Below the pieces are notes generated by a model that searched no databases, was not told the origin of the DNA, and worked only from the letters and a program-made list of their open reading frames with translations. 64,000 nt of DNA from positions 1 through 64,000 of the forward strand of contig LNEO01000206.1 in the NCBI GenBank assembly GCA_001465015.1, read 5' to 3'. The DNA comes from Deltaproteobacteria bacterium Ga0077539. GTDB lineage: Bacteria; Myxococcota_A; Polyangia; Polyangiales; Ga0077539. Position numbers and translations under genes: made by a program. Of this stretch, positions 1 to 64,000 are shown in pieces (the stretch's first letter is position 1; every line of letters starts with the position of its first letter).

Positions 1-99
1 GGGGCCGCCGCGCGGCTCGATGTCAACCGTCGTTTCGTCGCTCGATTTGCAACTCCAAGTCGCTGTTTGTGTCGTGGAGTTTTCGGCGCCTATGGGGGC

Positions 100-834
100 T
101 CAATCCGAGAGCAGCCAGTCCATCAAGCCGATCCCGGCGGCGAGGACGATGAGGTCGTAGGCCACGAGGAGCTTGATCCACTGCGCGAAATCCGCGGTCT
201 TTCCGTCGTACACGTCGCGCGTGGCGACCGCGCCTGCGAGCAGCGCGGGCGAGGTCAACGGGTACAGCACCACGGCGAGCAAGAGGTCGCGCGCGCGAGT
301 GCGGACGGTCATCGCGCCGAACAGCGTCCCCGCGAGGACGAAGCCGACCGTGCCGAGCGCGAGAAGAAGCGCGCTCGCCAACAAGTGGTCGAAGAGCGGC
401 GCGTGCAGCAACAGCGCGACCAGCGGCGCCACGACCGAGAGCGTGATGCTCGTAAACGCCAGCGATCCGAGCGCTTTTCCGAGAAAGACAGACCACGCCG
501 CGATGGGGCTCAAGAGCACGCCGCGGATCGCGCCGTTCTCGCGCTCGCGCGACCAGGTGCGAGAGAGCCCCAGCGTTCCTGCGAACGCGAGCACGATCCA
601 GAGCACGCCCGGCGCGATCTTGCGCCCGGTCTCGTCGTCGACGTAGAGCGCCATCGACGAGAGCACCGCGACCAGCGCGGCGAACAGCGTCATGGTGGGG
701 ACGATCTCTCGCGAGCGAAGCTCCGTGCGCACGTCCTTGCGTGCGATGTCGAGCGCGTCGCGGAGACCGAGCCACCAAGGCGAGCCGGTCGAAGTTGCTC
801 TCTGCGGAGTCACTCGATCATCGGACCATCGCAC
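100..834 (-). CDS. ccmB: Heme exporter protein CcmB-like ABC transporter permease
   Basis: 244-aa ORF with multiple hydrophobic helices; N-term 'ALDIARKDVRTELRSREIVPTMTLFAALVAVL' and 'SRERENGAIRGVLLSPI' are typical of CcmB. Confidence 0.85.
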   Translation of the reverse strand: MRWSDDRVTPQRATSTGSPWWLGLRDALDIARKDVRTELRSREIVPTMTLFAALVAVLSSMALYVDDETGRKIAPGVLWIVLAFAGTLGLSRTWSRERENGAIRGVLLSPIAAWSVFLGKALGSLAFTSITLSVVAPLVALLLHAPLFDHLLASALLLALGTVGFVLAGTLFGAMTVRTRARDLLLAVVLYPLTSPALLAGAVATRDVYDGKTADFAQWIKLLVAYDLIVLAAGIGLMDWLLSD

Positions 835-861
835 GCCGAGGGCCGCTTCGTGAAGGCTGTG

Positions 862-1917
862 TCACGACCGCGCGGGCGGAGTCCTCGCGAGCACCACCTC
901 GAGGGCCCCGTCCCGCTCGGCGAACACCGTACGAAATCGCGCGCTCGCCGAGCGAAGCCGCGCGAACACCGGGGCAGCGCGGGCGGGGGTGGAGGAGGGC
1001 GTGGGCGTTCCCAACCGGCCCTGGAGCACGATGGGGCGGAGGGCGACGCGCGCGACCGGCTGCGACGCGCGCTCGAGCGACAGCTCGAGGATGGCGGACA
1101 AATCCCTGGGCGACGGCTGGTGACCGAACACGAAATTGCCCAGCGAATAGACAATCGGTCGGTCGTGATAGACCTCGACCGACTGCAGCACGTGCGGGTG
1201 GTGCCCGATGATCACGTCCGCGCCCGCGTCGATGAGCCGATGCGCGAGCGCGACCTGTCCGGCCGTGGGCGCCTCGACGAACTCGTGTCCCCAGTGAATC
1301 GACAGCAGCACGACGTCGACGCGGCTCTCGAGGGCGCGCACCGCCTCGATCGCTCTGCGGTCGAGCATCGCCACGCGCGCGCCTGGTCCCGGCGGGTGAT
1401 TGAGCTGCTCGGCCATCGCGAGCACGCCCACGCGAACCCCGCGGATTTCGCGGACGAACGGCTGCCACGCGTCCTCGCTGCTGGCCCCGCCGCCGAGCGC
1501 GACGAGCCCTGCAGAGCGCAGGGCCTGGTGTGTGTCGAGGGCGCCTCGCGCCGAGAAGTCGAAGGCGTGATTGTTGGCCACCGAGCCAATGTCGATGCCC
1601 GCGGACGCGAGCACCGTCGCCGCCGTGGGCGTCGCGCGAATGAGCGGCTGGCCAGGAGCGACCGCCCATCGAGGCTCGGGCGCGTTGGTGATGACGCACT
1701 CGACGTTGGCGAGCGCGAGGTCTGCTCCCGCGAGGATCGAGCGCACCTCACGAAATGGGTCGTATTGGGCCGTTCGAATCGCAGCGTCGACGCGCCACGC
1801 GAGGGCGACGTCGCCCACCGCTGCCACCGTGACGGGAGCGTCTGCGCTCGTCACACGAGCGCTCAGCGTAGTCCCCAGGGCGACCGCTGCGCACGCCATC
1901 GAGAGACGGAATCGCAT
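862..1917 (-). CDS. CapA family (poly-gamma-glutamate biosynthesis-type metallophosphatase) protein
   Basis: Signal peptide then 'VTVAAVGDVALAW', 'ADLALANVECVIT', 'SVANNHAFDFSARGALDT', 'VVLLSIHWGHEF', 'IIGHHPHVLQ', all CapA motifs. Confidence 0.85.
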   Translation of the reverse strand: MRFRLSMACAAVALGTTLSARVTSADAPVTVAAVGDVALAWRVDAAIRTAQYDPFREVRSILAGADLALANVECVITNAPEPRWAVAPGQPLIRATPTAATVLASAGIDIGSVANNHAFDFSARGALDTHQALRSAGLVALGGGASSEDAWQPFVREIRGVRVGVLAMAEQLNHPPGPGARVAMLDRRAIEAVRALESRVDVVLLSIHWGHEFVEAPTAGQVALAHRLIDAGADVIIGHHPHVLQSVEVYHDRPIVYSLGNFVFGHQPSPRDLSAILELSLERASQPVARVALRPIVLQGRLGTPTPSSTPARAAPVFARLRSASARFRTVFAERDGALEVVLARTPPARS

Positions 1918-1982
1918 GACGAGTTGCCGAAGCGTCGCACGATCCAGCTACGCTCGGCCACAAAGCCTCGGAGGGTTCAACG

Positions 1983-3293
1983 ATGGTGACGAAGAGAGCC
2001 GCAGTGAAGAAAGCTGCCGTGAAGAAGGCTGCCGTGAAGAAAGCCGCGGTGAAGAAAGCCGCGGTGAAGACAGCTGCCGTGAAGAAAGCTGCCGTGAAGA
2101 AAGCCGCGGTGAAGAAAGCTGCGGTGAAGAAGGCGGCGAAGCGCGCGGCTCGGCGAGGTCCGCTGCTCGCGAAGGTCACGTGGAAGCTCGAGACGTCCAA
2201 CGACGCGTTCGGAATCTTCGTCAACGCCGAGCAAGCGTGGATGTCCAATGACTCGGGGGACGTTCACGTGTGCAACCTCCGCGGAGAGGTGCAGCGATCA
2301 CTGAAGGTCCCGAGCAGCTCGCGCTGCATCATCGCGGACGAGCACTGGATCTACGCTGGGACGCAAGAGGGGCTCGTCTACGACCTCACGGGCGACGTGG
2401 CGCGCGCGGTGTACCAGGTCGCGCCCGGCTCGGACATTCTCTGGATGGACATCTACCAGGGAAATCTCTGCGTCGCTGACGACGCTGGCGGCATCAGCGT
2501 ATACGACCCGGGCGAGGTTCAGCTCTGGACCTTTCGAGACACCGACGAGAGCTCGATGTGGATGGTCCGCGCGGACGGCGCTGGCGTATACGCGGGCGGA
2601 AGCAAGTCGGTGCGCGCCTTCGACTGGGGCGGCGCGAGTCGTTGGAAGGTGAAGCACCGAGGCGTCCTGTTCGGCGTGCAGACGGCAGATGCTGTGTACG
2701 CGGCGGGCGATGGCGTGACCGGCTTCACGAAGACTGGTGAAAAGCTGGTGCACTGCGACGGAAGAGGCTTTCCTTCGTGCGCGGTGTCGCCAGACGGATC
2801 GAGGATCTTCGGCGGCGACTGGAACGAACAGGTTCACTGCTACGACGAGAAGGGCGAGCTCCAGTGGACGCTCGCGACCGGCTGCGGCTCGGCGCTCTCG
2901 ATGCAGTTTCGCGACGGCGTCCTCTACATCGTGACCGACGAAGGAACGTTGGCCGCGCTCGACGTCTCACCCGCGGCGATCGCGGAGGCTCAGGCGGGCG
3001 CGGTGACGCAAGTGGCCGGCGCGAAGGCGCCCAAGCTCAGCGCTGCCGCCGCGGACACGACGCACCTCGAGAGCACCCGCACGGTGGGCGACGGCGTCTT
3101 GCTCGAGTGCGTCAAGGACGGCTCGAAGCTCAGGGTCCGCGTGCTGAGCGAGGGCTACAAGCGCGATTGGTTCGTGCAGTTTCCGAGGGACATTCGCAAG
3201 GCCGGCGCGAAGTACGTCGTCGACAAGGTGCTCGAGGCCACGCAAGGCGGCTTCTACCGCGTGCTGGGGAACATTCGGTCGCTCGAGGAGTAA
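1983..3293 (+). CDS. Beta-propeller protein with N-terminal (KKAAV)n histone-H1-like lysine/alanine tail
   Basis: 436 aa; N-term MVTKRAAVKKAAVKKAAV... repeats, then repeated W/G/D-rich blades ('HWIYAGTQEGLVYDL', 'GVYAGGSKSVRAFDW'); distinct C-terminal domain. Confidence 0.75.
   Translation: MVTKRAAVKKAAVKKAAVKKAAVKKAAVKTAAVKKAAVKKAAVKKAAVKKAAKRAARRGPLLAKVTWKLETSNDAFGIFVNAEQAWMSNDSGDVHVCNLRGEVQRSLKVPSSSRCIIADEHWIYAGTQEGLVYDLTGDVARAVYQVAPGSDILWMDIYQGNLCVADDAGGISVYDPGEVQLWTFRDTDESSMWMVRADGAGVYAGGSKSVRAFDWGGASRWKVKHRGVLFGVQTADAVYAAGDGVTGFTKTGEKLVHCDGRGFPSCAVSPDGSRIFGGDWNEQVHCYDEKGELQWTLATGCGSALSMQFRDGVLYIVTDEGTLAALDVSPAAIAEAQAGAVTQVAGAKAPKLSAAAADTTHLESTRTVGDGVLLECVKDGSKLRVRVLSEGYKRDWFVQFPRDIRKAGAKYVVDKVLEATQGGFYRVLGNIRSLEE
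1998..2140 (+). repeat. In-frame 15-bp tandem repeat (gtgaagaaagctgcc-like) encoding KKAAV units
   Basis: About 9 consecutive 15-bp units read directly. Confidence 0.9.
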
Positions 3294-3337
3294 CAGTCCC
3301 ATGAAATCAAGATGGACCGTGTTTCGGGCTCGAGCGG

Positions 3338-4102
3338 TCACTCTTTGTAGCTGGGCGAGACGCGGTCGAGCTTGCGCTTGAGCGCCGGCCACACGAGGCT
3401 CTCGCTCGTCGCGGCCAGGCCCATCTTGCCCAAGAACGCGTTCTTCATGAGCACCTCGGGCGCCGAGGGATAGACCTCTTTGGCCGACGAGAGCGTGCGG
3501 ACCTGCATCGAGCACGCCCTCTCGAGAAAGTACATCCGCGTAAACGCCGCGCCGACGGTCTCTCCGACGGTGAGCGTCCCGTGGTTGCGAAGGATCATCA
3601 CCGAGCTCTCGCCGAGGTCGTTTTGCAGCCTGGGTCGCTCGTCGTGGTCGAACGCGACGCCCTCGTAGTCGTGGTAGCTGACGTCGCCGAGCACGAGCTG
3701 CGCGGTCTGGTTGAGGGGTAGCAGTCCCTCTTTGGAAGAGGCGACCGCTGTCCCGTCGAGGGTGTGCAGGTGCATGACGCACTGGGCGTCTTCGCGCTTC
3801 TCGTGGACCGCCGAGTGAATCGTGAATCCCGCAGGATTCACTGGCCATCCAGTGTCCAGGATCACGTTGGCCTCGAGGTCGATCTTCACGAGGCTCGACG
3901 CGGTGATCTCGTCGAAGAGCATCCCGTACGGGTTGATGAGAAAATGGTGGTCGCTCTCGGGCACGCGCGCCGAGATGTGCGTAAACACCAGGTCGTCCCA
4001 GCCAAAGAGGTTGACCAAACGATACGCGGCCGCGAGGTCTGTCCTGACCTTCCACTCGGCGTCGCTCACCTGCCCGCGGATGCTCTTGTCGGTGCCTGTC
4101 AT
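3338..4102 (-). CDS. Class II aldolase/adducin family protein
   Basis: 254 aa from ATG at 4102; 'DLVFTHISARVPESDHHFLINPYGMLFDEI', 'HLHTLDGTAV', 'RNHGTLTVG' class II aldolase motifs. Confidence 0.85.
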   Translation of the reverse strand: MTGTDKSIRGQVSDAEWKVRTDLAAAYRLVNLFGWDDLVFTHISARVPESDHHFLINPYGMLFDEITASSLVKIDLEANVILDTGWPVNPAGFTIHSAVHEKREDAQCVMHLHTLDGTAVASSKEGLLPLNQTAQLVLGDVSYHDYEGVAFDHDERPRLQNDLGESSVMILRNHGTLTVGETVGAAFTRMYFLERACSMQVRTLSSAKEVYPSAPEVLMKNAFLGKMGLAATSESLVWPALKRKLDRVSPSYKE

Positions 4103-4192
4103 GCGCCGAACGATGCCACAAGCGCAGCGGGATCGGCGATAGCTTCGAGAGCAGTCTTCACCGTCGCGATCCGCGGTACGTTCGCGGTCGTC

Positions 4193-5284
4193 ATGCTGAG
4201 GTTGGCAAGGTGGCTGGGGCCGTGGACGCCCGCAACGCAGGCTCCGACCGACGACGAGGTCATCCGCGAAGAGCGCGTGCTCGCGCCCTCGCGCGAGGGA
4301 GAGCGCCCCATGCGGGTGTGGGCCTATCGCCCCGCGAAGGGCGCTCCGCACGGGTCGCTGTTGCTCTTGCACGGGCTGCATTACCTCGGGCCGTCGGACC
4401 CGAGGATGGACAGGTTTTCGAGGATCCTCGCGGCGTCGGGGGCGCTCGTGTGGGCGCCGTTCATTCCGGATTTCGAGCGGCTGGTGCTGGCGCCGACGGT
4501 GTTTCGCGACTGCGAGCGGGCGCTGGACGCGCTGCTCGCGTACGACAGGCGACCGCCGGATCGCGCGCCGGGCGTGATGAGCATCTCGTTTGGCTCGCTG
4601 CCGGCGCTGCACCTGGCTTCGAATCGAGAGCACAGTTTCAAGTTGTCTTCGCTGGTGCTCTTCGGCGGCTACGCGGACCTCGGGGACACGATGCGCTTCG
4701 CGCTCGAAGGCGAGCCGGGGCGGCTGCACGACCCGTACAACCGGCCGGTGGTGTTCATGAACCTCGTCGACCACCTGGGCGAAGCGCTGCCCCAGGATCG
4801 ATCGCCGCTCATGGAGGCGTGGCGCGCGTACATCGATCGCACCTGGGGAAGGCCCCAGCTCAAGAGCGATCCTGCCGCCGGCGAGGCGATCGCGCGCGAG
4901 TTTGCGGACAAGCTGGACCCCGTGTGGCGCTCGGTCTTTCTTCGCACGGCCGGCGTCGAGCCAGGGATGATGGACGTGTTCGAGACGGCGTGGGCGAGGG
5001 GACGAGACCGGCTCGCGTGGCTCGATCCAACGGAGAAGATGCGGTCGGTTCGCGTGCCGACCTACGTCTTGCACGGCGCGGACGACGACGTGATCCCGCA
5101 CCGGCACGCGCGGATGTTCGAGCGGCAGCTCCCGCGCGAGCACCTTCGCGGCGTGCACGTGACCGGGCTCTACGGGCACACGGGCGCGGCGGCGCCCCCG
5201 TGGAAGAGCGCGCGGCAGATCGTGGGCGAGGTCGCGACGATGATCGGCGCGCTGCGGGCGATCGATCGCGCCTCGCGTGGGTGA
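4193..5284 (+). CDS. Alpha/beta hydrolase
   Basis: 'GSLLLLHGLHYLG', 'SISFGSLPAL', 'PTYVLHGADDDVIPHRHARMF'; in-frame ATG at 4193. Confidence 0.75.
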   Translation: MLRLARWLGPWTPATQAPTDDEVIREERVLAPSREGERPMRVWAYRPAKGAPHGSLLLLHGLHYLGPSDPRMDRFSRILAASGALVWAPFIPDFERLVLAPTVFRDCERALDALLAYDRRPPDRAPGVMSISFGSLPALHLASNREHSFKLSSLVLFGGYADLGDTMRFALEGEPGRLHDPYNRPVVFMNLVDHLGEALPQDRSPLMEAWRAYIDRTWGRPQLKSDPAAGEAIAREFADKLDPVWRSVFLRTAGVEPGMMDVFETAWARGRDRLAWLDPTEKMRSVRVPTYVLHGADDDVIPHRHARMFERQLPREHLRGVHVTGLYGHTGAAAPPWKSARQIVGEVATMIGALRAIDRASRG

Positions 5285-5311
5285 GCGCTTGTTGCTAACA
5301 CCCATACGAGA

Positions 5312-6055
5312 GTGAGCGACGCGCAGCCACAGAGCACAGGCGACACGATCGAGGTCGAGCGGGCAGCTCCGCGATCGAGCGCGGCGGTCGCGACGACGAA
5401 GCCGGCGGTCGCGGCGAAGGTTCCGTGGGGTTGGATCGCGGTCGTGGCGTGTACGGCGATCGTGTGCGCGACGACCCTGGGGGTGGTGCGGTCCGTTCGG
5501 GGGGCTGTTTCACAGGCGAGCACGACGAGGACCGTGGTGCGCTCGGGGCCCGACGTGGTCGTGGCGATTCGCGCGCTCGCGCGGATGGAGACCGTGAGCT
5601 TTCACATGGAGCGCGTGATCGAGCTCACCGACGAGCAGACGCACTTGTTCGGATTGGTCGACGCCAACGACAAGATCTTGCTGGTCGCGGCGGCGACCAT
5701 CACCGCTGGCGTGGATCTGACGAAGCTCCTCCCGGGCGACATCGAGACCGATTGGGAGCACAAGCGCGTGCGGATCACGCTTCCTTCGGTCGAGCTGTTT
5801 CACGCCTCGCTCGACAACGCGCGGACGCGCACCTACCGACGAGACACCGACGCGCTGGCGGTGCGCTCGGAGGACCTCGAGACCCGAGCGCGTCAGGAGG
5901 CCGAGCGAGCCATGCGCGCCGCGGCCCTGCAGGGGGGATTGCTCACGAGAGGCCGTGAAAACGCCGAGCGATCGCTGCGCGCGATGCTCGGGTCGCTCGG
6001 GTTTACGTCGATCGAGCTGCGATGGAGAGACCCGGTCGCGAACGAGCGACAGTGA
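5312..6055 (+). CDS. DUF4230-like single-pass membrane protein
   Basis: N-terminal TM, then 'LVAAATITAGVDLTKLLPGDIETDWEHKRVRITLPSVELFHASLDN', resembling DUF4230. Confidence 0.65.
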   Translation: MSDAQPQSTGDTIEVERAAPRSSAAVATTKPAVAAKVPWGWIAVVACTAIVCATTLGVVRSVRGAVSQASTTRTVVRSGPDVVVAIRALARMETVSFHMERVIELTDEQTHLFGLVDANDKILLVAAATITAGVDLTKLLPGDIETDWEHKRVRITLPSVELFHASLDNARTRTYRRDTDALAVRSEDLETRARQEAERAMRAAALQGGLLTRGRENAERSLRAMLGSLGFTSIELRWRDPVANERQ

Positions 6056-6220
6056 GCGGGCGCGCTGTCGTAGAGGGGGCGAACGGGCCATAGGCGTCGG
6101 CCGAGCCCGTCTGTGAATTCCCACGCGAAACCGCGTACGGCCCGCAACTCGGCGCTCGCCCGCGCGTCGCCGACCCACGATGGAGCGCAACTGTGCGATG
6201 CTCGCTGCGCTCTCAACACA

Positions 6221-7606
6221 ATGGCATCGAGACGCATCGACGTGCGCGCCGTCAGCAAGGACCCGACCGGACAGGTCCTGCGCGCTTTGTACGCGTACGC
6301 GTCGCCCGACGCGGGCGCTCCCTGCACGATCGAGCACGACGGTCGCTCGATCGCCGCCCGCGAGGGTGAGCCGATCGCTCTCTCGCTGCTCGGCGCAGGG
6401 GTCGACACCCTCTCGCGCAGCGTGAAGTTTCACCGGCCCCGAGGCCCGATGTGCCTCCGCGGAAACTGCGAGGGCTGCCTCGTCCGGGTCGACGGAGAGC
6501 CCAATCGCATGGCGTGCGCGGCGCCCGCGCGAGACGGGCGCGAGGTGCGGTCGCAAAACTCCTTTCCGAGCGCGCAGCTCGATGTGCTGCGGGTGACGGA
6601 CTGGTTCTTTCCGAAGCAGTTCGATCACCATCACTTGATGGTGCGCTACGGCACGACCATCAACGAGGTGATGCAGAGCTTCGCCCGCAAAATGGCGGGT
6701 CTGGGGACGTTGCCAGAGCGACCCGCCGAGGCTCCGCTGCCCGAGGAGATCGACTGCGACGCGCTCGTCGTGGGCCTCGGGCCCGTAGGGCTCTCGGTCG
6801 CGCTCGCGCTCGCGGGCGAGGGGCTCTCTGTGTGCGCGGTCGAAGAAGAGCCCTTCGCCGGCGGCCTCGTGCGCGACTCGTTGCAATGGCACTCGCGCGA
6901 CGGCGAGCGACTGTGCGGCGCCGAGGCGAGCGACCGAGACCTCGCGAAGCTCCGCGCCGCCGGCGTTTCGGTGCGACTGTCCGCCAGCGCCTGCGCCACC
7001 TTCGACGACGGAACGATCGTGATCCAGAGCGACCGCGCCCTCTGGGTCCGCGCGAAGGCGAGGGTCTTCACCAACGGCTGCCACGAGTCCGTGGGCGCGT
7101 TTGGCGACAACGATCTGCCGGGCGTCTACACGGCGCGCGCCGCGGCGAGGGCGCTGCGATACGGCGTTCGCGTGGGCGAGAGCGTGCTCGTGTGCGGCGA
7201 CGAGGACCCCGCGCTGGACGCGCTCTCCGACGCGCTCTCCGCGGTGGGCGCGAAGGTTCATCGGTTGACCGAAGGCGAGCGGCTCTTGGAGGCGACGGGG
7301 TCCAGCTCGGTGAGCGGCGCCCTGGTGGGCCGAGACGAGCGGAGCGCTCACAAAATCAAGTGCGACGCGATCGTCGCGTCCACCTCGCGGACGCCGGCCT
7401 TCGAGCTGGCGGGGCAGGCGGGGGTCGAGGCCGCGCAGGACCTCGATCGTCAGTGCTTCGCGTCGTGGGCGGACGAGCTCGGTCGAACGCAGCGAAGCGA
7501 CGTGTTCGTCGCCGGGAGCGTGGCGCACGGCGGCCGCTCGCCGGTGCGCGAGAGCGCGGTCGCCCGGTCGGTTCGCGACTACGTCACGAAGGGAAGAGTG
7601 CGATGA
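6221..7606 (+). CDS. Sarcosine oxidase alpha-like / (2Fe-2S) + FAD-dependent oxidoreductase
   Basis: N-term Fer2-like 'RPRGPMCLRGNCEGCLVRVDGEPN', then FAD-binding 'DALVVGLGPVGLSVALALAGEGLSVCAVEEEPFAGG'; ATG at 6221. Confidence 0.8.
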   Translation: MASRRIDVRAVSKDPTGQVLRALYAYASPDAGAPCTIEHDGRSIAAREGEPIALSLLGAGVDTLSRSVKFHRPRGPMCLRGNCEGCLVRVDGEPNRMACAAPARDGREVRSQNSFPSAQLDVLRVTDWFFPKQFDHHHLMVRYGTTINEVMQSFARKMAGLGTLPERPAEAPLPEEIDCDALVVGLGPVGLSVALALAGEGLSVCAVEEEPFAGGLVRDSLQWHSRDGERLCGAEASDRDLAKLRAAGVSVRLSASACATFDDGTIVIQSDRALWVRAKARVFTNGCHESVGAFGDNDLPGVYTARAAARALRYGVRVGESVLVCGDEDPALDALSDALSAVGAKVHRLTEGERLLEATGSSSVSGALVGRDERSAHKIKCDAIVASTSRTPAFELAGQAGVEAAQDLDRQCFASWADELGRTQRSDVFVAGSVAHGGRSPVRESAVARSVRDYVTKGRVR

Positions 7607-7923
7607 GCGCGAAGGTGCTTCTCTGCCGCTGCGAGGACGTGACCCTGGCCGAGGTCGAGCACGCGATCGAGTCGGGCCAGCACGACATCGAGTCGCTCAA
7701 GCGCTTCACGGGCTTCGGCACCGGGTGGTGTCAGGGCAAACAGTGCTTGATTGCGTGTGCGCGCGTGCTGGCCGCGCGGGTCGGAGAGCTGCCGCTCGCG
7801 CCGGTGACGCCGCGGCCTCCTGTGCACCCGATGCCGCTCGGCATGCTCGCGTCCCTCGGCGACGCGGTGAGCGTCGATCGGGTCGCCAGCGAACGAGCGA
7901 GCGAAGACGAGGGCGAGCGATGA
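7603..7923 (+). CDS. BFD-like [2Fe-2S]-binding protein
   Basis: 'LLCRCEDVTLAEVEHAIESGQHDIESLKRFTGFGTGWCQGKQC' Cys pattern; ATGA overlaps with both neighbours. Confidence 0.8.
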   Translation: MSAKVLLCRCEDVTLAEVEHAIESGQHDIESLKRFTGFGTGWCQGKQCLIACARVLAARVGELPLAPVTPRPPVHPMPLGMLASLGDAVSVDRVASERASEDEGER

Positions 7924-9182
7924 GCGGCGGGCGCTACCGCGTGGTGATCATCGGCGCGGGGATCATGGGTCTCTCGACCGCGTGGCACCTCGCCAAGGCG
8001 GGGATCACCGACGTGCTCGTGGTCGACCGCGGGTATCTCTGCGGCGGGGCTTCGGGGCGCAACGGCGGCGGCGTTCGCGCGCAGTTCTCGAGCGAGACCA
8101 ACATTCGCCTGATGCGCGAGTCGATCGAAATCTGCCGCAATTTCGCGGCTGAAATGAAGATCAACGTGTGGTTTCGGCAGGGCGGATACCTGTTTCTGAC
8201 CCGCACGAAGCAGCGCGCGCGGATGCTCGAGGCGAGCGCGAAGCTCCAGCGAGACTGCGGCCTGGAGACGAGGCTGTTGTCTCCGGCCGAGCTGCGAGAC
8301 ATCGTGCCCGAGATCGACCCGACGGGGGTCGAGCTGGCGAGCTTCAACCCTGGCGACGGCGTGGTGTTTCCCTGGCCATTCGTGTGGGGCTACGCGAAGG
8401 CTGCCAAGGACCGCGGCGTCGAGATCGCGACGTTCACCGAGGTCGAGGGCTTCGCGACGAAGAACGGCAGGATCACCGGCGTGCGTCTCGTGCGGACGCG
8501 ACACGACGCGATCGTGGCCGAGGATCGCGTCGAGCGGACGACCGCGGCGGGGCCGGGTCCTCGCCTGGACCCTGCGCGGACGCGGGTGATTCCGGACGAC
8601 GCCGAGCGGCTCGAGGTCGAGTGCGACACGGTGATCTTGTGCGCAGGCGCGTGGAGCCCGTCGATCGCGAAGATGCTGGGGATCGAGCTGCCGAACAAGC
8701 CGCACCGCCACGAGATATGCTCGACCGAGCCGCTCAAGCCCTGGCTGGGGCCGCTGGTCGCTGACCTCACGGACGGGCTGTACTTCTCGCAGAGCATGCG
8801 GGGAGAGATCGTCGGCGGCATCGCGGTCGAGCCGACGCCCGAGGGGATCAACCAGCGCTCGAGCGCGCAGTTTCTGGCGACCTATGCGCGCTCGTTGGTG
8901 CGGGCGGTGCCGTCGTTGACGCGGGTGAAGGTGCTTCGGCAATGGGCCGGTTGCTACGACCTCACGCCGGACGGAAACCCGATCGTGGGCCGCGTCGACG
9001 GCTGCGACAACCTCGTGATGGCTTGCGGCTTCATGGGCCACGGATTCATGATGGCGCCCGTGATGGGGAGGCTGCTGGCCGAGCACGTGGCCACCGAGGA
9101 GACGACCGAGCTGTTCGCCCGATGGAACCTCCGACGCTTTCGCGAGGGCAAGCTGCTCAGCGAGTCGATGATCATCGGCTGA
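7920..9182 (+). CDS. FAD-dependent oxidoreductase, sarcosine oxidase beta-like (DAO family)
   Basis: 'YRVVIIGAGIMGLSTAWHLAKAGITDVLVVDRGYLCGGASGRNGGGVRAQFSSETN'; 'LTPDGNPIVGRVDGCDNLVMACGFMGHGFMMAPVMG'. Confidence 0.88.
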   Translation: MSGGRYRVVIIGAGIMGLSTAWHLAKAGITDVLVVDRGYLCGGASGRNGGGVRAQFSSETNIRLMRESIEICRNFAAEMKINVWFRQGGYLFLTRTKQRARMLEASAKLQRDCGLETRLLSPAELRDIVPEIDPTGVELASFNPGDGVVFPWPFVWGYAKAAKDRGVEIATFTEVEGFATKNGRITGVRLVRTRHDAIVAEDRVERTTAAGPGPRLDPARTRVIPDDAERLEVECDTVILCAGAWSPSIAKMLGIELPNKPHRHEICSTEPLKPWLGPLVADLTDGLYFSQSMRGEIVGGIAVEPTPEGINQRSSAQFLATYARSLVRAVPSLTRVKVLRQWAGCYDLTPDGNPIVGRVDGCDNLVMACGFMGHGFMMAPVMGRLLAEHVATEETTELFARWNLRRFREGKLLSESMIIG

Positions 9183-9193
9183 ACCACGCCACC

Positions 9194-9292
9194 GGGTTCA
9201 ACGGGGACGGTCCTCGATAACTCAACGATTTGTGAACCCGCTGAACCGCCTTCACAAATAGTTGAGTTATTGAGGACCGTCCCCGTGAACCC
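9194..9292. repeat. 99-bp palindromic (MITE/REP-like) element
   Basis: Left arm GGGTTCAACGGGGACGGTCCTCGATAACTCAACGATTTGTGAA (9194-9236); right arm 9251-9292 is its reverse complement with 1 gap and 2 mismatches; 14-nt loop. Confidence 0.85.
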
Positions 9293-10730
9293 GTCGCAGA
9301 CAGCGCTCTTGGTGATCGACCCCCAGAACGATTTTCTCTCGGAGGGAGGGGCGTTTTCGAAGCGACACGTCGCGCCGTCGCAGATCGCCGACGCGCTGTT
9401 GTTCAGCGTCTCGATCGCGCGTCAGCAAGGGCGACGCGTCGCTTGGGTCACGTCGGACTACTCGACGGCCGCAGGAGACAAAGCGCTCGCGGGGCAGACG
9501 CACACGGGCGCTCCCTGCTGCGTGCCCGACACGTGGGGCGCGGCGGTGATCGAGCCCCTCACGAAGGAGCGGGCGACCGAGGGCGACCTCGCGGTGGTCA
9601 AGCGGTTCTACACAGCGTTTCGCGAGACGACGCTCGACGACGAGCTGCGCGCGGCGGGCGTGCGCCGGTTGATTCTGTGTGGCGTCGCGACGAACGTGTG
9701 CGTGCTCGCCACGGCGCGAGAGGCCATCGAGCGCGGCTACGAGGTCTGGGTCCTTCGGGACGCCACCGCGGCGGGCACCGCCGGAAAGCAAACGGTCGCG
9801 CTGCGCGAGCTCGAGTCGCTCGGGTGCGCGCTGCGGTCGATCGCCGAGCTCGCGAGCGACTGCCCGACAGAGCTCGTGCTGCGCGGCCTCGGGAGCGGCG
9901 ACAGCGCGCTCTATTGCAACGTGTTCAGCGCGCTCGAGGGAGGGGCGCGCGGCGCTCGTTCGCTCTTCGACGCGCTCGCACAGGAAATCGAGTGGAACAC
10001 CATGATGCACCGCGGCGGCGAGGTTCCGCGGCGCGTGGCGATCCAAGGCGCGATCGAGCGCGCGATCGAGCCGCTGTATCGACATCCCGCGGACGAGCAG
10101 CCGAAGATGGTCCCGTTCACCGCGACCGTGGACGCGATTCGTCGCGTGGTGGAGGCCCGCACGGGTCACCCGCTCAACCATTGTCTGGCGCAGCTCTATC
10201 GCTCGGGCCGCGACTGGATCAGCGCTCACTCGGACAAGACGCTGGACCTCGAGCGCCCGTCGTTCGTGGTCAACGCGAGCTTCGGTAGGACACGGACGAT
10301 GCTCTTCGAGGCCAAGGTGAAGGGCGCGGCTGGGACGCAGAAGGTTCCGCTGCCGGACGGGTCGGTGTTGCTGATGGGGCTCGGGACCAACCGCGAGCGA
10401 TTTCACGAGATCAAGCAAGAGGGGCAGCAGGTCGATGACGGGGCCAGGATCTCGCTGACGTTTCGTTGGATCGGGACGTTCTTCGATCGCGACACCAGCG
10501 CGGTGTGGGGCGTGGGCTCGCCGGCGAAGACCCCGCGCGAGGCGCTCGAGATCGTCGAGCGGCGCAGGGCGCTCGCCCCTGCCCGGCTGCGAGACGAGCT
10601 GCACGCAGAGTCGCTCGAGATGCTGCGGGCGTTTCGCGAAGAGAACGTAGACCCAGCGTTCGATGTGGCGAAGTACCAACCGGGCTTCACGGTGCTGGAC
10701 CTCTCGGCGCTCGAGGGCGGCGACCGATGA
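9285..10730 (+). CDS. Isochorismatase-like cysteine hydrolase fused to AlkB-like 2OG-Fe(II) dioxygenase
   Basis: N-half: 'ALLVIDPQNDFLSEGG', 'VVKRFYTAF', 'LCGVATNVCVLATA' (D-K-C triad). C-half: 'NHCLAQLYRSGRDWISAHSDKTLDLERPSFVVNASFGRTRTMLFEAK', 'PDGSVLLMG', 'RFHEIKQ', 'RISLTFRWIGTF' (HxD...H...R). GTG 9285 preceded by GAGGA; alternative TTG at 9270. Confidence 0.85.
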   Translation: MNPSQTALLVIDPQNDFLSEGGAFSKRHVAPSQIADALLFSVSIARQQGRRVAWVTSDYSTAAGDKALAGQTHTGAPCCVPDTWGAAVIEPLTKERATEGDLAVVKRFYTAFRETTLDDELRAAGVRRLILCGVATNVCVLATAREAIERGYEVWVLRDATAAGTAGKQTVALRELESLGCALRSIAELASDCPTELVLRGLGSGDSALYCNVFSALEGGARGARSLFDALAQEIEWNTMMHRGGEVPRRVAIQGAIERAIEPLYRHPADEQPKMVPFTATVDAIRRVVEARTGHPLNHCLAQLYRSGRDWISAHSDKTLDLERPSFVVNASFGRTRTMLFEAKVKGAAGTQKVPLPDGSVLLMGLGTNRERFHEIKQEGQQVDDGARISLTFRWIGTFFDRDTSAVWGVGSPAKTPREALEIVERRRALAPARLRDELHAESLEMLRAFREENVDPAFDVAKYQPGFTVLDLSALEGGDR

Positions 10731-11422
10731 GCGAGCGCGTCGTGTACGTCGTCAACGGCTCGATCTCGAGCTGGCGCGCGCTCTTGTGCCTCTACGAGAA
10801 GGGGCTCGACTGTCGAGCGCAGCGGCTGCGAGTGATGCGCGAGCCGAGAGAGACGCGGTCGCCCGAGTTTCTCGCGATCAATCCGCGTGGAAAAGCGCCG
10901 GTTCTCGTGGAGCCCGACGGCGTCGTGGTCAACGAGTCCTTCGCGATCCTGGACTTCATCGAGCGCAGGTACCCAGCGCCGTCCCTCGTCTCGAAGGAGC
11001 CGCGCGCGATGGCGAGAGAGCTGTCGCTTTCGCACGAGGCCGAGACCTTCGCCTGCGCGTACGAAGGGCTCGAGGCGCTCTTCGAGCGCGACGCCGGCGC
11101 GATGAGCGAGGACGAGCGCCGCTCGATCGCCGGGTGCCTCGCCGCGGTCGAGTGGGAGCTCGATCTGTGGGAGAAGCGCGCGAGTGAATCGACGTTCATC
11201 GCGGGCGATGCGCTCTCGATGGCAGACGTGTCGTTCTACCCGACGCTCGCGTACATGCTTCGCCGCGGCCTGTCGCTCGAGGGGCGCCCAGCGCTCGATG
11301 CGTACCAGCGACGCATGCGCGAGCGAGCGGCGTGCGCGAAGGCTTTTCCCGAGGGGTGGACGCACGCTGTCGGAAAGCGGGACCTCTTCGCGCTGGCGCG
11401 GTCGTGCGCGAACAATGGGTGA
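10727..11422 (+). CDS. Glutathione S-transferase family protein
   Basis: Thioredoxin-like N-term 'NPRGKAPVLVEPDGVVVNESFAILDFIERRYP' and all-alpha C-term 'FIAGDALSMADVSFYPTLAYM'; ATGA overlap with upstream gene. Confidence 0.85.
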   Translation: MSERVVYVVNGSISSWRALLCLYEKGLDCRAQRLRVMREPRETRSPEFLAINPRGKAPVLVEPDGVVVNESFAILDFIERRYPAPSLVSKEPRAMARELSLSHEAETFACAYEGLEALFERDAGAMSEDERRSIAGCLAAVEWELDLWEKRASESTFIAGDALSMADVSFYPTLAYMLRRGLSLEGRPALDAYQRRMRERAACAKAFPEGWTHAVGKRDLFALARSCANNG

Positions 11423-11571
11423 TCCTGCGCGCGCCGCGGGCGACCTCACGGGGCGACGCTCGGACCCAAGCTGCGAGGCATGTGACGGTCTCGCGGCGAC
11501 CCGGTGAACGTTGGCGTCACCGAAGAGAAAGGAGCCCTCGAGCGTGCGACACTCGCGCGCGCGAGAAGAAG

Positions 11572-12975
11572 ATGAAGCCAAACAAGAGTTCCAGTGAATT
11601 GAAGGCGATGGTGTCCAGGCGGCTGATGTTGCGCTCTGGGCTGGCGGGTTTCGCGGCAGTGGTCGGCGGCCGAATGTTCGCGGCGTGTAGCCCCGGCGCA
11701 GCTCCGGGCTCCGACAGTGGCGTGGGCGAGCCAGACAGCGGAGCGTTCGACAGCGGCGCGGACAGCGGCGTGGACTCGGGCGTCGACAGCGGCGTCGATA
11801 CAGGGGTCGACGCGGGGATCGACGTGCGTCCCGCGGACACGGGCGTCGACGCTGCCGCTCCAGTGTTTCGGCGGCGAATGGTGCCCCCGCCGCCGGCGTT
11901 GCGATCGCGCATCGCGGACATCGGCCCGCTCGCGGATCGTCCGGACGCCAACGGTCTTCGACTTCCAGCGGGCTTCACTTCGCGGGTCGTCGCCGAGTAC
12001 GACCGACCCGTCGCGGGCACGATGTACTCCTGGCATATCGCGCCGGACGGAGGCGCGACGTTCGCGACAGAGGACGGAGGGTGGATCTACGTGTCCAACT
12101 CCGAGCAGCTCGCGGCGCAGGGCGGGGTGGGCGCGATTCGGTTCGGGAGCGACGGGACCATCACCCGCGCGTATTCGCTCTTGCGACGCACGACGCTCAA
12201 CTGCGCGGGCGGACGCACTCCGTGGCACACGTGGCTGTCTTGCGAAGAGATGGAGCGCGGCCGGGTATGGGAGTGCGATCCGTGGGGTGAGCAGCCCGCG
12301 GTCGCTCGGCCTGCGCTCGGGGTGTTCGTGCACGAAGCGGTGTGCGTCGACCACGATCGGGGCCACCTTTATCTCACGGAGGACGTGAACAACGGACGCT
12401 TCTACCGCTTCGTTCCTGCGGGGATGAACGCGAACGGGTTTCCCGACCTCAGCCGCGGGACGCTCGAGGTCGCGGTCGTCGATCGCATGGGAAACGTCAC
12501 CTGGCGAGCGCTGCCAGACCCGATGTACACCCGCGGCACGCCGACCCGCTATCAAGTGCCCGAGTCCACGGAGTTCGATGGCGGCGAAGGCATCTGGTAC
12601 GTCGACCACAAGGTGTACTTCAGCACCAAGGGCGACGATCGCATCTGGCTGTACGACTGCCGAACCTCGCAGATCTCGATCTTCTATGACTTTCAGCGCT
12701 TTCCTGAGCCGAGGATCCTCACTGGCGTCGACAACCTCACCGTGAGCTGCTGTGGAGATCTGCTCGTCGCCGAGGATCAGGGCTCGATGGACATCGTGGC
12801 GATCCTGCCGAGCGGAGTGCTCAAGCAGCTCGTTCAGGTCGCGGGGCAAGACGCGAGCGAGGTCACCGGGCCGGCCTTCGATCCGAGCGGAACGCGGCTG
12901 TACTTCAGCTCGCAGCGCAGCCCCGCGGGCGGGACGACCTTCGAAGTGACCGGTCCCTTTCACGCCCCCGCGTGA
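11572..12975 (+). CDS. PhoX/DUF839-like secreted protein (TAT- or lipoprotein-type leader)
   Basis: 'SRRLMLRSGLAGFAAVVGGRMFAAC' leader, DSGVD-repeat linker, 'AGGRTPWHTWLSCEE', 'GRFYRFVPAG' DUF839-type motifs. Confidence 0.75.
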   Translation: MKPNKSSSELKAMVSRRLMLRSGLAGFAAVVGGRMFAACSPGAAPGSDSGVGEPDSGAFDSGADSGVDSGVDSGVDTGVDAGIDVRPADTGVDAAAPVFRRRMVPPPPALRSRIADIGPLADRPDANGLRLPAGFTSRVVAEYDRPVAGTMYSWHIAPDGGATFATEDGGWIYVSNSEQLAAQGGVGAIRFGSDGTITRAYSLLRRTTLNCAGGRTPWHTWLSCEEMERGRVWECDPWGEQPAVARPALGVFVHEAVCVDHDRGHLYLTEDVNNGRFYRFVPAGMNANGFPDLSRGTLEVAVVDRMGNVTWRALPDPMYTRGTPTRYQVPESTEFDGGEGIWYVDHKVYFSTKGDDRIWLYDCRTSQISIFYDFQRFPEPRILTGVDNLTVSCCGDLLVAEDQGSMDIVAILPSGVLKQLVQVAGQDASEVTGPAFDPSGTRLYFSSQRSPAGGTTFEVTGPFHAPA

Positions 12976-12996
12976 GCGGTCTTCGCGCGCAGTGCT

Positions 12997-13590
12997 CTAG
13001 GGCAGGACGATGCGGCCGGGGGCGCCCATCTGGCCCGCCTCGGTGTGGCAGAAGTTGCAGTCACCGAAGGTGTTGGGGATGTTGGGCATGAACTGCGTTC
13101 GGCCCTGATAGCGAACTTGAATACCGGTGAACGGCCCCTGCGGGTTGTTCGCGAAGTAGAAGTTGCCGCCAGGGAGCATCCGGGTCGTGTGCTCCGTGCC
13201 GTCCTTGTCGCGCAGGACGATCTCCACTGGCTCGTTGCCGGTCGCCGGGCCGCCGAGGCAGTCGTTTGGCTCGTGGACGGACGGGTAGACGGTCCCTCCG
13301 ACGGTCCAGCGCGGCGCGCCGGGGCGCGTGCGATGGCAGTCGAGGCAGGCCTGGCCGGGGTTCATGAAGTCAGCCCCAGTATTCAAGCAAGCCCACGTCC
13401 TGCCGGAGGTGCACTGCGTCGGATTTCGGACGTTGAGCGGCTGGGCGGGGACGGGGGTGGCCGTGCCGACAACGACGCACGATCCGCTGGCGGGTCCGCA
13501 GCCGGGAGCACCCGAGAGGGTCGCGGCGATCGAGGCGAGCGAGACGAGCGCGAGCAGCGCGGTGGGTTTGCGGAGGCTCGAAGGGACCAT
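12997..13590 (-). CDS. Lipoprotein with two CXXCH heme-binding motifs (cytochrome-like)
   Basis: 'SGAPGC' lipobox; 'CLDCH' and 'CNFCH'. Confidence 0.65.
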   Translation of the reverse strand: MVPSSLRKPTALLALVSLASIAATLSGAPGCGPASGSCVVVGTATPVPAQPLNVRNPTQCTSGRTWACLNTGADFMNPGQACLDCHRTRPGAPRWTVGGTVYPSVHEPNDCLGGPATGNEPVEIVLRDKDGTEHTTRMLPGGNFYFANNPQGPFTGIQVRYQGRTQFMPNIPNTFGDCNFCHTEAGQMGAPGRIVLP

Positions 13591-13801
13591 TGCTCAGGAC
13601 CGAGAGGGTACCCCAACGGGGTGCGGAGGCATGATGGGTATTTTCGGGCGTTCGCGGAGGACACAGTCCTTGCGTCCGTGGGGCGGTCGTGGGTTGCAAA
13701 GGGCGGGAGCGCCGTGTACCACCGCGCTCGTCGCTGCCGCCGTTGCCGTCGCTGCCGCGCGTCGAACGACGGCGCAGCAAACTTACGGAGAAGCATCAAC
13801 C

Positions 13802-14728
13802 ATGGCTCACACCGACCGCGTGAAGCAGATTCTGTCCTGGTACGGATCGGACAACCCCGGAACCCGCGCGAACATCGCCCGCCTGCTCAACGCTGGGCGC
13901 CTCGCAGGGACGGGCAAGATGGTGATCCTCCCAGTGGACCAGGGATTCGAGCACGGACCCGCCAGGTCCTTTGCGCCCAACCCTGCGGGCTACGACCCCG
14001 AATACCACGTCAAGCTCGCGCTCGACTCCGGGTGCAACGCCTACGCCGCTCCGCTCGGGTTCATCGAAGCCGTGGCAGACCAGTACGCGGGGCAGATTCC
14101 GCTGATCCTGAAGCTCAACAACTCGGACGTGCTCGGCAAGCCGCCGCAGCCGATCTCTGCGATCACCGGCTCGGTCGAGGACGCGCTGCGGCTCGGCTGC
14201 GTGGCGATCGGGTACACGATCTACCCGGGTTCGGGGGCGCGCAACGAGCAGTACGAGAACCTCCGCGAGCTGACGCTTCAGGCCAAGCGCGTGGGACTCG
14301 CTGTGGTGACCTGGGCGTACCCGCGCGGCGCGACGATCTCGAAGGACGGCGAGACCGCGGTGGACGTGTGCGCGTACGCCGCGCAGATCTCTGCGCAGCT
14401 CGGCTCGCACATCATCAAGGTCAAGCCGCCGAAGGCTCACCTCGAGGTGCCCGAGGCCAAGGCCGCCTTCGAGAAGGCGGGGATCAAGATCGACACGATG
14501 GCAGACCGCGTTCGCGAGGTGATTCGCAGCGCGTTCGGCGGAAAGCGCATCGTGATCTTCTCGGGCGGCGAGGCCAAGAGCACCGAGGACCTGCTCGCCG
14601 AGGTGCGCGGGCTCGCCGAGGGCGGCGCGTTCGGCTCGATCATGGGCCGCAACGCCTTTCAGCGCCCGCGCGACGAGTCGATCAAGCTGCTCAACGATGT
14701 GATGGATGTGTTCGCGAAGGCCCCTTGA
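13802..14728 (+). CDS. Class I (archaeal/DhnA-type) fructose-bisphosphate aldolase
   Basis: 'GKMVILPVDQGFEHGPARSF', 'IGYTIYPGSGARNEQYE', 'HIIKVKPP', 'IVIFSGGEAKS'. Confidence 0.88.
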   Translation: MAHTDRVKQILSWYGSDNPGTRANIARLLNAGRLAGTGKMVILPVDQGFEHGPARSFAPNPAGYDPEYHVKLALDSGCNAYAAPLGFIEAVADQYAGQIPLILKLNNSDVLGKPPQPISAITGSVEDALRLGCVAIGYTIYPGSGARNEQYENLRELTLQAKRVGLAVVTWAYPRGATISKDGETAVDVCAYAAQISAQLGSHIIKVKPPKAHLEVPEAKAAFEKAGIKIDTMADRVREVIRSAFGGKRIVIFSGGEAKSTEDLLAEVRGLAEGGAFGSIMGRNAFQRPRDESIKLLNDVMDVFAKAP

Positions 14729-14818
14729 GCGGGCCTCGCTTGCTTGAAATGATGGGCCGTAAATGGATTGACCCATGACCTTCGGCCGACTGACTGCAGA
14801 AACAAGAGGGTGATTTCG

Positions 14819-15475
14819 ATGACCTATGACCAGAGGCCGTACCGCGGGGCCCGTGACGACCGCGGACCGCAGACAAATGGCACCATCGACCCGAAGCTGC
14901 GCGAGCTGCTCGGGTTCTTGAGGGACACGTGCCGCGAAGTGGCGGTGCGTATCGACCAGTATCTCGGCAGCGATCGCGGCAGCGCCCGCGGCTACGCAGA
15001 GCGCAGCGATCGCGGCGAGCGCTCGGACCGCAACGATCGCGGCTACACGTCCGGTCGCTACTCGGACGCCCCGCGCGCTCCCCGCGCTTCTGGCGGCGAC
15101 TCAGCGCCGGTGCACGACGGGCTCGAGAAGCTGCGCGAAGAGGCGCGACGCGTTTCCGACGAGGCTCCGGACATGGATCCCGCGAAGCTGCGACTTCTGA
15201 TCGAGGCGATCACCGCCGAGACGCGCGCCTTTCAAGGGCGCGCCGACGACGCCGAGGATCAAGACCTCGCGGCCAAGATCCTGCGCACGCTGACCGCCGT
15301 GGTCAGCGAGCACCGCCCTGGCCACGTGTACGGGCTCGCGCGGCATCACACCGCCGAGTGGAGCGAGGTCGCGCGCCGCGCCCGAGACGACATCGCGAGC
15401 GGCAACCTGCACCGCGCGCGCCCCGACGAGGGCGGCCCGCGCAGCGTGCGCGACGACGATTCGGACATCGGCTGA
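14819..15475 (+). CDS. Hypothetical protein with R/D/G/S-rich low-complexity middle
   Basis: ORF with ATG 14819 after the aldolase; no recognised domain. Confidence 0.55.
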   Translation: MTYDQRPYRGARDDRGPQTNGTIDPKLRELLGFLRDTCREVAVRIDQYLGSDRGSARGYAERSDRGERSDRNDRGYTSGRYSDAPRAPRASGGDSAPVHDGLEKLREEARRVSDEAPDMDPAKLRLLIEAITAETRAFQGRADDAEDQDLAAKILRTLTAVVSEHRPGHVYGLARHHTAEWSEVARRARDDIASGNLHRARPDEGGPRSVRDDDSDIG

Positions 15476-15488
15476 TCTCCGCGGTCGG

Positions 15489-16124
15489 TCAACGTCCTCG
15501 GCGGACGCGGGCTGCGCTCGGGGGGAGCGAGGCGGCAGCGGTCGGCAACGCTCGGGGAACGGCGCTCACGCGCGGCGTTTGCACAGCGTCGAGCGAGCGA
15601 AGCGCTGAGACGATCGTCGCCCGAACGGCGGGGTCGCGCTCGCTCTGCGCCGCGCGCTCGAGCAGCGTTCGGGCTTCGGCGGTGTTCGCCCGAGAGATCG
15701 ACCACACCGCGGCCTCGCGGTGATCAGCGGTCGCGCTGAGCAAGTAGCGCGCGGCGAGGGTGGTGTCGCGAAAGCCGATGCAAAGGCCGTCGAGCGCCGC
15801 TCGCAACACGAGCGGGTGCGCCTGCGGGGCGCTCGCGAGGCGCAGGAGCGCGGCGCGCGCTGCCGTGTTGGGAGCAAACACCCTGAGCGCGGCTGCGGCT
15901 CGAGCGCGGACGAACTCAGGTCGCGCGGCGTCCTCAGCGAGCGCGACGAGCGTGGGGATGCTCCGCTCGCTCCACGCGCGGATCGTGCTCTCGTCGGCGG
16001 CGCGCTCGTAGCCCGAGAGCGTCGCGGCGATCTCGTCCGCGGTGACGTCCGCGAGCGCCGAGGGCGCAGCCAGCGCGAGCGCGAGGCCCAGCGCCGCTGC
16101 AGCAGCGCGCTTCGAACGAGGCAT
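15489..16124 (-). CDS. HEAT-repeat-like secreted protein
   Basis: Signal peptide 'KRAAAAALGLALALAAPSALA', then alpha-helical A/R-rich repeats. Confidence 0.5.
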   Translation of the reverse strand: MPRSKRAAAAALGLALALAAPSALADVTADEIAATLSGYERAADESTIRAWSERSIPTLVALAEDAARPEFVRARAAAALRVFAPNTAARAALLRLASAPQAHPLVLRAALDGLCIGFRDTTLAARYLLSATADHREAAVWSISRANTAEARTLLERAAQSERDPAVRATIVSALRSLDAVQTPRVSAVPRALPTAAASLPPSAARVRRGR

Positions 16125-16296
16125 CCGACGATTACCCTGCATTTGCCGGACGGATCGTAGCACCGATCGACCGGACGAGCGCGCTCGCGGTGAAACCCGA
16201 CCCAAGGACGTCGCCGCCGTTGCGGTTAATGAGCGCTGTACGCGGTACACTCGCCGCCGTTCGCGCGGGCGAACCCCTAAGGAGCGACGCAAACTC

Positions 16297-16803
16297 ATGG
16301 CACTTCATCCCTGCACCCGTTGTGACCGACACGTTCGACACAGCGAAGCTCGCTGCCCGTTTTGCGGCGAGGGACTCCCATCGATGTCCGGTGAGACCGC
16401 GCCGAGCCCGCGGATGTCCCGCGCGGCGATGGTTCTCGGCGCCGCGGTCGCGCTCTCGGCCTGCGAAAAGCCTCAGCCGTCGGTGAACGCTCCCAACCCT
16501 TCGCCCGTCGCGCAGCCCCAGCCCCAGCCCCAGCCCCAGCCCCAGGCCCAACCGCTGCCGCAGCCCAACCTCAACGACCCCAACGCGGTCGCAGCGATCT
16601 ACGGCGCTCCGCCTGTGCCGTCGCAGCCCGACGCCGCGGCGCAGGCGCAGCCGGACCTCGCGCCGCAAGACCCGGCCGCCATGGGTGCGGGCTACGGCGC
16701 CCCGCCGGGGGGCGGGCTGCAGAACGCGCTGCAGGGGCCGCAAGGGCCAGGGGCGGCCGCGTCTCGCTACGGCGCGCCGCCCGCATTCGAGAACGAAGCG
16801 TGA
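16297..16803 (+). CDS. N-terminal zinc-ribbon + lipoprotein-like/TM + P/Q-rich protein, paralog A
   Basis: 'MALHPCTRCDRHVRHSEARCPFCGEGLPSM', 'GAAVALSAC', (PQ)n, YGAPP motifs. Confidence 0.7.
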   Translation: MALHPCTRCDRHVRHSEARCPFCGEGLPSMSGETAPSPRMSRAAMVLGAAVALSACEKPQPSVNAPNPSPVAQPQPQPQPQPQAQPLPQPNLNDPNAVAAIYGAPPVPSQPDAAAQAQPDLAPQDPAAMGAGYGAPPGGGLQNALQGPQGPGAAASRYGAPPAFENEA

Positions 16804-16856
16804 TCATCGCGTTTTGATTATCACCCCACAAATTCGAGATCCGAGGAGAACCTGCG

Positions 16857-17351
16857 ATGGCGCTTCATCCCTGCGAGACATGCGGACGACACGTGCGACA
16901 CCAAGAGCGCAGCTGCCCGTTTTGCGCGAGCGCGTTGCCGTCGATGTCCGCGGCGACACCACCGGTTTTGCGCGTGACCCGCGCGGCGATGTGGCTCGGC
17001 GCGACGCTCGCGGTCTCGGCGTGCGAGCGTCAGCAGGACTCGCTGCCCACGACGGTCACGCCCACCAACGCCCCGAACCCCACGCCGAACCCCACGCCGA
17101 ACCCCACGCCGAACAACGCGGCGAACAACGCGCAGCTGTTGCCGACGCAGACGAGCCCCACGGTGCAGCCGAGCATGCCTCTGGCTGGGCCGACGATCGC
17201 CCCGACGCAAGTGTCGCCGCAGCAGCAGATGCTCGAGCAGCCCAACGCTGTTCCCGCGTACGGAGCGGCGCCTCCGATCGGGCCGGCGGACCCAGGCTCG
17301 CACGCGAGGCGCTACGGCGCGCCGGCGTTCGTGCCCTGGGACGAGGTCTGA
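16857..17351 (+). CDS. N-terminal zinc-ribbon + lipoprotein-like/TM + P/N-rich protein, paralog B
   Basis: 'MALHPCETCGRHVRHQERSCPFCASALPSM', 'GATLAVSAC', (PNPT)n, 'RYGAPAF'; tandem paralog of the previous gene. Confidence 0.7.
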   Translation: MALHPCETCGRHVRHQERSCPFCASALPSMSAATPPVLRVTRAAMWLGATLAVSACERQQDSLPTTVTPTNAPNPTPNPTPNPTPNNAANNAQLLPTQTSPTVQPSMPLAGPTIAPTQVSPQQQMLEQPNAVPAYGAAPPIGPADPGSHARRYGAPAFVPWDEV

Positions 17352-18448
17352 GCGACGATGCCGGGGGTGGGTTGCGGCTCGATGCGCGATAGCGCCGCCC
17401 ACCATGGCCAGCCGAAGCGACCGGGGTGTCGCGTGGCTCGACAGAGCGTTCCCACTGCGTAGAGCGCGGCGTACTCCGCGGGCATCGTGAGGTCGATCGC
17501 GGCCTCCCCAGCCTGGGCGGTCACCAGCGTCACGCGAAGCGATGGAGCAGACTTGCTCGATCGGAGGATGGTGGAGCGATCGACGCGCAGCACCTGCGCT
17601 TCGCCGGGGCTCGCGTCGAGCCTGACGTTCAGCGCGGGGAGCGCGTTGATCCCAAGGACTCCCAGTCCGAACACGAGCGGAACGCCGATCTCCAACGCCA
17701 CGCGCAGCGAGTCCGCCCGCCCGCGAACGACCCTCGCGGCGATCGTAGCCAGCGCAAGTCCGATCCCGATTCCGAGGGCAAACCCATAAATCGAAGGCTC
17801 CGATCGGGTGACTTTCGCCGCGTCCGCGGACAGCCACAAGAACGCCACGACGGTCCCGAGGATCTGCGCCGCCACGAGCGGCCAGTGGCCCCATCGAGCG
17901 CGGGGAGCAGCTACCGGCTGGTCGTACGGAAGCGCGTCGATCAGCGCGATCACCGCTCGGCAAAACGCTTCGATCGCCGTCGCCGTGAGGTTCTTCTCGT
18001 CGCTGGGATCGACGTACGCGCGAACGACGACGTCACCGTCGTACAAGTCGAGACAGGGGCCCGATCGAAGAAGCGCCTGCGCCAACGGTCGAGCTCGCTC
18101 GTCGAGCACCGATCGGACGACGTCGTCGGGCGACGCGGACTCGACGTAGTACGCCTCGTCGAACGCCGCGTCACCGAGCTGCACCTCTCGGTTGATTCCT
18201 AGGGATTTTCCTGCGACATCGGCGCTGCTCTCTTCGCGAACACGAATCGCGCTGAGCGTCTTCGGCGCGCCTGGGCGCGCTCCGGTCCCGCGATAGCTCA
18301 CCGTGACGCTCGCAGGCGAGCTGCGCCCTCCATAAGAAAATCGCAGCTCGAGCTTGCGGCCCGAGAGCGACAACGTCGCGTCGTGCTCGCGCACCTCGGC
18401 GCCGAGCGTCGCGAGGGACGCTCGCAGTCGTTGCATCCAATCGCTCAT
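17312..18448 (-). CDS. Hypothetical membrane protein
   Basis: 378 aa with hydrophobic segments 'WPLVAAQILGTVVAFLWLSADA', 'IYGFALGIGIGLALATIAARVV'. Confidence 0.6.
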   Translation of the reverse strand: MSDWMQRLRASLATLGAEVREHDATLSLSGRKLELRFSYGGRSSPASVTVSYRGTGARPGAPKTLSAIRVREESSADVAGKSLGINREVQLGDAAFDEAYYVESASPDDVVRSVLDERARPLAQALLRSGPCLDLYDGDVVVRAYVDPSDEKNLTATAIEAFCRAVIALIDALPYDQPVAAPRARWGHWPLVAAQILGTVVAFLWLSADAAKVTRSEPSIYGFALGIGIGLALATIAARVVRGRADSLRVALEIGVPLVFGLGVLGINALPALNVRLDASPGEAQVLRVDRSTILRSSKSAPSLRVTLVTAQAGEAAIDLTMPAEYAALYAVGTLCRATRHPGRFGWPWWAALSRIEPQPTPGIVAQTSSQGTNAGAP

Positions 18449-18611
18449 CGTCTACCCATGAGATCTGTGATCGGCCGGTTCGATTGCGTCTCGATAGCAC
18501 GGGTAGCCGCCCCGCGTCGTCGCGTCGTCGCTCGCCGGGACGTAAGGATCGAATCGTCGATCGAGGTCGCGTTGAATGCGTGTAGAACGGCGTAGAGAGA
18601 GGCCTCACGCT

Positions 18612-19448
18612 ATGTCCACGACGCTTCGTGCCCCCATCATCGACGCATGGATTCAGCATCCGACGCCTGCCTTTTTGAGAGAGCCGATGTTCGCGTCGCT
18701 CTTGCGTTGGATGGGCGTCGACGCGAGCTCGGTGCCCGAAGAGATCTCCTACGACTTCACGCTGGCGGCGATGGACGCGGCGGGCGTCGAGCGGTCGTTG
18801 GTCAGCGCGTGGTGGGGACCACGAGGACCTCTGTTGTCCAACGACGAGGTCGCCGCGCTGGTTCGGGCGCACCCCGAGCGGTTTACGGGCGTGGCGTCGG
18901 TCGACCTCTCGCGACCCATGGACGCGGTGCGCGAGCTGCGTCGAGCAGTGAAATCCCTGGGGCTGCGCGGCCTACGCATCCTGCCGTGGCTCTGGAACCT
19001 CCCGCCCAACGACCGTCGCTACTACCCGCTCTACGCCGAGTGCATCGAGCTCGGCGTTCCCTTTTGTTTGCAGGTCGGACACACCGGCCCGCTCTGCCCG
19101 TCGGAGCCTGGTCGGCCGATCCCGTACCTCGACGAGGTGGCGTTGGACTTTCCTGAGCTCGTCGTGGTGGCCGGCCACATCGGGTACCCGTGGCACAACG
19201 AGATGATCTCGCTCGCGACGAAGTATCCCAACGTCTACATCGACACGTCTGCGTACAAGCCGAGCCGCTACCCGCGCGAGCTCGTCGAGTACATGCGAGG
19301 CCGCGGCAGGAAGAAGGTGCTTTTTGGTAGTAATTTCCCGATGATTTCTCCGAGCGAGTGCCTCGACGGACTCGCCACGATCGGGCTCGACGACGACGCG
19401 CACGCGCGGTTCGTCGGGGGCAACGCTCGACGCGTCTTCGGGCTCTGA
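18612..19448 (+). CDS. Amidohydrolase (amidohydrolase_2/ACMSD-like) family protein
   Basis: 'IDAWIQH', 'FCLQVGHTGP', 'VVVAGHIGYPWHNE', 'KVLFGSNFPMIS', 'FVGGNARRVFGL'. Confidence 0.82.
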   Translation: MSTTLRAPIIDAWIQHPTPAFLREPMFASLLRWMGVDASSVPEEISYDFTLAAMDAAGVERSLVSAWWGPRGPLLSNDEVAALVRAHPERFTGVASVDLSRPMDAVRELRRAVKSLGLRGLRILPWLWNLPPNDRRYYPLYAECIELGVPFCLQVGHTGPLCPSEPGRPIPYLDEVALDFPELVVVAGHIGYPWHNEMISLATKYPNVYIDTSAYKPSRYPRELVEYMRGRGRKKVLFGSNFPMISPSECLDGLATIGLDDDAHARFVGGNARRVFGL

Positions 19449-19618
19449 ATCGTCGCCTTGCGTTGTCGCGCGGCGCTGCGATGACGTTCGTTCGAGATCT
19501 GCAGAGCGCGCTCGGGATACAATCTCGGTTCGTGATGCCAGTCACCGGCAGCGATCCCCGCTGGCTGCGCGCCGCCCTCGTCGCTCAGAGCCAACCCCCA
19601 AGCCCAGAGGCATCGACG

Positions 19619-20320
19619 ATGACGGTCCACGACGCCGTGGCGCGCGCTGCGCTCGATCGAGCCATCGACGAGCGACGCGAGGAGCGCGAGGCCCTCGTTC
19701 GCGATCACCTCGCGCGTCGCGGGATCGTCGACGAGGCGGTGCTCGCGGCGATGCGACGGGTTCCTCGGCACCGATTCGTGCCGGAGTTCGTGCGGCAATA
19801 CGCGTACGACGATCGTCCGTTGCCCATCGGCTCGGGCCAGACGATCAGCCAGCCGTACGTCGTCGCGATGATGACGCAGGCCGTTCTGCCCAGGCGCGCA
19901 GACCGCTGCCTCGAGATCGGAACGGGCAGCGGCTATCAAGCCGCCGTGCTCGCCGAGCTTTGCGCGTCGGTGTGGACGATCGAGTACCACGCGGACCTCG
20001 CGGCGTTCGCAGAGCGCAACCTGCGCTCGCTCGGATACTCGGTCTCGTTGCGCGCAGGAGACGGCTACCGAGGGTGGCCCGAAGCTGCTCCCTTCGACGT
20101 CATCGTCGTGACCGCGGCGCCCGAGCACGTCCCGCAGCCGTTGCTCGAACAGCTCGCGCCGGGAGGACGCCTCGTGATTCCCGTCGGCCCGCAGGAGTCG
20201 GTGCAGCAGCTCGAGCTGTGGACGCGCAGCGCGAATCGTGACGCGCGAGACGAATTCGAGCGGCGTACGTTGGGCGGCGTGGTGTTCGTTCCGTTTCTGG
20301 GCGACGGGGGTCGGCTGTAG
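19619..20320 (+). CDS. pcm: Protein-L-isoaspartate O-methyltransferase
   Basis: 'VPRHRFVPE', 'DRPLPIGSGQTISQPYVVAMMTQ', 'CLEIGTGSGYQAAVLAEL', 'QLAPGGRLVIPVG'; an upstream in-frame ATG at 19481 is also possible. Confidence 0.88.
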   Translation: MTVHDAVARAALDRAIDERREEREALVRDHLARRGIVDEAVLAAMRRVPRHRFVPEFVRQYAYDDRPLPIGSGQTISQPYVVAMMTQAVLPRRADRCLEIGTGSGYQAAVLAELCASVWTIEYHADLAAFAERNLRSLGYSVSLRAGDGYRGWPEAAPFDVIVVTAAPEHVPQPLLEQLAPGGRLVIPVGPQESVQQLELWTRSANRDARDEFERRTLGGVVFVPFLGDGGRL

Positions 20321-20428
20321 CGCGCAGTCCCACGTGGGCGGCAGCGCGGGTGGGGGCCGCCTCGCGGCGCTTTGTCGAAGGCGGTTTCGTCGCTCGCGTC
20401 GAAGGTTTGCTACACCTTCGACTCGGAG

Positions 20429-21037
20429 ATGGCGAAGAGCGATGTGGTTCTCGGGATCGACCCTGGCACGCACCACTGCGGCTATGGGCTCGTCGCGCGA
20501 CGAGGGACCCGCTTTGTGCACATCGCGCACGGCGTGATTCACGCCGTTGCGAAGGACCCGCTCTGGTCGCGGCTGCGCACCGTGGCCGACGGCGTGAAGG
20601 CTGTGCTCGAAGCGCACGCCCCGGCGAGCTGTGGCATCGAGCAGGCGTTTGTGCACATGGACCCCAAGGCCGCCCTCTTCATCGGTCACGCGCGCGGCGC
20701 GGTGATGGTCGAGTGCGTCCGCGCGAGCGTCGAGGTCGCCGAGTACCCCCCCACCGTGGTCAAGCGCGCGGTCGTCGGCACTGGACGCGCTGACAAATCG
20801 CAGGTCAACGCGATGATTCGCGTGCTGTTGGGCCTCGCTGATCCGCCGCCGCTCGACGCCAGCGACGCGCTCGCCATCGCGATCTGTCACGCCAGCGCGA
20901 CGACGTTCGAGGCTCAGCTCGCGCAGGCGACGGCGAAGAAAAACCCGCTTACGGCGCTGCCGCTTGCGCCTCCGGCGAAAAACGAAGCGACCGCCCTGTG
21001 GCTCGCGGCATCGAAGCGCGCAAGGAGCAAGCGATGA
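20429..21037 (+). CDS. ruvC: Crossover junction endodeoxyribonuclease RuvC
   Basis: 'VLGIDPGTHHCGYGLV', 'GIEQAFVHMDPKAALFIGHARGA', 'DASDALAIAICHA'. Confidence 0.85.
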   Translation: MAKSDVVLGIDPGTHHCGYGLVARRGTRFVHIAHGVIHAVAKDPLWSRLRTVADGVKAVLEAHAPASCGIEQAFVHMDPKAALFIGHARGAVMVECVRASVEVAEYPPTVVKRAVVGTGRADKSQVNAMIRVLLGLADPPPLDASDALAIAICHASATTFEAQLAQATAKKNPLTALPLAPPAKNEATALWLAASKRARSKR

Positions 21038-22851
21038 TCACTCGGACGGCGAACGGACACGGGACGAGAGCGCGCGGCGAGGCGACCGGGCGAGCGGCGC
21101 TGGTCGCGCTGATCGGCGCGGTCGCGGCGCTGGGTGGAGGATGCTCGAACCCGCCCACACAATCAAGTGACGCGGCGAATGACGGGTCCAACGACGTGAC
21201 GGCCGACGCGCCGGCCGCGGCGGACGCGAGCGAGGGCGGCTCGGGCGAGGACAGCGCCACCGACGCGGGCCCGTCGATGACCAACATCAACGTCGCGCCC
21301 GGCGCCAACCCTCGGACGATCGAAGAGGGCGTCGTTCGCGAGGTCGTTCGCGTGGCCGTCCCTGCTCCTGCTGCGAACATGGCACCGGGCCGCGCGGCGA
21401 CGCCGACGCCCGCGGATCTCAACTTCGTACAGGTGCTGCAGTATCGCTCCGCTGGCACGGCGCCGGGGACGGCGCGGGCGGTGATCGTGGCGGTGCCTGG
21501 ATTTCTCGGCGGCGCCGGCTCGTTCGACGGCCTCGCGCGAGCGCTGGTGAAGCGCGCTGCGCGCGAAGGCCAGCGCGTCGAAGTGTGGGCGATCGATCGA
21601 CGGTCGAACCTGCTCGAAGACCTCCGCGGCATGGACGCCGCTGACGCGATGAACGACCCCGAGCTCGCCCGCGCGTACTACGTCTCGCGTTCGATCTCGG
21701 TCAACGGGCAGCGCTTCGGCGGGTATCTCGCGCCGAACGCCGAGTCGATCGCATACATGTCCGAGTGGGGATTGCCGACGCTGGTCAATGACATTCGCGT
21801 CGTGATCGAGCGCGCGAGCATGGGCCGAGCGCGGGTCGTTCTCGCGGGGCACTCGCTCGGAGCGAGCATCGCCGAGGCGTACGCGGCCTGGCGGTTCAAC
21901 GACGACGTGCGCGGGTTCGACACGATCGCGGGGCTCGCGATCATCGACGGCGTCGCCGGGGGCGCGAGCCTCACCGAGCAGCAGTACTACATGGGCGGAA
22001 CGCCGGCGCCCGGCGGCCTCGGCGTGTCGCAGGGCGTGACCGCGCTGCGCGCTGGCGGGCCGTACTACTTCGCGCTGCCGCTGCTCGGCGTGCAGGCGGT
22101 GGTGATCGCTGAAATCGTCGCCCGTCGCGTGCTCGTCGCGCCGGACGCGGTCGTCAGCGACGTTCGCCGTGACGAGCTGTTTCGCACGCTGCTCAACGTC
22201 GACCGACTCCCTCCGATGAGCAACGCGGCGGCGTTTGGCTTCGCGTTCGACGGCGACTCCTGCGCGCTGTCGTTCGCCGCGATGAACGTCGGGACGCCGA
22301 TCGGTCCTACGCGACGCGCCATGAGCTTGCTCGGCCCGATGATCACCGTTCCGTCGGACCCGATGATGACCTACCGCTGGACCGACGCGCCGATGAGCTC
22401 GCCCGCGGAGGTGACGCCTCTTCGGTCCGCAGCGCTCGGCTGGGCGGCGACGCCGAGCAACTTCGCGGAGTGGTACTTTCCTGCGCGGCTTCCGCTCGAC
22501 GTCTCGGCGTTGGGCGAGATGCGGATCGCAGAGGGGTCCTTCGCGTTTCGCGAGGGAATTCGCGCGACGCTCGGAGGTCAGGTCGACGTTCCAGTGCTCG
22601 CGATCGGATCGGGCCTCGTCACGAGCCGCGCTCGCTTCGACGCGATGGTCTCGCGGCTCTCGCCGACGGTCGGGGACGGGCGGCCCAACGCCGGAGCGAC
22701 GCGGATGGACGAGCGAGGATTTCGTGTGCTGATGTTGCCAACGCAGACGCACATCGACCCGATCATGGCGCCCGAGTCGACGATGCCAGGCAACCCGGTC
22801 CCGCAGGCGCTCTTCGAGTTTGCGCGGGACAACACCGCGCCGCGGATTTGA
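21034..22851 (+). CDS. Lipoprotein with alpha/beta hydrolase domain
   Basis: 'GAVAALGGGCSN' lipobox, D/A/G-rich linker, 'VIVAVPGFLGGAGSFDGLARAL', 'VVLAGHSLGASIAEAYA'. Confidence 0.75.
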   Translation: MITRTANGHGTRARGEATGRAALVALIGAVAALGGGCSNPPTQSSDAANDGSNDVTADAPAAADASEGGSGEDSATDAGPSMTNINVAPGANPRTIEEGVVREVVRVAVPAPAANMAPGRAATPTPADLNFVQVLQYRSAGTAPGTARAVIVAVPGFLGGAGSFDGLARALVKRAAREGQRVEVWAIDRRSNLLEDLRGMDAADAMNDPELARAYYVSRSISVNGQRFGGYLAPNAESIAYMSEWGLPTLVNDIRVVIERASMGRARVVLAGHSLGASIAEAYAAWRFNDDVRGFDTIAGLAIIDGVAGGASLTEQQYYMGGTPAPGGLGVSQGVTALRAGGPYYFALPLLGVQAVVIAEIVARRVLVAPDAVVSDVRRDELFRTLLNVDRLPPMSNAAAFGFAFDGDSCALSFAAMNVGTPIGPTRRAMSLLGPMITVPSDPMMTYRWTDAPMSSPAEVTPLRSAALGWAATPSNFAEWYFPARLPLDVSALGEMRIAEGSFAFREGIRATLGGQVDVPVLAIGSGLVTSRARFDAMVSRLSPTVGDGRPNAGATRMDERGFRVLMLPTQTHIDPIMAPESTMPGNPVPQALFEFARDNTAPRI

Positions 22852-23936
22852 TGGGTCGCTCGCGCTCCGAGGCGACTCGAGCCTCCGCGACGCTCTCCGC
22901 CGCGGTCTTCGCGGTCTTCGCGAGCGCTGGGTGCTACGAGCTGCGGCAAGCGGGAGGGCAGCTCGACATGTTCGTGCGGCGACGGGCGCTCTCGTCGCTC
23001 GTCGACGACCCGTCGCTCACCGCCGAGCAGCGCGATCGGCTGCGGGTCGTGTGGTACGCGCGGGACTTTGCGCTGCGCGAGCTCGGGCTGTCGGCGAGCG
23101 AGAGCTACACGTCCGTCGTGATGCTCTCGCGACCGGCGGTGAGCTACGTCGTGGCCGCGTCGCCGCCCGATCGGATCCAGTCGTATCGGTGGTGCTTTCC
23201 CTTCGCGGGGTGCCTCCCGTACATCGGCTACTTCGATCGCAGGGACGCCGTGCGCGAGCGCGATCGGCTTCGGAGAAGCGGATACGACACGTACCTTCGC
23301 GGCGTGGACGCATACAGCCTGGGCGGCTGGTTTCCGGACCCTGTGTACTCGCCGATGCTCGAGCGGTCGCGCGGCGGCGTGGCCAACACGGTGATCCACG
23401 AGCTCACGCACGGAACGCTGTTCGTCGCCTCGGAGGCTCGCTTCAACGAGAGCCTCGCGACGTACGTCGGCGATCGAGGCGCTCTATTGTTTCTCGCGCA
23501 GCGATACGGTGAGCGCTCGAGCACGTACCGAGAGGCGCTCGCGCTCGAGCGGGACGCCGAGCGGTGGGAGGGCTTTCTGCGCGCGCTGGCAGCGCGGCTG
23601 CAGCGCGTATACGCGAGCGGCGCGAGCCGCGAAGAGAAGCTGCGTCAGAAGGAGTCGATCCTCCGCGAGGCGCGCGAGGCGTTCGAGCGGCTCCCGTTCG
23701 AGACGCGGCAGTATCGCGTGCGCGCGGGCAGGCTCGAGATGAACAACGCGGTGCTCTCGAACTTCGTGACGTACTACGGCGATCAGGCGTTGATCGACGA
23801 GGCGTTTACCGCGTTTGGCGGCTCTCTTCGGGACTTCATTCAGTTCTTGAAGCGAGAGGTCGCGCCGCAGCGAAGGCCGTCGCAGTGGCTCGCAGAGTGG
23901 ACGAGCGCGAGGCGGCGTCGAGGGGCAGCGCGATGA
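22851..23936 (+). CDS. Putative aminopeptidase (PF10023-like), lipoprotein
   Basis: 'ASAGCYELRQAGGQLDMFVRRR' and HExxH-type 'VIHELTHGTLFV...FNESLATYVGDRG'. Confidence 0.8.
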   Translation: MGRSRSEATRASATLSAAVFAVFASAGCYELRQAGGQLDMFVRRRALSSLVDDPSLTAEQRDRLRVVWYARDFALRELGLSASESYTSVVMLSRPAVSYVVAASPPDRIQSYRWCFPFAGCLPYIGYFDRRDAVRERDRLRRSGYDTYLRGVDAYSLGGWFPDPVYSPMLERSRGGVANTVIHELTHGTLFVASEARFNESLATYVGDRGALLFLAQRYGERSSTYREALALERDAERWEGFLRALAARLQRVYASGASREEKLRQKESILREAREAFERLPFETRQYRVRAGRLEMNNAVLSNFVTYYGDQALIDEAFTAFGGSLRDFIQFLKREVAPQRRPSQWLAEWTSARRRRGAAR

Positions 23937-25888
23937 GAGAGTCATCCGACGCGCTCGCGACGCTGGAGCGGCTCGAGCGCGCGGGCGACAAGCCGCTCGA
24001 CGCCACGGGGCTCGCAGACGCGCTCGCGCTGAGGGACCCGGCGCTCTCTCGCGCGCTCGTGCGGGCGTGCGCGCAGGACGGCGCCCGCGCGGCGCGTCCG
24101 TCCGCGGTTCGCGCGAGGATCCGCGCGCTCGACGCCGGCACGAGCGATGGGCGGCTCGATTTCGTGTTCACTTTGTTCGACCGCGACGGCGGCGGAACGA
24201 TTTCTCCCGAGGAGTTCTCGGCGATGATCGAGGGGGCCCTCGCGGGCTCGCGCCTCGTCGTCGCGCGCGGCTGGCTCGACGCGATGACCAGGGCTGTCTT
24301 CGCGAGCGCCGACACCAACGACGATCGAGTGCTCTCGCTCGAGGAGTTTCGGCGCTTCGTCGCGTCCGACGCCGGGCTCTCGCGGCTGCTCTCGCAGCCC
24401 ATCTCCTCGATGCTCTCTGCGCGGCGGCGGGAGAAGCGCGACGTCGCGCGAAGTCCCCTTCGCGAGCGGGCCGCGCAGTGGGCGTACGAGCAGGGCGCTG
24501 GCGGCGTGGCGGCGGTGCTCGCGTACGGGCTCGTCACGGCCTTTGCCTTCGCGCTCGCGGCGCTCGAGTATCGCGCCCGCGGCGCGAACACGTGGGTTCA
24601 GCTCGCGCGCGGCTGCGGCCGCGTCATCGACGTGCACCTCGTGCTGGTGCTGCTCTTTGTCGCGCGGCGCACGCTCACGGCGCTGCGACGCACGTGGCTC
24701 GGCGCGAAGATCCCCGTGGACGACGCGATCGCAGCGCACCGCGCGGTGGCGTGGACCATGCTGGTGTTCTCGCTCGGGCACGCCGCGGCGCACTGCGCGA
24801 ACTACGCTTCGCGCGGCGCGCTCGGGACCGTGTGGTTCGCGAGCGTCGCGGCGGCGACGGGGCTGGCGCTGCTCGCGGTGTTCTTCGTGATGGCGTTCTT
24901 CGCCCGCGCGAGCGTGCGTCGCTCGGGCAACTTCGAGCGCTTCGCGCGGGCGCACAAGCTCGCGTACGTGTTCTACGGGCTGTGCCTCGTCCATTCGCCC
25001 AACGTGTGGAAGTACATCGTTCCTGTCTTGATTTTGTGGGCTATCGAGCGCTTGTGGCGCGCGCGCGGGGTCGTCCGGACGCGCGCCCTGTGGATCGAGC
25101 CGCTTCCGTCGGGCGTCACGCGGCTCGAGGTCGAGGCCCCGCCCGGCTGGAAGCACCGCGCTGGCGACTACGTCTTCTTGAAGATCGCGTCGCTCGCGAA
25201 GGGCGAGTGGCATCCGTTTACGATCTCGAGCGCGCCCGAGACCAAGGGGGTCTTCACGGTGCACGTGCGCACCGCGGGAAACTGGACCTCGGCGCTCCAC
25301 AGTCTCGCGCGAAGCCGCGCGTCGGGGGCCGCGCCTGCGCAGTTCTCCCTCGAGGTGGACGGCCCGTTCGGCGCGCCGACGTCCGAGCTGTTCGACGCGA
25401 AGGTCCCCGTGTTGATCGGCGCGGGCATCGGCGTCACGCCGTTCGCCGCAGTCCTCGAGAGCCTGCGGCTGCGCGCGAAGAAGGGCCTCGCGTCGCCGGA
25501 TCGAGTCTATTTCTTCTGGGTGCTTCGAGAGCAGGAGTCGTTCGAGTGGTTCGCCGAACGGCTGTGCGCGATCGAGGCCGAGGACCAAGAGGCGCGTCGC
25601 TTCGTGCTGAAAGTGTTCGTCACTGGCGCCAACGTGACCGATGGCTCGGGCCCGTGGCTCGACGCTGCGCTCGCCACGCTGCACGCAAAGGTCGGCCGCG
25701 ATCCGCTCACGGGGCTATCTCGTCGCACGGGGCTCGGCTCGCCGGACTGGAAGCGAGAGCTGTCAGCGATCGCAGAGGAGCACCTGCAGGACGTCAGGGT
25801 GTTCTTCTGCGGCCCCGAGGGTTTGGGAGAGACGCTGAGCAAGACCTGCGCGGAGTCCGGGATCCGCTTCTGCCAAGAGCATTTTTGA
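23933..25888 (+). CDS. EF-hand NADPH oxidase (NOX5/Rboh-like)
   Basis: EF-hands 'FDRDGGGTISPEEF' and 'ADTNDDRVLSLEEF'; bis-heme His pairs spaced 14 ('HRAVAWTMLVFSLGH') and 13 ('HKLAYVFYGLCLVH'); FAD 'HPFTISSAPE'; NADPH 'IGAGIGVTPFAAVLESL'; C-term 'VFFCGPEGLGETLSKTC'. Confidence 0.9.
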   Translation: MRESSDALATLERLERAGDKPLDATGLADALALRDPALSRALVRACAQDGARAARPSAVRARIRALDAGTSDGRLDFVFTLFDRDGGGTISPEEFSAMIEGALAGSRLVVARGWLDAMTRAVFASADTNDDRVLSLEEFRRFVASDAGLSRLLSQPISSMLSARRREKRDVARSPLRERAAQWAYEQGAGGVAAVLAYGLVTAFAFALAALEYRARGANTWVQLARGCGRVIDVHLVLVLLFVARRTLTALRRTWLGAKIPVDDAIAAHRAVAWTMLVFSLGHAAAHCANYASRGALGTVWFASVAAATGLALLAVFFVMAFFARASVRRSGNFERFARAHKLAYVFYGLCLVHSPNVWKYIVPVLILWAIERLWRARGVVRTRALWIEPLPSGVTRLEVEAPPGWKHRAGDYVFLKIASLAKGEWHPFTISSAPETKGVFTVHVRTAGNWTSALHSLARSRASGAAPAQFSLEVDGPFGAPTSELFDAKVPVLIGAGIGVTPFAAVLESLRLRAKKGLASPDRVYFFWVLREQESFEWFAERLCAIEAEDQEARRFVLKVFVTGANVTDGSGPWLDAALATLHAKVGRDPLTGLSRRTGLGSPDWKRELSAIAEEHLQDVRVFFCGPEGLGETLSKTCAESGIRFCQEHF

Positions 25889-26026
25889 CGGTCGCCACGC
25901 TCGGTACGCTTTCGGCCTGGTCGAAGTTGTGTACGATCTCGCTGAAGGGCGCGCGGCGGCGCGAGCGTAGCTTTCTGACCGCGATGCGACGTCGCGGCTG
26001 ACGACGACCGGCACTGAAGAACACGA

Positions 26027-26065
26027 GCGTAGACCACTGCCTTGCAGGCCCCTCGTGGTCTACGC
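26027..26065. terminator. Hairpin downstream of the NOX gene (perfect 11-bp stem, 17-nt loop)
   Basis: GCGTAGACCAC (26027-26037) / GTGGTCTACGC (26055-26065); no T-tract, so terminator role uncertain. Confidence 0.4.
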
Positions 26066-26252
26066 CCGTATGACGAGCGAGTACACGACCTCCGCGCGCC
26101 CCTTCGTGACGAAGAGTTCGAGCACACGAATTCATCGGTGGGGAGCTTCACCGAAGGCTGAGCGCGAGCAGCAGGCGAGCCGTCTGGGATAATCGCTGGC
26201 AAAATGCCATCGGAAACGGCCGAGAGTCTGTGTACCCTCGTGCGCCGCAGCG

Positions 26253-28583
26253 ATGAAGCAACGCACGTGGATCACGGCCGTTCTCTGTGTGGCCCTCGCA
26301 GGGGCCGGGGGGGCGTGTCGCCGCGGCCCGGACGCCGCGCAGTTCTCGGCGATCTCGCGAGGCCGTCGGGCGATCAAGCTCTTTACCGACAGCGACACGG
26401 TGACGAGCGCCGCCGCGGGGTCGGTCGAGCTGTACGTCGGGACGCTGCGGGGCGTCCTGCGATTTCCCTTGGACGGTCGCGGTGAAGCGCAGCGCAACAC
26501 CGTCGCCAACGGGTTGCCGGACGACAGGGTGTACGCGACGGCGGTGTCTCCCGACGGCGTTCCGTTCGTCGCGACCGCGCAGGGCGTGGCGAGGTTGACC
26601 GGCGACCGATGGGAGCGAACGTCGGGGCCGCAGCCGGACGTCGGGCGCGTGTCCGCGATGGTCGCCCTCCCGCGCGGAATGCTCGTGCTCGGAGGAACGC
26701 ACGGCCTCGCGGAGTACCGCGACGGCGGGTGGGCGTACCTCACCACGCAGCACCAGATCACCAACCTCGCGGCGGACGACGAGCGCGTGATCGTGAGCAC
26801 CGCGCAGAGCGGCATGTTCGTGCTCGAGCGCGATCACCTCACGGGCGAAGAGCACCTTCCGAGCGGGGGATTTCCCGCGCCGTTCGCGCGCTCGATCGTG
26901 CACGTCGGAGAGGGAAAACTCTGGGCCCTCGCGCAGGACGTCGGCGGCTCGCGCCTCGCGTACTGGGACGGGCACCGTTGGTTTTCGTACACGCACAAGC
27001 GGCTGCGCAACGCGTGGCTCGCGGTGGCGCCGTCCCGCGACGGCCGCGGAGCGTCGCTGCTCTTGCAGGGGCGCTGGTTCGACATCATGGCCCGCGACGG
27101 TCGCGACGAGGGATCGCTCGACCTGCTCGCCGCGAGCGACCCCGACACCCAGCGGCGGCTGTCTTTGCGCGCGCTCCCGGTCCCGCCCGGAACGGTTCCC
27201 GGCGCCAGCGCGGGCGCCGGCGGGGGAGCGCCGAGCGCAGGGGCAGCCCCGAGCTCGGGCGGCGCGGACATGTCCTTCAGCTCGGAGGAGACCAACGCCG
27301 CGAGCACACAGATTCAACGGGTGCGCGCGGTGGACGTCCCTGCCCCCATGACGCCGGTCGAGGCGCCGGCAACGCCGCCCACGAATTCAAATGGCGAGCG
27401 AATCAACGGTCCCACATTCTCGCTCGTGCCGGCGAACGTCGCGGTGCCCGACGACATGGTGGGGCTCTTCGTCGACGGCGCGCGGGTGTTCGCGGCGCGC
27501 GAGGGCAAAGGGGTCGTGCGCCTCACCGGCGGCGACGCGATGGACTTCAGGCTCCGTGACCTCGTAAACTTTCCGCGCGGCCTTCAATTCGCGGCGGAGG
27601 GTCAGGGCCGCACGTGGTTTCTCGCACCGGAAGGCGTCTTGGTCGGCTACGACGGCCGACGGTGGACGCGCAAAGCGTTTCGCGAATTGATCTCGGTCGA
27701 GGACGAAGAGCCGAGGGACGTGCAAGCGCTCACCGAGAGCGCTCCGCTCGCGCTCTACGCGCGCGGACAGGTGAGCGCGATCGTGGCGCGCTCGGGCGCG
27801 GACAAGCTGGTGGTGTTTCGCTGGTCCGAAGGGGCGTTTCGTCCCGTCGCGACGCGACGCATTCGCGTCCCGCGCGGCGCGAGCATCGACGCCAACTGGC
27901 TCGCGGTCGACGGGCAGAGCCGCTATTGGGTGGGGCTCGTCGTGCAGCAAAACGGCGGCAACCGCGCGCGCGGCGCGGTGCTCATCGACGGCAATCTCCC
28001 GCGCGTCGCAGAGTTCTACTCCGGCGCTCGTCCGCGGCGGGGCAGCGCCTCCGTCGCGTGCCCGGACAACCTCGGGACGATCGAGTTCGACACCGCAGGC
28101 GCCGCGTGGTTTTCGGGCGTCGAGGGCGCGGTGCAGATCACCGCGTCCGAGGCGCGGCGGGCTGCGACCGTACGCACGTTTCGAGAGCCGCAGGGGCTGC
28201 GGGGAGACCTCGTCAACGACCTCGTGCGCGGACCGCAGGGGTATCTCTATGTCTCGACGCCCGAGGGCTTCGGACGATGGGACGGACGCGCGTGGGACTT
28301 CGCCGTCACGGGAGCGAGCTCCCTCACGCCCGCCGTAGCGATGGCTGGGGACTCGGGAGCGGTGTACGGCGTGGGTCCGCGCGGAGCGTGGGTGTTCGAC
28401 GACAGCGGCGGCCGGCGGCTCGAAGACATCGACCGCGCTGGCGCGGGCGCGCTGCGAGACATTGCCGTGGACCCCTCGGGGCGCGTGTGGATCCTGGGCG
28501 AGACGGGGCTCTTGCAGTTCGATCCTGCGGCGCAGCAGAGCAACGGCGGGGAAGGCGCAGGCGGAGAAGAGCAGCCGCTCTGA
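26253..28583 (+). CDS. Beta-propeller lipoprotein (two-component-regulator-propeller-like)
   Basis: 'AGAGGAC' lipobox; repeats 'GLPDDRVYATAVSPDGVPFVATAQGVARLTGDRW', 'DLVRGPQGYLYVSTPEGFGRWDG'. Confidence 0.7.
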   Translation: MKQRTWITAVLCVALAGAGGACRRGPDAAQFSAISRGRRAIKLFTDSDTVTSAAAGSVELYVGTLRGVLRFPLDGRGEAQRNTVANGLPDDRVYATAVSPDGVPFVATAQGVARLTGDRWERTSGPQPDVGRVSAMVALPRGMLVLGGTHGLAEYRDGGWAYLTTQHQITNLAADDERVIVSTAQSGMFVLERDHLTGEEHLPSGGFPAPFARSIVHVGEGKLWALAQDVGGSRLAYWDGHRWFSYTHKRLRNAWLAVAPSRDGRGASLLLQGRWFDIMARDGRDEGSLDLLAASDPDTQRRLSLRALPVPPGTVPGASAGAGGGAPSAGAAPSSGGADMSFSSEETNAASTQIQRVRAVDVPAPMTPVEAPATPPTNSNGERINGPTFSLVPANVAVPDDMVGLFVDGARVFAAREGKGVVRLTGGDAMDFRLRDLVNFPRGLQFAAEGQGRTWFLAPEGVLVGYDGRRWTRKAFRELISVEDEEPRDVQALTESAPLALYARGQVSAIVARSGADKLVVFRWSEGAFRPVATRRIRVPRGASIDANWLAVDGQSRYWVGLVVQQNGGNRARGAVLIDGNLPRVAEFYSGARPRRGSASVACPDNLGTIEFDTAGAAWFSGVEGAVQITASEARRAATVRTFREPQGLRGDLVNDLVRGPQGYLYVSTPEGFGRWDGRAWDFAVTGASSLTPAVAMAGDSGAVYGVGPRGAWVFDDSGGRRLEDIDRAGAGALRDIAVDPSGRVWILGETGLLQFDPAAQQSNGGEGAGGEEQPL

Positions 28584-28595
28584 GAGCTTTGCGCC

Positions 28596-30098
28596 TCAGG
28601 GAAGCACGACGAACGCAGAGACGCCTGCGGCACCTGCGGCGACGAGCACCGCGCCGCGGGTGCCCGAAGGGATCGCCGCGATCGCGGGAATTGCAGGGGA
28701 CGCGCCGGGAATCGTTCGCGTGATCGCAGGAGCGGGCATCGACGCGCCTGCTTGCCACAACACGATGTTGATGTTGGGCATCGCATCTGCGGCGAACGCG
28801 AGATTGCCAGCGCTGTCCGCGTCCATCGAGCGTTGGATGTTCGACGAGACCGGGACGCTGACCGCTCCCGAGACGCTCCCTGCAGTGACGACTCCGCGCC
28901 AGAGCGCGCCGCCCGAGCTGCTCGCGTAGAGAAAGGTCCCGCCGTGCGCGAAGTCCGTATATCCCCCGGGAGTGCCGAGCGTGCCGAGGTTTCCCCAGCC
29001 AGCCACCGCTGCTCCGCTGCGAAACACCTGGCGACCGGACTCGTTGGTCAAGAGCAGGTCGCTCGCGCCCCATGCGAACAAGTCCGGGCAATCGTTTGGA
29101 CCTGCGAGCATGACCTGTCCGAACCCCGTCCACGTCGCGCCGGCGCCCACGGCACGAAACACGCTCGTCGTGCCCGAAGGAAAGCTGCTGGAGTAGGTCG
29201 CGAACAACGATCCGGCCTGCTCGACGATCGAGAGCGCTGGGCCTGGACCGGTGCTCTGGAAGTTCGAGCCGAGAGGAGATGGCCCCGCCCAGGTCATGCC
29301 GCCGTTGGTCGTCGTGAGCGACTCGACGATGGAGCCCACCGCAGCCAGCACGACGAGGTTGTTGCTCGAGCGCGCCAGCAGCGTCGCGGCTTGCGTGCCG
29401 CCGCCGAACGGGACGGTGAGCGGCGCTGAAAACGTCCTCGCCCTGTCGATCGAGCGCGAGACGCGAAGCCCGCTGCCGCAGCGCATGACGACCCACACCG
29501 TGTTGTCCGGAGCGATGTCGATCTGGTCTGCGTTGGTGTCGTTGAGCAGCGTGCAGCCCGCGCTCGCGGGGATCACCACCGGTGACAAAGGCGGGGTCGC
29601 GACGAACGACCCGACGCAAACGCCGGCCACGCACGAGTCTCCCGCCGCGCAAGCGTTGTCGCAGCGCCCGCAGTGCATGATGCTCGAGCTCGCGTCGACG
29701 CAGACGCCTCCGCAGAGCGTTTGACTCGGGGCGCAGCCACAGCGACCCATCGCGCAGCGCTGCGTCGCCGGACACGCCATTCCGCAGGCACCACAATTCA
29801 TCGAGCTCGTCTCGGTGTCGACGCACGTCGCTCCGCAGCGCGTCTGTCCCATCGCGCACTGATCAGCGTCCGACGCGCCGTCGCTGACCGTGGCGTCCTC
29901 TGGTGGCGTGACGTCGAGGCTCGGAGCGTCGATCTCTTGGACGTCTGCAGGCGGGGGGGCGTCCGGCATCGTCGTGTCCGACGGCTGAACGCGGACGTCG
30001 CTCGCATCCGGGCCGCTCACCGGCGCGCTGCACGCGACGATCCCGAGCATTGCGCAGACCGGGGCAAGCAGCGGCCGAGGAGAGGTCTTGGCTTTCAA
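28596..30098 (-). CDS. Lipoprotein with Stig1-like Cys-rich repeats and sialidase/BNR-like propeller
   Basis: 'CAMGQTRCGATCVDTETSSMNCGACGMACPATQRC...' and 'TLCGGVCVDASSSIMHCGRCDNACAAGDSC', then repeated S-x-D/W motifs. Confidence 0.7.
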   Translation of the reverse strand: MKAKTSPRPLLAPVCAMLGIVACSAPVSGPDASDVRVQPSDTTMPDAPPPADVQEIDAPSLDVTPPEDATVSDGASDADQCAMGQTRCGATCVDTETSSMNCGACGMACPATQRCAMGRCGCAPSQTLCGGVCVDASSSIMHCGRCDNACAAGDSCVAGVCVGSFVATPPLSPVVIPASAGCTLLNDTNADQIDIAPDNTVWVVMRCGSGLRVSRSIDRARTFSAPLTVPFGGGTQAATLLARSSNNLVVLAAVGSIVESLTTTNGGMTWAGPSPLGSNFQSTGPGPALSIVEQAGSLFATYSSSFPSGTTSVFRAVGAGATWTGFGQVMLAGPNDCPDLFAWGASDLLLTNESGRQVFRSGAAVAGWGNLGTLGTPGGYTDFAHGGTFLYASSSGGALWRGVVTAGSVSGAVSVPVSSNIQRSMDADSAGNLAFAADAMPNINIVLWQAGASMPAPAITRTIPGASPAIPAIAAIPSGTRGAVLVAAGAAGVSAFVVLP

Positions 30099-30339
30099 TG
30101 AAGGATTCCTTTGGGATCGAGCGGAGTGCGGGTCGGGCGCTCTGTTTATCCTAACCTAACTGTGGGCTGACGGCGCTTCGAGCACGCGACGTGCGGCTCA
30201 TCCAACACCCCTCAGGAGCGCCGCGAGGCGTCCCTACCCCCCAGCGCTTCAGGGACGTCTTCGAGGGGGATCTGTGTCTCGAAGGGCTGACGACAGACTG
30301 CCTGTTTTCCCCGGTGGGCATGGTAGCTTGTGGCCTTCC

Positions 30340-31734
30340 GTGCTCCAAGCGTGCGCTCATTGCAAAGCCATCCTGAATGAAGGGGCGAAGTTCTGTTCGC
30401 AATGCGGGACACCACTCGCTCCGAGCGCTTCGTCGCCGAGCGCGCTCGTCGACGGGCGCTATCGCCCGATCCGCGAGATCGGCCGAGGTTCGATGGGGCG
30501 CGTGATCGAAGCGGAGGACGTCAACCTCGGTCGTCGTGTGGCGCTCAAGCTGCTCAACGCCAACAAGACGACCATGCTCAACGCCGACAGCCTTCGCCAC
30601 GAAGCGAGCCTCGTCGCGTCGATTCGTCATCCGAGCGTGGTCACGGTGTACTCATACGGCGTTCACGACGGTGCGCCGTTCATCACGATGGAGCTGGTCG
30701 AAGGCACGAACCTCCAGTCCGTCATCGACGAGCACTCCGCGCACAACTCCCGCGTCCCGCTCGGTCGCGCGTGGACGATCATTCAACGCATCGGCGAAGG
30801 GCTGCAGGCGGCGCACGAGGCCGGCGTCGTTCACCGCGACGTCAAGCCGTCGAACGTCATGATCGAGAACCGCTCCGGGCGTCCCGTGCTGATTGATTTC
30901 GGCATCGCCGTCCGCGGACGACAAGGCGGCACGGAGATCGCCGGGACACCACAATTCATGGCGCCCGAGGATTTCTTTGGTGTCGACGAGACCATCGGCC
31001 CGACGTCCGATCACTACGCCTTCGCGTCGACGGTGTACGAGCTGTTCTCGGGGCGTCCCGCGTTCGACGAGCTGCCGTTGCCGCAGCTCGTCCAGATGAA
31101 GAGCCGCGGCGCGTATACTCCGTTCGCCAGCATCGACTCGACGCTCGGTCCGCTCGACGCCGTGATGTCGAAGGCGCTGTCCGGCGCGATGTCCGATCGC
31201 TTCACGTCGATTCGCGATTTCGTGGCCGCGCTCGAAGGGGCCCTTCGCACCATCGAGCAGTCTCGCATCACGCTCGATCGCGTGCAGAGGACCTCGGTGC
31301 CGCAGGCGGACGTCTTGCAGATCCTCGCGATCGACGACGACGACGCGTTTCGCAAGCTCGCGATGCGCGCAGCGCAGATCGCGTTCTTCGGAAAGAAGGC
31401 CAACACTCGCGGCACCGCGACCGGCGACGAGGCGCTCGAGAGCACTCCGCGCGCGCCGGACCTGTTGATGCTCGACTTCGACCTGCCTGGGCTCGACGGG
31501 ATCGAGACGCTCACCCGCCTTCGCAACCGTCCCAACGGCGACAAGATGCGCGTCGTGGTCGTGAGCGGGCGCGCGGGCGAGCGCGAGCGATGGCGCTTCG
31601 GCGTCCTCGGCGTTCAGGACTTTCTGAAGAAGCCAGTCGAGTTCGGCATGATGGTTCAGGTCCTCTCCGACCTCGCGAAGGCGCAGGGGTGGATCAGTGA
31701 CGTCCCGATGTCCGCCGAGAACTCCGAAGGCTGA
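30340..31734 (+). CDS. Zinc-ribbon + Ser/Thr protein kinase + response-regulator receiver fusion
   Basis: 'CAHCKAILNEGAKFCSQCG'; kinase 'IGRGSMGRV', 'VALKLL', 'VVHRDVKPSNVMI', 'IDFGIA', 'GTPQFMAPE'; REC 'ILAIDDDD', 'LLMLDFDLPGLDG', 'VVVVSG', 'FLKKPV'. GTG start at 30340 or 30274. Confidence 0.85.
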   Translation: MLQACAHCKAILNEGAKFCSQCGTPLAPSASSPSALVDGRYRPIREIGRGSMGRVIEAEDVNLGRRVALKLLNANKTTMLNADSLRHEASLVASIRHPSVVTVYSYGVHDGAPFITMELVEGTNLQSVIDEHSAHNSRVPLGRAWTIIQRIGEGLQAAHEAGVVHRDVKPSNVMIENRSGRPVLIDFGIAVRGRQGGTEIAGTPQFMAPEDFFGVDETIGPTSDHYAFASTVYELFSGRPAFDELPLPQLVQMKSRGAYTPFASIDSTLGPLDAVMSKALSGAMSDRFTSIRDFVAALEGALRTIEQSRITLDRVQRTSVPQADVLQILAIDDDDAFRKLAMRAAQIAFFGKKANTRGTATGDEALESTPRAPDLLMLDFDLPGLDGIETLTRLRNRPNGDKMRVVVVSGRAGERERWRFGVLGVQDFLKKPVEFGMMVQVLSDLAKAQGWISDVPMSAENSEG

Positions 31735-31745
31735 GCGAGGCGTCC

Positions 31746-32135
31746 ATGGGTCGCAGCGCGATGATCATCGAAGACGACCCTGCCCTGCGAAGGCTGGCCG
31801 AAGTGGCGCTCGGGCGCATCGGAGGGTGGAGCGTACGAGGCGCAGAGAGCCTCGACGCCGCGGCGGCGCTCGGTCCGCCGGCGCCCGACGTGTACATCGT
31901 GGACGTGATGCTCGGAGAGGGGGACGGCCGCTCGATCCTCCGACTGTTCGACAATGGATCCCTCGCGCGGGCGCCGTTCTTGTTCATGACAGCGCTGGTA
32001 CGTCCGGCTGCGCGCGCCGAGTACATTGCGCTCGGCGCGATCGGCGTCATCGAGAAGCCCTTCGACCCGATGACCCTCGCCGCGACGGTCGAGGCCGCGC
32101 TCGCCGCGCACGAAGGGCGTCGAAACAACTCGTGA
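31746..32135 (+). CDS. Single-domain response regulator
   Basis: 'MIIEDDPALRRL', 'DVYIVDVMLGEGDGRS', 'FMTAL', 'IEKPFDP'. Confidence 0.85.
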   Translation: MGRSAMIIEDDPALRRLAEVALGRIGGWSVRGAESLDAAAALGPPAPDVYIVDVMLGEGDGRSILRLFDNGSLARAPFLFMTALVRPAARAEYIALGAIGVIEKPFDPMTLAATVEAALAAHEGRRNNS

Positions 32136-34024
32136 AGATCCCGTCGAAACCGGAGAACGAGTCCGAGCGCCTGCAGGTCCTTCGCGCGACCGAGCTGCTC
32201 GACTCCCACTCGGAAGAGGCGTTCGACACGCTCGTGCGCGCGGTCGCGACGCTCCTGCGCGTCCCGATCGCGTTGGTCTCGCTCGTCGATGACGGGCGTC
32301 AGTGGTTCAAGGCGAAGGTGGGGCTCGACGCCGCGGAGACGAGCCGCAGCATCGCGTTTTGCGCGCACGTCGTCGAGACGGGCGAGCCGCTCGTCGTCTC
32401 CGACGCGACGCTCGACGCGCGCTTCGCAGACAACCCGATGGTGACGGGGCCGCCGTTCGTGCGCTTCTACGCCGGCGTGCCCCTCGCGATGCCGAGCCGC
32501 GAGGTCGTGGGAACGCTCTGCGTCATCGATCGCGCGCCGCGGACCCTCGCGCGCGACCAGCTCGACGCGCTCGAGAATCTCGCGGGGCAAGTGTTGAGGC
32601 TCGTCGAGCTGCGCGTGCTCAACACGATGGTTCAACGGAGCAACGAGCGACTTCGCGAGAAGAACACCGCGCTTCGGCGCGCGCGCGCGATGCTCGACGC
32701 CGCGCCGGACACGATGCTGCTCGTGGATCGAGCGGGCCGATGCAGCGAGCTGTCGTCGATGATCCGACTGCCGTGGGAGAGCGCGGAGAACGGCGACGCC
32801 GCAGGCGAAGGGCGCATGATCGACGACGTCGTGCCGTCCGCGGGGCAAGAGCTTCTGCCGGTGGTGGTCGCCGCGATCGACCGCGGTGAATCCGGCAAGA
32901 TCGAGAAGGCGATCCGCCGTGATGGCGTTCTCGTCGTGCTCGAGTTCATCGTCGCGCCGTGCCGAGAGGGCGAGGCGCTCGTGGTGCTCCGCGACGTGAC
33001 GCGCGAGCGCGAGCTCGAGCGCATGAAGCACGAGTTCATCAGCATGATCGCGCACGAGCTTCGGACGCCCCTGAGCTCGATCCTCGCGTCGCTGAAGATC
33101 CTCGGCGCCGACGTGTTCGGGCCACTTTCGACGGAGCAGCGCGAGATGGTCTCGGTGAGCTTGCAGAGCTCCGAGCGTTTGGGGCGGCTCGTCAACGACG
33201 TCCTCGACCTCGAGAAGCTCTCGATCGGAGGCGCTGGGGTCGTGCGCGCTCGCGTCGATCTCAGCGAGCTCTGCGCCGACGCGATCCGCGAGCTCGGATC
33301 GCTCGCGCGCGAGGCGGGGGTGCGCCTCGAGCTCGAGACGATCGCAGGCTTCGCGGCGCAAGCGGATCGAGATCAGCTGTTGCAGGCGATCGTCAATCTG
33401 CTCGGCAACGCGGTGCGCTTCTCGCCGCGCGACGAGCTCGTCACGCTGCGCGTCGACGCCGTGGGCGAGCGAGTCGTGCGCATCGCTGTGCGCGACCGAG
33501 GTCCCGGCATCGCGCGAGACCAGCACGCGCGGCTCTTTCGGCGCTTCGAGAGGCTCGATCGCTCCAAGGGAGGGACCGGTCTCGGCCTCGCGATCGCGCG
33601 AGAAATCGTGGCGAAGCACGGAGGACGCATCGGGGTCGAGAGCGAAGCGGGCGCTGGCTCGACGTTCTGGATCGAGCTGGACGGCGAGACGCCGGCGCGC
33701 GAGGTGCTGGCGGCGCGATGGCGCGACGAGGTGGTGGCCGAGGCGCGCGCGGTGTTTCTCGGGACGCTCTCTGACGCCAAGGCGCTGTGCGTCGCGTCGC
33801 TCGAGGGCGTCGAGGCAGGCGCGAGCGTCGATCGGGAGGCGCTCGGTCGCACCGCGCACCGCATCGCGGGAACGTCGGGCTCTCTCGGCATGCACGAGCT
33901 CTCGGCGTCCGCGCGAGTCGTCGAGGACCTCTCTGGCGACGCTCGCTCCGTGGACCCTGACGCGCTGCCCGCAGCGCTGCGATCGCTCGTGATGCAGCTC
34001 GACGTCGCTCTCTCCACACGTTGA
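32132..34024 (+). CDS. GAF + sensor histidine kinase with C-terminal HPt domain
   Basis: GAF 'RSIAFCAHVVETGEPLVVSDATLDARFADNPMV'; HisKA 'FISMIAHELRTPLSSILASL'; HATPase 'NLLGNAVRFSP', 'DRGPGIARD', 'GGTGLGLAIAREIV'; HPt 'LGRTAHRIAGTSGSLGMHEL'. GTG start overlaps the upstream stop. Confidence 0.87.
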   Translation: MKIPSKPENESERLQVLRATELLDSHSEEAFDTLVRAVATLLRVPIALVSLVDDGRQWFKAKVGLDAAETSRSIAFCAHVVETGEPLVVSDATLDARFADNPMVTGPPFVRFYAGVPLAMPSREVVGTLCVIDRAPRTLARDQLDALENLAGQVLRLVELRVLNTMVQRSNERLREKNTALRRARAMLDAAPDTMLLVDRAGRCSELSSMIRLPWESAENGDAAGEGRMIDDVVPSAGQELLPVVVAAIDRGESGKIEKAIRRDGVLVVLEFIVAPCREGEALVVLRDVTRERELERMKHEFISMIAHELRTPLSSILASLKILGADVFGPLSTEQREMVSVSLQSSERLGRLVNDVLDLEKLSIGGAGVVRARVDLSELCADAIRELGSLAREAGVRLELETIAGFAAQADRDQLLQAIVNLLGNAVRFSPRDELVTLRVDAVGERVVRIAVRDRGPGIARDQHARLFRRFERLDRSKGGTGLGLAIAREIVAKHGGRIGVESEAGAGSTFWIELDGETPAREVLAARWRDEVVAEARAVFLGTLSDAKALCVASLEGVEAGASVDREALGRTAHRIAGTSGSLGMHELSASARVVEDLSGDARSVDPDALPAALRSLVMQLDVALSTR

Positions 34025-34146
34025 TGTTCTGTAGAGGTACAGGTGGGCGAATCGGCGCGCGATCGTCTCTCGAATCGCAGACGAGCTGGATCCTGACCCT
34101 TCGGTCGCGCTAGGCTCGGTTTGCGTATCAACGCGGGAGTGGACGC

Positions 34147-34578
34147 ATGGGCAGTCTGGTGTGTGCTCAGTCTTTCGGGGTCGTGCTGGCTGTGCACAAC
34201 ACGCAAGCACCGACCGATGACGAGTGGGCGCGGTTCATGAGTGTGACGAAACAAGTGAAGCTGGAGCACCTGCGGGTGCTCGTGTTCACCGATGGTGGGA
34301 CGCCCAACGTGAGACAGCGAGGAGAGCTCGTCGATCACTTCGCGGGACAGACTCCGCCGATCGCGATGATCTCGACCAACGCGCTCGTGAAGGGCGTGGC
34401 GACGGCGATCTCTTGGTTCAACCCGAGGATCAAGGTCTTTGCGCCGAGCGATGTGTCCAAGGCGTTCGCGCACCTGGGCATCACGGCGTCCAGCGGCAAC
34501 GCGCTCGTCGAAGAGGCGCGGACGTTGGCGACGGCGCTCACGAACGGTGTCCCGAGCGCGCTCGCCGCACGGGGCTGA
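34147..34578 (+). CDS. Hypothetical 143-aa STAS/SpoIIAA-like protein
   Basis: ORF with 'VVLAVHNTQAPTDDEWARFM...LRVLVFTDGGTPNVRQR' alpha/beta pattern. Confidence 0.5.
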   Translation: MGSLVCAQSFGVVLAVHNTQAPTDDEWARFMSVTKQVKLEHLRVLVFTDGGTPNVRQRGELVDHFAGQTPPIAMISTNALVKGVATAISWFNPRIKVFAPSDVSKAFAHLGITASSGNALVEEARTLATALTNGVPSALAARG

Positions 34579-34601
34579 GCCACAACCGCGGCTCTGCGCG
34601 C

Positions 34602-35319
34602 TCAGGGCGTCGCGATGGTGACGGTGATGTCTCCGGCGCTCGATTGCATGCAGCGGCCGCCGCCCGTGTCGGGGATGCAGCGGCAGCTCGGCGTCGGCGC
34701 GCATCCGCGCGGGAGGGTCTGGCACGAGTAGCTGGGCATCGCGCCAGGAACGCCCGGGAGCGTCACCAGGCAATACTGCGCCCCGCTCGAGCATGCGGTC
34801 GTTCCACAGGCGAACGTGCGCGCGCCCGCGTCGGGCATGGGGCACATCCACATGCGCGCGACGCAGGTGCAGTCGGGCCCCGGCGGGCGACCGACGCAGC
34901 CACACTCGGTGATGGGAATCGTGCCGCGCGGGCACGTCCATGATCCTGCGACGCACATCGGGGCGAGGATCGCGTCGCCGCAGATGCCGCCGGGCGTTCC
35001 GGAGACGCAGCCCGATGGGCGACCTGGGCAATCCAGCACGGATCCGTCTGGCATGTTGGCGACGTCGGGCACGTTCACGACGTCCCGCTGGGGCGCGTCG
35101 GTCGCCGACACGTCCGCGGGCGAGCCGCTGTCGACGGTGCTCGAGTCGACCGCGGCGTCCTCGCCTACGCTCGAGTCGATGGCGCTTGGCGCTCGAGTCG
35201 ATGGTGTTGGCGCTGTCGGCGCGGGCGTCTGCGCCGACGCCAGTGTCTGCGGAGACCACGGGCGCTCCGCACGCCGCAAGCCCCGCGAGGGTGAGGACAA
35301 GAAATGACTGAATTCGCAT
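34602..35319 (-). pseudogene. Cys-rich lipoprotein gene split by a frame change near 35180-35190
   Basis: Lipoprotein leader 'MRIQSFLVLTLAGLAACGAPVVSADTGVGADARADSANTIDSS' in one frame (from 35319); Cys-rich body 'AIDSSVGEDAAVDSSTVDSGS...GICGDAILAPMCVAGSWTC' in another frame (to 34602). Confidence 0.65.
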
Positions 35320-35446
35320 CGGACGAAGGTCTCTCGAATGATCGCCCGAGGCAACTTCTGGCGCGCGGTCGAGAGCCCAGTCGCGAGGGCCCTTGCGCGT
35401 TCGGTCGATGCGTCGGTGGGCAAATGCAGTACGCTCGCGGGCGACG

Positions 35447-38400
35447 ATGGTGGCCGCGGCGACGACGACACAGGCGAGCGAACATCACTGCCAGGCGTGT
35501 GGCTTCGATTTGAGCCGGCTCGACATGAGCGTGCTCTATGCGAAGCAGGGGGCCGCAGGGCGCAAGCTGCGCTGTCCCATTTGCGGCAGCACGAGGCTCT
35601 CGATCCGCGCGCTCGAGCGGATCTTCTTCAGACCGGGAGCGCTCACGTGGGCCCGCTGGGGCGACGCCAACGCGGGGCAGCCTGGGGTGATTTCGGTCGG
35701 AAAATTCCGGCTCAGAGTCCAGGGCGAGGTCAAGACGCTCACCAAGGAGATGGTGTGCTTTCGCGCGGTTCCGACCTTCGTGTCGGGCGGCGCGCGGCTG
35801 TGGCCGACGATGCCCGTGCGCCCAGAGTTTATCGACGTGCTCGACCCCGTCGCGCTCGAAGAGGCGCAGCGCGACCCGTCGCGCTTCGGCAAGCAGGTGC
35901 AAGAGGGAGGGCGCTCTCGCTATCAGTACCTCTTGCCGCTCCGCGGCCTCGGCGAAAAAGAGTGGCCCACGGTCACGTGCGACGTGCTCCCGGCGGACCC
36001 CTCGGGCGCCGGCGAATCCGAGGCGTTTCGCGGCGTATCGGTGCGACTGTGGCCTCACCTCAAGCGCCCCCACTCGGCGTGGAAGTTCTACGTGCTCAGC
36101 GTCGGAGCGGCCAACGAGAAGGGGCTCGAGCTCTTCGCCAAGGGCAGAGATTTTCGCGCGCACGCGCTCGTCCCGAGGCCGCAAGGCGACGGTGTCTTGC
36201 GCATGCGCGAGGTCAGCTACGGGTGGGTCTCGATCGCGACCGAGCACGGCGCCGAGGGCAGCAGCGCCGCGACGCAGCGGGTGCTCGCCAACGACACGGG
36301 GCGGCCCGCGTGGGTGTCGCTCGCGTTCTATCCGCCGCAAGGCAGCTCGAGCTCGGGCGATCCCCTGGGCGGCGGGCTCTTCGCCATCCCGCCCGGCGAC
36401 CCGACGGCGGTGCCGGGCGACTCGTGGCAGCTCGGCCTCGATTTCGGGACCAGCAACACCGTCGTGGCCATGCGGTTTCCCGACGGGACGCGGCGCACGG
36501 TGCAGCCCGAGAAGGGCCGCGCCCGCGCGAGCACCACTTTTCAAGTGATCGACGGCGGCGCGCACACGATCTTCCGCGGCATTGATTTGTGGCCGGGCGG
36601 AACATGGAGCGGCCCCTACAACGACCTCTTGCCGAGCGAGCTCGCGGCCACGCGTCGCTGGGTCGACATCGGCGCGCGGGGCGCGCAAGAGATCTCCAAC
36701 CTCAAGTTCGGCGAAGAGCTGGGGATCCCGCTGCGCGGCGGGCACTCGAAGGTCTCGAGCGAAAACGTCGTCAACGAGTTCAAGTGGAAGCGCTCGGTCG
36801 CCCGCGACAAGCCCGCCGTCGGAGACACGGACAAGGTCGTCGCGCTGCAGTCACGCTTCCTCGAGGGCGCGGTGCTCATGACCCTCGCCGCGCGCCTCGC
36901 CGAAGAGGACATCGCGCCGCGCACGGTCAACGTGCAGTACAGCTACCCCCTCGCGTTCGACACCGAGGACTTCGAGTCGCTGCGACACGCGACCGAGCAG
37001 GCGTCGCACAAATTGGAAGCGCTCACCGGCGCGCAGGTGATCTTCAACCGGTCCGAGCTCGACGAGGCGCAGGCCGCGGTCGCCCAAGAGGCCGCGGACA
37101 AGATGTTTCGCGTGTACCTCGACCTCGGCGGCGGCTCGTTCGAGATCCTCATCGAGGACACCTGGGCGCGGCGCAACGAGTTCGGTCACACGGGCATGAA
37201 CCCGCACGTGTTCTCGACGAGCATCTTCTTTGGCGGAAGCACGTACCTCCGCTCGCTCGTCGGCAACAACGAGACCGAGCGACAGGGCACGTGCCTCATG
37301 CCCGACGTCGCGAGCTACGCGCAGCTCGCCGCCCTGGTGCGCACGATGGCGTCGGGCAGGCAGCTCGTCACCTCGCGCAACGTGATCCAAGAGGCCCGCG
37401 AGCAGAAGGCCGTTCGTCGCGCGCGGGCGTACTTCGGCTACATCGTCGAGCTCATCGCGAGGGTGCTCGCGGGCATGTGCCTCGAGCACGGCCGGACGCA
37501 CGACGGGCGCATCGACCTCACGAAGAACCGCTTGTTTACCAGGGTCGAGACGCCCACGCGCCGGTGGATCCTCGGGACGCTCAAGGGACCGGCGAGCGAG
37601 CGTCGGGTCGAGTTCGAGCTGGTGCTCCTCGGCAACGGCTGGGGCTTCGGCGAGATCGTCCTCGACGGAATGGCCACGGTCGAGCAGATGATGGCCGAGC
37701 GTGTTCGAAAGCGCTTGATGGACCTGCTCTGCGAGACGCCTGTCGCCAAAGAGATCTCCGACGGCGAGATGGCGCTCGTGATCGAGTCGCAGGGGCGCAC
37801 GATGATGCAGCCGGCGCTCTCGATCGAGATGTCCTACGTGATGCCCGAAGAGGGCACGCACAGAAAATCAAGGGTCGCTCGCGGTCTGCTCGAGTCTCAC
37901 TCGGGCAAATCCGGCGTCGCGCGCAGGACGCCCGAGCGACACGGCGTGCTCGGCTGGGACGTGTGGCTCAACGATTCGGGGCGAAGGATCCCGTGGTATC
38001 GCCCCTTCGGTCTCGGCGGCGAGGACGACCGCGAGCGGCTGCGCTCCGAGGCGTCCAAGGAGCGCAACGCGCAGCAGTCGTCGAGCGCGCCGACGCAGGG
38101 CGCGCCGATGGCGGGCGCGATGGCGCCGATGGCAGCGCAGCCCATGGCGCCCATGGCGATGGCTCCGCAGGCGCAGCCCGGAATGGCGCCAATGATGGGC
38201 GCGATGCCTGGCGCGATGCCCGGCGCGATGATGCCCGGCGCCATGAACCCGATGATGGGCGGGATGAACCCGATGATGGGGATGATGGCGCAGTACTCGC
38301 CGCTCGAAGGCGCGGTGATGTCCTTGCGTCAATCGTGGCCCAACATCGCGGCGATGGCGCAGGCGTCGGGGGTCGATCCAAAGACCTACTGCGAGCGCTA

Positions 38401-38677
38401 TCTCTTTCAGTGCGCGCAGCAGCTCGGCACGAGCGTCGGAAAGAACGGCGTCGGCTACCTCGCCCACGAACAGTGGCAGAAGGTCGCGCAGGCGCTGGCG
38501 ATGAGCGGACTGGCTCCCGAGCAGCAGCAATGGATGCTCGCGCAGCAGTGGCAGATGGTGGTCGCGACCGCGCAGCAGCGCGGCGAGAGCGCAGAGCGAG
38601 CGCTGGCGCAGGTGCGCTGGGACGGCCTGCTCGCGTCGATGTTTGGCGCCGGCAGCTACGCGCTGCCCAACGGTTGA
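35447..38677 (+). CDS. Zinc-ribbon + Hsp70/actin-like ATPase with M/P/G-rich low-complexity segment
   Basis: 'CQACGFDLS...RCPICGS'; phosphate-1 'LGLDFGTSNTVVAMRF'; phosphate-2 'VYLDLGGGSFEILI'; 'MAPMMGAMPGAMPGAMMPGAMNPMMGGMNPMMGMM' region. Confidence 0.75.
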   Translation: MVAAATTTQASEHHCQACGFDLSRLDMSVLYAKQGAAGRKLRCPICGSTRLSIRALERIFFRPGALTWARWGDANAGQPGVISVGKFRLRVQGEVKTLTKEMVCFRAVPTFVSGGARLWPTMPVRPEFIDVLDPVALEEAQRDPSRFGKQVQEGGRSRYQYLLPLRGLGEKEWPTVTCDVLPADPSGAGESEAFRGVSVRLWPHLKRPHSAWKFYVLSVGAANEKGLELFAKGRDFRAHALVPRPQGDGVLRMREVSYGWVSIATEHGAEGSSAATQRVLANDTGRPAWVSLAFYPPQGSSSSGDPLGGGLFAIPPGDPTAVPGDSWQLGLDFGTSNTVVAMRFPDGTRRTVQPEKGRARASTTFQVIDGGAHTIFRGIDLWPGGTWSGPYNDLLPSELAATRRWVDIGARGAQEISNLKFGEELGIPLRGGHSKVSSENVVNEFKWKRSVARDKPAVGDTDKVVALQSRFLEGAVLMTLAARLAEEDIAPRTVNVQYSYPLAFDTEDFESLRHATEQASHKLEALTGAQVIFNRSELDEAQAAVAQEAADKMFRVYLDLGGGSFEILIEDTWARRNEFGHTGMNPHVFSTSIFFGGSTYLRSLVGNNETERQGTCLMPDVASYAQLAALVRTMASGRQLVTSRNVIQEAREQKAVRRARAYFGYIVELIARVLAGMCLEHGRTHDGRIDLTKNRLFTRVETPTRRWILGTLKGPASERRVEFELVLLGNGWGFGEIVLDGMATVEQMMAERVRKRLMDLLCETPVAKEISDGEMALVIESQGRTMMQPALSIEMSYVMPEEGTHRKSRVARGLLESHSGKSGVARRTPERHGVLGWDVWLNDSGRRIPWYRPFGLGGEDDRERLRSEASKERNAQQSSSAPTQGAPMAGAMAPMAAQPMAPMAMAPQAQPGMAPMMGAMPGAMPGAMMPGAMNPMMGGMNPMMGMMAQYSPLEGAVMSLRQSWPNIAAMAQASGVDPKTYCERYLFQCAQQLGTSVGKNGVGYLAHEQWQKVAQALAMSGLAPEQQQWMLAQQWQMVVATAQQRGESAERALAQVRWDGLLASMFGAGSYALPNG

Positions 38678-38711
38678 GCGACGGTCGTATCGGTCGAAAG
38701 CGAGCACGCAC

Positions 38712-39593
38712 ATGGCAAACGATCCGAAGAACCCCAGCGACCCGAGCGCAGAAGGCAACCCCTTCGCGCCGCCCGCGCAGCCCGCGCAGCCCGCGCCGAC
38801 AACGCCGATGCCAGCAACGCCCGCGATGCCCGGCGTCGCTGCGATGCCCGGGATGCCCGGGATGCCCGGGATGCCTGCAATGCCGGGAATGCCTGCAATG
38901 CCCGGGATGAACCCTGCGATGCCGGGCATGCCCATGATGCCCGGTGCCGCGATGCCCGCAATGCCCGGGATGCCCCAGATGCCAGGCATGAGTCCAGGCG
39001 CTGCGATGCCCGGAATGCCACCAATGCCAGGCGTGAATCCCGGAGCCGCAATGCCCGGGATGCCCGGGATGCCCGGAATGCCCATGATGCCTGGGCAGCC
39101 TTCGCTTCCGACGCAACCCATGGCGCCGTCGATGCCTGGAATGCCGTTGATGCCGTCGATGGCCAACGCGCTTCCCTCGATGCCATCGGCGATGCCATCG
39201 CCCGCGCCGATGATGCCCATGATGGCATCACCAGGAATGATGGCTCCCGCGCAACCCATGCAGGGCGCTTATGGATCCCCCGCAGCGCCCGCGGGCGCTG
39301 TGATGGGCTTGGCGTCACGCGATCAATACCTCTTTGCCGAGGCGTCGATCCCACAGAGCGCGCAGCTCTCGCTCTTGGCGGAGCCGACGGTGAGCGAGGG
39401 GCTCTGCGTGTGGGAGCCGGCGAAGTTCGACCCGGAGCTGCGCGGGCTCAAGCACCTTTTCGAGCGGCAGCTCGAGGACAAGCTCGCGGAGCTTCCGTAC
39501 TCGCAGAGCGGTCCGACGCGGTGGTTTCGGTTCTCGCCGTTCGAGCTCTTCATGGAGCACGTGCTCGCGAAGAACCTCTGGAGACTGGAGTAG
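38712..39593 (+). CDS. (MPG)n-repeat protein with short conserved C-terminal domain
   Basis: Long run of MPGMPGMPAMPG... then folded-looking C-term 'RDQYLFAEASIPQSAQLSLLAEPTVSEGLCVWEPAKF...FSPFELFMEHVLAKNLWRLE'. Confidence 0.65.
   Translation: MANDPKNPSDPSAEGNPFAPPAQPAQPAPTTPMPATPAMPGVAAMPGMPGMPGMPAMPGMPAMPGMNPAMPGMPMMPGAAMPAMPGMPQMPGMSPGAAMPGMPPMPGVNPGAAMPGMPGMPGMPMMPGQPSLPTQPMAPSMPGMPLMPSMANALPSMPSAMPSPAPMMPMMASPGMMAPAQPMQGAYGSPAAPAGAVMGLASRDQYLFAEASIPQSAQLSLLAEPTVSEGLCVWEPAKFDPELRGLKHLFERQLEDKLAELPYSQSGPTRWFRFSPFELFMEHVLAKNLWRLE
38815..39110 (+). repeat. 9-bp-based (atgcccggg)n degenerate tandem repeat encoding MPG/MPA units
   Basis: Repeated atgcccggg/atgcctgca/atgccggga units read directly. 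Confidence 0.85.
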
Positions 39594-39605
39594 GCAGCGA
39601 ATCCC

Positions 39606-40007
39606 ATGGCACGACGCATTCGTCCGTTCGTCCGTTGTCCTCGCGCGCGCGAGGACGATCCGTGCGCGCTCCCTCCGGGCGTGCGCCATTGCCTCTGCGA
39701 AGAAAACGCAGACCCCGTCGGGCAGCTCATGCTCAAAGAGGGACAGCTCTTCTGGCACGTGGTCGGCGGCCGCGCGAAGGGCTGGCACTCGTACCTCGCG
39801 GTGCTCAGGCAGGGGGCCATCGAGGTTCCGCTCGAGCTCGAAGGAGAGGGCCCGGTGGTCCCGTCGACCGAGGGCGCGAGGGTGGTCTACCGCCTTCGCG
39901 CGAAGCGAGACGGGGCCGAGGTGCTCATCGAGGCCAGCGAGTTCGTCTACGCCGCGAGCGACGGTCGCGAGATCGTGCGCGCTGAACTGGTGGACAACCA
40001 GCGATGA
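39606..40007 (+). CDS. Small hypothetical protein of the ATPase operon
   Basis: 133 aa, no recognised domain; ATGA overlap with downstream gene. Confidence 0.55.
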   Translation: MARRIRPFVRCPRAREDDPCALPPGVRHCLCEENADPVGQLMLKEGQLFWHVVGGRAKGWHSYLAVLRQGAIEVPLELEGEGPVVPSTEGARVVYRLRAKRDGAEVLIEASEFVYAASDGREIVRAELVDNQR

Positions 40008-41494
40008 TCCGCGGTCGTGCAGTGATCCTCGCGCTCTGCGCGGCGAGCGCCGCGTGCGGCTCGAAGGGTGGGAGCGACGCTGGTCGGCGCCCCAACGCCA
40101 ACACCGGAACGCAGCGCCCCAACAACACCGTGCAGGTCGCGCGACCCGCCATCCCCGCGGGCTCGGGAACGCGCGTCGTCGTCGACGTGAGCGAGAGTCA
40201 CCAGGGCTTCGCCCGCGGCCGCGCGCTCGCGCTCGAAGGGCTGCACGGGCAGGTGATCGAAGCTTCGCTCGCGTCGCAGGGGCTCAACGTCCCGTTCGAG
40301 CGATGCGCGCTCGACGAGCAGCTTCACTGCGAGTCAGCGCTGACCATCCAGCAGCTTCGCGATCCCAACACCTACCGCGGACGAAGCGGCGCGCTCGACG
40401 TCGCGCTGCGCAAGCCTCCCCGCTCACCAAGACCCGATCAACAGCTGCCCGACCCGCTCGACCCGTTTCGCGTCACGATCATCGTGACCGACGGCGCGCA
40501 GAGCTCGAACACGCCGTTCAACGCCGCGGCCACTGGGGACGTCGCCTGCACCGGCGGCGCGGATCCCTCGTGCATCGCGGCGCTGTTGCGCCAGCGCATC
40601 GATGAAGGCTACGGCGTCTGGGCCCTTCGCCTGCGGCTGCCCTTCAACGGAAGGTACTTCTCCGAGCGCAGGATCGACCGCGAGATGTTCGCTCGCACGA
40701 CCGCGCACGTCTCCGAGGTCAACCGCAACGAGCGCTCGTGGAGCGGCGTGACGCTCGCCGCGCGGAGGCCCAATCTCACGGGCGATTCGGGGTCCTTCGA
40801 GTTCTCTGGCGCCCGTCCGTTGTTGCTCTTCGTGCTCACGCGCGACATCCCGACGGGGCGTCTGCTCGTCAACGAGATGCTCCGTCGCGTGCGCACCGAG
40901 CGCATCGGCGCCGGGACCACCGAGGACGTCGCCTCGAGCGAGTGGGCTCCCTTCGAGGGGTATGATGCTCGCGTCACCAACGCCTCGCGCATGGACTCTG
41001 GCGGCGCCGCCGATGAAGTGCGCGTCGATCGCGCCCGCGCGCAGGGAACATCGTTGACCGTCCCTGTGACCTGCTCGCTTCGGGGCAGGGCGCGGGTGCG
41101 CGTCGTGGGCTCCATCGCGCAAGGGTCTCTTCCTCCGCCGTCCTTCGCGGACGTGCGCTTCGAGTGGCGCAGAGAGCCGCCCGCGGCGCGCGGCGTGACC
41201 CTCGCTCCGTCGGCGATTCGCGCGGCGCCTGGCCCGTTCGAGGGCGTGTTCGACGTGGACTGCACGGGCCTTCCTGCGGGGCGCTTTCGCTACACGTGGG
41301 CGGTGTGGGGACAGTGGCAGCTCAGCGAACAGGCCGCGCAGCGCGAGTGGTGGTTCACCGAGAGCGCGCCCAACTCCTACGAGATGCCCGAGCGTGTGTT
41401 CGGCCTCGCGGATATGGGCCGCAACGTCGCGGGCGCCGGCGTGCAACGGGCCGGAGCGCTCTCGCGCGTGACGTTCGAGCTCACGCGCGAGTGA
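40004..41494 (+). CDS. Lipoprotein with von Willebrand factor A-like domain
   Basis: 'CAASAACGSKG' lipobox; MIDAS-like 'VVVDVSESHQGF' (DxSxS) and 'VTIIVTDGAQSS'. Confidence 0.65.
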   Translation: MIRGRAVILALCAASAACGSKGGSDAGRRPNANTGTQRPNNTVQVARPAIPAGSGTRVVVDVSESHQGFARGRALALEGLHGQVIEASLASQGLNVPFERCALDEQLHCESALTIQQLRDPNTYRGRSGALDVALRKPPRSPRPDQQLPDPLDPFRVTIIVTDGAQSSNTPFNAAATGDVACTGGADPSCIAALLRQRIDEGYGVWALRLRLPFNGRYFSERRIDREMFARTTAHVSEVNRNERSWSGVTLAARRPNLTGDSGSFEFSGARPLLLFVLTRDIPTGRLLVNEMLRRVRTERIGAGTTEDVASSEWAPFEGYDARVTNASRMDSGGAADEVRVDRARAQGTSLTVPVTCSLRGRARVRVVGSIAQGSLPPPSFADVRFEWRREPPAARGVTLAPSAIRAAPGPFEGVFDVDCTGLPAGRFRYTWAVWGQWQLSEQAAQREWWFTESAPNSYEMPERVFGLADMGRNVAGAGVQRAGALSRVTFELTRE

Positions 41495-41519
41495 GTGATT
41501 CTTCGACGCCCTCGCGAGG

Positions 41520-42974
41520 GTGAATTTGGTAAACTCTCGCGCTGTGTTCGTCGCTGTGATCAAAAGAGCGTTCGCGCGAGGTGACTCCCCGGCGAGCGCT
41601 CGTGCGCGGTCTGTCATTGGACCGTGGTTTTCTTCGACCATCGCGCTGTGCGCCGTCGTGACGACGGGGGGTGCTGCGCACGCGCAAGCCGCGCCGCAAC
41701 CGCACGGAGCTCATCATCAGCCGCGCGAGGCGAGGCTCTCGGCCGCGTCAGGGGCGGTCGAGCTGCTCGGCCCCAATCGCCGACAAGCCGCGGTCGGCGA
41801 CACGCTGACCGAGGGTCAGCACCTGAGGCTCGCGGAGGGCGCGTCGGCGACCTTCGCGATGCACGGCGCCGCGACGCTCGTCGCTCGCGACCGAGCCGAG
41901 CTCTTGCTCTTCGGTGACCCATCGGCGCCGGCGCAAAACGGGCAGCCTCCGCCGCGAGACACGATCGCTCGCCGCGGCAGCGCCTCGGTGACGACGACGA
42001 CCTCGGCGCTCACCGTCGCGACCGCGAGCTGCACGGTCGTCGTGCAACCCAACAGCGAGGTGCTCCTTCGCACGGACGCGCGACGGACGCGGCTCGTGGT
42101 GCTTCGCGGCCGCGCGCGCGTTCGCGCCATGGGTCGCGAGGCGCTGTTTCGCGAAGGGCAGGGCGGCAAGGTCGAGCTCAATCAACCTGCGCTCCCGCGG
42201 CCGCTCGTCGCCGCTGCGCAGCTTCGGCCGCAGGCAGCGCCGGCGTACACGTTTGGCGGCACCGTCGAGGTCCCGATTCGCTGGGGGTTGCCGCGAGGGA
42301 CGCCGGCGGCTCGATGGCGCGTGCAGCTCTCGCGCGAGCAGGATTTCTCTGCGCTCGTTCACGATCGGGCCGTGAGCGGAACGAGCACCGAAGAGCGCGC
42401 GGCGCTCCCGGCGGGGCGCTATTTCGTACGTGTCGTGGGGGTCGACGCGGACGACCTCGACGGCCGCGCCAGCGCCGTGCAGAGCATCGAAGTGGCAGGA
42501 CCGCGCGTGATCCCGGGCAGAATCGGCCGCGCGGCGCGCGTGGAGGTTCCCGCGGGAATGCGGTGCGGCCTCGACACCTCTCCCCCTGCGCTGCAGCCGG
42601 GCGCGATGGAGCTCACGCCCGGGCGCAATCACACGCTCCGTTGTCTGCGCGACGAGGGCAGCACGGAGGTCTTCGAGATGGCCATCAGCGCGCAAGACGC
42701 TGGGCCGCTGCAGCACAGCGTGCGGATCACCAGCGATGTGCAGACCGACCAGCGTACGCTCGCGCTGAGGCTGACGGACGCGCGAGGGTACGGCGTTCCC
42801 TACGCGAACGTGCGCGTGGAGGCGCCGCAGGGCGCGACGGTCGAGCGCGTCGTCGAGGGCTCCGAGCGAGGCACGTACAACGCGACCGTGCGCTGGCCGG
42901 CGCGCGTCGGTCGGGGAACGCTCCGCTTCGTGATCAACGAAGCGGTCACGTTCGAAGAGCTCATCGAGCCCTGA
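41520..42974 (+). CDS. FecR-domain-like exported protein
   Basis: 'LSAASGAVELLGPNRRQAAVGDTLTEGQHLRLAEGASATFAMHG...TLTVATASCTVVVQPNSEVLLRTDARRTRLVVLRGRARV' FecR-like. Confidence 0.65.
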   Translation: MNLVNSRAVFVAVIKRAFARGDSPASARARSVIGPWFSSTIALCAVVTTGGAAHAQAAPQPHGAHHQPREARLSAASGAVELLGPNRRQAAVGDTLTEGQHLRLAEGASATFAMHGAATLVARDRAELLLFGDPSAPAQNGQPPPRDTIARRGSASVTTTTSALTVATASCTVVVQPNSEVLLRTDARRTRLVVLRGRARVRAMGREALFREGQGGKVELNQPALPRPLVAAAQLRPQAAPAYTFGGTVEVPIRWGLPRGTPAARWRVQLSREQDFSALVHDRAVSGTSTEERAALPAGRYFVRVVGVDADDLDGRASAVQSIEVAGPRVIPGRIGRAARVEVPAGMRCGLDTSPPALQPGAMELTPGRNHTLRCLRDEGSTEVFEMAISAQDAGPLQHSVRITSDVQTDQRTLALRLTDARGYGVPYANVRVEAPQGATVERVVEGSERGTYNATVRWPARVGRGTLRFVINEAVTFEELIEP

Positions 42975-42988
42975 GCGTGAGCGCGGGG

Positions 42989-43012
42989 TGCCCCCGAATG
43001 CATTCGGGGGCA
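42989..43012. terminator. Perfect 24-bp palindrome TGCCCCCGAATGCATTCGGGGGCA after the FecR-like gene
   Basis: Self-complementary over 24 bp, 14 nt after stop 42974; no T-tract. Confidence 0.55.
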
Positions 43013-43064
43013 GTGCGCGCCGCACGCCCGCCCGCGTTTCGAGTATCTTCCGCGGCCGAATTCG

Positions 43065-44336
43065 ATGACTGACAACGAGTCTCTTCGTCCGATGGCGTTT
43101 CGGCAAGTCCCGCGGACCGGCGTGATCTACGTGACCACCGAGGCGTCACGCCGCGGGTATTCTCCGACCGATCCCGATTGGTGCAACCTCGGTCAGGGGC
43201 AGCCCGAGACCGGCCCGCTCGAAGGCGCGCCCGAGCGCGTGTTGCACATCGAGATCGATCCCAACGATCAAGAGTACGCGCCGGTCGCGGGGCTGTGGGA
43301 GCTTCGCGAGAGCGTCGCGGCGCTGTACAACGAGCTGTACCGCAAGGGGATGCCGTCGAAGTACACCGCAGAAAACGTCAGTATTTCTGGCGGCGGACGC
43401 GTCGCGCTCACCCGCGCTGCGGCGGCGCTCGGCTCGGTCAACCTCGGTCACTTTCTGCCGGACTACACGGCGTACGAAGAGCTGCTCGACGTGTTCAAGC
43501 TCTTCACGGCGATCCCGATCTTGCTCGAGCCCGAGCAGGGCTACGAGTTCAGCATCGACAAGCTCCGTCGCGAGATCATGGGCCGCGGCCTCGGCGCGAT
43601 ACTCCTCTCGAACCCCAGCAATCCATCGGGAAAGCTCGTCGCCGGAGACGAGCTCCGCGGCTGGGTTCAGACCGCGCGCGAGCTCGACTGCACGCTGCTG
43701 CTCGACGAGTTCTACTCGCACTACATCTGGCGGGACGACGCGCGGTTCTCGGGCACGATGGAGTCTGCGGCGCGCTACGTCGAAGACGTCGATCGCGACC
43801 CGGTGGTGATCTTCGACGGGCTCACGAAGAACTGGCGCTATCCAGGCTGGCGCCTGACCTGGACGGTGGGACCCAAGTCCGTGATCGAGTCCGTCGCGAG
43901 CGCGGGGAGCTTTCTCGACGGCGGAGGAAACAAGCCCGTCCAGCGCGCGGCGATCCCGTTGATGGACGTGGACTACCGTCGCCGCGAGACGGCAGCGATC
44001 CACAAAGTATTCTCGAGCAAGCGCGAGCTCGTGCTGCGGCGCTTGAAGAACCTGGGCGTGAAGTTCGATCGCTACCCAGACGGGAGCTTCTACGCGTGGG
44101 GATCCGTGGCCAACCTGGCGCCGTCGGTGAACACTGGGATGGCGTTCTTTCGCGCGGCGCTGGAGCACAAGGTGATCTGCGTTCCGGGGGAGTTCTTCGA
44201 CGTGAACCCGGGCAAGCGTCGCGCCGGTCGCGCCTCGCGCTTTCGGGACTATGTGCGCTTCAGCTTCGGGCCGAGCGAAGACGTGCTCTCGAGAGCGCTC
44301 GACCGCTTGGAGCTCATGGTGAAGGACGCGGGGTGA
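43065..44336 (+). CDS. PLP-dependent aminotransferase class I/II
   Basis: 'NLGQGQPETGP', 'ISGGGRVALTRAAAAL', 'LLSNPSNPSGKL', 'LLLDEFYSHYIW', 'FDGLTKNWRYPGWRLTW'. Confidence 0.9.
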   Translation: MTDNESLRPMAFRQVPRTGVIYVTTEASRRGYSPTDPDWCNLGQGQPETGPLEGAPERVLHIEIDPNDQEYAPVAGLWELRESVAALYNELYRKGMPSKYTAENVSISGGGRVALTRAAAALGSVNLGHFLPDYTAYEELLDVFKLFTAIPILLEPEQGYEFSIDKLRREIMGRGLGAILLSNPSNPSGKLVAGDELRGWVQTARELDCTLLLDEFYSHYIWRDDARFSGTMESAARYVEDVDRDPVVIFDGLTKNWRYPGWRLTWTVGPKSVIESVASAGSFLDGGGNKPVQRAAIPLMDVDYRRRETAAIHKVFSSKRELVLRRLKNLGVKFDRYPDGSFYAWGSVANLAPSVNTGMAFFRAALEHKVICVPGEFFDVNPGKRRAGRASRFRDYVRFSFGPSEDVLSRALDRLELMVKDAG

Positions 44337-44451
44337 GGTAAGCGAGCGCACTCGCGGGGGCTGCGCTGCGCCGAGGACGACTCGTGTCCGGGATCGTGTC
44401 CGCGCGTCGGGCCGAATCGCGCTGCATATTCGCAGCGAAGAGGAGGCAACG

Positions 44452-44958
44452 ATGAATCACGAAGAGCTGTGGATCATGGTCGACGTCGAGACCAGCGGAC
44501 CGTTGTATGCAACACACTCGCTCACCGAGCTCGGCGCAGCGGTAGGCAGCAGGAGTCGCGGGGTGATCGACACGATCGAGGTGCTGATGGCGCCGATCGG
44601 ACCCGCGGTCGAGCGCTCGCGACGCTCGTTCGAGAGAGCGAGCCGCGAGGGGGCGAGCCCCGCCGAAGGAATGCGTCGATTTCAGTCATGGTGCGAGCGC
44701 TACACCGGGGATCGCCATCGATTCGTCGCGCGACCAGCGGCGTTCGACTGGCCGTGGGTCGTGTACTACGCGTGGACGTACCTCGGAGCCAACCCGTTTG
44801 GATTCAAGGCCGTGTGCGCGTCGTCGTGGTTCGACGCCAAGGGGCTGCGCTTCGATCCGAAGCTCTCGCACCTCGCGGTCGACGACGCCAAGGTGCAGCT
44901 CGAGCACTTCTTCGCCCGAGGATTTCGCAGCTCGCTGGCACAGGATCACGTCCGATGA
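44452..44958 (+). CDS. DEDD-family 3'-5' exonuclease-like protein
   Basis: 'IMVDVETSGPLYATHSLTELGAAVG', 'FVARPAAFDWPWV', 'HLAVDDAKVQLEHF'. Confidence 0.75.
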   Translation: MNHEELWIMVDVETSGPLYATHSLTELGAAVGSRSRGVIDTIEVLMAPIGPAVERSRRSFERASREGASPAEGMRRFQSWCERYTGDRHRFVARPAAFDWPWVVYYAWTYLGANPFGFKAVCASSWFDAKGLRFDPKLSHLAVDDAKVQLEHFFARGFRSSLAQDHVR

Positions 44959-45857
44959 GCGTCCAGCGTCCGCGAACGATGCTCGGGTTGACGGCCCGTC
45001 TGCTGGCGTTGCGCTACGAGCGCGCGCTCGGCCCCTCGCGCCTCGCGCTCTTGGTCGTCGCGTCCGTCGCCGCACTGGTGAGCGCGCGATCCTTTGAGCA
45101 CCGACGAGTCGAGCGAAGCCCGACGCCCCTCGCGACCTTCAACATCGAGAACGATCCCAAGAATGGCCGACAAGAGGCGCCGACCTTCGAGCTGTTGCGA
45201 ACGCTGAACGCAGCCGCCGTCGGCGTGCAAGAAATCGTCGATCCCGTCGCGTTCGCGAGCGCCGCGCGATCCAGGCTCGGAGCGCATTGGCGCTTCGTCC
45301 ATTCGGTCGGCGAAGGGAGCCAGCGCGTCGGAGTGCTGTACGACAGCGATCGGCTCGAGCTGCTCTCGTCGAGACAGCACCGTGAGGTCGTGACGTATCC
45401 CGGCGCGAAGCCGATGTTCGAGGCGCGCCTTCGTGATGGAGCAACGGTGCTTCGGATGCTCGTCGTTCACCTCGAGGCGGGCGGCGACGGCGCTCGGGAG
45501 CGGCAGCGCCAATATGCGGCGATGCTCCCTGTCGTGCGCGAAGCGGTCGGCTCGGGAGAGCGCGTCGTCGTGCTCGGCGACTTCAACGCGACCGGCCCCG
45601 AGGACCGAGCAGAGCTGCGCGCCCTCTCCGGTCGCACGAACCTGCGCTGGGCCTCGGAGCCGCTCTCTTGCACTTCGTATTGGGCTCGGCGCGACGGGTG
45701 TCTCGGTCAGGCGCTCGATCACGTCCTCGCTTCGACGGCGCCGTCGTCGATCGCCGTTCGCGGCGCGTGCGAACGCGTCGGATGCTCGCCTGGCGCGCTG
45801 TGCCCGGCCGAGCGAGAGTTGATTTCTGATCACTGTCCCGTCGTCTTCGATCTCTGA
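44955..45857 (+). CDS. Endonuclease/exonuclease/phosphatase family protein, membrane-anchored
   Basis: N-term TM 'ALLVVASVAALVSA'; 'TFNIEN', 'VGVQEI', 'VVVLGDFNATG', 'ISDHCPVVFDL'. Confidence 0.82.
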   Translation: MSVQRPRTMLGLTARLLALRYERALGPSRLALLVVASVAALVSARSFEHRRVERSPTPLATFNIENDPKNGRQEAPTFELLRTLNAAAVGVQEIVDPVAFASAARSRLGAHWRFVHSVGEGSQRVGVLYDSDRLELLSSRQHREVVTYPGAKPMFEARLRDGATVLRMLVVHLEAGGDGARERQRQYAAMLPVVREAVGSGERVVVLGDFNATGPEDRAELRALSGRTNLRWASEPLSCTSYWARRDGCLGQALDHVLASTAPSSIAVRGACERVGCSPGALCPAERELISDHCPVVFDL

Positions 45858-45859
45858 GG

Positions 45860-45889
45860 GCGAACGACGGTCCGAACCTCTGGTCAACC
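45860..45889. repeat. Left copy of 30-bp direct repeat flanking the accessory operon
   Basis: GCGAACGACGGTCCGAACCTCTGGTCAACC; 29/30 identical to 52135-52164. Confidence 0.85.
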
Positions 45890-46242
45890 TGGCGGTCACG
45901 CTGGCGTCGTCCCTGGTCGTGCATCGTTGCCGGCGCCTCGCGCGAGACCGTGGTCTCGCGAAGCACCTCTCGACGAGTGGTCGGCCAGAAGCGCGCTCTA
46001 CGTTTCACCTCGGACTTCTCCTCGCCAACGCCTCGATCGATGTCCTCTACGAAGCCCTCGAAATCACGCCCGCCGCAGAATGGCAGCGGGCTGCGTGAGG
46101 GGATGGGTCAGCTTCGCGCCGCGGCCCGATGCAGTCGCTGGCAATTCGTCATCGACACGCTTCTCCGCGTCCATACCCAGTTATTGGTGGGCCTCGCCGC
46201 CGCATGGCTAACCGCAATCACACCCAGACAGCACCAACTTGG

Positions 46243-46578
46243 TTACAGGCCCAGACGCCTGCAGATAGTCGCTGCGCAAAACACGTGGACGGTCGCCACT
46301 CCGACAACTGCACCGTCATGAATTTCGCCACAATTGACAGAACTGTCCCAACGAGGAACGCAGTTCAAGTCATAGTAACACTTTGTGACACCCCGACTCC
46401 CGCAGAGAAGCAGACAAGCATCTCGATCGGTTGCCAATGCGTCGGGTTGCACACCCGCATCCCGAAACGTAGATACCATTTCCGGAGGGGGAGTGCGATT
46501 GGTCCAGACCTCACCAATATAACAATCGCTACATGCATACAGTCCGAACGCGACGATGATGACTACGACTCGGATCAT
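46243..46578 (-). CDS. Small Cys-rich lipoprotein (immunity-like candidate)
   Basis: 'MIRVVVIIVAFGLYACSDC' lipobox; ATGA overlap with upstream M23-like gene. Confidence 0.55.
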   Translation of the reverse strand: MIRVVVIIVAFGLYACSDCYIGEVWTNRTPPPEMVSTFRDAGVQPDALATDRDACLLLCGSRGVTKCYYDLNCVPRWDSSVNCGEIHDGAVVGVATVHVFCAATICRRLGL

Positions 46579-49037
46579 CGTCGCGACCAAGGAAAAATAG
46601 GCGTGTAGTCGGTAGGAACCACGTTGGTAGAATGCACACACTTTCCGTCGTCGAGATCCTCCAGTTGTTGTGGCCTTCCTTGAGGGTCGACGTCCATCGG
46701 CGTCGGGCGAACTGAGGGTCCCAGCCAGTCGCTGCTCGGTCGCCAAGGGATTACTAGATCGCGATCGTGCATCTCGAAGTGCAAGTGGGGAGTGGCTGAG
46801 ATCCCAGTTGAATCCATGATCGCTAGCATTGCTCCTTGTGGAACGAGTTGAAACAACGACATGCCTGAAGGTCGAGGGTCGAGATGCAGGTATCGGCTGG
46901 CGTAGCGGCCGAAGAGCCGAAGTCGACGCGCTTCGTTCTGGCGGTCTTCGTACAAAGCCTCGTTGAACGGGTCGTATGGAGCCTGGCCTGCTTGCTCCTG
47001 GCGTCGCCGACCCGCTCCTCCATCGCCACCGATCGGACGATCAACCGCTCCGCTCGCAAGCTGCGATCCCGCCTCACCCGCGGCTACGCGAACTCGCCCG
47101 CGGGGCGGCGAAACCGTTGTGAGAGCGGCAACGGCTGCGACTCCGCGAGCGCCCGCGATGGCGTTCCGTCGGGTACTATCGAGGTTGTTGCGGAACTGCG
47201 TGGCAGCTCCGGGAACGAATCCGGAGAACACAGTGTCACCGCGTGCACTCGATGAGGGAACGGCGCCTGCTTGAGAAATCAACCGCGCAAGCAAGTGGAA
47301 GTCATTGATGTCTAGATGAATCATCTCGACGTAGTTCGTCGTGTCGACGGCAGGTTGAAAGGGAGTGGTTGCCGTGGCACGTACTTCAGGGCGGTAGGCG
47401 AGATTTCTCTGGTTCAGCAGGTTAAGTCTGACAACAATCCCATCGGCTACGGCGCACGCTGGAGACTGATTCGAGAGATTCAGAAACGGAAGACCTCGCT
47501 GAAAGCGAACGAAGTCGATCGCAAAGAACGCATCTACAAAGTCCCGGGTCGCAACGTGGCCACCTCCGCCGTAGTAGAACCCCCGAATGCCAAATCCGCA
47601 CGCGTCACGGGAAGAATGGTACGCGAGCGGAATCCACAGTACGAACGCCGCTGGAATGAAGTACGCATTCGCGTCCTGATTCCATTGCTCTGCAGCATTC
47701 ACCGAAGCTTGGACGGCGGCGGGACCCAAGGCAACCAAGGCCCCCAGGAGGAAAAATGGCAATCCTAGCGTTGCGACACCTGTTAACACATCGATGGCCT
47801 CGTTTAGTCCACCGGCCGTGAACGACTGGCCTGCTGGCCATGGGGCCTTGATTGGCAGTTCGAGGTCTTGATTGGTTTCGTGCGGAGTGTGGCCGTGGTG
47901 ATGTTCGTACAGCGCCTGCAACCGAGCGTTCGGCCATCCGTTGCTCACGCCAGTCCACTCCCATCCGTTGACCGTCGATTCAACGATGAACGCGACGGGT
48001 CCCATGAACGTATCTCCCATCCAGCCGTAGGTCCACAGCACAGCTCGACCATTGTTGGCAATAAACTCAGAATCGTCGAGCGTGACACGGGATTTCTCGA
48101 GGTCGATCGACAACACATCAATCGCCTCTGCTCCGTCACAGAACCACCCGTCGCAGGCGGCCACACCCAAAGAAAATCGAAACTTCGAAGCGAGCGCTCG
48201 CAGTTGTTTGCCGTCGCGCTGTTTCAGCGCGTTCTTCAACGCAGCAATCAGCTCGCCCGGTTTTGTTCCAGCGGTCTGTGATGAGGTCGTCATCGCCGCC
48301 AGTCGCTGCTTCGCGATGTAGCGCCAGTCGAGGCTCGGGACTCCGATTCCGTCGGGCGCTTGCGTGGCAGATATGAGCGAGCGGATCACCTCGGATCTCT
48401 TGCCCAGTAACTCGTAGAGATTCGCGATCTCGAGCCATACCCAGACGAGTGACGTATCTGGTTCTCGCATCCGGGTCAGTTCGACCAATGCCTCCACTGC
48501 CTTTTCAAACTGGCCGAGGCGAACGTGACAGGTCGCGATCGACTCGAGCGCACGAGGAGCGATGCTTCGGCCGAATACTGCGACGTCCTGAAAGCGATCC
48601 ACGACGACTCGATACTTCGGAATCGCTTCTTCCCACTCCGCTTCGTAGCGGAAGTTGTCCCCGATCCATAGGGCGAGAATCGGCTCGAGGCCGGTTCCCT
48701 TCCATCTCTCCATTTCTAGTTCGAGGGTGGAGTTCGTGCTGAGAGATTGATGGTAGAGCCGAGCCCAGTAAACGAGCTGCGACGTCTTCGACCAAGCTTC
48801 GCCTACCGACTGCGGAGCTTCCGGGCTGCTCAACGGATTCGTCTCGCCTCCGCATTCGCTCACACAGCCGCAATGGTCGACTTGTCGCACGGCGCGAACT
48901 CTTGGATTCCAAGTCGGGCGAATGGTCCGAATGCGCGTCTCTTCGGGGCCGTACACGGCGCGAACGCGCTTGTCGTGCGATTCGTGAGGCGGAGGGCAAG
49001 AAATGCCCACGCATCGGATGCGGTGTTGGGGCGTCAT
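46575..49037 (-). CDS. TPR-like + TM + M23 peptidase-like protein (putative effector)
   Basis: 820 aa; TPR-like N-half, TM-like 'TLGLPFFLLGALVALGPAAV' and 'YFIPAAFVLWIPLAY', LytM-type C-term 'YLHLDP...LVPQGAMLAIMDSTGISATPHLHFEMHD'. Confidence 0.65.
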   Translation of the reverse strand: MTPQHRIRCVGISCPPPHESHDKRVRAVYGPEETRIRTIRPTWNPRVRAVRQVDHCGCVSECGGETNPLSSPEAPQSVGEAWSKTSQLVYWARLYHQSLSTNSTLELEMERWKGTGLEPILALWIGDNFRYEAEWEEAIPKYRVVVDRFQDVAVFGRSIAPRALESIATCHVRLGQFEKAVEALVELTRMREPDTSLVWVWLEIANLYELLGKRSEVIRSLISATQAPDGIGVPSLDWRYIAKQRLAAMTTSSQTAGTKPGELIAALKNALKQRDGKQLRALASKFRFSLGVAACDGWFCDGAEAIDVLSIDLEKSRVTLDDSEFIANNGRAVLWTYGWMGDTFMGPVAFIVESTVNGWEWTGVSNGWPNARLQALYEHHHGHTPHETNQDLELPIKAPWPAGQSFTAGGLNEAIDVLTGVATLGLPFFLLGALVALGPAAVQASVNAAEQWNQDANAYFIPAAFVLWIPLAYHSSRDACGFGIRGFYYGGGGHVATRDFVDAFFAIDFVRFQRGLPFLNLSNQSPACAVADGIVVRLNLLNQRNLAYRPEVRATATTPFQPAVDTTNYVEMIHLDINDFHLLARLISQAGAVPSSSARGDTVFSGFVPGAATQFRNNLDSTRRNAIAGARGVAAVAALTTVSPPRGRVRVAAGEAGSQLASGAVDRPIGGDGGAGRRRQEQAGQAPYDPFNEALYEDRQNEARRLRLFGRYASRYLHLDPRPSGMSLFQLVPQGAMLAIMDSTGISATPHLHFEMHDRDLVIPWRPSSDWLGPSVRPTPMDVDPQGRPQQLEDLDDGKCVHSTNVVPTDYTPIFPWSRR

Positions 49038-49516
49038 GCGTTTCTCTCCGCCTTCGGTTGAGACGGCGTTTCTAGCCGAATTGAAGCGACGATACGGTTG
49101 AATTCCTCGACTTGGTCGGCGGATCTCGGAGCCGACGTCGAGTACACGATGACGATCAATTCGTGACCAACTGAAAGTGCAATCTGAGTTTGCTCCAGTG
49201 GGTCGGTGTTCGAATTCTCGACTCGTACGCTTCGTTGAAACGCTGGTCGTCCGGCGACCAACATCTCCGTGATCGTCTCGAGGGTGGTCAGCTTGATGGA
49301 CGACTGCGCTGGGATGCTCTGAACAAACAACGCGGCGACCACGGTTGCCACTGGCACTCCGACCGGGATGGCGTGCCGGCTCACCGTAACGGTTGACTTC
49401 GCCTTCGCTCCGCCGGGAACCCAGTCCGTGAGCACAATGATGCTTCGATCCAGAAACCGCGTCGGGACGCTGAATTCACCGAGTTCGAAGAGATCGACTA
49501 CGCGTTCGTTGCTCAT
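49034..49516 (-). CDS. DcrB/DUF1795-like (Eag-type) protein
   Basis: 'GEFSVPTRFLDRSIIVLTDW', 'GRPAFQRSVRVEN...LEQTQIALSVGHELIVIVYSTSAP...EFNRIVASIRLE' fits the DUF1795 pattern; ATGA overlap with next gene. Confidence 0.65.
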   Translation of the reverse strand: MSNERVVDLFELGEFSVPTRFLDRSIIVLTDWVPGGAKAKSTVTVSRHAIPVGVPVATVVAALFVQSIPAQSSIKLTTLETITEMLVAGRPAFQRSVRVENSNTDPLEQTQIALSVGHELIVIVYSTSAPRSADQVEEFNRIVASIRLETPSQPKAERNA

Positions 49517-49538
49517 GAGTGCTGCTCGTTCTCGTTGG

Positions 49539-49910
49539 CTACGGATCGACCCACATTCCTCCGTTAGTCGTGCACGCCATTCGCAGGGGTTGCGGATCTG
49601 CGATAGCACTGCGCGAATACCAGCCAGTGACGGAGAAGCCACCAGAGGCCTGTCGACACCCGCCGACCGAGTTCTCTCTCGAGCAGCCTCCTTCGGTCCA
49701 CTGAAACGAGCTGGTCGGTGCTCCTCCGTCGATGATCAACGGGCGACAGCTTGCTGCGTACAGCCGCTCTTGATCCGAAGTCAACCCTCGGTATTCGATG
49801 CAGACAGCCGCTGGGAGCGGGCTTGTCTGACGGCAGTGAACCAGCCGATCTCCACTCGAACTACAAGCAGACGCCGAGATCAACAGCGTTGCCGCGAAGA
49901 CGCGCATCAT
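49539..49910 (-). CDS. Small lipoprotein
   Basis: 'MMRVFAATLLISASACSSSGD' signal/lipobox. Confidence 0.55.
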   Translation of the reverse strand: MMRVFAATLLISASACSSSGDRLVHCRQTSPLPAAVCIEYRGLTSDQERLYAASCRPLIIDGGAPTSSFQWTEGGCSRENSVGGCRQASGGFSVTGWYSRSAIADPQPLRMACTTNGGMWVDP

Positions 49911-49953
49911 CGAAGTCGCCTTTCGGTAAACAGAACCTCGGAATGCGACTGCA

Positions 49954-51003
49954 TCACCCCACCCTCCACTTCTCTCGAACATACTCACACAGTCGCCCCA
50001 TGGCATCGCTGCTCAACGCCGCGCCGTACGTCGCCGCTTCGAAGATCTCGATGGGCGAATACGCATACAACCCGAAGTAGAACGCGACTGCGAGTCGATA
50101 CAGCGCGTTGTCGGTCGTCCCGGCGCCCGCCGCGACGGTCTTCACCAGATTGCGCCCGTTGTAGATCTCGAGCGTCGTGCCCGATCGGCGAAAGATCATC
50201 AGGTTGGCCACGCCGTCGGTGAAGGTCCCGAAGCCTCCGTACGGAGGGCTCGCCTCTCTCACTCCGCCGCCCCACTGGCTGGCGGTTACGTCATCGCGCC
50301 CGATCCAGAAGCCATCGACGTAGTTCTTGTCGATCACGCGTTCGTACGACACGGTTCCTCCGCCGTAGCGGCGATACACGACCGCGACCGTGAAGTCCCC
50401 GAGCTCGTCGCCGTATCGAGACTCCATGAAGTCGTCGACGCCGTCGAACTTCACCGACGGAAGTCCGTTGAGCGCTCCTCGTTGAAACAGCGGTCGACTC
50501 GTGGATGTGCTCTGCGTGAAGTCGTTGCCGAGCGGACCACTGTCGACCCAGAGGCTCAGCGGCGTGTTGTTCTCTGCGTCCACGATCGCGTCGGCCTTCA
50601 GCCACCAACGCAGGTCCGCGAGCGAAGCGGGCGTGAACCGCGAGTATCGACGACGACGCGCCATCCCTTCGAGCCACACGCTCGCGGTGCTCTGATTGAT
50701 GGCGGTGCAACGAAAGCGCACGTACCGAAGCGGATTGCTCACCGTCCGTGCGAGCACGGCGCTGGAAACTCCGCTCGGCACACGAAACGTCGCCGCGGGA
50801 ATCCAGCCTTCCGAAGTTCGATTCGACATGCCCGTCAGCACCTCGACGAGCAGCCCGTTTGCGTCCGTCGCGGCCAATTCGAGGACGAGGTCGAGCTGAT
50901 CGAAGCACGACACGTCGATGGCCGCGTCGATCTCCTGCACGAGCTCGCTCATGGTGGAGTCGAGCGTGACGGGTGTCGGCGTGAACACGATCTCGAACGG
51001 CAT
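49954..51003 (-). CDS. Paralogous beta-domain protein with C-terminal LamG/concanavalin-like domain
   Basis: N-term 'EIDAAIDVSCFDQLDLVLEL...RYVRFRCTAINQSTASVWLEGMARR'; C-term 'DLRWWLKADAIVDAENNTPLSLWVDSGPLGNDFTQ...GLPSVKFDGVDDFM' LamG-like. Confidence 0.65.
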   Translation of the reverse strand: MPFEIVFTPTPVTLDSTMSELVQEIDAAIDVSCFDQLDLVLELAATDANGLLVEVLTGMSNRTSEGWIPAATFRVPSGVSSAVLARTVSNPLRYVRFRCTAINQSTASVWLEGMARRRRYSRFTPASLADLRWWLKADAIVDAENNTPLSLWVDSGPLGNDFTQSTSTSRPLFQRGALNGLPSVKFDGVDDFMESRYGDELGDFTVAVVYRRYGGGTVSYERVIDKNYVDGFWIGRDDVTASQWGGGVREASPPYGGFGTFTDGVANLMIFRRSGTTLEIYNGRNLVKTVAAGAGTTDNALYRLAVAFYFGLYAYSPIEIFEAATYGAALSSDAMGRLCEYVREKWRVG

Positions 51004-51026
51004 GTCGACCTCGTCCTGCCTTCACG

Positions 51027-51374
51027 TCATCGCCACGAGCGCGCTAGCCCCGTGAGCGTAAACGATCCTCCTCCGCTGGTCACGCTGGCGGAGTACCGAA
51101 CATAGCGAAGGAAATTTCGAACCGTGACCTTCTGGTACGTTCCGGCGACGCTCACCGTGTCGAACGTCGCGGCCGTGACCCAACCCGCGCTCTGCTCCTT
51201 CTGCATCGCTGTGATGATCGAGACCGCCACCGTCGCGCCAGCGGCGAGCTGCTGAACGCCCAACATCAGGTCGAGCTCGTCGTAGCCCGAGACGTCGATC
51301 GCTTCTTCGAGCGTCATCTCTCCCGTGCTCGCCGCAGTGATCGGAAGGTCGCTGAACACGATCTCGTCAGCCAT
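51027..51374 (-). CDS. Paralogous small beta-domain protein, copy 2
   Basis: 'EEAIDVSGYDELDLMLGV...MQKEQSAGWVTAATF...LRYVRYSASVTSGGGSFTLTGLARSWR'. Confidence 0.6.
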   Translation of the reverse strand: MADEIVFSDLPITAASTGEMTLEEAIDVSGYDELDLMLGVQQLAAGATVAVSIITAMQKEQSAGWVTAATFDTVSVAGTYQKVTVRNFLRYVRYSASVTSGGGSFTLTGLARSWR

Positions 51375-51423
51375 GAAGCCCTCCGGATCGTGTGGCGTTC
51401 GCGTGGTTCAGCGCCGTCATGGG

Positions 51424-51816
51424 CTACAGCCTTCGTCCCATGCCAGAGATCATGATCGTCGCGTTCGTCACGGTCGTTAGCGTGATGCGATAGCGCATGT
51501 AGCGGAGCAGCGCCGAGCCGGCGGCTGGCAGCGGCAGCGCCTTCCACGAGTTGGCTGGTCCCGCTGCGGTGAACGATACCGATCCGCACATCACGCCGCC
51601 GCTGTACCAGCTCGCGTCGTCCACGAGGTTCTGCATCGAGGTGAAGATCTCGACGAGGACGCTGCCAAACGTTCCCGCGGACGAGAGCATGCCGACCTGA
51701 AGGTCGATCCGGTCCCACGCGCTGATGTCGATCGCCGTTCGAATGTCTTGCAGCGTCGGGTTCGGGCTCGTCGAACAAATGATCGGTTGTGGGGTGACAA
51801 TGATGACGTCCGCCAT
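51424..51816 (-). CDS. Paralogous small beta-domain protein, copy 3
   Basis: 'RTAIDISAWDRIDLQVGM...TSMQNLVDDASW...LLRYMRYRITLTTVTNATIMISGMGRRL'. Confidence 0.6.
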   Translation of the reverse strand: MADVIIVTPQPIICSTSPNPTLQDIRTAIDISAWDRIDLQVGMLSSAGTFGSVLVEIFTSMQNLVDDASWYSGGVMCGSVSFTAAGPANSWKALPLPAAGSALLRYMRYRITLTTVTNATIMISGMGRRL

Positions 51817-51901
51817 GATCCGTCTCCGTGTGTTGGCGAGGGATCGCAGCGGCGCTCGTCGCAGCTTGCCCGCCCTCTGCTCGATCGTGTTCTGGACGTG
51901 G

Positions 51902-51930
51902 ATTGCAGCGCGAGGAAGAACGCCCGTCAA
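51902..51930 (-). promoter_or_regulatory. Candidate sigma70-like promoter for the accessory operon
   Basis: Minus strand TTGACG-N17-TGCAAT about 85 nt upstream of the ATG at 51816. Confidence 0.35.
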
Positions 51931-52127
51931 GACGAATGGCACGTTTTTTTGCTTAATCCTATTGGTGGAGCTACTCGATGACCCAAAGCACTGTGATTTC
52001 AATGCGCTTTCGCAGTCTGTCTTCGAAGCCGTCGCTCGAGAGGTCGAAGTCGAGACGTCGGGCAGCAATCGTGCACCGCAGCAGGCGCGATTCTCGAGTG
52101 CTCGGACAACAGCCGCGCACCCCCTGA

Positions 52128-54401
52128 TCACGGCGCGAACGACAGTCCGAACCTCTGGTCAACCCGGTCGCCCACCCACACGAAGTCCGCGCTGGGCTGC
52201 GGAGTAAACGAGATGCGCCCGCGATATACGACCGCTCGGCCGACAGCCGCGAGCGTGCTCGCGAACGACGCCGAACCCACGATCAGCTCGGCCCGTCCGT
52301 CTCCAGTCCCGTCCGGGACCAACGCGACCGCGCCGCCGAAGCCTTCGTTGGCCTGCGTTCCCGCGACGAAGCCTGTGCGGAGCATCGTCGTGCCCGACAG
52401 CGTCGGCGTGCCGAACACGACGGTCACACGGCCCGAAGCGATGCTCGACACCACGGCTCGCGGCGCGCCCACGACGAGGTCGCACACGCCGCCTCCGTCG
52501 ATGTCGCGCCCGGCCGCGAGCGAGGTTCCGAGCGCGTCCGCGCCCCCCGCGCTGACGCGAATCGTGAACCGCGCGAGCGGCGGCGTCGCGCTCCCGAGGT
52601 ACACGAGGTACTCGCCAGCGCCGCTCGTCGCGCCGGGCGCACCAACAATCAAGTCGTCCCTCCCGTCGCTGTTGAGATCACCGCACGCGAGCGCAGCGCC
52701 GAAGCGCCCGTTCGCGAGCGCGCCGTTGATCGACTCGACCGACGCGGCCGAGTCGGCCACCCATCGATAGATCAACACGCGACCCTCGGCCGGGCTCAAC
52801 GTGCCTGTGTCTGGCGCGCCGATCACGATCTCTTTGATTCCGTCGCCGTCGAGGTCGCACGCTGAGACGGCGCGACCGAAGTCTCTCGCGCTCGCAGGAG
52901 CAGGGATCACCGCCGCGGGTGGAGCGCTGCCCAACAGCGGCCGCCCCCGTACGACGAGCGCGGACTGTGTCCCGCCTACGAGGATCTCTTCGTCGCCGTC
53001 TGCATCGAGGTCGCCGAGCGCTGCGAGCGAGCGTCCATGGTTGGCCGCGACCGTCGCGCCGACACGCGCGAGAGACAGCGCGTTCATGAGGCTGTTGCCG
53101 CCGTGAACGATGATCAATTGTCCCGTGGTGCCCGGTGCGCCGGCCTCGCCCACGACGAGGTCCACGTTTCCGTCGCCGTCGAAGTCTGCGACTGTTTGTG
53201 AGCTTCCGAATCCCGAGTCTGCCGCGCCCGCGAGCCACGCGCTGTCCTCGTTCGCGGGCCATGTGTTCGGCATGGTCGCTCGATGGTTGAACGCTGCGAC
53301 CGCGCCGATCGAACGACCCACCGGCGCCGTGGACGCCGTCCCCATTCCCACTGCGAGGTCGACGGCGCCGTTGTCGTCGAGGTCGAGCGCTGGTGCCTCT
53401 GCGCAGCCCGTCCCGCTCACCCATAGCGGTCGCATCACGCTCGCGCGGCTCGGGTCGGGCGCTCCATCGACGAACGGCATCACCTGCCAGTACAGCCGCT
53501 GCGGGCGCGTTTGTAGATCCAGCGCCGGCGTCCATCGATCGATCTGCGCAGACGCTTCGATCGTTCCTGCGGCGCACGTTCGACTGGTGCAAACGCGAAT
53601 GTGCGCGGGTTCGCCCGGCCCGAAGCGCCACCGAAACAACGGTCGCCGCCCGCGAACGACCTCGCCCGCGCGCGGTGAGAGCAACACCGGCGGAGGAGCG
53701 AGCACGACGTCCGGCGCATCCGCGGTTGGTTGATCCGTCGCGACGTCCGTCGCAATCACGTCGGACGCGACGTCCATCGCGGCGCTACGGTCCTCGGTGA
53801 CCACGTCGCGCCGCGGTGGTAGCACATCCATGTTCGCTCCGCCGTCCCGCGGAACAGGCGCCACCAAGGGATCGACGCACATCGCGTCGTCGCTGCACGT
53901 CTGGCTGCGCTCTTCGCAAAACGTCGAGATCGTGCACGACGCGAGCGGCGTTCGCGTGCACGAGTCGCTCGGCGCCCCGCAGCGCACGGGGAGAAACACG
54001 CGCTGAACGTTGCTCGCGCCGCGCACGAACCCGAAGCGCAGCCTCCGCGAAAACGACACCGCGGGCGCCGACGTGGTCGCTTCGAGGCGCGCGAGCAAGA
54101 GCACGTCGACGAGGTCTGTGCCGTTCCATCCAGACGGGGGTCGGACGCCGAAGGACGCATAGAAGCTCTCGGTTGTGCCGGGACCTCCGTGCGTCCAGCT
54201 CGTCGCGCATCGAGCAGGGTCGATCGCGTCTCCCTGACGAGCGACGCACACGCGAAGCTCGAAGCGCCGCGCTGGGTCTGCGTCGGTCTCGACGATGACC
54301 TCGACCACCGTCGCAGGCGACCTGCACGCCGCGACGAAGAGCGCGGTCGCGAGGACACCGTGCCGCGCGCTACGTCTCATCGAAGGCCCTTCGCCGCCCA
54401 T
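52128..54401 (-). CDS. FG-GAP (integrin alpha-like) repeat lipoprotein
   Basis: 'LFVAAC' lipobox; repeated 'DFDGDGNVDLVVGEAG', 'DLDGDGIKEIVIGAPD', 'DLNSDGRDDLIVGAPGA'. Confidence 0.85.
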   Translation of the reverse strand: MGGEGPSMRRSARHGVLATALFVAACRSPATVVEVIVETDADPARRFELRVCVARQGDAIDPARCATSWTHGGPGTTESFYASFGVRPPSGWNGTDLVDVLLLARLEATTSAPAVSFSRRLRFGFVRGASNVQRVFLPVRCGAPSDSCTRTPLASCTISTFCEERSQTCSDDAMCVDPLVAPVPRDGGANMDVLPPRRDVVTEDRSAAMDVASDVIATDVATDQPTADAPDVVLAPPPVLLSPRAGEVVRGRRPLFRWRFGPGEPAHIRVCTSRTCAAGTIEASAQIDRWTPALDLQTRPQRLYWQVMPFVDGAPDPSRASVMRPLWVSGTGCAEAPALDLDDNGAVDLAVGMGTASTAPVGRSIGAVAAFNHRATMPNTWPANEDSAWLAGAADSGFGSSQTVADFDGDGNVDLVVGEAGAPGTTGQLIIVHGGNSLMNALSLARVGATVAANHGRSLAALGDLDADGDEEILVGGTQSALVVRGRPLLGSAPPAAVIPAPASARDFGRAVSACDLDGDGIKEIVIGAPDTGTLSPAEGRVLIYRWVADSAASVESINGALANGRFGAALACGDLNSDGRDDLIVGAPGATSGAGEYLVYLGSATPPLARFTIRVSAGGADALGTSLAAGRDIDGGGVCDLVVGAPRAVVSSIASGRVTVVFGTPTLSGTTMLRTGFVAGTQANEGFGGAVALVPDGTGDGRAELIVGSASFASTLAAVGRAVVYRGRISFTPQPSADFVWVGDRVDQRFGLSFAP
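52135..52164. repeat. Right copy of 30-bp direct repeat, overlapping the 3' end of the FG-GAP gene
   Basis: GCGAACGACAGTCCGAACCTCTGGTCAACC; encodes VDQRFGLSFA on the minus strand. Confidence 0.85.
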
Positions 54402-54543
54402 GCGCTCGCGACGCCGCGCGACACGATGCGAGTGCTCACCATCGCGTGAAGGCTATCACCGCGCTGACATCGAAGCGCTCGCGGGGCTTCGACGCGACGA
54501 AGATCGTGCTACCTTTGGAAGCGGACGGCGCAGTCGAGGACGC

Positions 54544-55329
54544 ATGGGAGACGCAAAGCGATCACCACAGCAAGGCCCTTTTCGCGCAGAGCAGCTGAGC
54601 GAAGGGGATCGGTACGAGCTGTCATCGGGCCACGCGATCTATTGCGCTCCATCGGGCGGGCGGCACGGGGGAGCCAACGCCGTCGGCGCGCTGGTGCTCG
54701 GAACCGACCCGAAGGTGACCGAAGTCGGGATCGACGTGGGCTACAGCTCGAAGACCGACGAGCTCCGCGCGCCCGACGTCTCCGTGGGAAACGTCCCCAA
54801 CGAGCCAGGCTGGGTGAAGGGCGCTCCTCCGTTGGCTTTGGAGTATGCCGACCGAGGCACCGACGAGTCCGAGCTCGCCGACAAGATCCGCTCGTTGCTC
54901 GACGCGGGCACGCGCTGGGTGTGGGTCGTGAGGCTCACGGGGGCACGACGCGTGGACGTCTACCAGAAGGACCAGACGCCGAGCACCCGCCGCGAGGGCG
55001 AGTCGCTCGAGGCTTCTGTTCGCAACCTCCTGCAGCGTGGAGGGCTCCCCGCTCTCGATCAGGCGCTCGCGAACAGCCACGAAGCGGGTTTGGAGAAGGG
55101 TCGCGTCGAGGGCCACGTCGAGGGTCGCGTTGAGGGTCGCGTCGAGGGTCGCGTCGAGGGTCGCGTCGAGGGGCAGGCGCTCGCGCTGAGAGAGTCGATC
55201 GCGACGGTCTCCGCTGCGTTCGGCGTCCCGCTGGACGCCCCGAAGGAGGCGCGGCTCGCTGCCTCGTCGGTGAGCGAACTCAAGGCGCTCTTCGAGGCGC
55301 TGCTCCGCGAGCGCGCCTGGCCCGAGTGA
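54544..55329 (+). CDS. Uma2 family (DUF820) PD-(D/E)XK nuclease-like protein
   Basis: 'GYSSKTDELRAPDVSVGNVPNEPGWVKGAPPLALEYADRGTDESELADKIRSLLDAGTRWVWVV', Uma2 core. Confidence 0.8.
   Translation: MGDAKRSPQQGPFRAEQLSEGDRYELSSGHAIYCAPSGGRHGGANAVGALVLGTDPKVTEVGIDVGYSSKTDELRAPDVSVGNVPNEPGWVKGAPPLALEYADRGTDESELADKIRSLLDAGTRWVWVVRLTGARRVDVYQKDQTPSTRREGESLEASVRNLLQRGGLPALDQALANSHEAGLEKGRVEGHVEGRVEGRVEGRVEGRVEGQALALRESIATVSAAFGVPLDAPKEARLAASSVSELKALFEALLRERAWPE
55099..55172 (+). repeat. 12-bp tandem repeat (ggtcgcgtcgag) encoding RVEG units
   Basis: Six near-identical 12-bp units. Confidence 0.85.
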
Positions 55330-55374
55330 AGGCGCGACCGAAGCGCGACAGCCGAGCTGGGTTTCGCTGAGCGC

Positions 55375-56556
55375 TCATTCGCTCTCCCTTCGCGACATCG
55401 CCGTGTACGCGAGGTGCCCGCTCTGGTGTGCGCCGAACAGCGCGACCGTGGCCTCGACGATCGAGCCGCGATCATCGGGACCCCACGAGGCTCGCACGCG
55501 GCCGTGGGCCCGCCCGAGCACCGAGCCGAGGTAGCGAAACAGCGGCTCGAATTGCTCAGCGTCGATCTTCGCCATCGAGAGCTTGTCTTCTTGGGGCGCG
55601 AGCGGACGAATCATCAACGACAAGCCGTCGGCCTTCACCACCGCGGGGTGGGCGTCGATCGCCGAGAGCGCCGCGCGCGCCGCGATCAACGCCTTGTGCT
55701 TCAGGGCGCCCTCTTTCATGTCGAACAGCCACGGCGGCTCGTCGGGCTCGATCGGCGCGACGACGACCGCCGCGCGAAAGTGCCCGAGGCTGCCGTTTCC
55801 TGCGACGCGAAACGCCACGTCGTCGACGCGGTAGGAGCCGTGCGGTCGCTCGGCGATCGCCGGGTAGCACGCGGCGATTTCGCGCGCGAGCTGATCGACC
55901 TTCTTCGCGCGATCCTTCGTGAGCGAGAGGTACCGGTCGCCTCGGATGAATTCGTGTGCCTCGTACTCGACGTCCGTCCTCGCCGCGGTGCGCGCCCGCA
56001 GAAAGTCGTCGTACTTGCGCGCTTCGACCTTCGAGAGCAGCGCGCGTACGGGCTTGGGCGCATCGACCCGCTCGTCGGTGAGGTAGCCGTCGAGCACCGC
56101 GTCGATCCAGACGAGGTTCTGCACGGGATGGCCGCCGCGAGAGGCTCCCGCGAGCAGCGCGCTCGTCGCGAGCCGAAGCACGTCGTCGACGAGCGGTCCT
56201 TCGCGCACGGCGTCGAAGTCGTTGATCCAGAACCGCGCCTCGCCGCGCTTCCACGGGGGCTCTCGGTCTGCGCGAAGGGCGCCAAAATTCTCCGCGTGCG
56301 CGTCGCCGACGATCCACCCGCTGGCCGACAGCTCGCCGACGATCGGGCGCACCTGGCGCAACGCCCGCTCGAAGAACCCGAGCGACCCCCGAAAGAACCC
56401 GAACGCGCTCTCGCACATCTTCGCGCGCTTCTTCGAGAGCAGCCACGGCCGCGCGTCGTCGCCTTCTCTCGTGCGAATGCAATCGAGCCCCTCGATCAGC
56501 GCGCGATCACCGTCGAACTGGAGCTTCGCGAGCGCCCATGCGTCGCCTCGTGCCAT
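55375..56556 (-). CDS. DUF2252 family protein
   Basis: 'MCESAFGFFRGS', 'GWIVGDAHAENFGAL', 'WINDFDAVREGPLVDDVLRLATS'. Confidence 0.85.
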   Translation of the reverse strand: MARGDAWALAKLQFDGDRALIEGLDCIRTREGDDARPWLLSKKRAKMCESAFGFFRGSLGFFERALRQVRPIVGELSASGWIVGDAHAENFGALRADREPPWKRGEARFWINDFDAVREGPLVDDVLRLATSALLAGASRGGHPVQNLVWIDAVLDGYLTDERVDAPKPVRALLSKVEARKYDDFLRARTAARTDVEYEAHEFIRGDRYLSLTKDRAKKVDQLAREIAACYPAIAERPHGSYRVDDVAFRVAGNGSLGHFRAAVVVAPIEPDEPPWLFDMKEGALKHKALIAARAALSAIDAHPAVVKADGLSLMIRPLAPQEDKLSMAKIDAEQFEPLFRYLGSVLGRAHGRVRASWGPDDRGSIVEATVALFGAHQSGHLAYTAMSRRESE

Positions 56557-56616
56557 GGCTCACGATACGCGATTGATCGCGTTGCCCACAGCCCGCGCAC
56601 TCGCTTCGGTCGAGCG

Positions 56617-56910
56617 CTACTCCTTCTTCTCTGCCGGCGGCGTCCAGGCGGTGTCCGCGAGGTTGCCCTCTTTGTAGCCGAAGTAGATCGCGCACTGGTC
56701 CATCATGAACTTCTGCCCAGCGGCCGTCGCGAGGTCGACGCGGTAGGTGTTGATGAACTTCACCGAGTCCTTCAGCCACTGCTCCCACCCCTGCTGAGAG
56801 ACCTCGTTGTAGAGCTGCTGCCCGAACTCGTTGCGATACGGAGGGCGCTTCATCCCTGGCAGCTTCTCGCCGAGCTTCTTGCATTGGACCATGCGAACTT
56901 CGTCAGCCAT
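56617..56910 (-). CDS. yggX: Probable Fe(2+)-trafficking protein
   Basis: 'RMVQCKKLGEKLPGMKRPPYRNEFGQQLYNEVSQQGWEQWLKDSVKFINTYRVDLATAAGQKFMMDQC'. Confidence 0.9.
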   Translation of the reverse strand: MADEVRMVQCKKLGEKLPGMKRPPYRNEFGQQLYNEVSQQGWEQWLKDSVKFINTYRVDLATAAGQKFMMDQCAIYFGYKEGNLADTAWTPPAEKKE

Positions 56911-56943
56911 CGCGGATCGTCTTCCTTTCGAACACTGAAGGCG

Positions 56944-57804
56944 TCACAGCCTCGAGAGATCATCGAATCTCCGCGCGATCTCGCGCGGGTCCCAGAGCGA
57001 GCGCGGATCGTCGAGCACCGCGCCCTCGCTCTCTATCACACGGTAGACGCTGACCTTCGCGCCTGCCACCGAGAGCACTTCGCCCGTCAGCTCGCCGCAC
57101 AGCTTCGAGCTCAAGAACACCGCGACCGGCGCGACGAACTGCGCGCCGTAGCTCTCTTCGGGCATGCCCTGAAACATCGGCAGCTCTTCGGTCATCCTCG
57201 TGCGCGCCACCGGAGCGATCGCGTTGACGCGCACCGCTTGCTTCTTCAGCTCGATCGCCAAGGTGCGCGTGAGGCCATAGACCGCCCCGCTCGCCGCCGA
57301 CGCGTTGAGCTGCCCGTAGTTGCCGAAGAGCCCCGCGATCGACGTGCACAGCACGATGTGCCCGCCGCGCCGCTGCTGCGCGAACACCCTGGCCGCCGCC
57401 TGCGCTGGCAAGAGGGCGCCCTTGACGTTGTTGCGATAGACCTCGTCGAACGAGGCCTCGTCCATCTTGAGCGCGGTCTTGTCGCGGGCGATCCCCGCCA
57501 TGCACACGAGCACGTCGAGCCCGCCGTAGGTGCTGCTCGCCAGGTCGATCAGCGCCTGCGCCGTCGCGGCGTCCGAGACGTCACCGACGTGAGCGACCGC
57601 TGAACCGCCGTTCAAGATGATTTCGTGTGCGACGTCGTTGGCGGGGCCAGGGTCGCTCCCGCCGCCGTCCTTGGCGCACCCGAGGTCGTTGACCACGACG
57701 CGCGCGCCGTGGCGCGCGAAGGCGAGGGCGATCGCGCGGCCGATTCCTCGGCCGGCGCCGGTGACGACCGCGACCTTGTCGCGCATGAGCAACCCGTCGG
57801 ACAT
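56944..57804 (-). CDS. SDR family oxidoreductase
   Basis: 'VAVVTGAGRGIGRAIALAFARHGARVVVNDLG', 'GALLPAQAAARVFAQQRRGGHIVLCTSIAG', SDR-type. Confidence 0.87.
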   Translation of the reverse strand: MSDGLLMRDKVAVVTGAGRGIGRAIALAFARHGARVVVNDLGCAKDGGGSDPGPANDVAHEIILNGGSAVAHVGDVSDAATAQALIDLASSTYGGLDVLVCMAGIARDKTALKMDEASFDEVYRNNVKGALLPAQAAARVFAQQRRGGHIVLCTSIAGLFGNYGQLNASAASGAVYGLTRTLAIELKKQAVRVNAIAPVARTRMTEELPMFQGMPEESYGAQFVAPVAVFLSSKLCGELTGEVLSVAGAKVSVYRVIESEGAVLDDPRSLWDPREIARRFDDLSRL

Positions 57805-57877
57805 CTTCGAGCGAGCGCGGTGTACCACGCTCGGGGCCTTTTCGCAGGACGAGAACGCCCCTATCCTCGTGAGCGCC

Positions 57878-59245
57878 ATGAGCGACGCGACCGCGGTGCA
57901 AGACCGCAGACCGCACGTCGTCATCGTGGGCGGAGGCTTCGGCGGGCTCACCTGCGCCCAGTCTCTCGCCCGCGCGGACGTCAGGATCACGCTGGTCGAT
58001 CGGACCAACCACCATCTCTTTCAACCGCTGCTCTATCAGGTGGCGACCGCCGGGCTTTCTCCGGCAGAGATCGCCGCGCCGATCCGCGCCGTGCTCTCTG
58101 CGCAGAAGAACGTGACCGTGCTGCTCGAGGAGGTCTCGTCCGTCGAGCTGGCGCGCAATCGCCTGCACCTGCGCGAGCGCACGCTCGAATACGATTTTCT
58201 CGTCGTCGCGGTGGGCGCGGTCAACAACTACTTCGGCAAGGACAACTGGGCCGAGTTTGCGCCGGGAATGAAATCGCTCGACGAGGCCGTCGAGCTTCGT
58301 CGTCGCGTGCTCGTGGCCTTCGAAGAGGCCGAGCGCGAGGCGGACGAGTCCATGCGTGAGGCCCTGTTGACGATGGTGATCATCGGCGGCGGAGCCACTG
58401 GCGTCGAGATGGCCGGAGCGCTCGCGGACCTCTCGCGCACCGTGCTCGCGAGGGACTTTCGCAACATCGATCCGAGCAAGGCCAGGGTGCTGCTCGTGGA
58501 GGGGGGCGAGCGCGTTCTCGGCGGATTTCCTGCGAACTTGAGCGAGAGCGCGCAGGAGCAATTGAAGGAGCTCGGCGTCGAGCTCGTGCTCGGTCAGCGC
58601 GTCGCGCGGATCGACAACGAAGGGATCGTGCTGCGCCCGTCTGCGGGAGGCGAAGAGAAGCGGATCCCCTCTCGCACGATCGTGTGGGCCGCTGGCGTCA
58701 AGGCCGCTCCCATCACCAAGACGCTGGGCGTCGCGCTCGACAAGGGCGGACGCGTGATCGTCGATCCCGACTGTTCGGTGCCGGGCTTCTCCAACGCATA
58801 TGTGATCGGCGACTGCGCGAACTGGGCGCACGACGGCGAAGCCCTGCCGGGGCTCTCTCCGGTCGCGATGCAGATGGCCCGCTGCGTGGCCGAGAACATC
58901 GAGCGCGGGATCGACAAGCTCCCGGGCAAGCGGCTTCGCTATCGCGACAAAGGGATGATGGCGACCATCGGCCGATCGCGCGCCGTCGCCAAGAGCGGCC
59001 CCATGGAGCTCACGGGCTTCATCGCGTGGCTCGCGTGGATCTTCGTGCACCTGTGGTTCTTGGTGGGCTTTCGCAATCGGTTCGTCGTGTTCTTCAACTG
59101 GGCGTACTCGTACCTCGTGTACGCGCGCGGGGCGCGGATCATCACGGGCGAGCGCTTCGACGCAGGCGCTCCAGCGCCCATCGAAGAGACCGACGGTGAC
59201 ATGCCGTCTTCGAGCATGCGCGCGCAGCAAGCGGCGGCACGATAG
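57878..59245 (+). CDS. NADH dehydrogenase type II-like FAD oxidoreductase
   Basis: 'HVVIVGGGFGGLTCAQSLA', 'TNHHLFQPLLYQVATAGLSP', 'VIIGGGATGVEMAGAL', 'YVIGDCAN', C-term membrane anchor. Confidence 0.9.
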   Translation: MSDATAVQDRRPHVVIVGGGFGGLTCAQSLARADVRITLVDRTNHHLFQPLLYQVATAGLSPAEIAAPIRAVLSAQKNVTVLLEEVSSVELARNRLHLRERTLEYDFLVVAVGAVNNYFGKDNWAEFAPGMKSLDEAVELRRRVLVAFEEAEREADESMREALLTMVIIGGGATGVEMAGALADLSRTVLARDFRNIDPSKARVLLVEGGERVLGGFPANLSESAQEQLKELGVELVLGQRVARIDNEGIVLRPSAGGEEKRIPSRTIVWAAGVKAAPITKTLGVALDKGGRVIVDPDCSVPGFSNAYVIGDCANWAHDGEALPGLSPVAMQMARCVAENIERGIDKLPGKRLRYRDKGMMATIGRSRAVAKSGPMELTGFIAWLAWIFVHLWFLVGFRNRFVVFFNWAYSYLVYARGARIITGERFDAGAPAPIEETDGDMPSSSMRAQQAAAR

Positions 59246-59407
59246 GCCGAGCTGTCATCCCCGACGCCCGGCTCGCAGGGCCACCAGACGCGGTCCGATC
59301 GCCGAGCGCGAGAGAGTGTGACAGGCAAAGTGAAACAAAATTCTTTTTGATTTCGCGGAACTTCCGCTGCCCCCTCGTTGTCATACCGGGCCGAACGAGG
59401 TCGAACG

Positions 59408-60841
59408 ATGCAGCACTCCCGCACTCCTGTTGGCTCGATGACGAAGGCGATGAACGCGGTCCGTACGGACACGCGTGGCCCCAAGGTTCTGCGCATTGGC
59501 GTGCTGACGGACGCGCGCATTTCGGAAGAGCGCGTGGTGCGCGAGGGCGAGGTCGTGACGATCGGCTCGCACCCGTCGTGCACGATCGTGATCACGGGCC
59601 CCGACGCGCCCGAGAAGCACGTGCTCTTCGCGAAGCGCGACGGCCGCTGGTCGCTCGCGTTTGCGCCGAAGCTCGACGGCCGCGCGCTCATCGACGGAAA
59701 GATCCGCGCGATCTCCGAGCTGTTCGGCGCCGAGGCCGAGCTCGCGCTCGACGACACCGCGCGCGGAAAGGTCACGCTCGCCGGCGTCTCGGTGCTCTTT
59801 CAGTTCGTCGCTCCGCCGCCGGTCGCGCCCAAGCCGCAGCTGCCGCAGGCGATTTTGCACAAGCCGCTCGCCGAGCAGGACTGGCGCTACAACGCGTGCC
59901 TCGCGAGCTTCATGGCGATGGCCTTCGTGGGCATGGGCTACGTCGAGTACGGCTACGACCCCGAGGTCGAGGCGATGGACATCCGCGAGGAGGTTCGGCT
60001 GGTTCGCCTCGCGACCGCGCCGAGCGAGCCCGAGCCCGCGCCCGAGCAGGCAGCGAACGCTCCGGACGCGAACCCGCAGACCCCGGCGCCGAGCCGCAAC
60101 GACAGCACACGTAATCGAGACGTCGCGCGAAACACGAATCCCTCGCCCGCGCGTCCGAGCGCCGAGGACCGGGCCAACGCGGCGATGCGCAGCGCCCAGA
60201 CCGCGTCGGACGCAGTCATGAGGGCGCTCGACAACAGCAACGAGTTTCGCGCGATCGCCAACGCGCTCGGCGGTGATCGCTCGGCGGTCGCGATGATCCG
60301 CAACGGCCAGGGCCTGATGGACGACTCCGTCGAGGCGCTCGCGAACAGCACTGGAATTCGTACGGCGACGAACAACAACGCGGGCCTCAACCGAACGGGG
60401 CTGCTCGCGTCCAACGCTCCCAACGGAAACACCCTCGGCAGGACCGGGCGCATCGACGGCCCCGGCCCCATCGCGACGAGCACCACGCCGGTCGAAGAGC
60501 GGGTGATTCGCACCCGTGTGTCCACCGGCACGCTGGTCTCCGACCCCCTTCCGGGCACGCCCACGGACGAGATCGTCCGCGTGTTTCGCCGCAACATCGG
60601 CGGCGTCCAGAGCTGCTACACGCGGGCGATGCGCAACAACCCTGGCCTTCGCGGGCGCATCGAGATCTCGTTCTCCATCGGCACGACGGGGCGCGTCGTC
60701 GGCTCGCCGAGCGTCTCGGGCATCGCCAACGCCGACGAGCTGAATACGTGTGTCGCAGGCCGCGTGCGCACCTACGTGTTTCCGCAGCTCGAAGAGGCGA
60801 CGCCGGTGATGTTTCCGGTCACGCTCGAGCCCGGCGGCTGA
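59408..60841 (+). CDS. FHA-like + TM + AgmX/PglI C-terminal (TonB-like) domain protein
   Basis: 'VVTIGSHPSCTIVITGPDAPEKHVLFAKRDGRW' FHA-like; C-term 'VFRRNIGGVQSCYTRAMRNNPGLRGRIEISFSIGTTGRV'. Confidence 0.75.
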   Translation: MQHSRTPVGSMTKAMNAVRTDTRGPKVLRIGVLTDARISEERVVREGEVVTIGSHPSCTIVITGPDAPEKHVLFAKRDGRWSLAFAPKLDGRALIDGKIRAISELFGAEAELALDDTARGKVTLAGVSVLFQFVAPPPVAPKPQLPQAILHKPLAEQDWRYNACLASFMAMAFVGMGYVEYGYDPEVEAMDIREEVRLVRLATAPSEPEPAPEQAANAPDANPQTPAPSRNDSTRNRDVARNTNPSPARPSAEDRANAAMRSAQTASDAVMRALDNSNEFRAIANALGGDRSAVAMIRNGQGLMDDSVEALANSTGIRTATNNNAGLNRTGLLASNAPNGNTLGRTGRIDGPGPIATSTTPVEERVIRTRVSTGTLVSDPLPGTPTDEIVRVFRRNIGGVQSCYTRAMRNNPGLRGRIEISFSIGTTGRVVGSPSVSGIANADELNTCVAGRVRTYVFPQLEEATPVMFPVTLEPGG

Positions 60842-60933
60842 TCGCTCGAAGCACGGCTCTGAACCGCTCGGGGGCGCGTTTGGTCCGTTGGGGGATTGTG
60901 TAGGTCCACAAGGGGACGTCGTTCGTGTAGCGA

Positions 60934-61686
60934 GTGCGCACGACGATGTCCGACGCGCCCTTTGGTTCTGCACTCGCAGCGCTCGTTCGCGCTCCACGCA
61001 CGCGATGGCTCGCCTGGGTGAGCGCGTCGCTCGCGTTCACCGTGGCGCTCGTGTTCGCGCGCATCCGCCACACCGGTCACCAGTCGTTTCGCTTCCTGTT
61101 GTGGAACCTCTTTCTCGCCGTCCTCCCCTTCGGGGCGACGGTGGTGCTCCGCGCGGCGAGCGAGCGCCGTCCTTCGCGCGCAACAGCCATCACCCTGCTC
61201 CCTCTCTGGGCTCTCTGGTTCGTCTTCTGGCCCAACGCGCCGTACCTCGTGACGGACTTCGTGCACTTCGTCCCCAGGCGTGACGTGCCCCAGTGGTTCG
61301 ACCTTCTTCTATTACTCTCGTGCGCGCACAACGGGCTCATGCTCGGGCTCGGCTCGCTCTACGACGCCGAGCGCTCGCTCCTGGCGTTTGCCCCGAAGCG
61401 CCGCTGGCTCGCGGTGCTCGTTCCGGGGCTCGCCATCAGCGCGGGCGCGTTCGGCATCTTTCTCGGGCGTTTTCACCGATGGAACAGCTGGGACCTCGCC
61501 ACCCGTCCCCTCGCCGTGCTCGCCGACTCGCTCGCCATCCTCGCGTCCCCGACCACCCATCGAACCGCCTGGCTCGTCACCGTCTCGCTCAGCGCGTTTC
61601 TCACCATCGCGTACTGCCAGTTTCGCGCGCTCGCCGCGCCCTCGGAGTCGCCCGAACGAAAGCACCCCGTCGCATCTCGCTCGTAG
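60934..61686 (+). CDS. DUF1361 family membrane protein
   Basis: 'WNLFLAVLPF', 'WFVFWPNAPYLVTDFVHF', 'FLGRFHRWNSWD'. Confidence 0.82.
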   Translation: MRTTMSDAPFGSALAALVRAPRTRWLAWVSASLAFTVALVFARIRHTGHQSFRFLLWNLFLAVLPFGATVVLRAASERRPSRATAITLLPLWALWFVFWPNAPYLVTDFVHFVPRRDVPQWFDLLLLLSCAHNGLMLGLGSLYDAERSLLAFAPKRRWLAVLVPGLAISAGAFGIFLGRFHRWNSWDLATRPLAVLADSLAILASPTTHRTAWLVTVSLSAFLTIAYCQFRALAAPSESPERKHPVASRS

Positions 61687-61713
61687 CGAGGTATCTTCGC
61701 CGCCAACACAGCG

Positions 61714-62796
61714 ATGAAGCTCTCGTTTCGCGATTGGCGCGAAGACCGTGACGGCTGGGCGCAGTCCCTCGGGGTAACCCGCGATGCGATCGACCTCTAC
61801 CTCGACTGCGACGTGATCGACCTGCACGTCGACACGTTTATCTGGCACCGGCTCTTCGGCTACGACCTCCACGAGCGGCACAGGCACGGGCTCTTCGGCG
61901 CGCGCTGCTACTCGCAGGTCGACCTCCCGCGCATCCGCGAGGCGCAGGTGACGGGCGCGACGTGGGTCATCACCACCAACCCCTTTCGTCCTCAGTCGCT
62001 TCGGCCCGAGGCGTTTTCGAAGAACCTCGATCGACTCGTGAGCGAGCTGTCTCGCGCTTCAGAAGACGTCGCCGTCGTGCGCAACGTCGCCGAGTACAAA
62101 GCCGCCCGCGCAAAGGGGCTGCACGCGGCGTTCATCGGCGTTCAGGGCGGCAACGCCCTCGACGAGAGCATCGACGCCCTCGATCGATTGAAAGACAACC
62201 TGGTCCTTCGCATCACGCTCGTTCACCTCTCGTCTTCGAAGCTCGGCGTGACGAGCTCGCCGGCCGCGTCGCTCGCTGGCGACGACGAGGGGCTCGCGGA
62301 GTTCGGCTTCGAGTACATCCACCAGCTCAACCACCGAAAGGTCTTCGTCGACCTCGCGCACATCTCGCGAAAGGGCTTCTGGGACGCCCTCAGCGTGCAC
62401 GACAAGACCCTCCCCGTGATCGTCACGCACACCGGCGTGTGCGGCGTGCACGAGCACTGGCGCAACCTCGATGACAAGCAGGTCCGCGCCATCGGCGAGC
62501 GCGGCGGCGTCGTCGGCGTGATGTACCAGAGCTCGTTTCTCGGCGACTCGATGTGGGGCGGTCGCGCCGAGTCGGTCGTCCGCCACCTCGAGCACGTCGC
62601 GAATATCGCAGGAGACAGCGTCGCTGCGCTCGGAAGCGACTGGGACGGCGCGATCACGCCGCCGAGGGACATGCCCACGTGCTTGGAGCTCCCGCGGCTC
62701 GTGCAGATCATGCTCGACCGCCAGTGGTCTCACACGCGCATCCGACGCACGCTGGGGGCGAACTTCCTCGACACCGTCTCGAGCATGCGAGGCTAG
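61714..62796 (+). CDS. Membrane dipeptidase (peptidase M19)
   Basis: 'VIDLHVDTFIW', 'FIGVQGGNALDESIDAL', 'VTHTGVCGVHEHWRNLDD', 'LGSDWDGAITPP', 'LGANFLDTV'. Confidence 0.87.
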   Translation: MKLSFRDWREDRDGWAQSLGVTRDAIDLYLDCDVIDLHVDTFIWHRLFGYDLHERHRHGLFGARCYSQVDLPRIREAQVTGATWVITTNPFRPQSLRPEAFSKNLDRLVSELSRASEDVAVVRNVAEYKAARAKGLHAAFIGVQGGNALDESIDALDRLKDNLVLRITLVHLSSSKLGVTSSPAASLAGDDEGLAEFGFEYIHQLNHRKVFVDLAHISRKGFWDALSVHDKTLPVIVTHTGVCGVHEHWRNLDDKQVRAIGERGGVVGVMYQSSFLGDSMWGGRAESVVRHLEHVANIAGDSVAALGSDWDGAITPPRDMPTCLELPRLVQIMLDRQWSHTRIRRTLGANFLDTVSSMRG

Positions 62797-62829
62797 CGAG
62801 CCGCCTCGACGATGTCCCCCGCGGCGCGC

Positions 62830-64000
62830 TTACGCCGCGCGCGGTTTGGCCAGGAGCCCCTGGTAGAGGGCTTCGTACTGGCGTGCGGCGCGGTCCCACG
62901 AGACGTCCTTGCGCATCACGCGGTGGCGCAGGCGGGCGAGGGCGTCCTTGCGGCGAAAGACAGTGAGCGCGCGGCCGATCGCGCCGAAGAGCTCGTCGGG
63001 ATCGGCGCTCTCGAAGAGAAACCCGGTGCCCGACTCGAAGCGCGCGTCGCAGTCGACCACCACGTCGCGCACCGCTCCCGCAGCGCGAGCGACAGGGAGC
63101 GCGCCGTAGCGCATCGCGTACAAGTGCGAGACCGCGCCGGGCTCTCTGCGCGAGGGCGCGACCCAGAAGTCCGCCCCCGCGAAGGCCTTGTGAAGAAACG
63201 CCTCGTCGAACTCGCGACGAAACGACACGCGATCAGGAAAGCGCTTCGCGAGCTCTTGAAACGCGCTCACGAGTCCGGCGTCGCCGTCGCCCGCGAGCAC
63301 CCAGCGCGCGTCGTTGCGCACGATGCGCGTCGCGCACGCGGCGAGCAGGTCGAGGCCGCGCGCGGCGTCGATGGGCCCCGCGTAGGCGAAGATCGGCGAC
63401 TCGGGGCGGCCCGAGAGCCCTGCGCGCTCGGCGAGGTCCACGCGGCACGCCTCGCGACCGGCGGTTCCTTCTGCGTCGAAGCGCGAGGCGAGGTGCGGGT
63501 CGGTCGAAGGGTTGAAGACGCTGTAATCGACGCCGTGAATGATCCCCGCGATGTCGAAGCCGCGGTGGCGAACGACGCCCTCGAGCCCGCGTCCCGCCTC
63601 GGGCTGCGCGAGCTCGCGCGCATACGTGGGCGAGGGCAACACGACCTTGTCCGCGCGGAGCATCCCGTGCTTCAGCCAGCAAGCCTTGCCGTAGAACTCG
63701 AGCTCGTCTGGCGAGAAGAATCGCTCGGGAATGCCCGAGCTCGCGAGCGTCGAGCGCTCGAAGAGCCCGCGCTGCTCGGGGTCGTGCACGGTCAGCACGG
63801 TCTTGATCCCCGCGAGGGCCGGGTTCTTCGCCTTGGCCAGCGAGAGAAACAGCGGGACGAGCGCGGCAGCCCAGTCGTGCGCGTGAATGACGGACGGCAA
63901 CGTCTGCTGTTGCTCGAGCCACTCGATCGAAGCCCGCGCGAGCAGCGCGAACTTGCGCGCGTCGTCGGCCGAATTCGAATAGACTTCGGGGCGATCCGTG
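62830..64000 (-). CDS. glgA: Glycogen/starch synthase, 5' end beyond window
   Basis: 'VIHAHDWAAALVPLFL', 'TVHDPEQRGLF', 'GIIHGVDYSVFNPSTDPHL', 'GADFWVAPSRREPGAVSHLYAMRYGALPVAR'; ORF open to window edge. Confidence 0.85.
   Translation of the reverse strand, partial: TDRPEVYSNSADDARKFALLARASIEWLEQQQTLPSVIHAHDWAAALVPLFLSLAKAKNPALAGIKTVLTVHDPEQRGLFERSTLASSGIPERFFSPDELEFYGKACWLKHGMLRADKVVLPSPTYARELAQPEAGRGLEGVVRHRGFDIAGIIHGVDYSVFNPSTDPHLASRFDAEGTAGREACRVDLAERAGLSGRPESPIFAYAGPIDAARGLDLLAACATRIVRNDARWVLAGDGDAGLVSAFQELAKRFPDRVSFRREFDEAFLHKAFAGADFWVAPSRREPGAVSHLYAMRYGALPVARAAGAVRDVVVDCDARFESGTGFLFESADPDELFGAIGRALTVFRRKDALARLRHRVMRKDVSWDRAARQYEALYQGLLAKPRAA

Follow-up and report, generated by a model that had tools for sequence, protein, structure and literature searches.

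The window analyzed here, a 64,000-nucleotide stretch from the myxobacterium Deltaproteobacteria bacterium Ga0077539 (contig LNEO01000206.1), contains a forward-strand gene (23933..25888) that, judged from its sequence and from structural modeling, probably codes for a single-chain transmembrane NADPH oxidase of the NOX5 type that would be switched on by Ca2+ and would produce superoxide. This reading is based on the Pfam domains of the protein, its match to human NOX5, its signature and O2-site residues, its conserved aspartates, the AF2 model and Foldseek search, its position in a tree and the lack of a cytochrome neighbour. In the mechanism that we propose, cytosolic NADPH would reduce FAD, from which electrons would pass singly through two stacked b-haems liganded by H269, H283, H341 and H354, and the outer haem, close to H287, R226 and W359 on the periplasmic side, would pass them to O2 to form superoxide. 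Binding of Ca2+ to the retained EF3-EF4 pair would fold the C-lobe and dock it on the dehydrogenase domain in the D570/D590 region, thereby turning electron flow on. The superoxide product, the Ca2+ switch and the membrane orientation are what we infer from these features, as is the physiological role, which is perhaps extracellular redox signalling or an attack on neighbouring cells.

The 651-residue open reading frame, supported by Pfam, phmmer, AF2 and Foldseek, begins with an ATG at 23933, its final residue ends at 25885 and its stop codon ends at 25888. A GTG at 23564 would allow a longer frame; homologs begin near the ATG at 23933, which overlaps the stop of the upstream gene. This upstream gene (22470..23936, forward strand, as listed; its real start may be further in) codes for a putative PF10023 aminopeptidase with a HELTH motif, and the 4-nt overlap (ATGA) between its stop and the NOX start indicates that both genes are likely co-translated. 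The overlap is retained as GTGA at the nearest same-genus locus (L066), which also shares the upstream aminopeptidase and a downstream Reg_prop propeller protein, neither of which is shared with L064. Reading of the locus gave no functional partner or clue for NOX among the neighbouring genes, and a promoter and terminator scan was uninformative. Across the 9.7-Mb assembly of the genome, Ferric_reduct matches the NOX gene alone. Elsewhere in the window, positions 30274-31734 code for a protein that joins a zinc ribbon and a Ser/Thr protein kinase to a response-regulator receiver domain.

The protein matches EF-hand_1 (2.8e-9, in two stretches), Ferric_reduct (2.8e-12), FAD_binding_8 (2.8e-15) and NAD_binding_6 (3.3e-22), all above the Pfam gathering cut-off and far beyond chance. 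Together with four haem histidines, the latter three domains constitute the core of the NOX family. The six-helix ferric-reductase transmembrane domain spans residues 176-379 (24458..25069) as judged from AF2 helices, with the Pfam match covering residues 234-350. It is followed by the FAD-binding motif EWHPFTISSAPE (25205..25240) and by the NADPH-binding motifs GAGIGVTPF (25418..25444, glycine motif) and VFFCGP (25799..25816), the first two of these being also covered by Pfam. HPFTISSAPE, GAGIGVTPF, VFFCGP and a C-terminal Phe, as listed in an earlier note on this DNA, are all present. Within the family, a phmmer search of PDB sequences returned human NOX5 first (1.3e-89, covering EF-hands and core), followed by the csNOX5 dehydrogenase domain, DUOX1 and NOX2, with bit scores of 304 for human NOX5, 190 for DUOX1 and 178 for NOX2. 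The AF2 model, built from a 28-row alignment (mean pLDDT 87.5, pTM 0.82), gave the same picture in Foldseek, where human NOX5 (8u87, 8.6e-37) was the top match, followed by DUOX1, NOX2 and csNOX5, with SpNOX far lower. The closest neighbour in both sequence and fold is therefore NOX5 and not DUOX or NOX1-4, where the proteins compared were NOX5, DUOX1 and NOX2, with no RBOH core. Pfam also detected no N-terminal peroxidase-like domain of the DUOX kind in the 651 residues, and no N-terminal NADPH_Ox domain (PF08414), the extra domain by which plant RBOH differs from the window protein. The NOX5-like identity that the earlier note had proposed is thus backed by sequence scores and predicted fold, as well as by the signature residues and the tree described below.

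Comparison with known systems is informative in this regard. Human NOX5 (PDB 8u7y, 8u85-8u87), the best overall match in sequence and fold, differs from the window protein in having four Ca2+ sites, a Lys in place of Arg at NOX2 position 54 and longer insertions in the NADPH lobe. The csNOX5 protein of Cylindrospermum stagnale (PDB 5o0x, 5o0t) has the same EF-hand region, six-helix ferric-reductase domain, FAD and NADPH lobes and regulatory aspartates, with 35-38% identity in the dehydrogenase domain; however, cyanobacterial proteins of this type keep the EF2, EF3 and EF4 loops while the window protein lacks EF1 and EF2 ligands. SpNOX of Streptococcus pneumoniae shares the bacterial NOX fold (Foldseek 3.8e-12) at only 15-16% identity, and unlike the window protein it has no EF-hands, is constitutive and lacks the canonical O2 site (PMC11564096).

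The haem ligands align with those of NOX2. Specifically, TM3 (24737..24793) contains H269 and H283 (NOX2 H101 and H115) along with the O2-site histidine H287 (NOX2 H119), and TM5 (24953..24994) contains H341 and H354 (NOX2 H209 and H222), so that the His spacings of 14 and 13 pointed out in the earlier note do correspond to the NOX2 pairs. Alignment also places R226 (24608..24610) at NOX2 R54, and this residue together with H287 and W359 (25007..25009) makes up the expected O2-site set. In the csNOX5 crystal structure the R226 and W359 positions reportedly line the O2 cavity along with the His119 equivalent. Note that a same-genus protein (L064/L108) has Val where the O2-site Trp is expected. 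His101, His119, Thr178 and Gly179 (NOX2 numbering) have been proposed as marks that distinguish oxidases from metalloreductases (PMC3591440), and all four are found in the window protein, the latter two as Thr309-Gly310 (24857..24862). Ferric and metal reductases (FRE) are marked by absence of His119 and Thr178, both of which the window protein has.

The regulatory region is reduced relative to that of human NOX5. The earlier note had described two EF-hand loops and there are indeed two sound ones, but alignment indicates that these are what is left of a four-EF domain in which the first two are degenerate. EF1 (RAGDKPLDATGL, residues 16-27, 23978..24013) aligns with the calpain-like EF1 of human NOX5, and EF2 (AQDGARAARPSA, residues 47-58, 24071..24106) has lost its Ca2+ ligands. 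Pfam and alignment predict Ca2+-binding loops at EF3 (DRDGGGTISPEE, residues 83-94, 24179..24214) and EF4 (DTNDDRVLSLEE, residues 127-138, 24311..24346), the latter with Arg replacing Gly at loop position 6. The genus relatives and the sister proteins L055 and L060 have likewise lost the EF1 and EF2 ligands, while both the window protein and its relatives from the genus retain the EF3 and EF4 ligands at positions 1, 3 and 12. Four sound EF-hands are found in most of the other Myxococcota homologs, and the NOX5 arrangement of one calpain-like and three canonical EF-hands, which the window protein lacks, is present in many of them. Because the window protein has only two sound loops, we describe it as NOX5-type but reduced in its EF region. 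The most economical interpretation of its two-EF state is a reduction from the four-EF NOX5 layout that converged on the layout of RBOH, the EF-hands of which align with NOX5 EF3 and EF4, the pair that the window protein retains (PMC9421330). A different reduction, loss of EF4 ligands, is observed in four Pseudomonadota proteins (L063, L069, L068 and L074). At the other end of the proposed switch, Ca2+ causes the NOX5 C-lobe (EF3-EF4) to fold and to attach to the dehydrogenase domain, and activation of csNOX5 by Ca2+ requires D611 and D631 (PMC7317449). The regulatory EF-binding region of the window protein (25634..25705) has both conserved aspartates, D590 being aligned by column and D570 being placed by its spacing of 20 residues, which equals that between D611 and D631.

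Whether this reduced domain still responds to Ca2+ leads to an alternative reading, in which the NOX5-type oxidase makes superoxide constitutively or under control of its own expression, with the EF-hands kept as structural remnants. Removing the N-lobe from csNOX5 eliminates most Ca2+ activation, lowering Ca2+-stimulated activity from 0.0159 to 0.0035 (PMC7317449). Given this effect, the degenerate EF1 and EF2 shared across the genus and with L055 and L060, and the EF4 loop that lacks its glycine, calcium control of the window enzyme may be weak or lost. However, retention of the EF3 and EF4 ligands while EF1 and EF2 drifted suggests selection on the C-lobe, and plant RBOH and the NOX5 of some flatworms and tardigrades likewise lack N-lobe (EF1-EF2) sites (PMC9421330). 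We consequently regard decayed calcium control as a secondary and rather unlikely reading. Still more doubtful is the reading that the protein only looks like NOX5 and works as a transmembrane ferric (metal) reductase, or as an electron exporter of another kind, whose chief acceptor is not O2. Sequence cannot fix the acceptor with certainty, cytochromes adjoin some bacterial relatives, and SpNOX reduces cytochrome c directly and at about the same rate with or without O2 (PMC11564096). Nevertheless, the full NOX signature and the O2-site residues are present, the cytochrome of the relatives has no homolog in the window genome, and the tree separates the protein from reductase-like proteins.

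This tree contains 63 rows and 468 core columns, with human NOX5, NOX2 and DUOX1 as the only human cores and no RBOH core. The EF-hand NOX proteins, human NOX2 and DUOX1 and two EF-less Myxococcota proteins split with 100/100 support from the reductase-like rows, which comprise actinobacterial and patescibacterial proteins and no fungal or plant metalloreductases. A phylogeny of this kind had been suggested as a check against ferric reductases, and within that sampling the window protein does fall apart from them. One side of another branch, not strongly supported (95/51), comprises 25 Myxococcota rows including the window protein; the window genus forms a clade (100/100) on a long stem (0.8), with L055 and L060 as sisters (96/96). 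These results also bear on whether the gene is a eukaryotic contaminant or was acquired very recently from a eukaryote, an explanation for which there is precedent in that cyanobacterial NOX5 has been explained by transfer from eukaryotes (PMC9421330, PMC3591440). The window gene is nonetheless an uninterrupted frame among bacterial genes on a 97-kb contig, the same gene order occurs on a 422-kb contig of a same-genus genome, and the protein falls within the Myxococcota group. Contamination is rejected by the shared gene order and the tree, and we give this explanation as a whole very little credence. A transfer far back in time, from or to eukaryotes, may have taken place. Constraining the three human proteins together cost 2.6 log units (p-AU 0.121), so their monophyly is not rejected. 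With this result and with weak deep forks, we do not read the tree as grouping the window protein with NOX5 to the exclusion of DUOX and NOX1-4 and, human cores numbering only three, we assign no donor and recipient between bacteria and eukaryotes.

The NOX5-type oxidase of the window belongs to a family with wider bacterial distribution than expected. Cyanobacterial NOX5 sequences are described as very few and likely of eukaryotic origin (PMC9421330, PMC5676040, PMC11564096), and the earlier statement that prokaryotic examples are few agrees with two of these reports (PMC9421330, PMC5676040), but it does not fit the dozens of bacterial relatives found here. Homologs occur in 26 of 184 genomes of the host's order and in 11 of 379 genomes sampled phylum-wide. 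Among the phylum-wide homologs, L009 and L010 (genomes G226 and G153, family f24 of the same phylum) are NOX-like proteins that lack EF-hands, have Tyr in the place of His119 and HPFS instead of HPFT, and sit on a very long branch. A scan of genome contigs, which returned no relatives with the window protein as a single query and about 60 with an alignment query, yielded full-length relatives labelled Myxococcota, Cyanobacteriota, Pseudomonadota, Spirochaetota, Neomarinimicrobiota and Planctomycetota, with EF-hand relatives beyond Myxococcota in all of the latter five. One relative carries the label Mesoflavibacter (Bacteroidota) and clusters with a Rhodospirillaceae protein; its assembly may be mislabelled. 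At L070/L007 (G297) a break in the NOX5 gene separates its EF-hand part from its membrane domain, and this may reflect a pseudogene or an assembly fault. Our literature search found nothing on myxobacterial NOX5, which is no proof of absence.

Comparison of these relatives revealed a split at the O2 site. In 19 of the 51 bacterial rows scored, Phe, Leu, Val or Tyr stands in the place of His119, and each of the 19 has a gene for a c-type cytochrome no more than 3 kb from NOX, whereas none of the 32 rows that keep His119 has one beside it. For example, the His119-less Myxococcota loci (L013-L017, L019-L026, L028 and L065) have a cytochrome directly downstream with five to eight CxxCH motifs (two where the contig ends early). 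The other His119-less loci (L048, L050; L054, L059) include two Neomarinimicrobiota with upstream cytochromes of ten plus four CxxCH motifs and two Alphaproteobacteria with a divergent single-haem cytochrome. The pattern recurred in held-out loci, with a cytochrome beside all four evaluable His119-less cases (L018, L044, L070 and L071) and beside none of three that have His119. A homolog of the L014 cytochrome adjoins NOX in G067, G274 and G256, and there is none genome-wide in four genomes where NOX keeps His119 (G000, G236, G382 and G341). The tree places three origins of His119 loss with a cytochrome matched at each, a number too small for a significant sign test. Together these observations suggest that a cytochrome-coupled NOX5 branch exists, and such coupling is chemically sound since direct reduction of cytochrome c is seen in SpNOX, an enzyme without the canonical O2 site. 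The window enzyme, with His119 present and no cytochrome neighbour, is on the other side of this split, which supports O2 as its acceptor.

We thus put forward, as a proposal that could fall either way, that bacterial NOX5 is a wide family with two modes. The His119 branch, to which the window enzyme belongs, would make superoxide. The other would have lost His119 at least three times (in Myxococcota, Neomarinimicrobiota and Alphaproteobacteria) and paired with a c-type cytochrome, such that Ca2+ would gate export of NADPH electrons to a cytochrome outside the inner membrane and not to O2. The window protein is an addition to the known NOX5 kind, and the branch linked to cytochromes appears to be a new variant. 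The split between His119 and cytochrome offers a natural test of what makes a NOX use O2 or a protein as its acceptor, and the bacterial relatives provide many models for NOX5 regulation, including natural variants with C-lobe EF-hands only. Finally, NOX5-type enzymes, thought to be nearly confined to eukaryotes, have relatives in several bacterial phyla, and the Myxococcota group together with members in other phyla reopens the debate over the origin of NADPH oxidases regulated by calcium.
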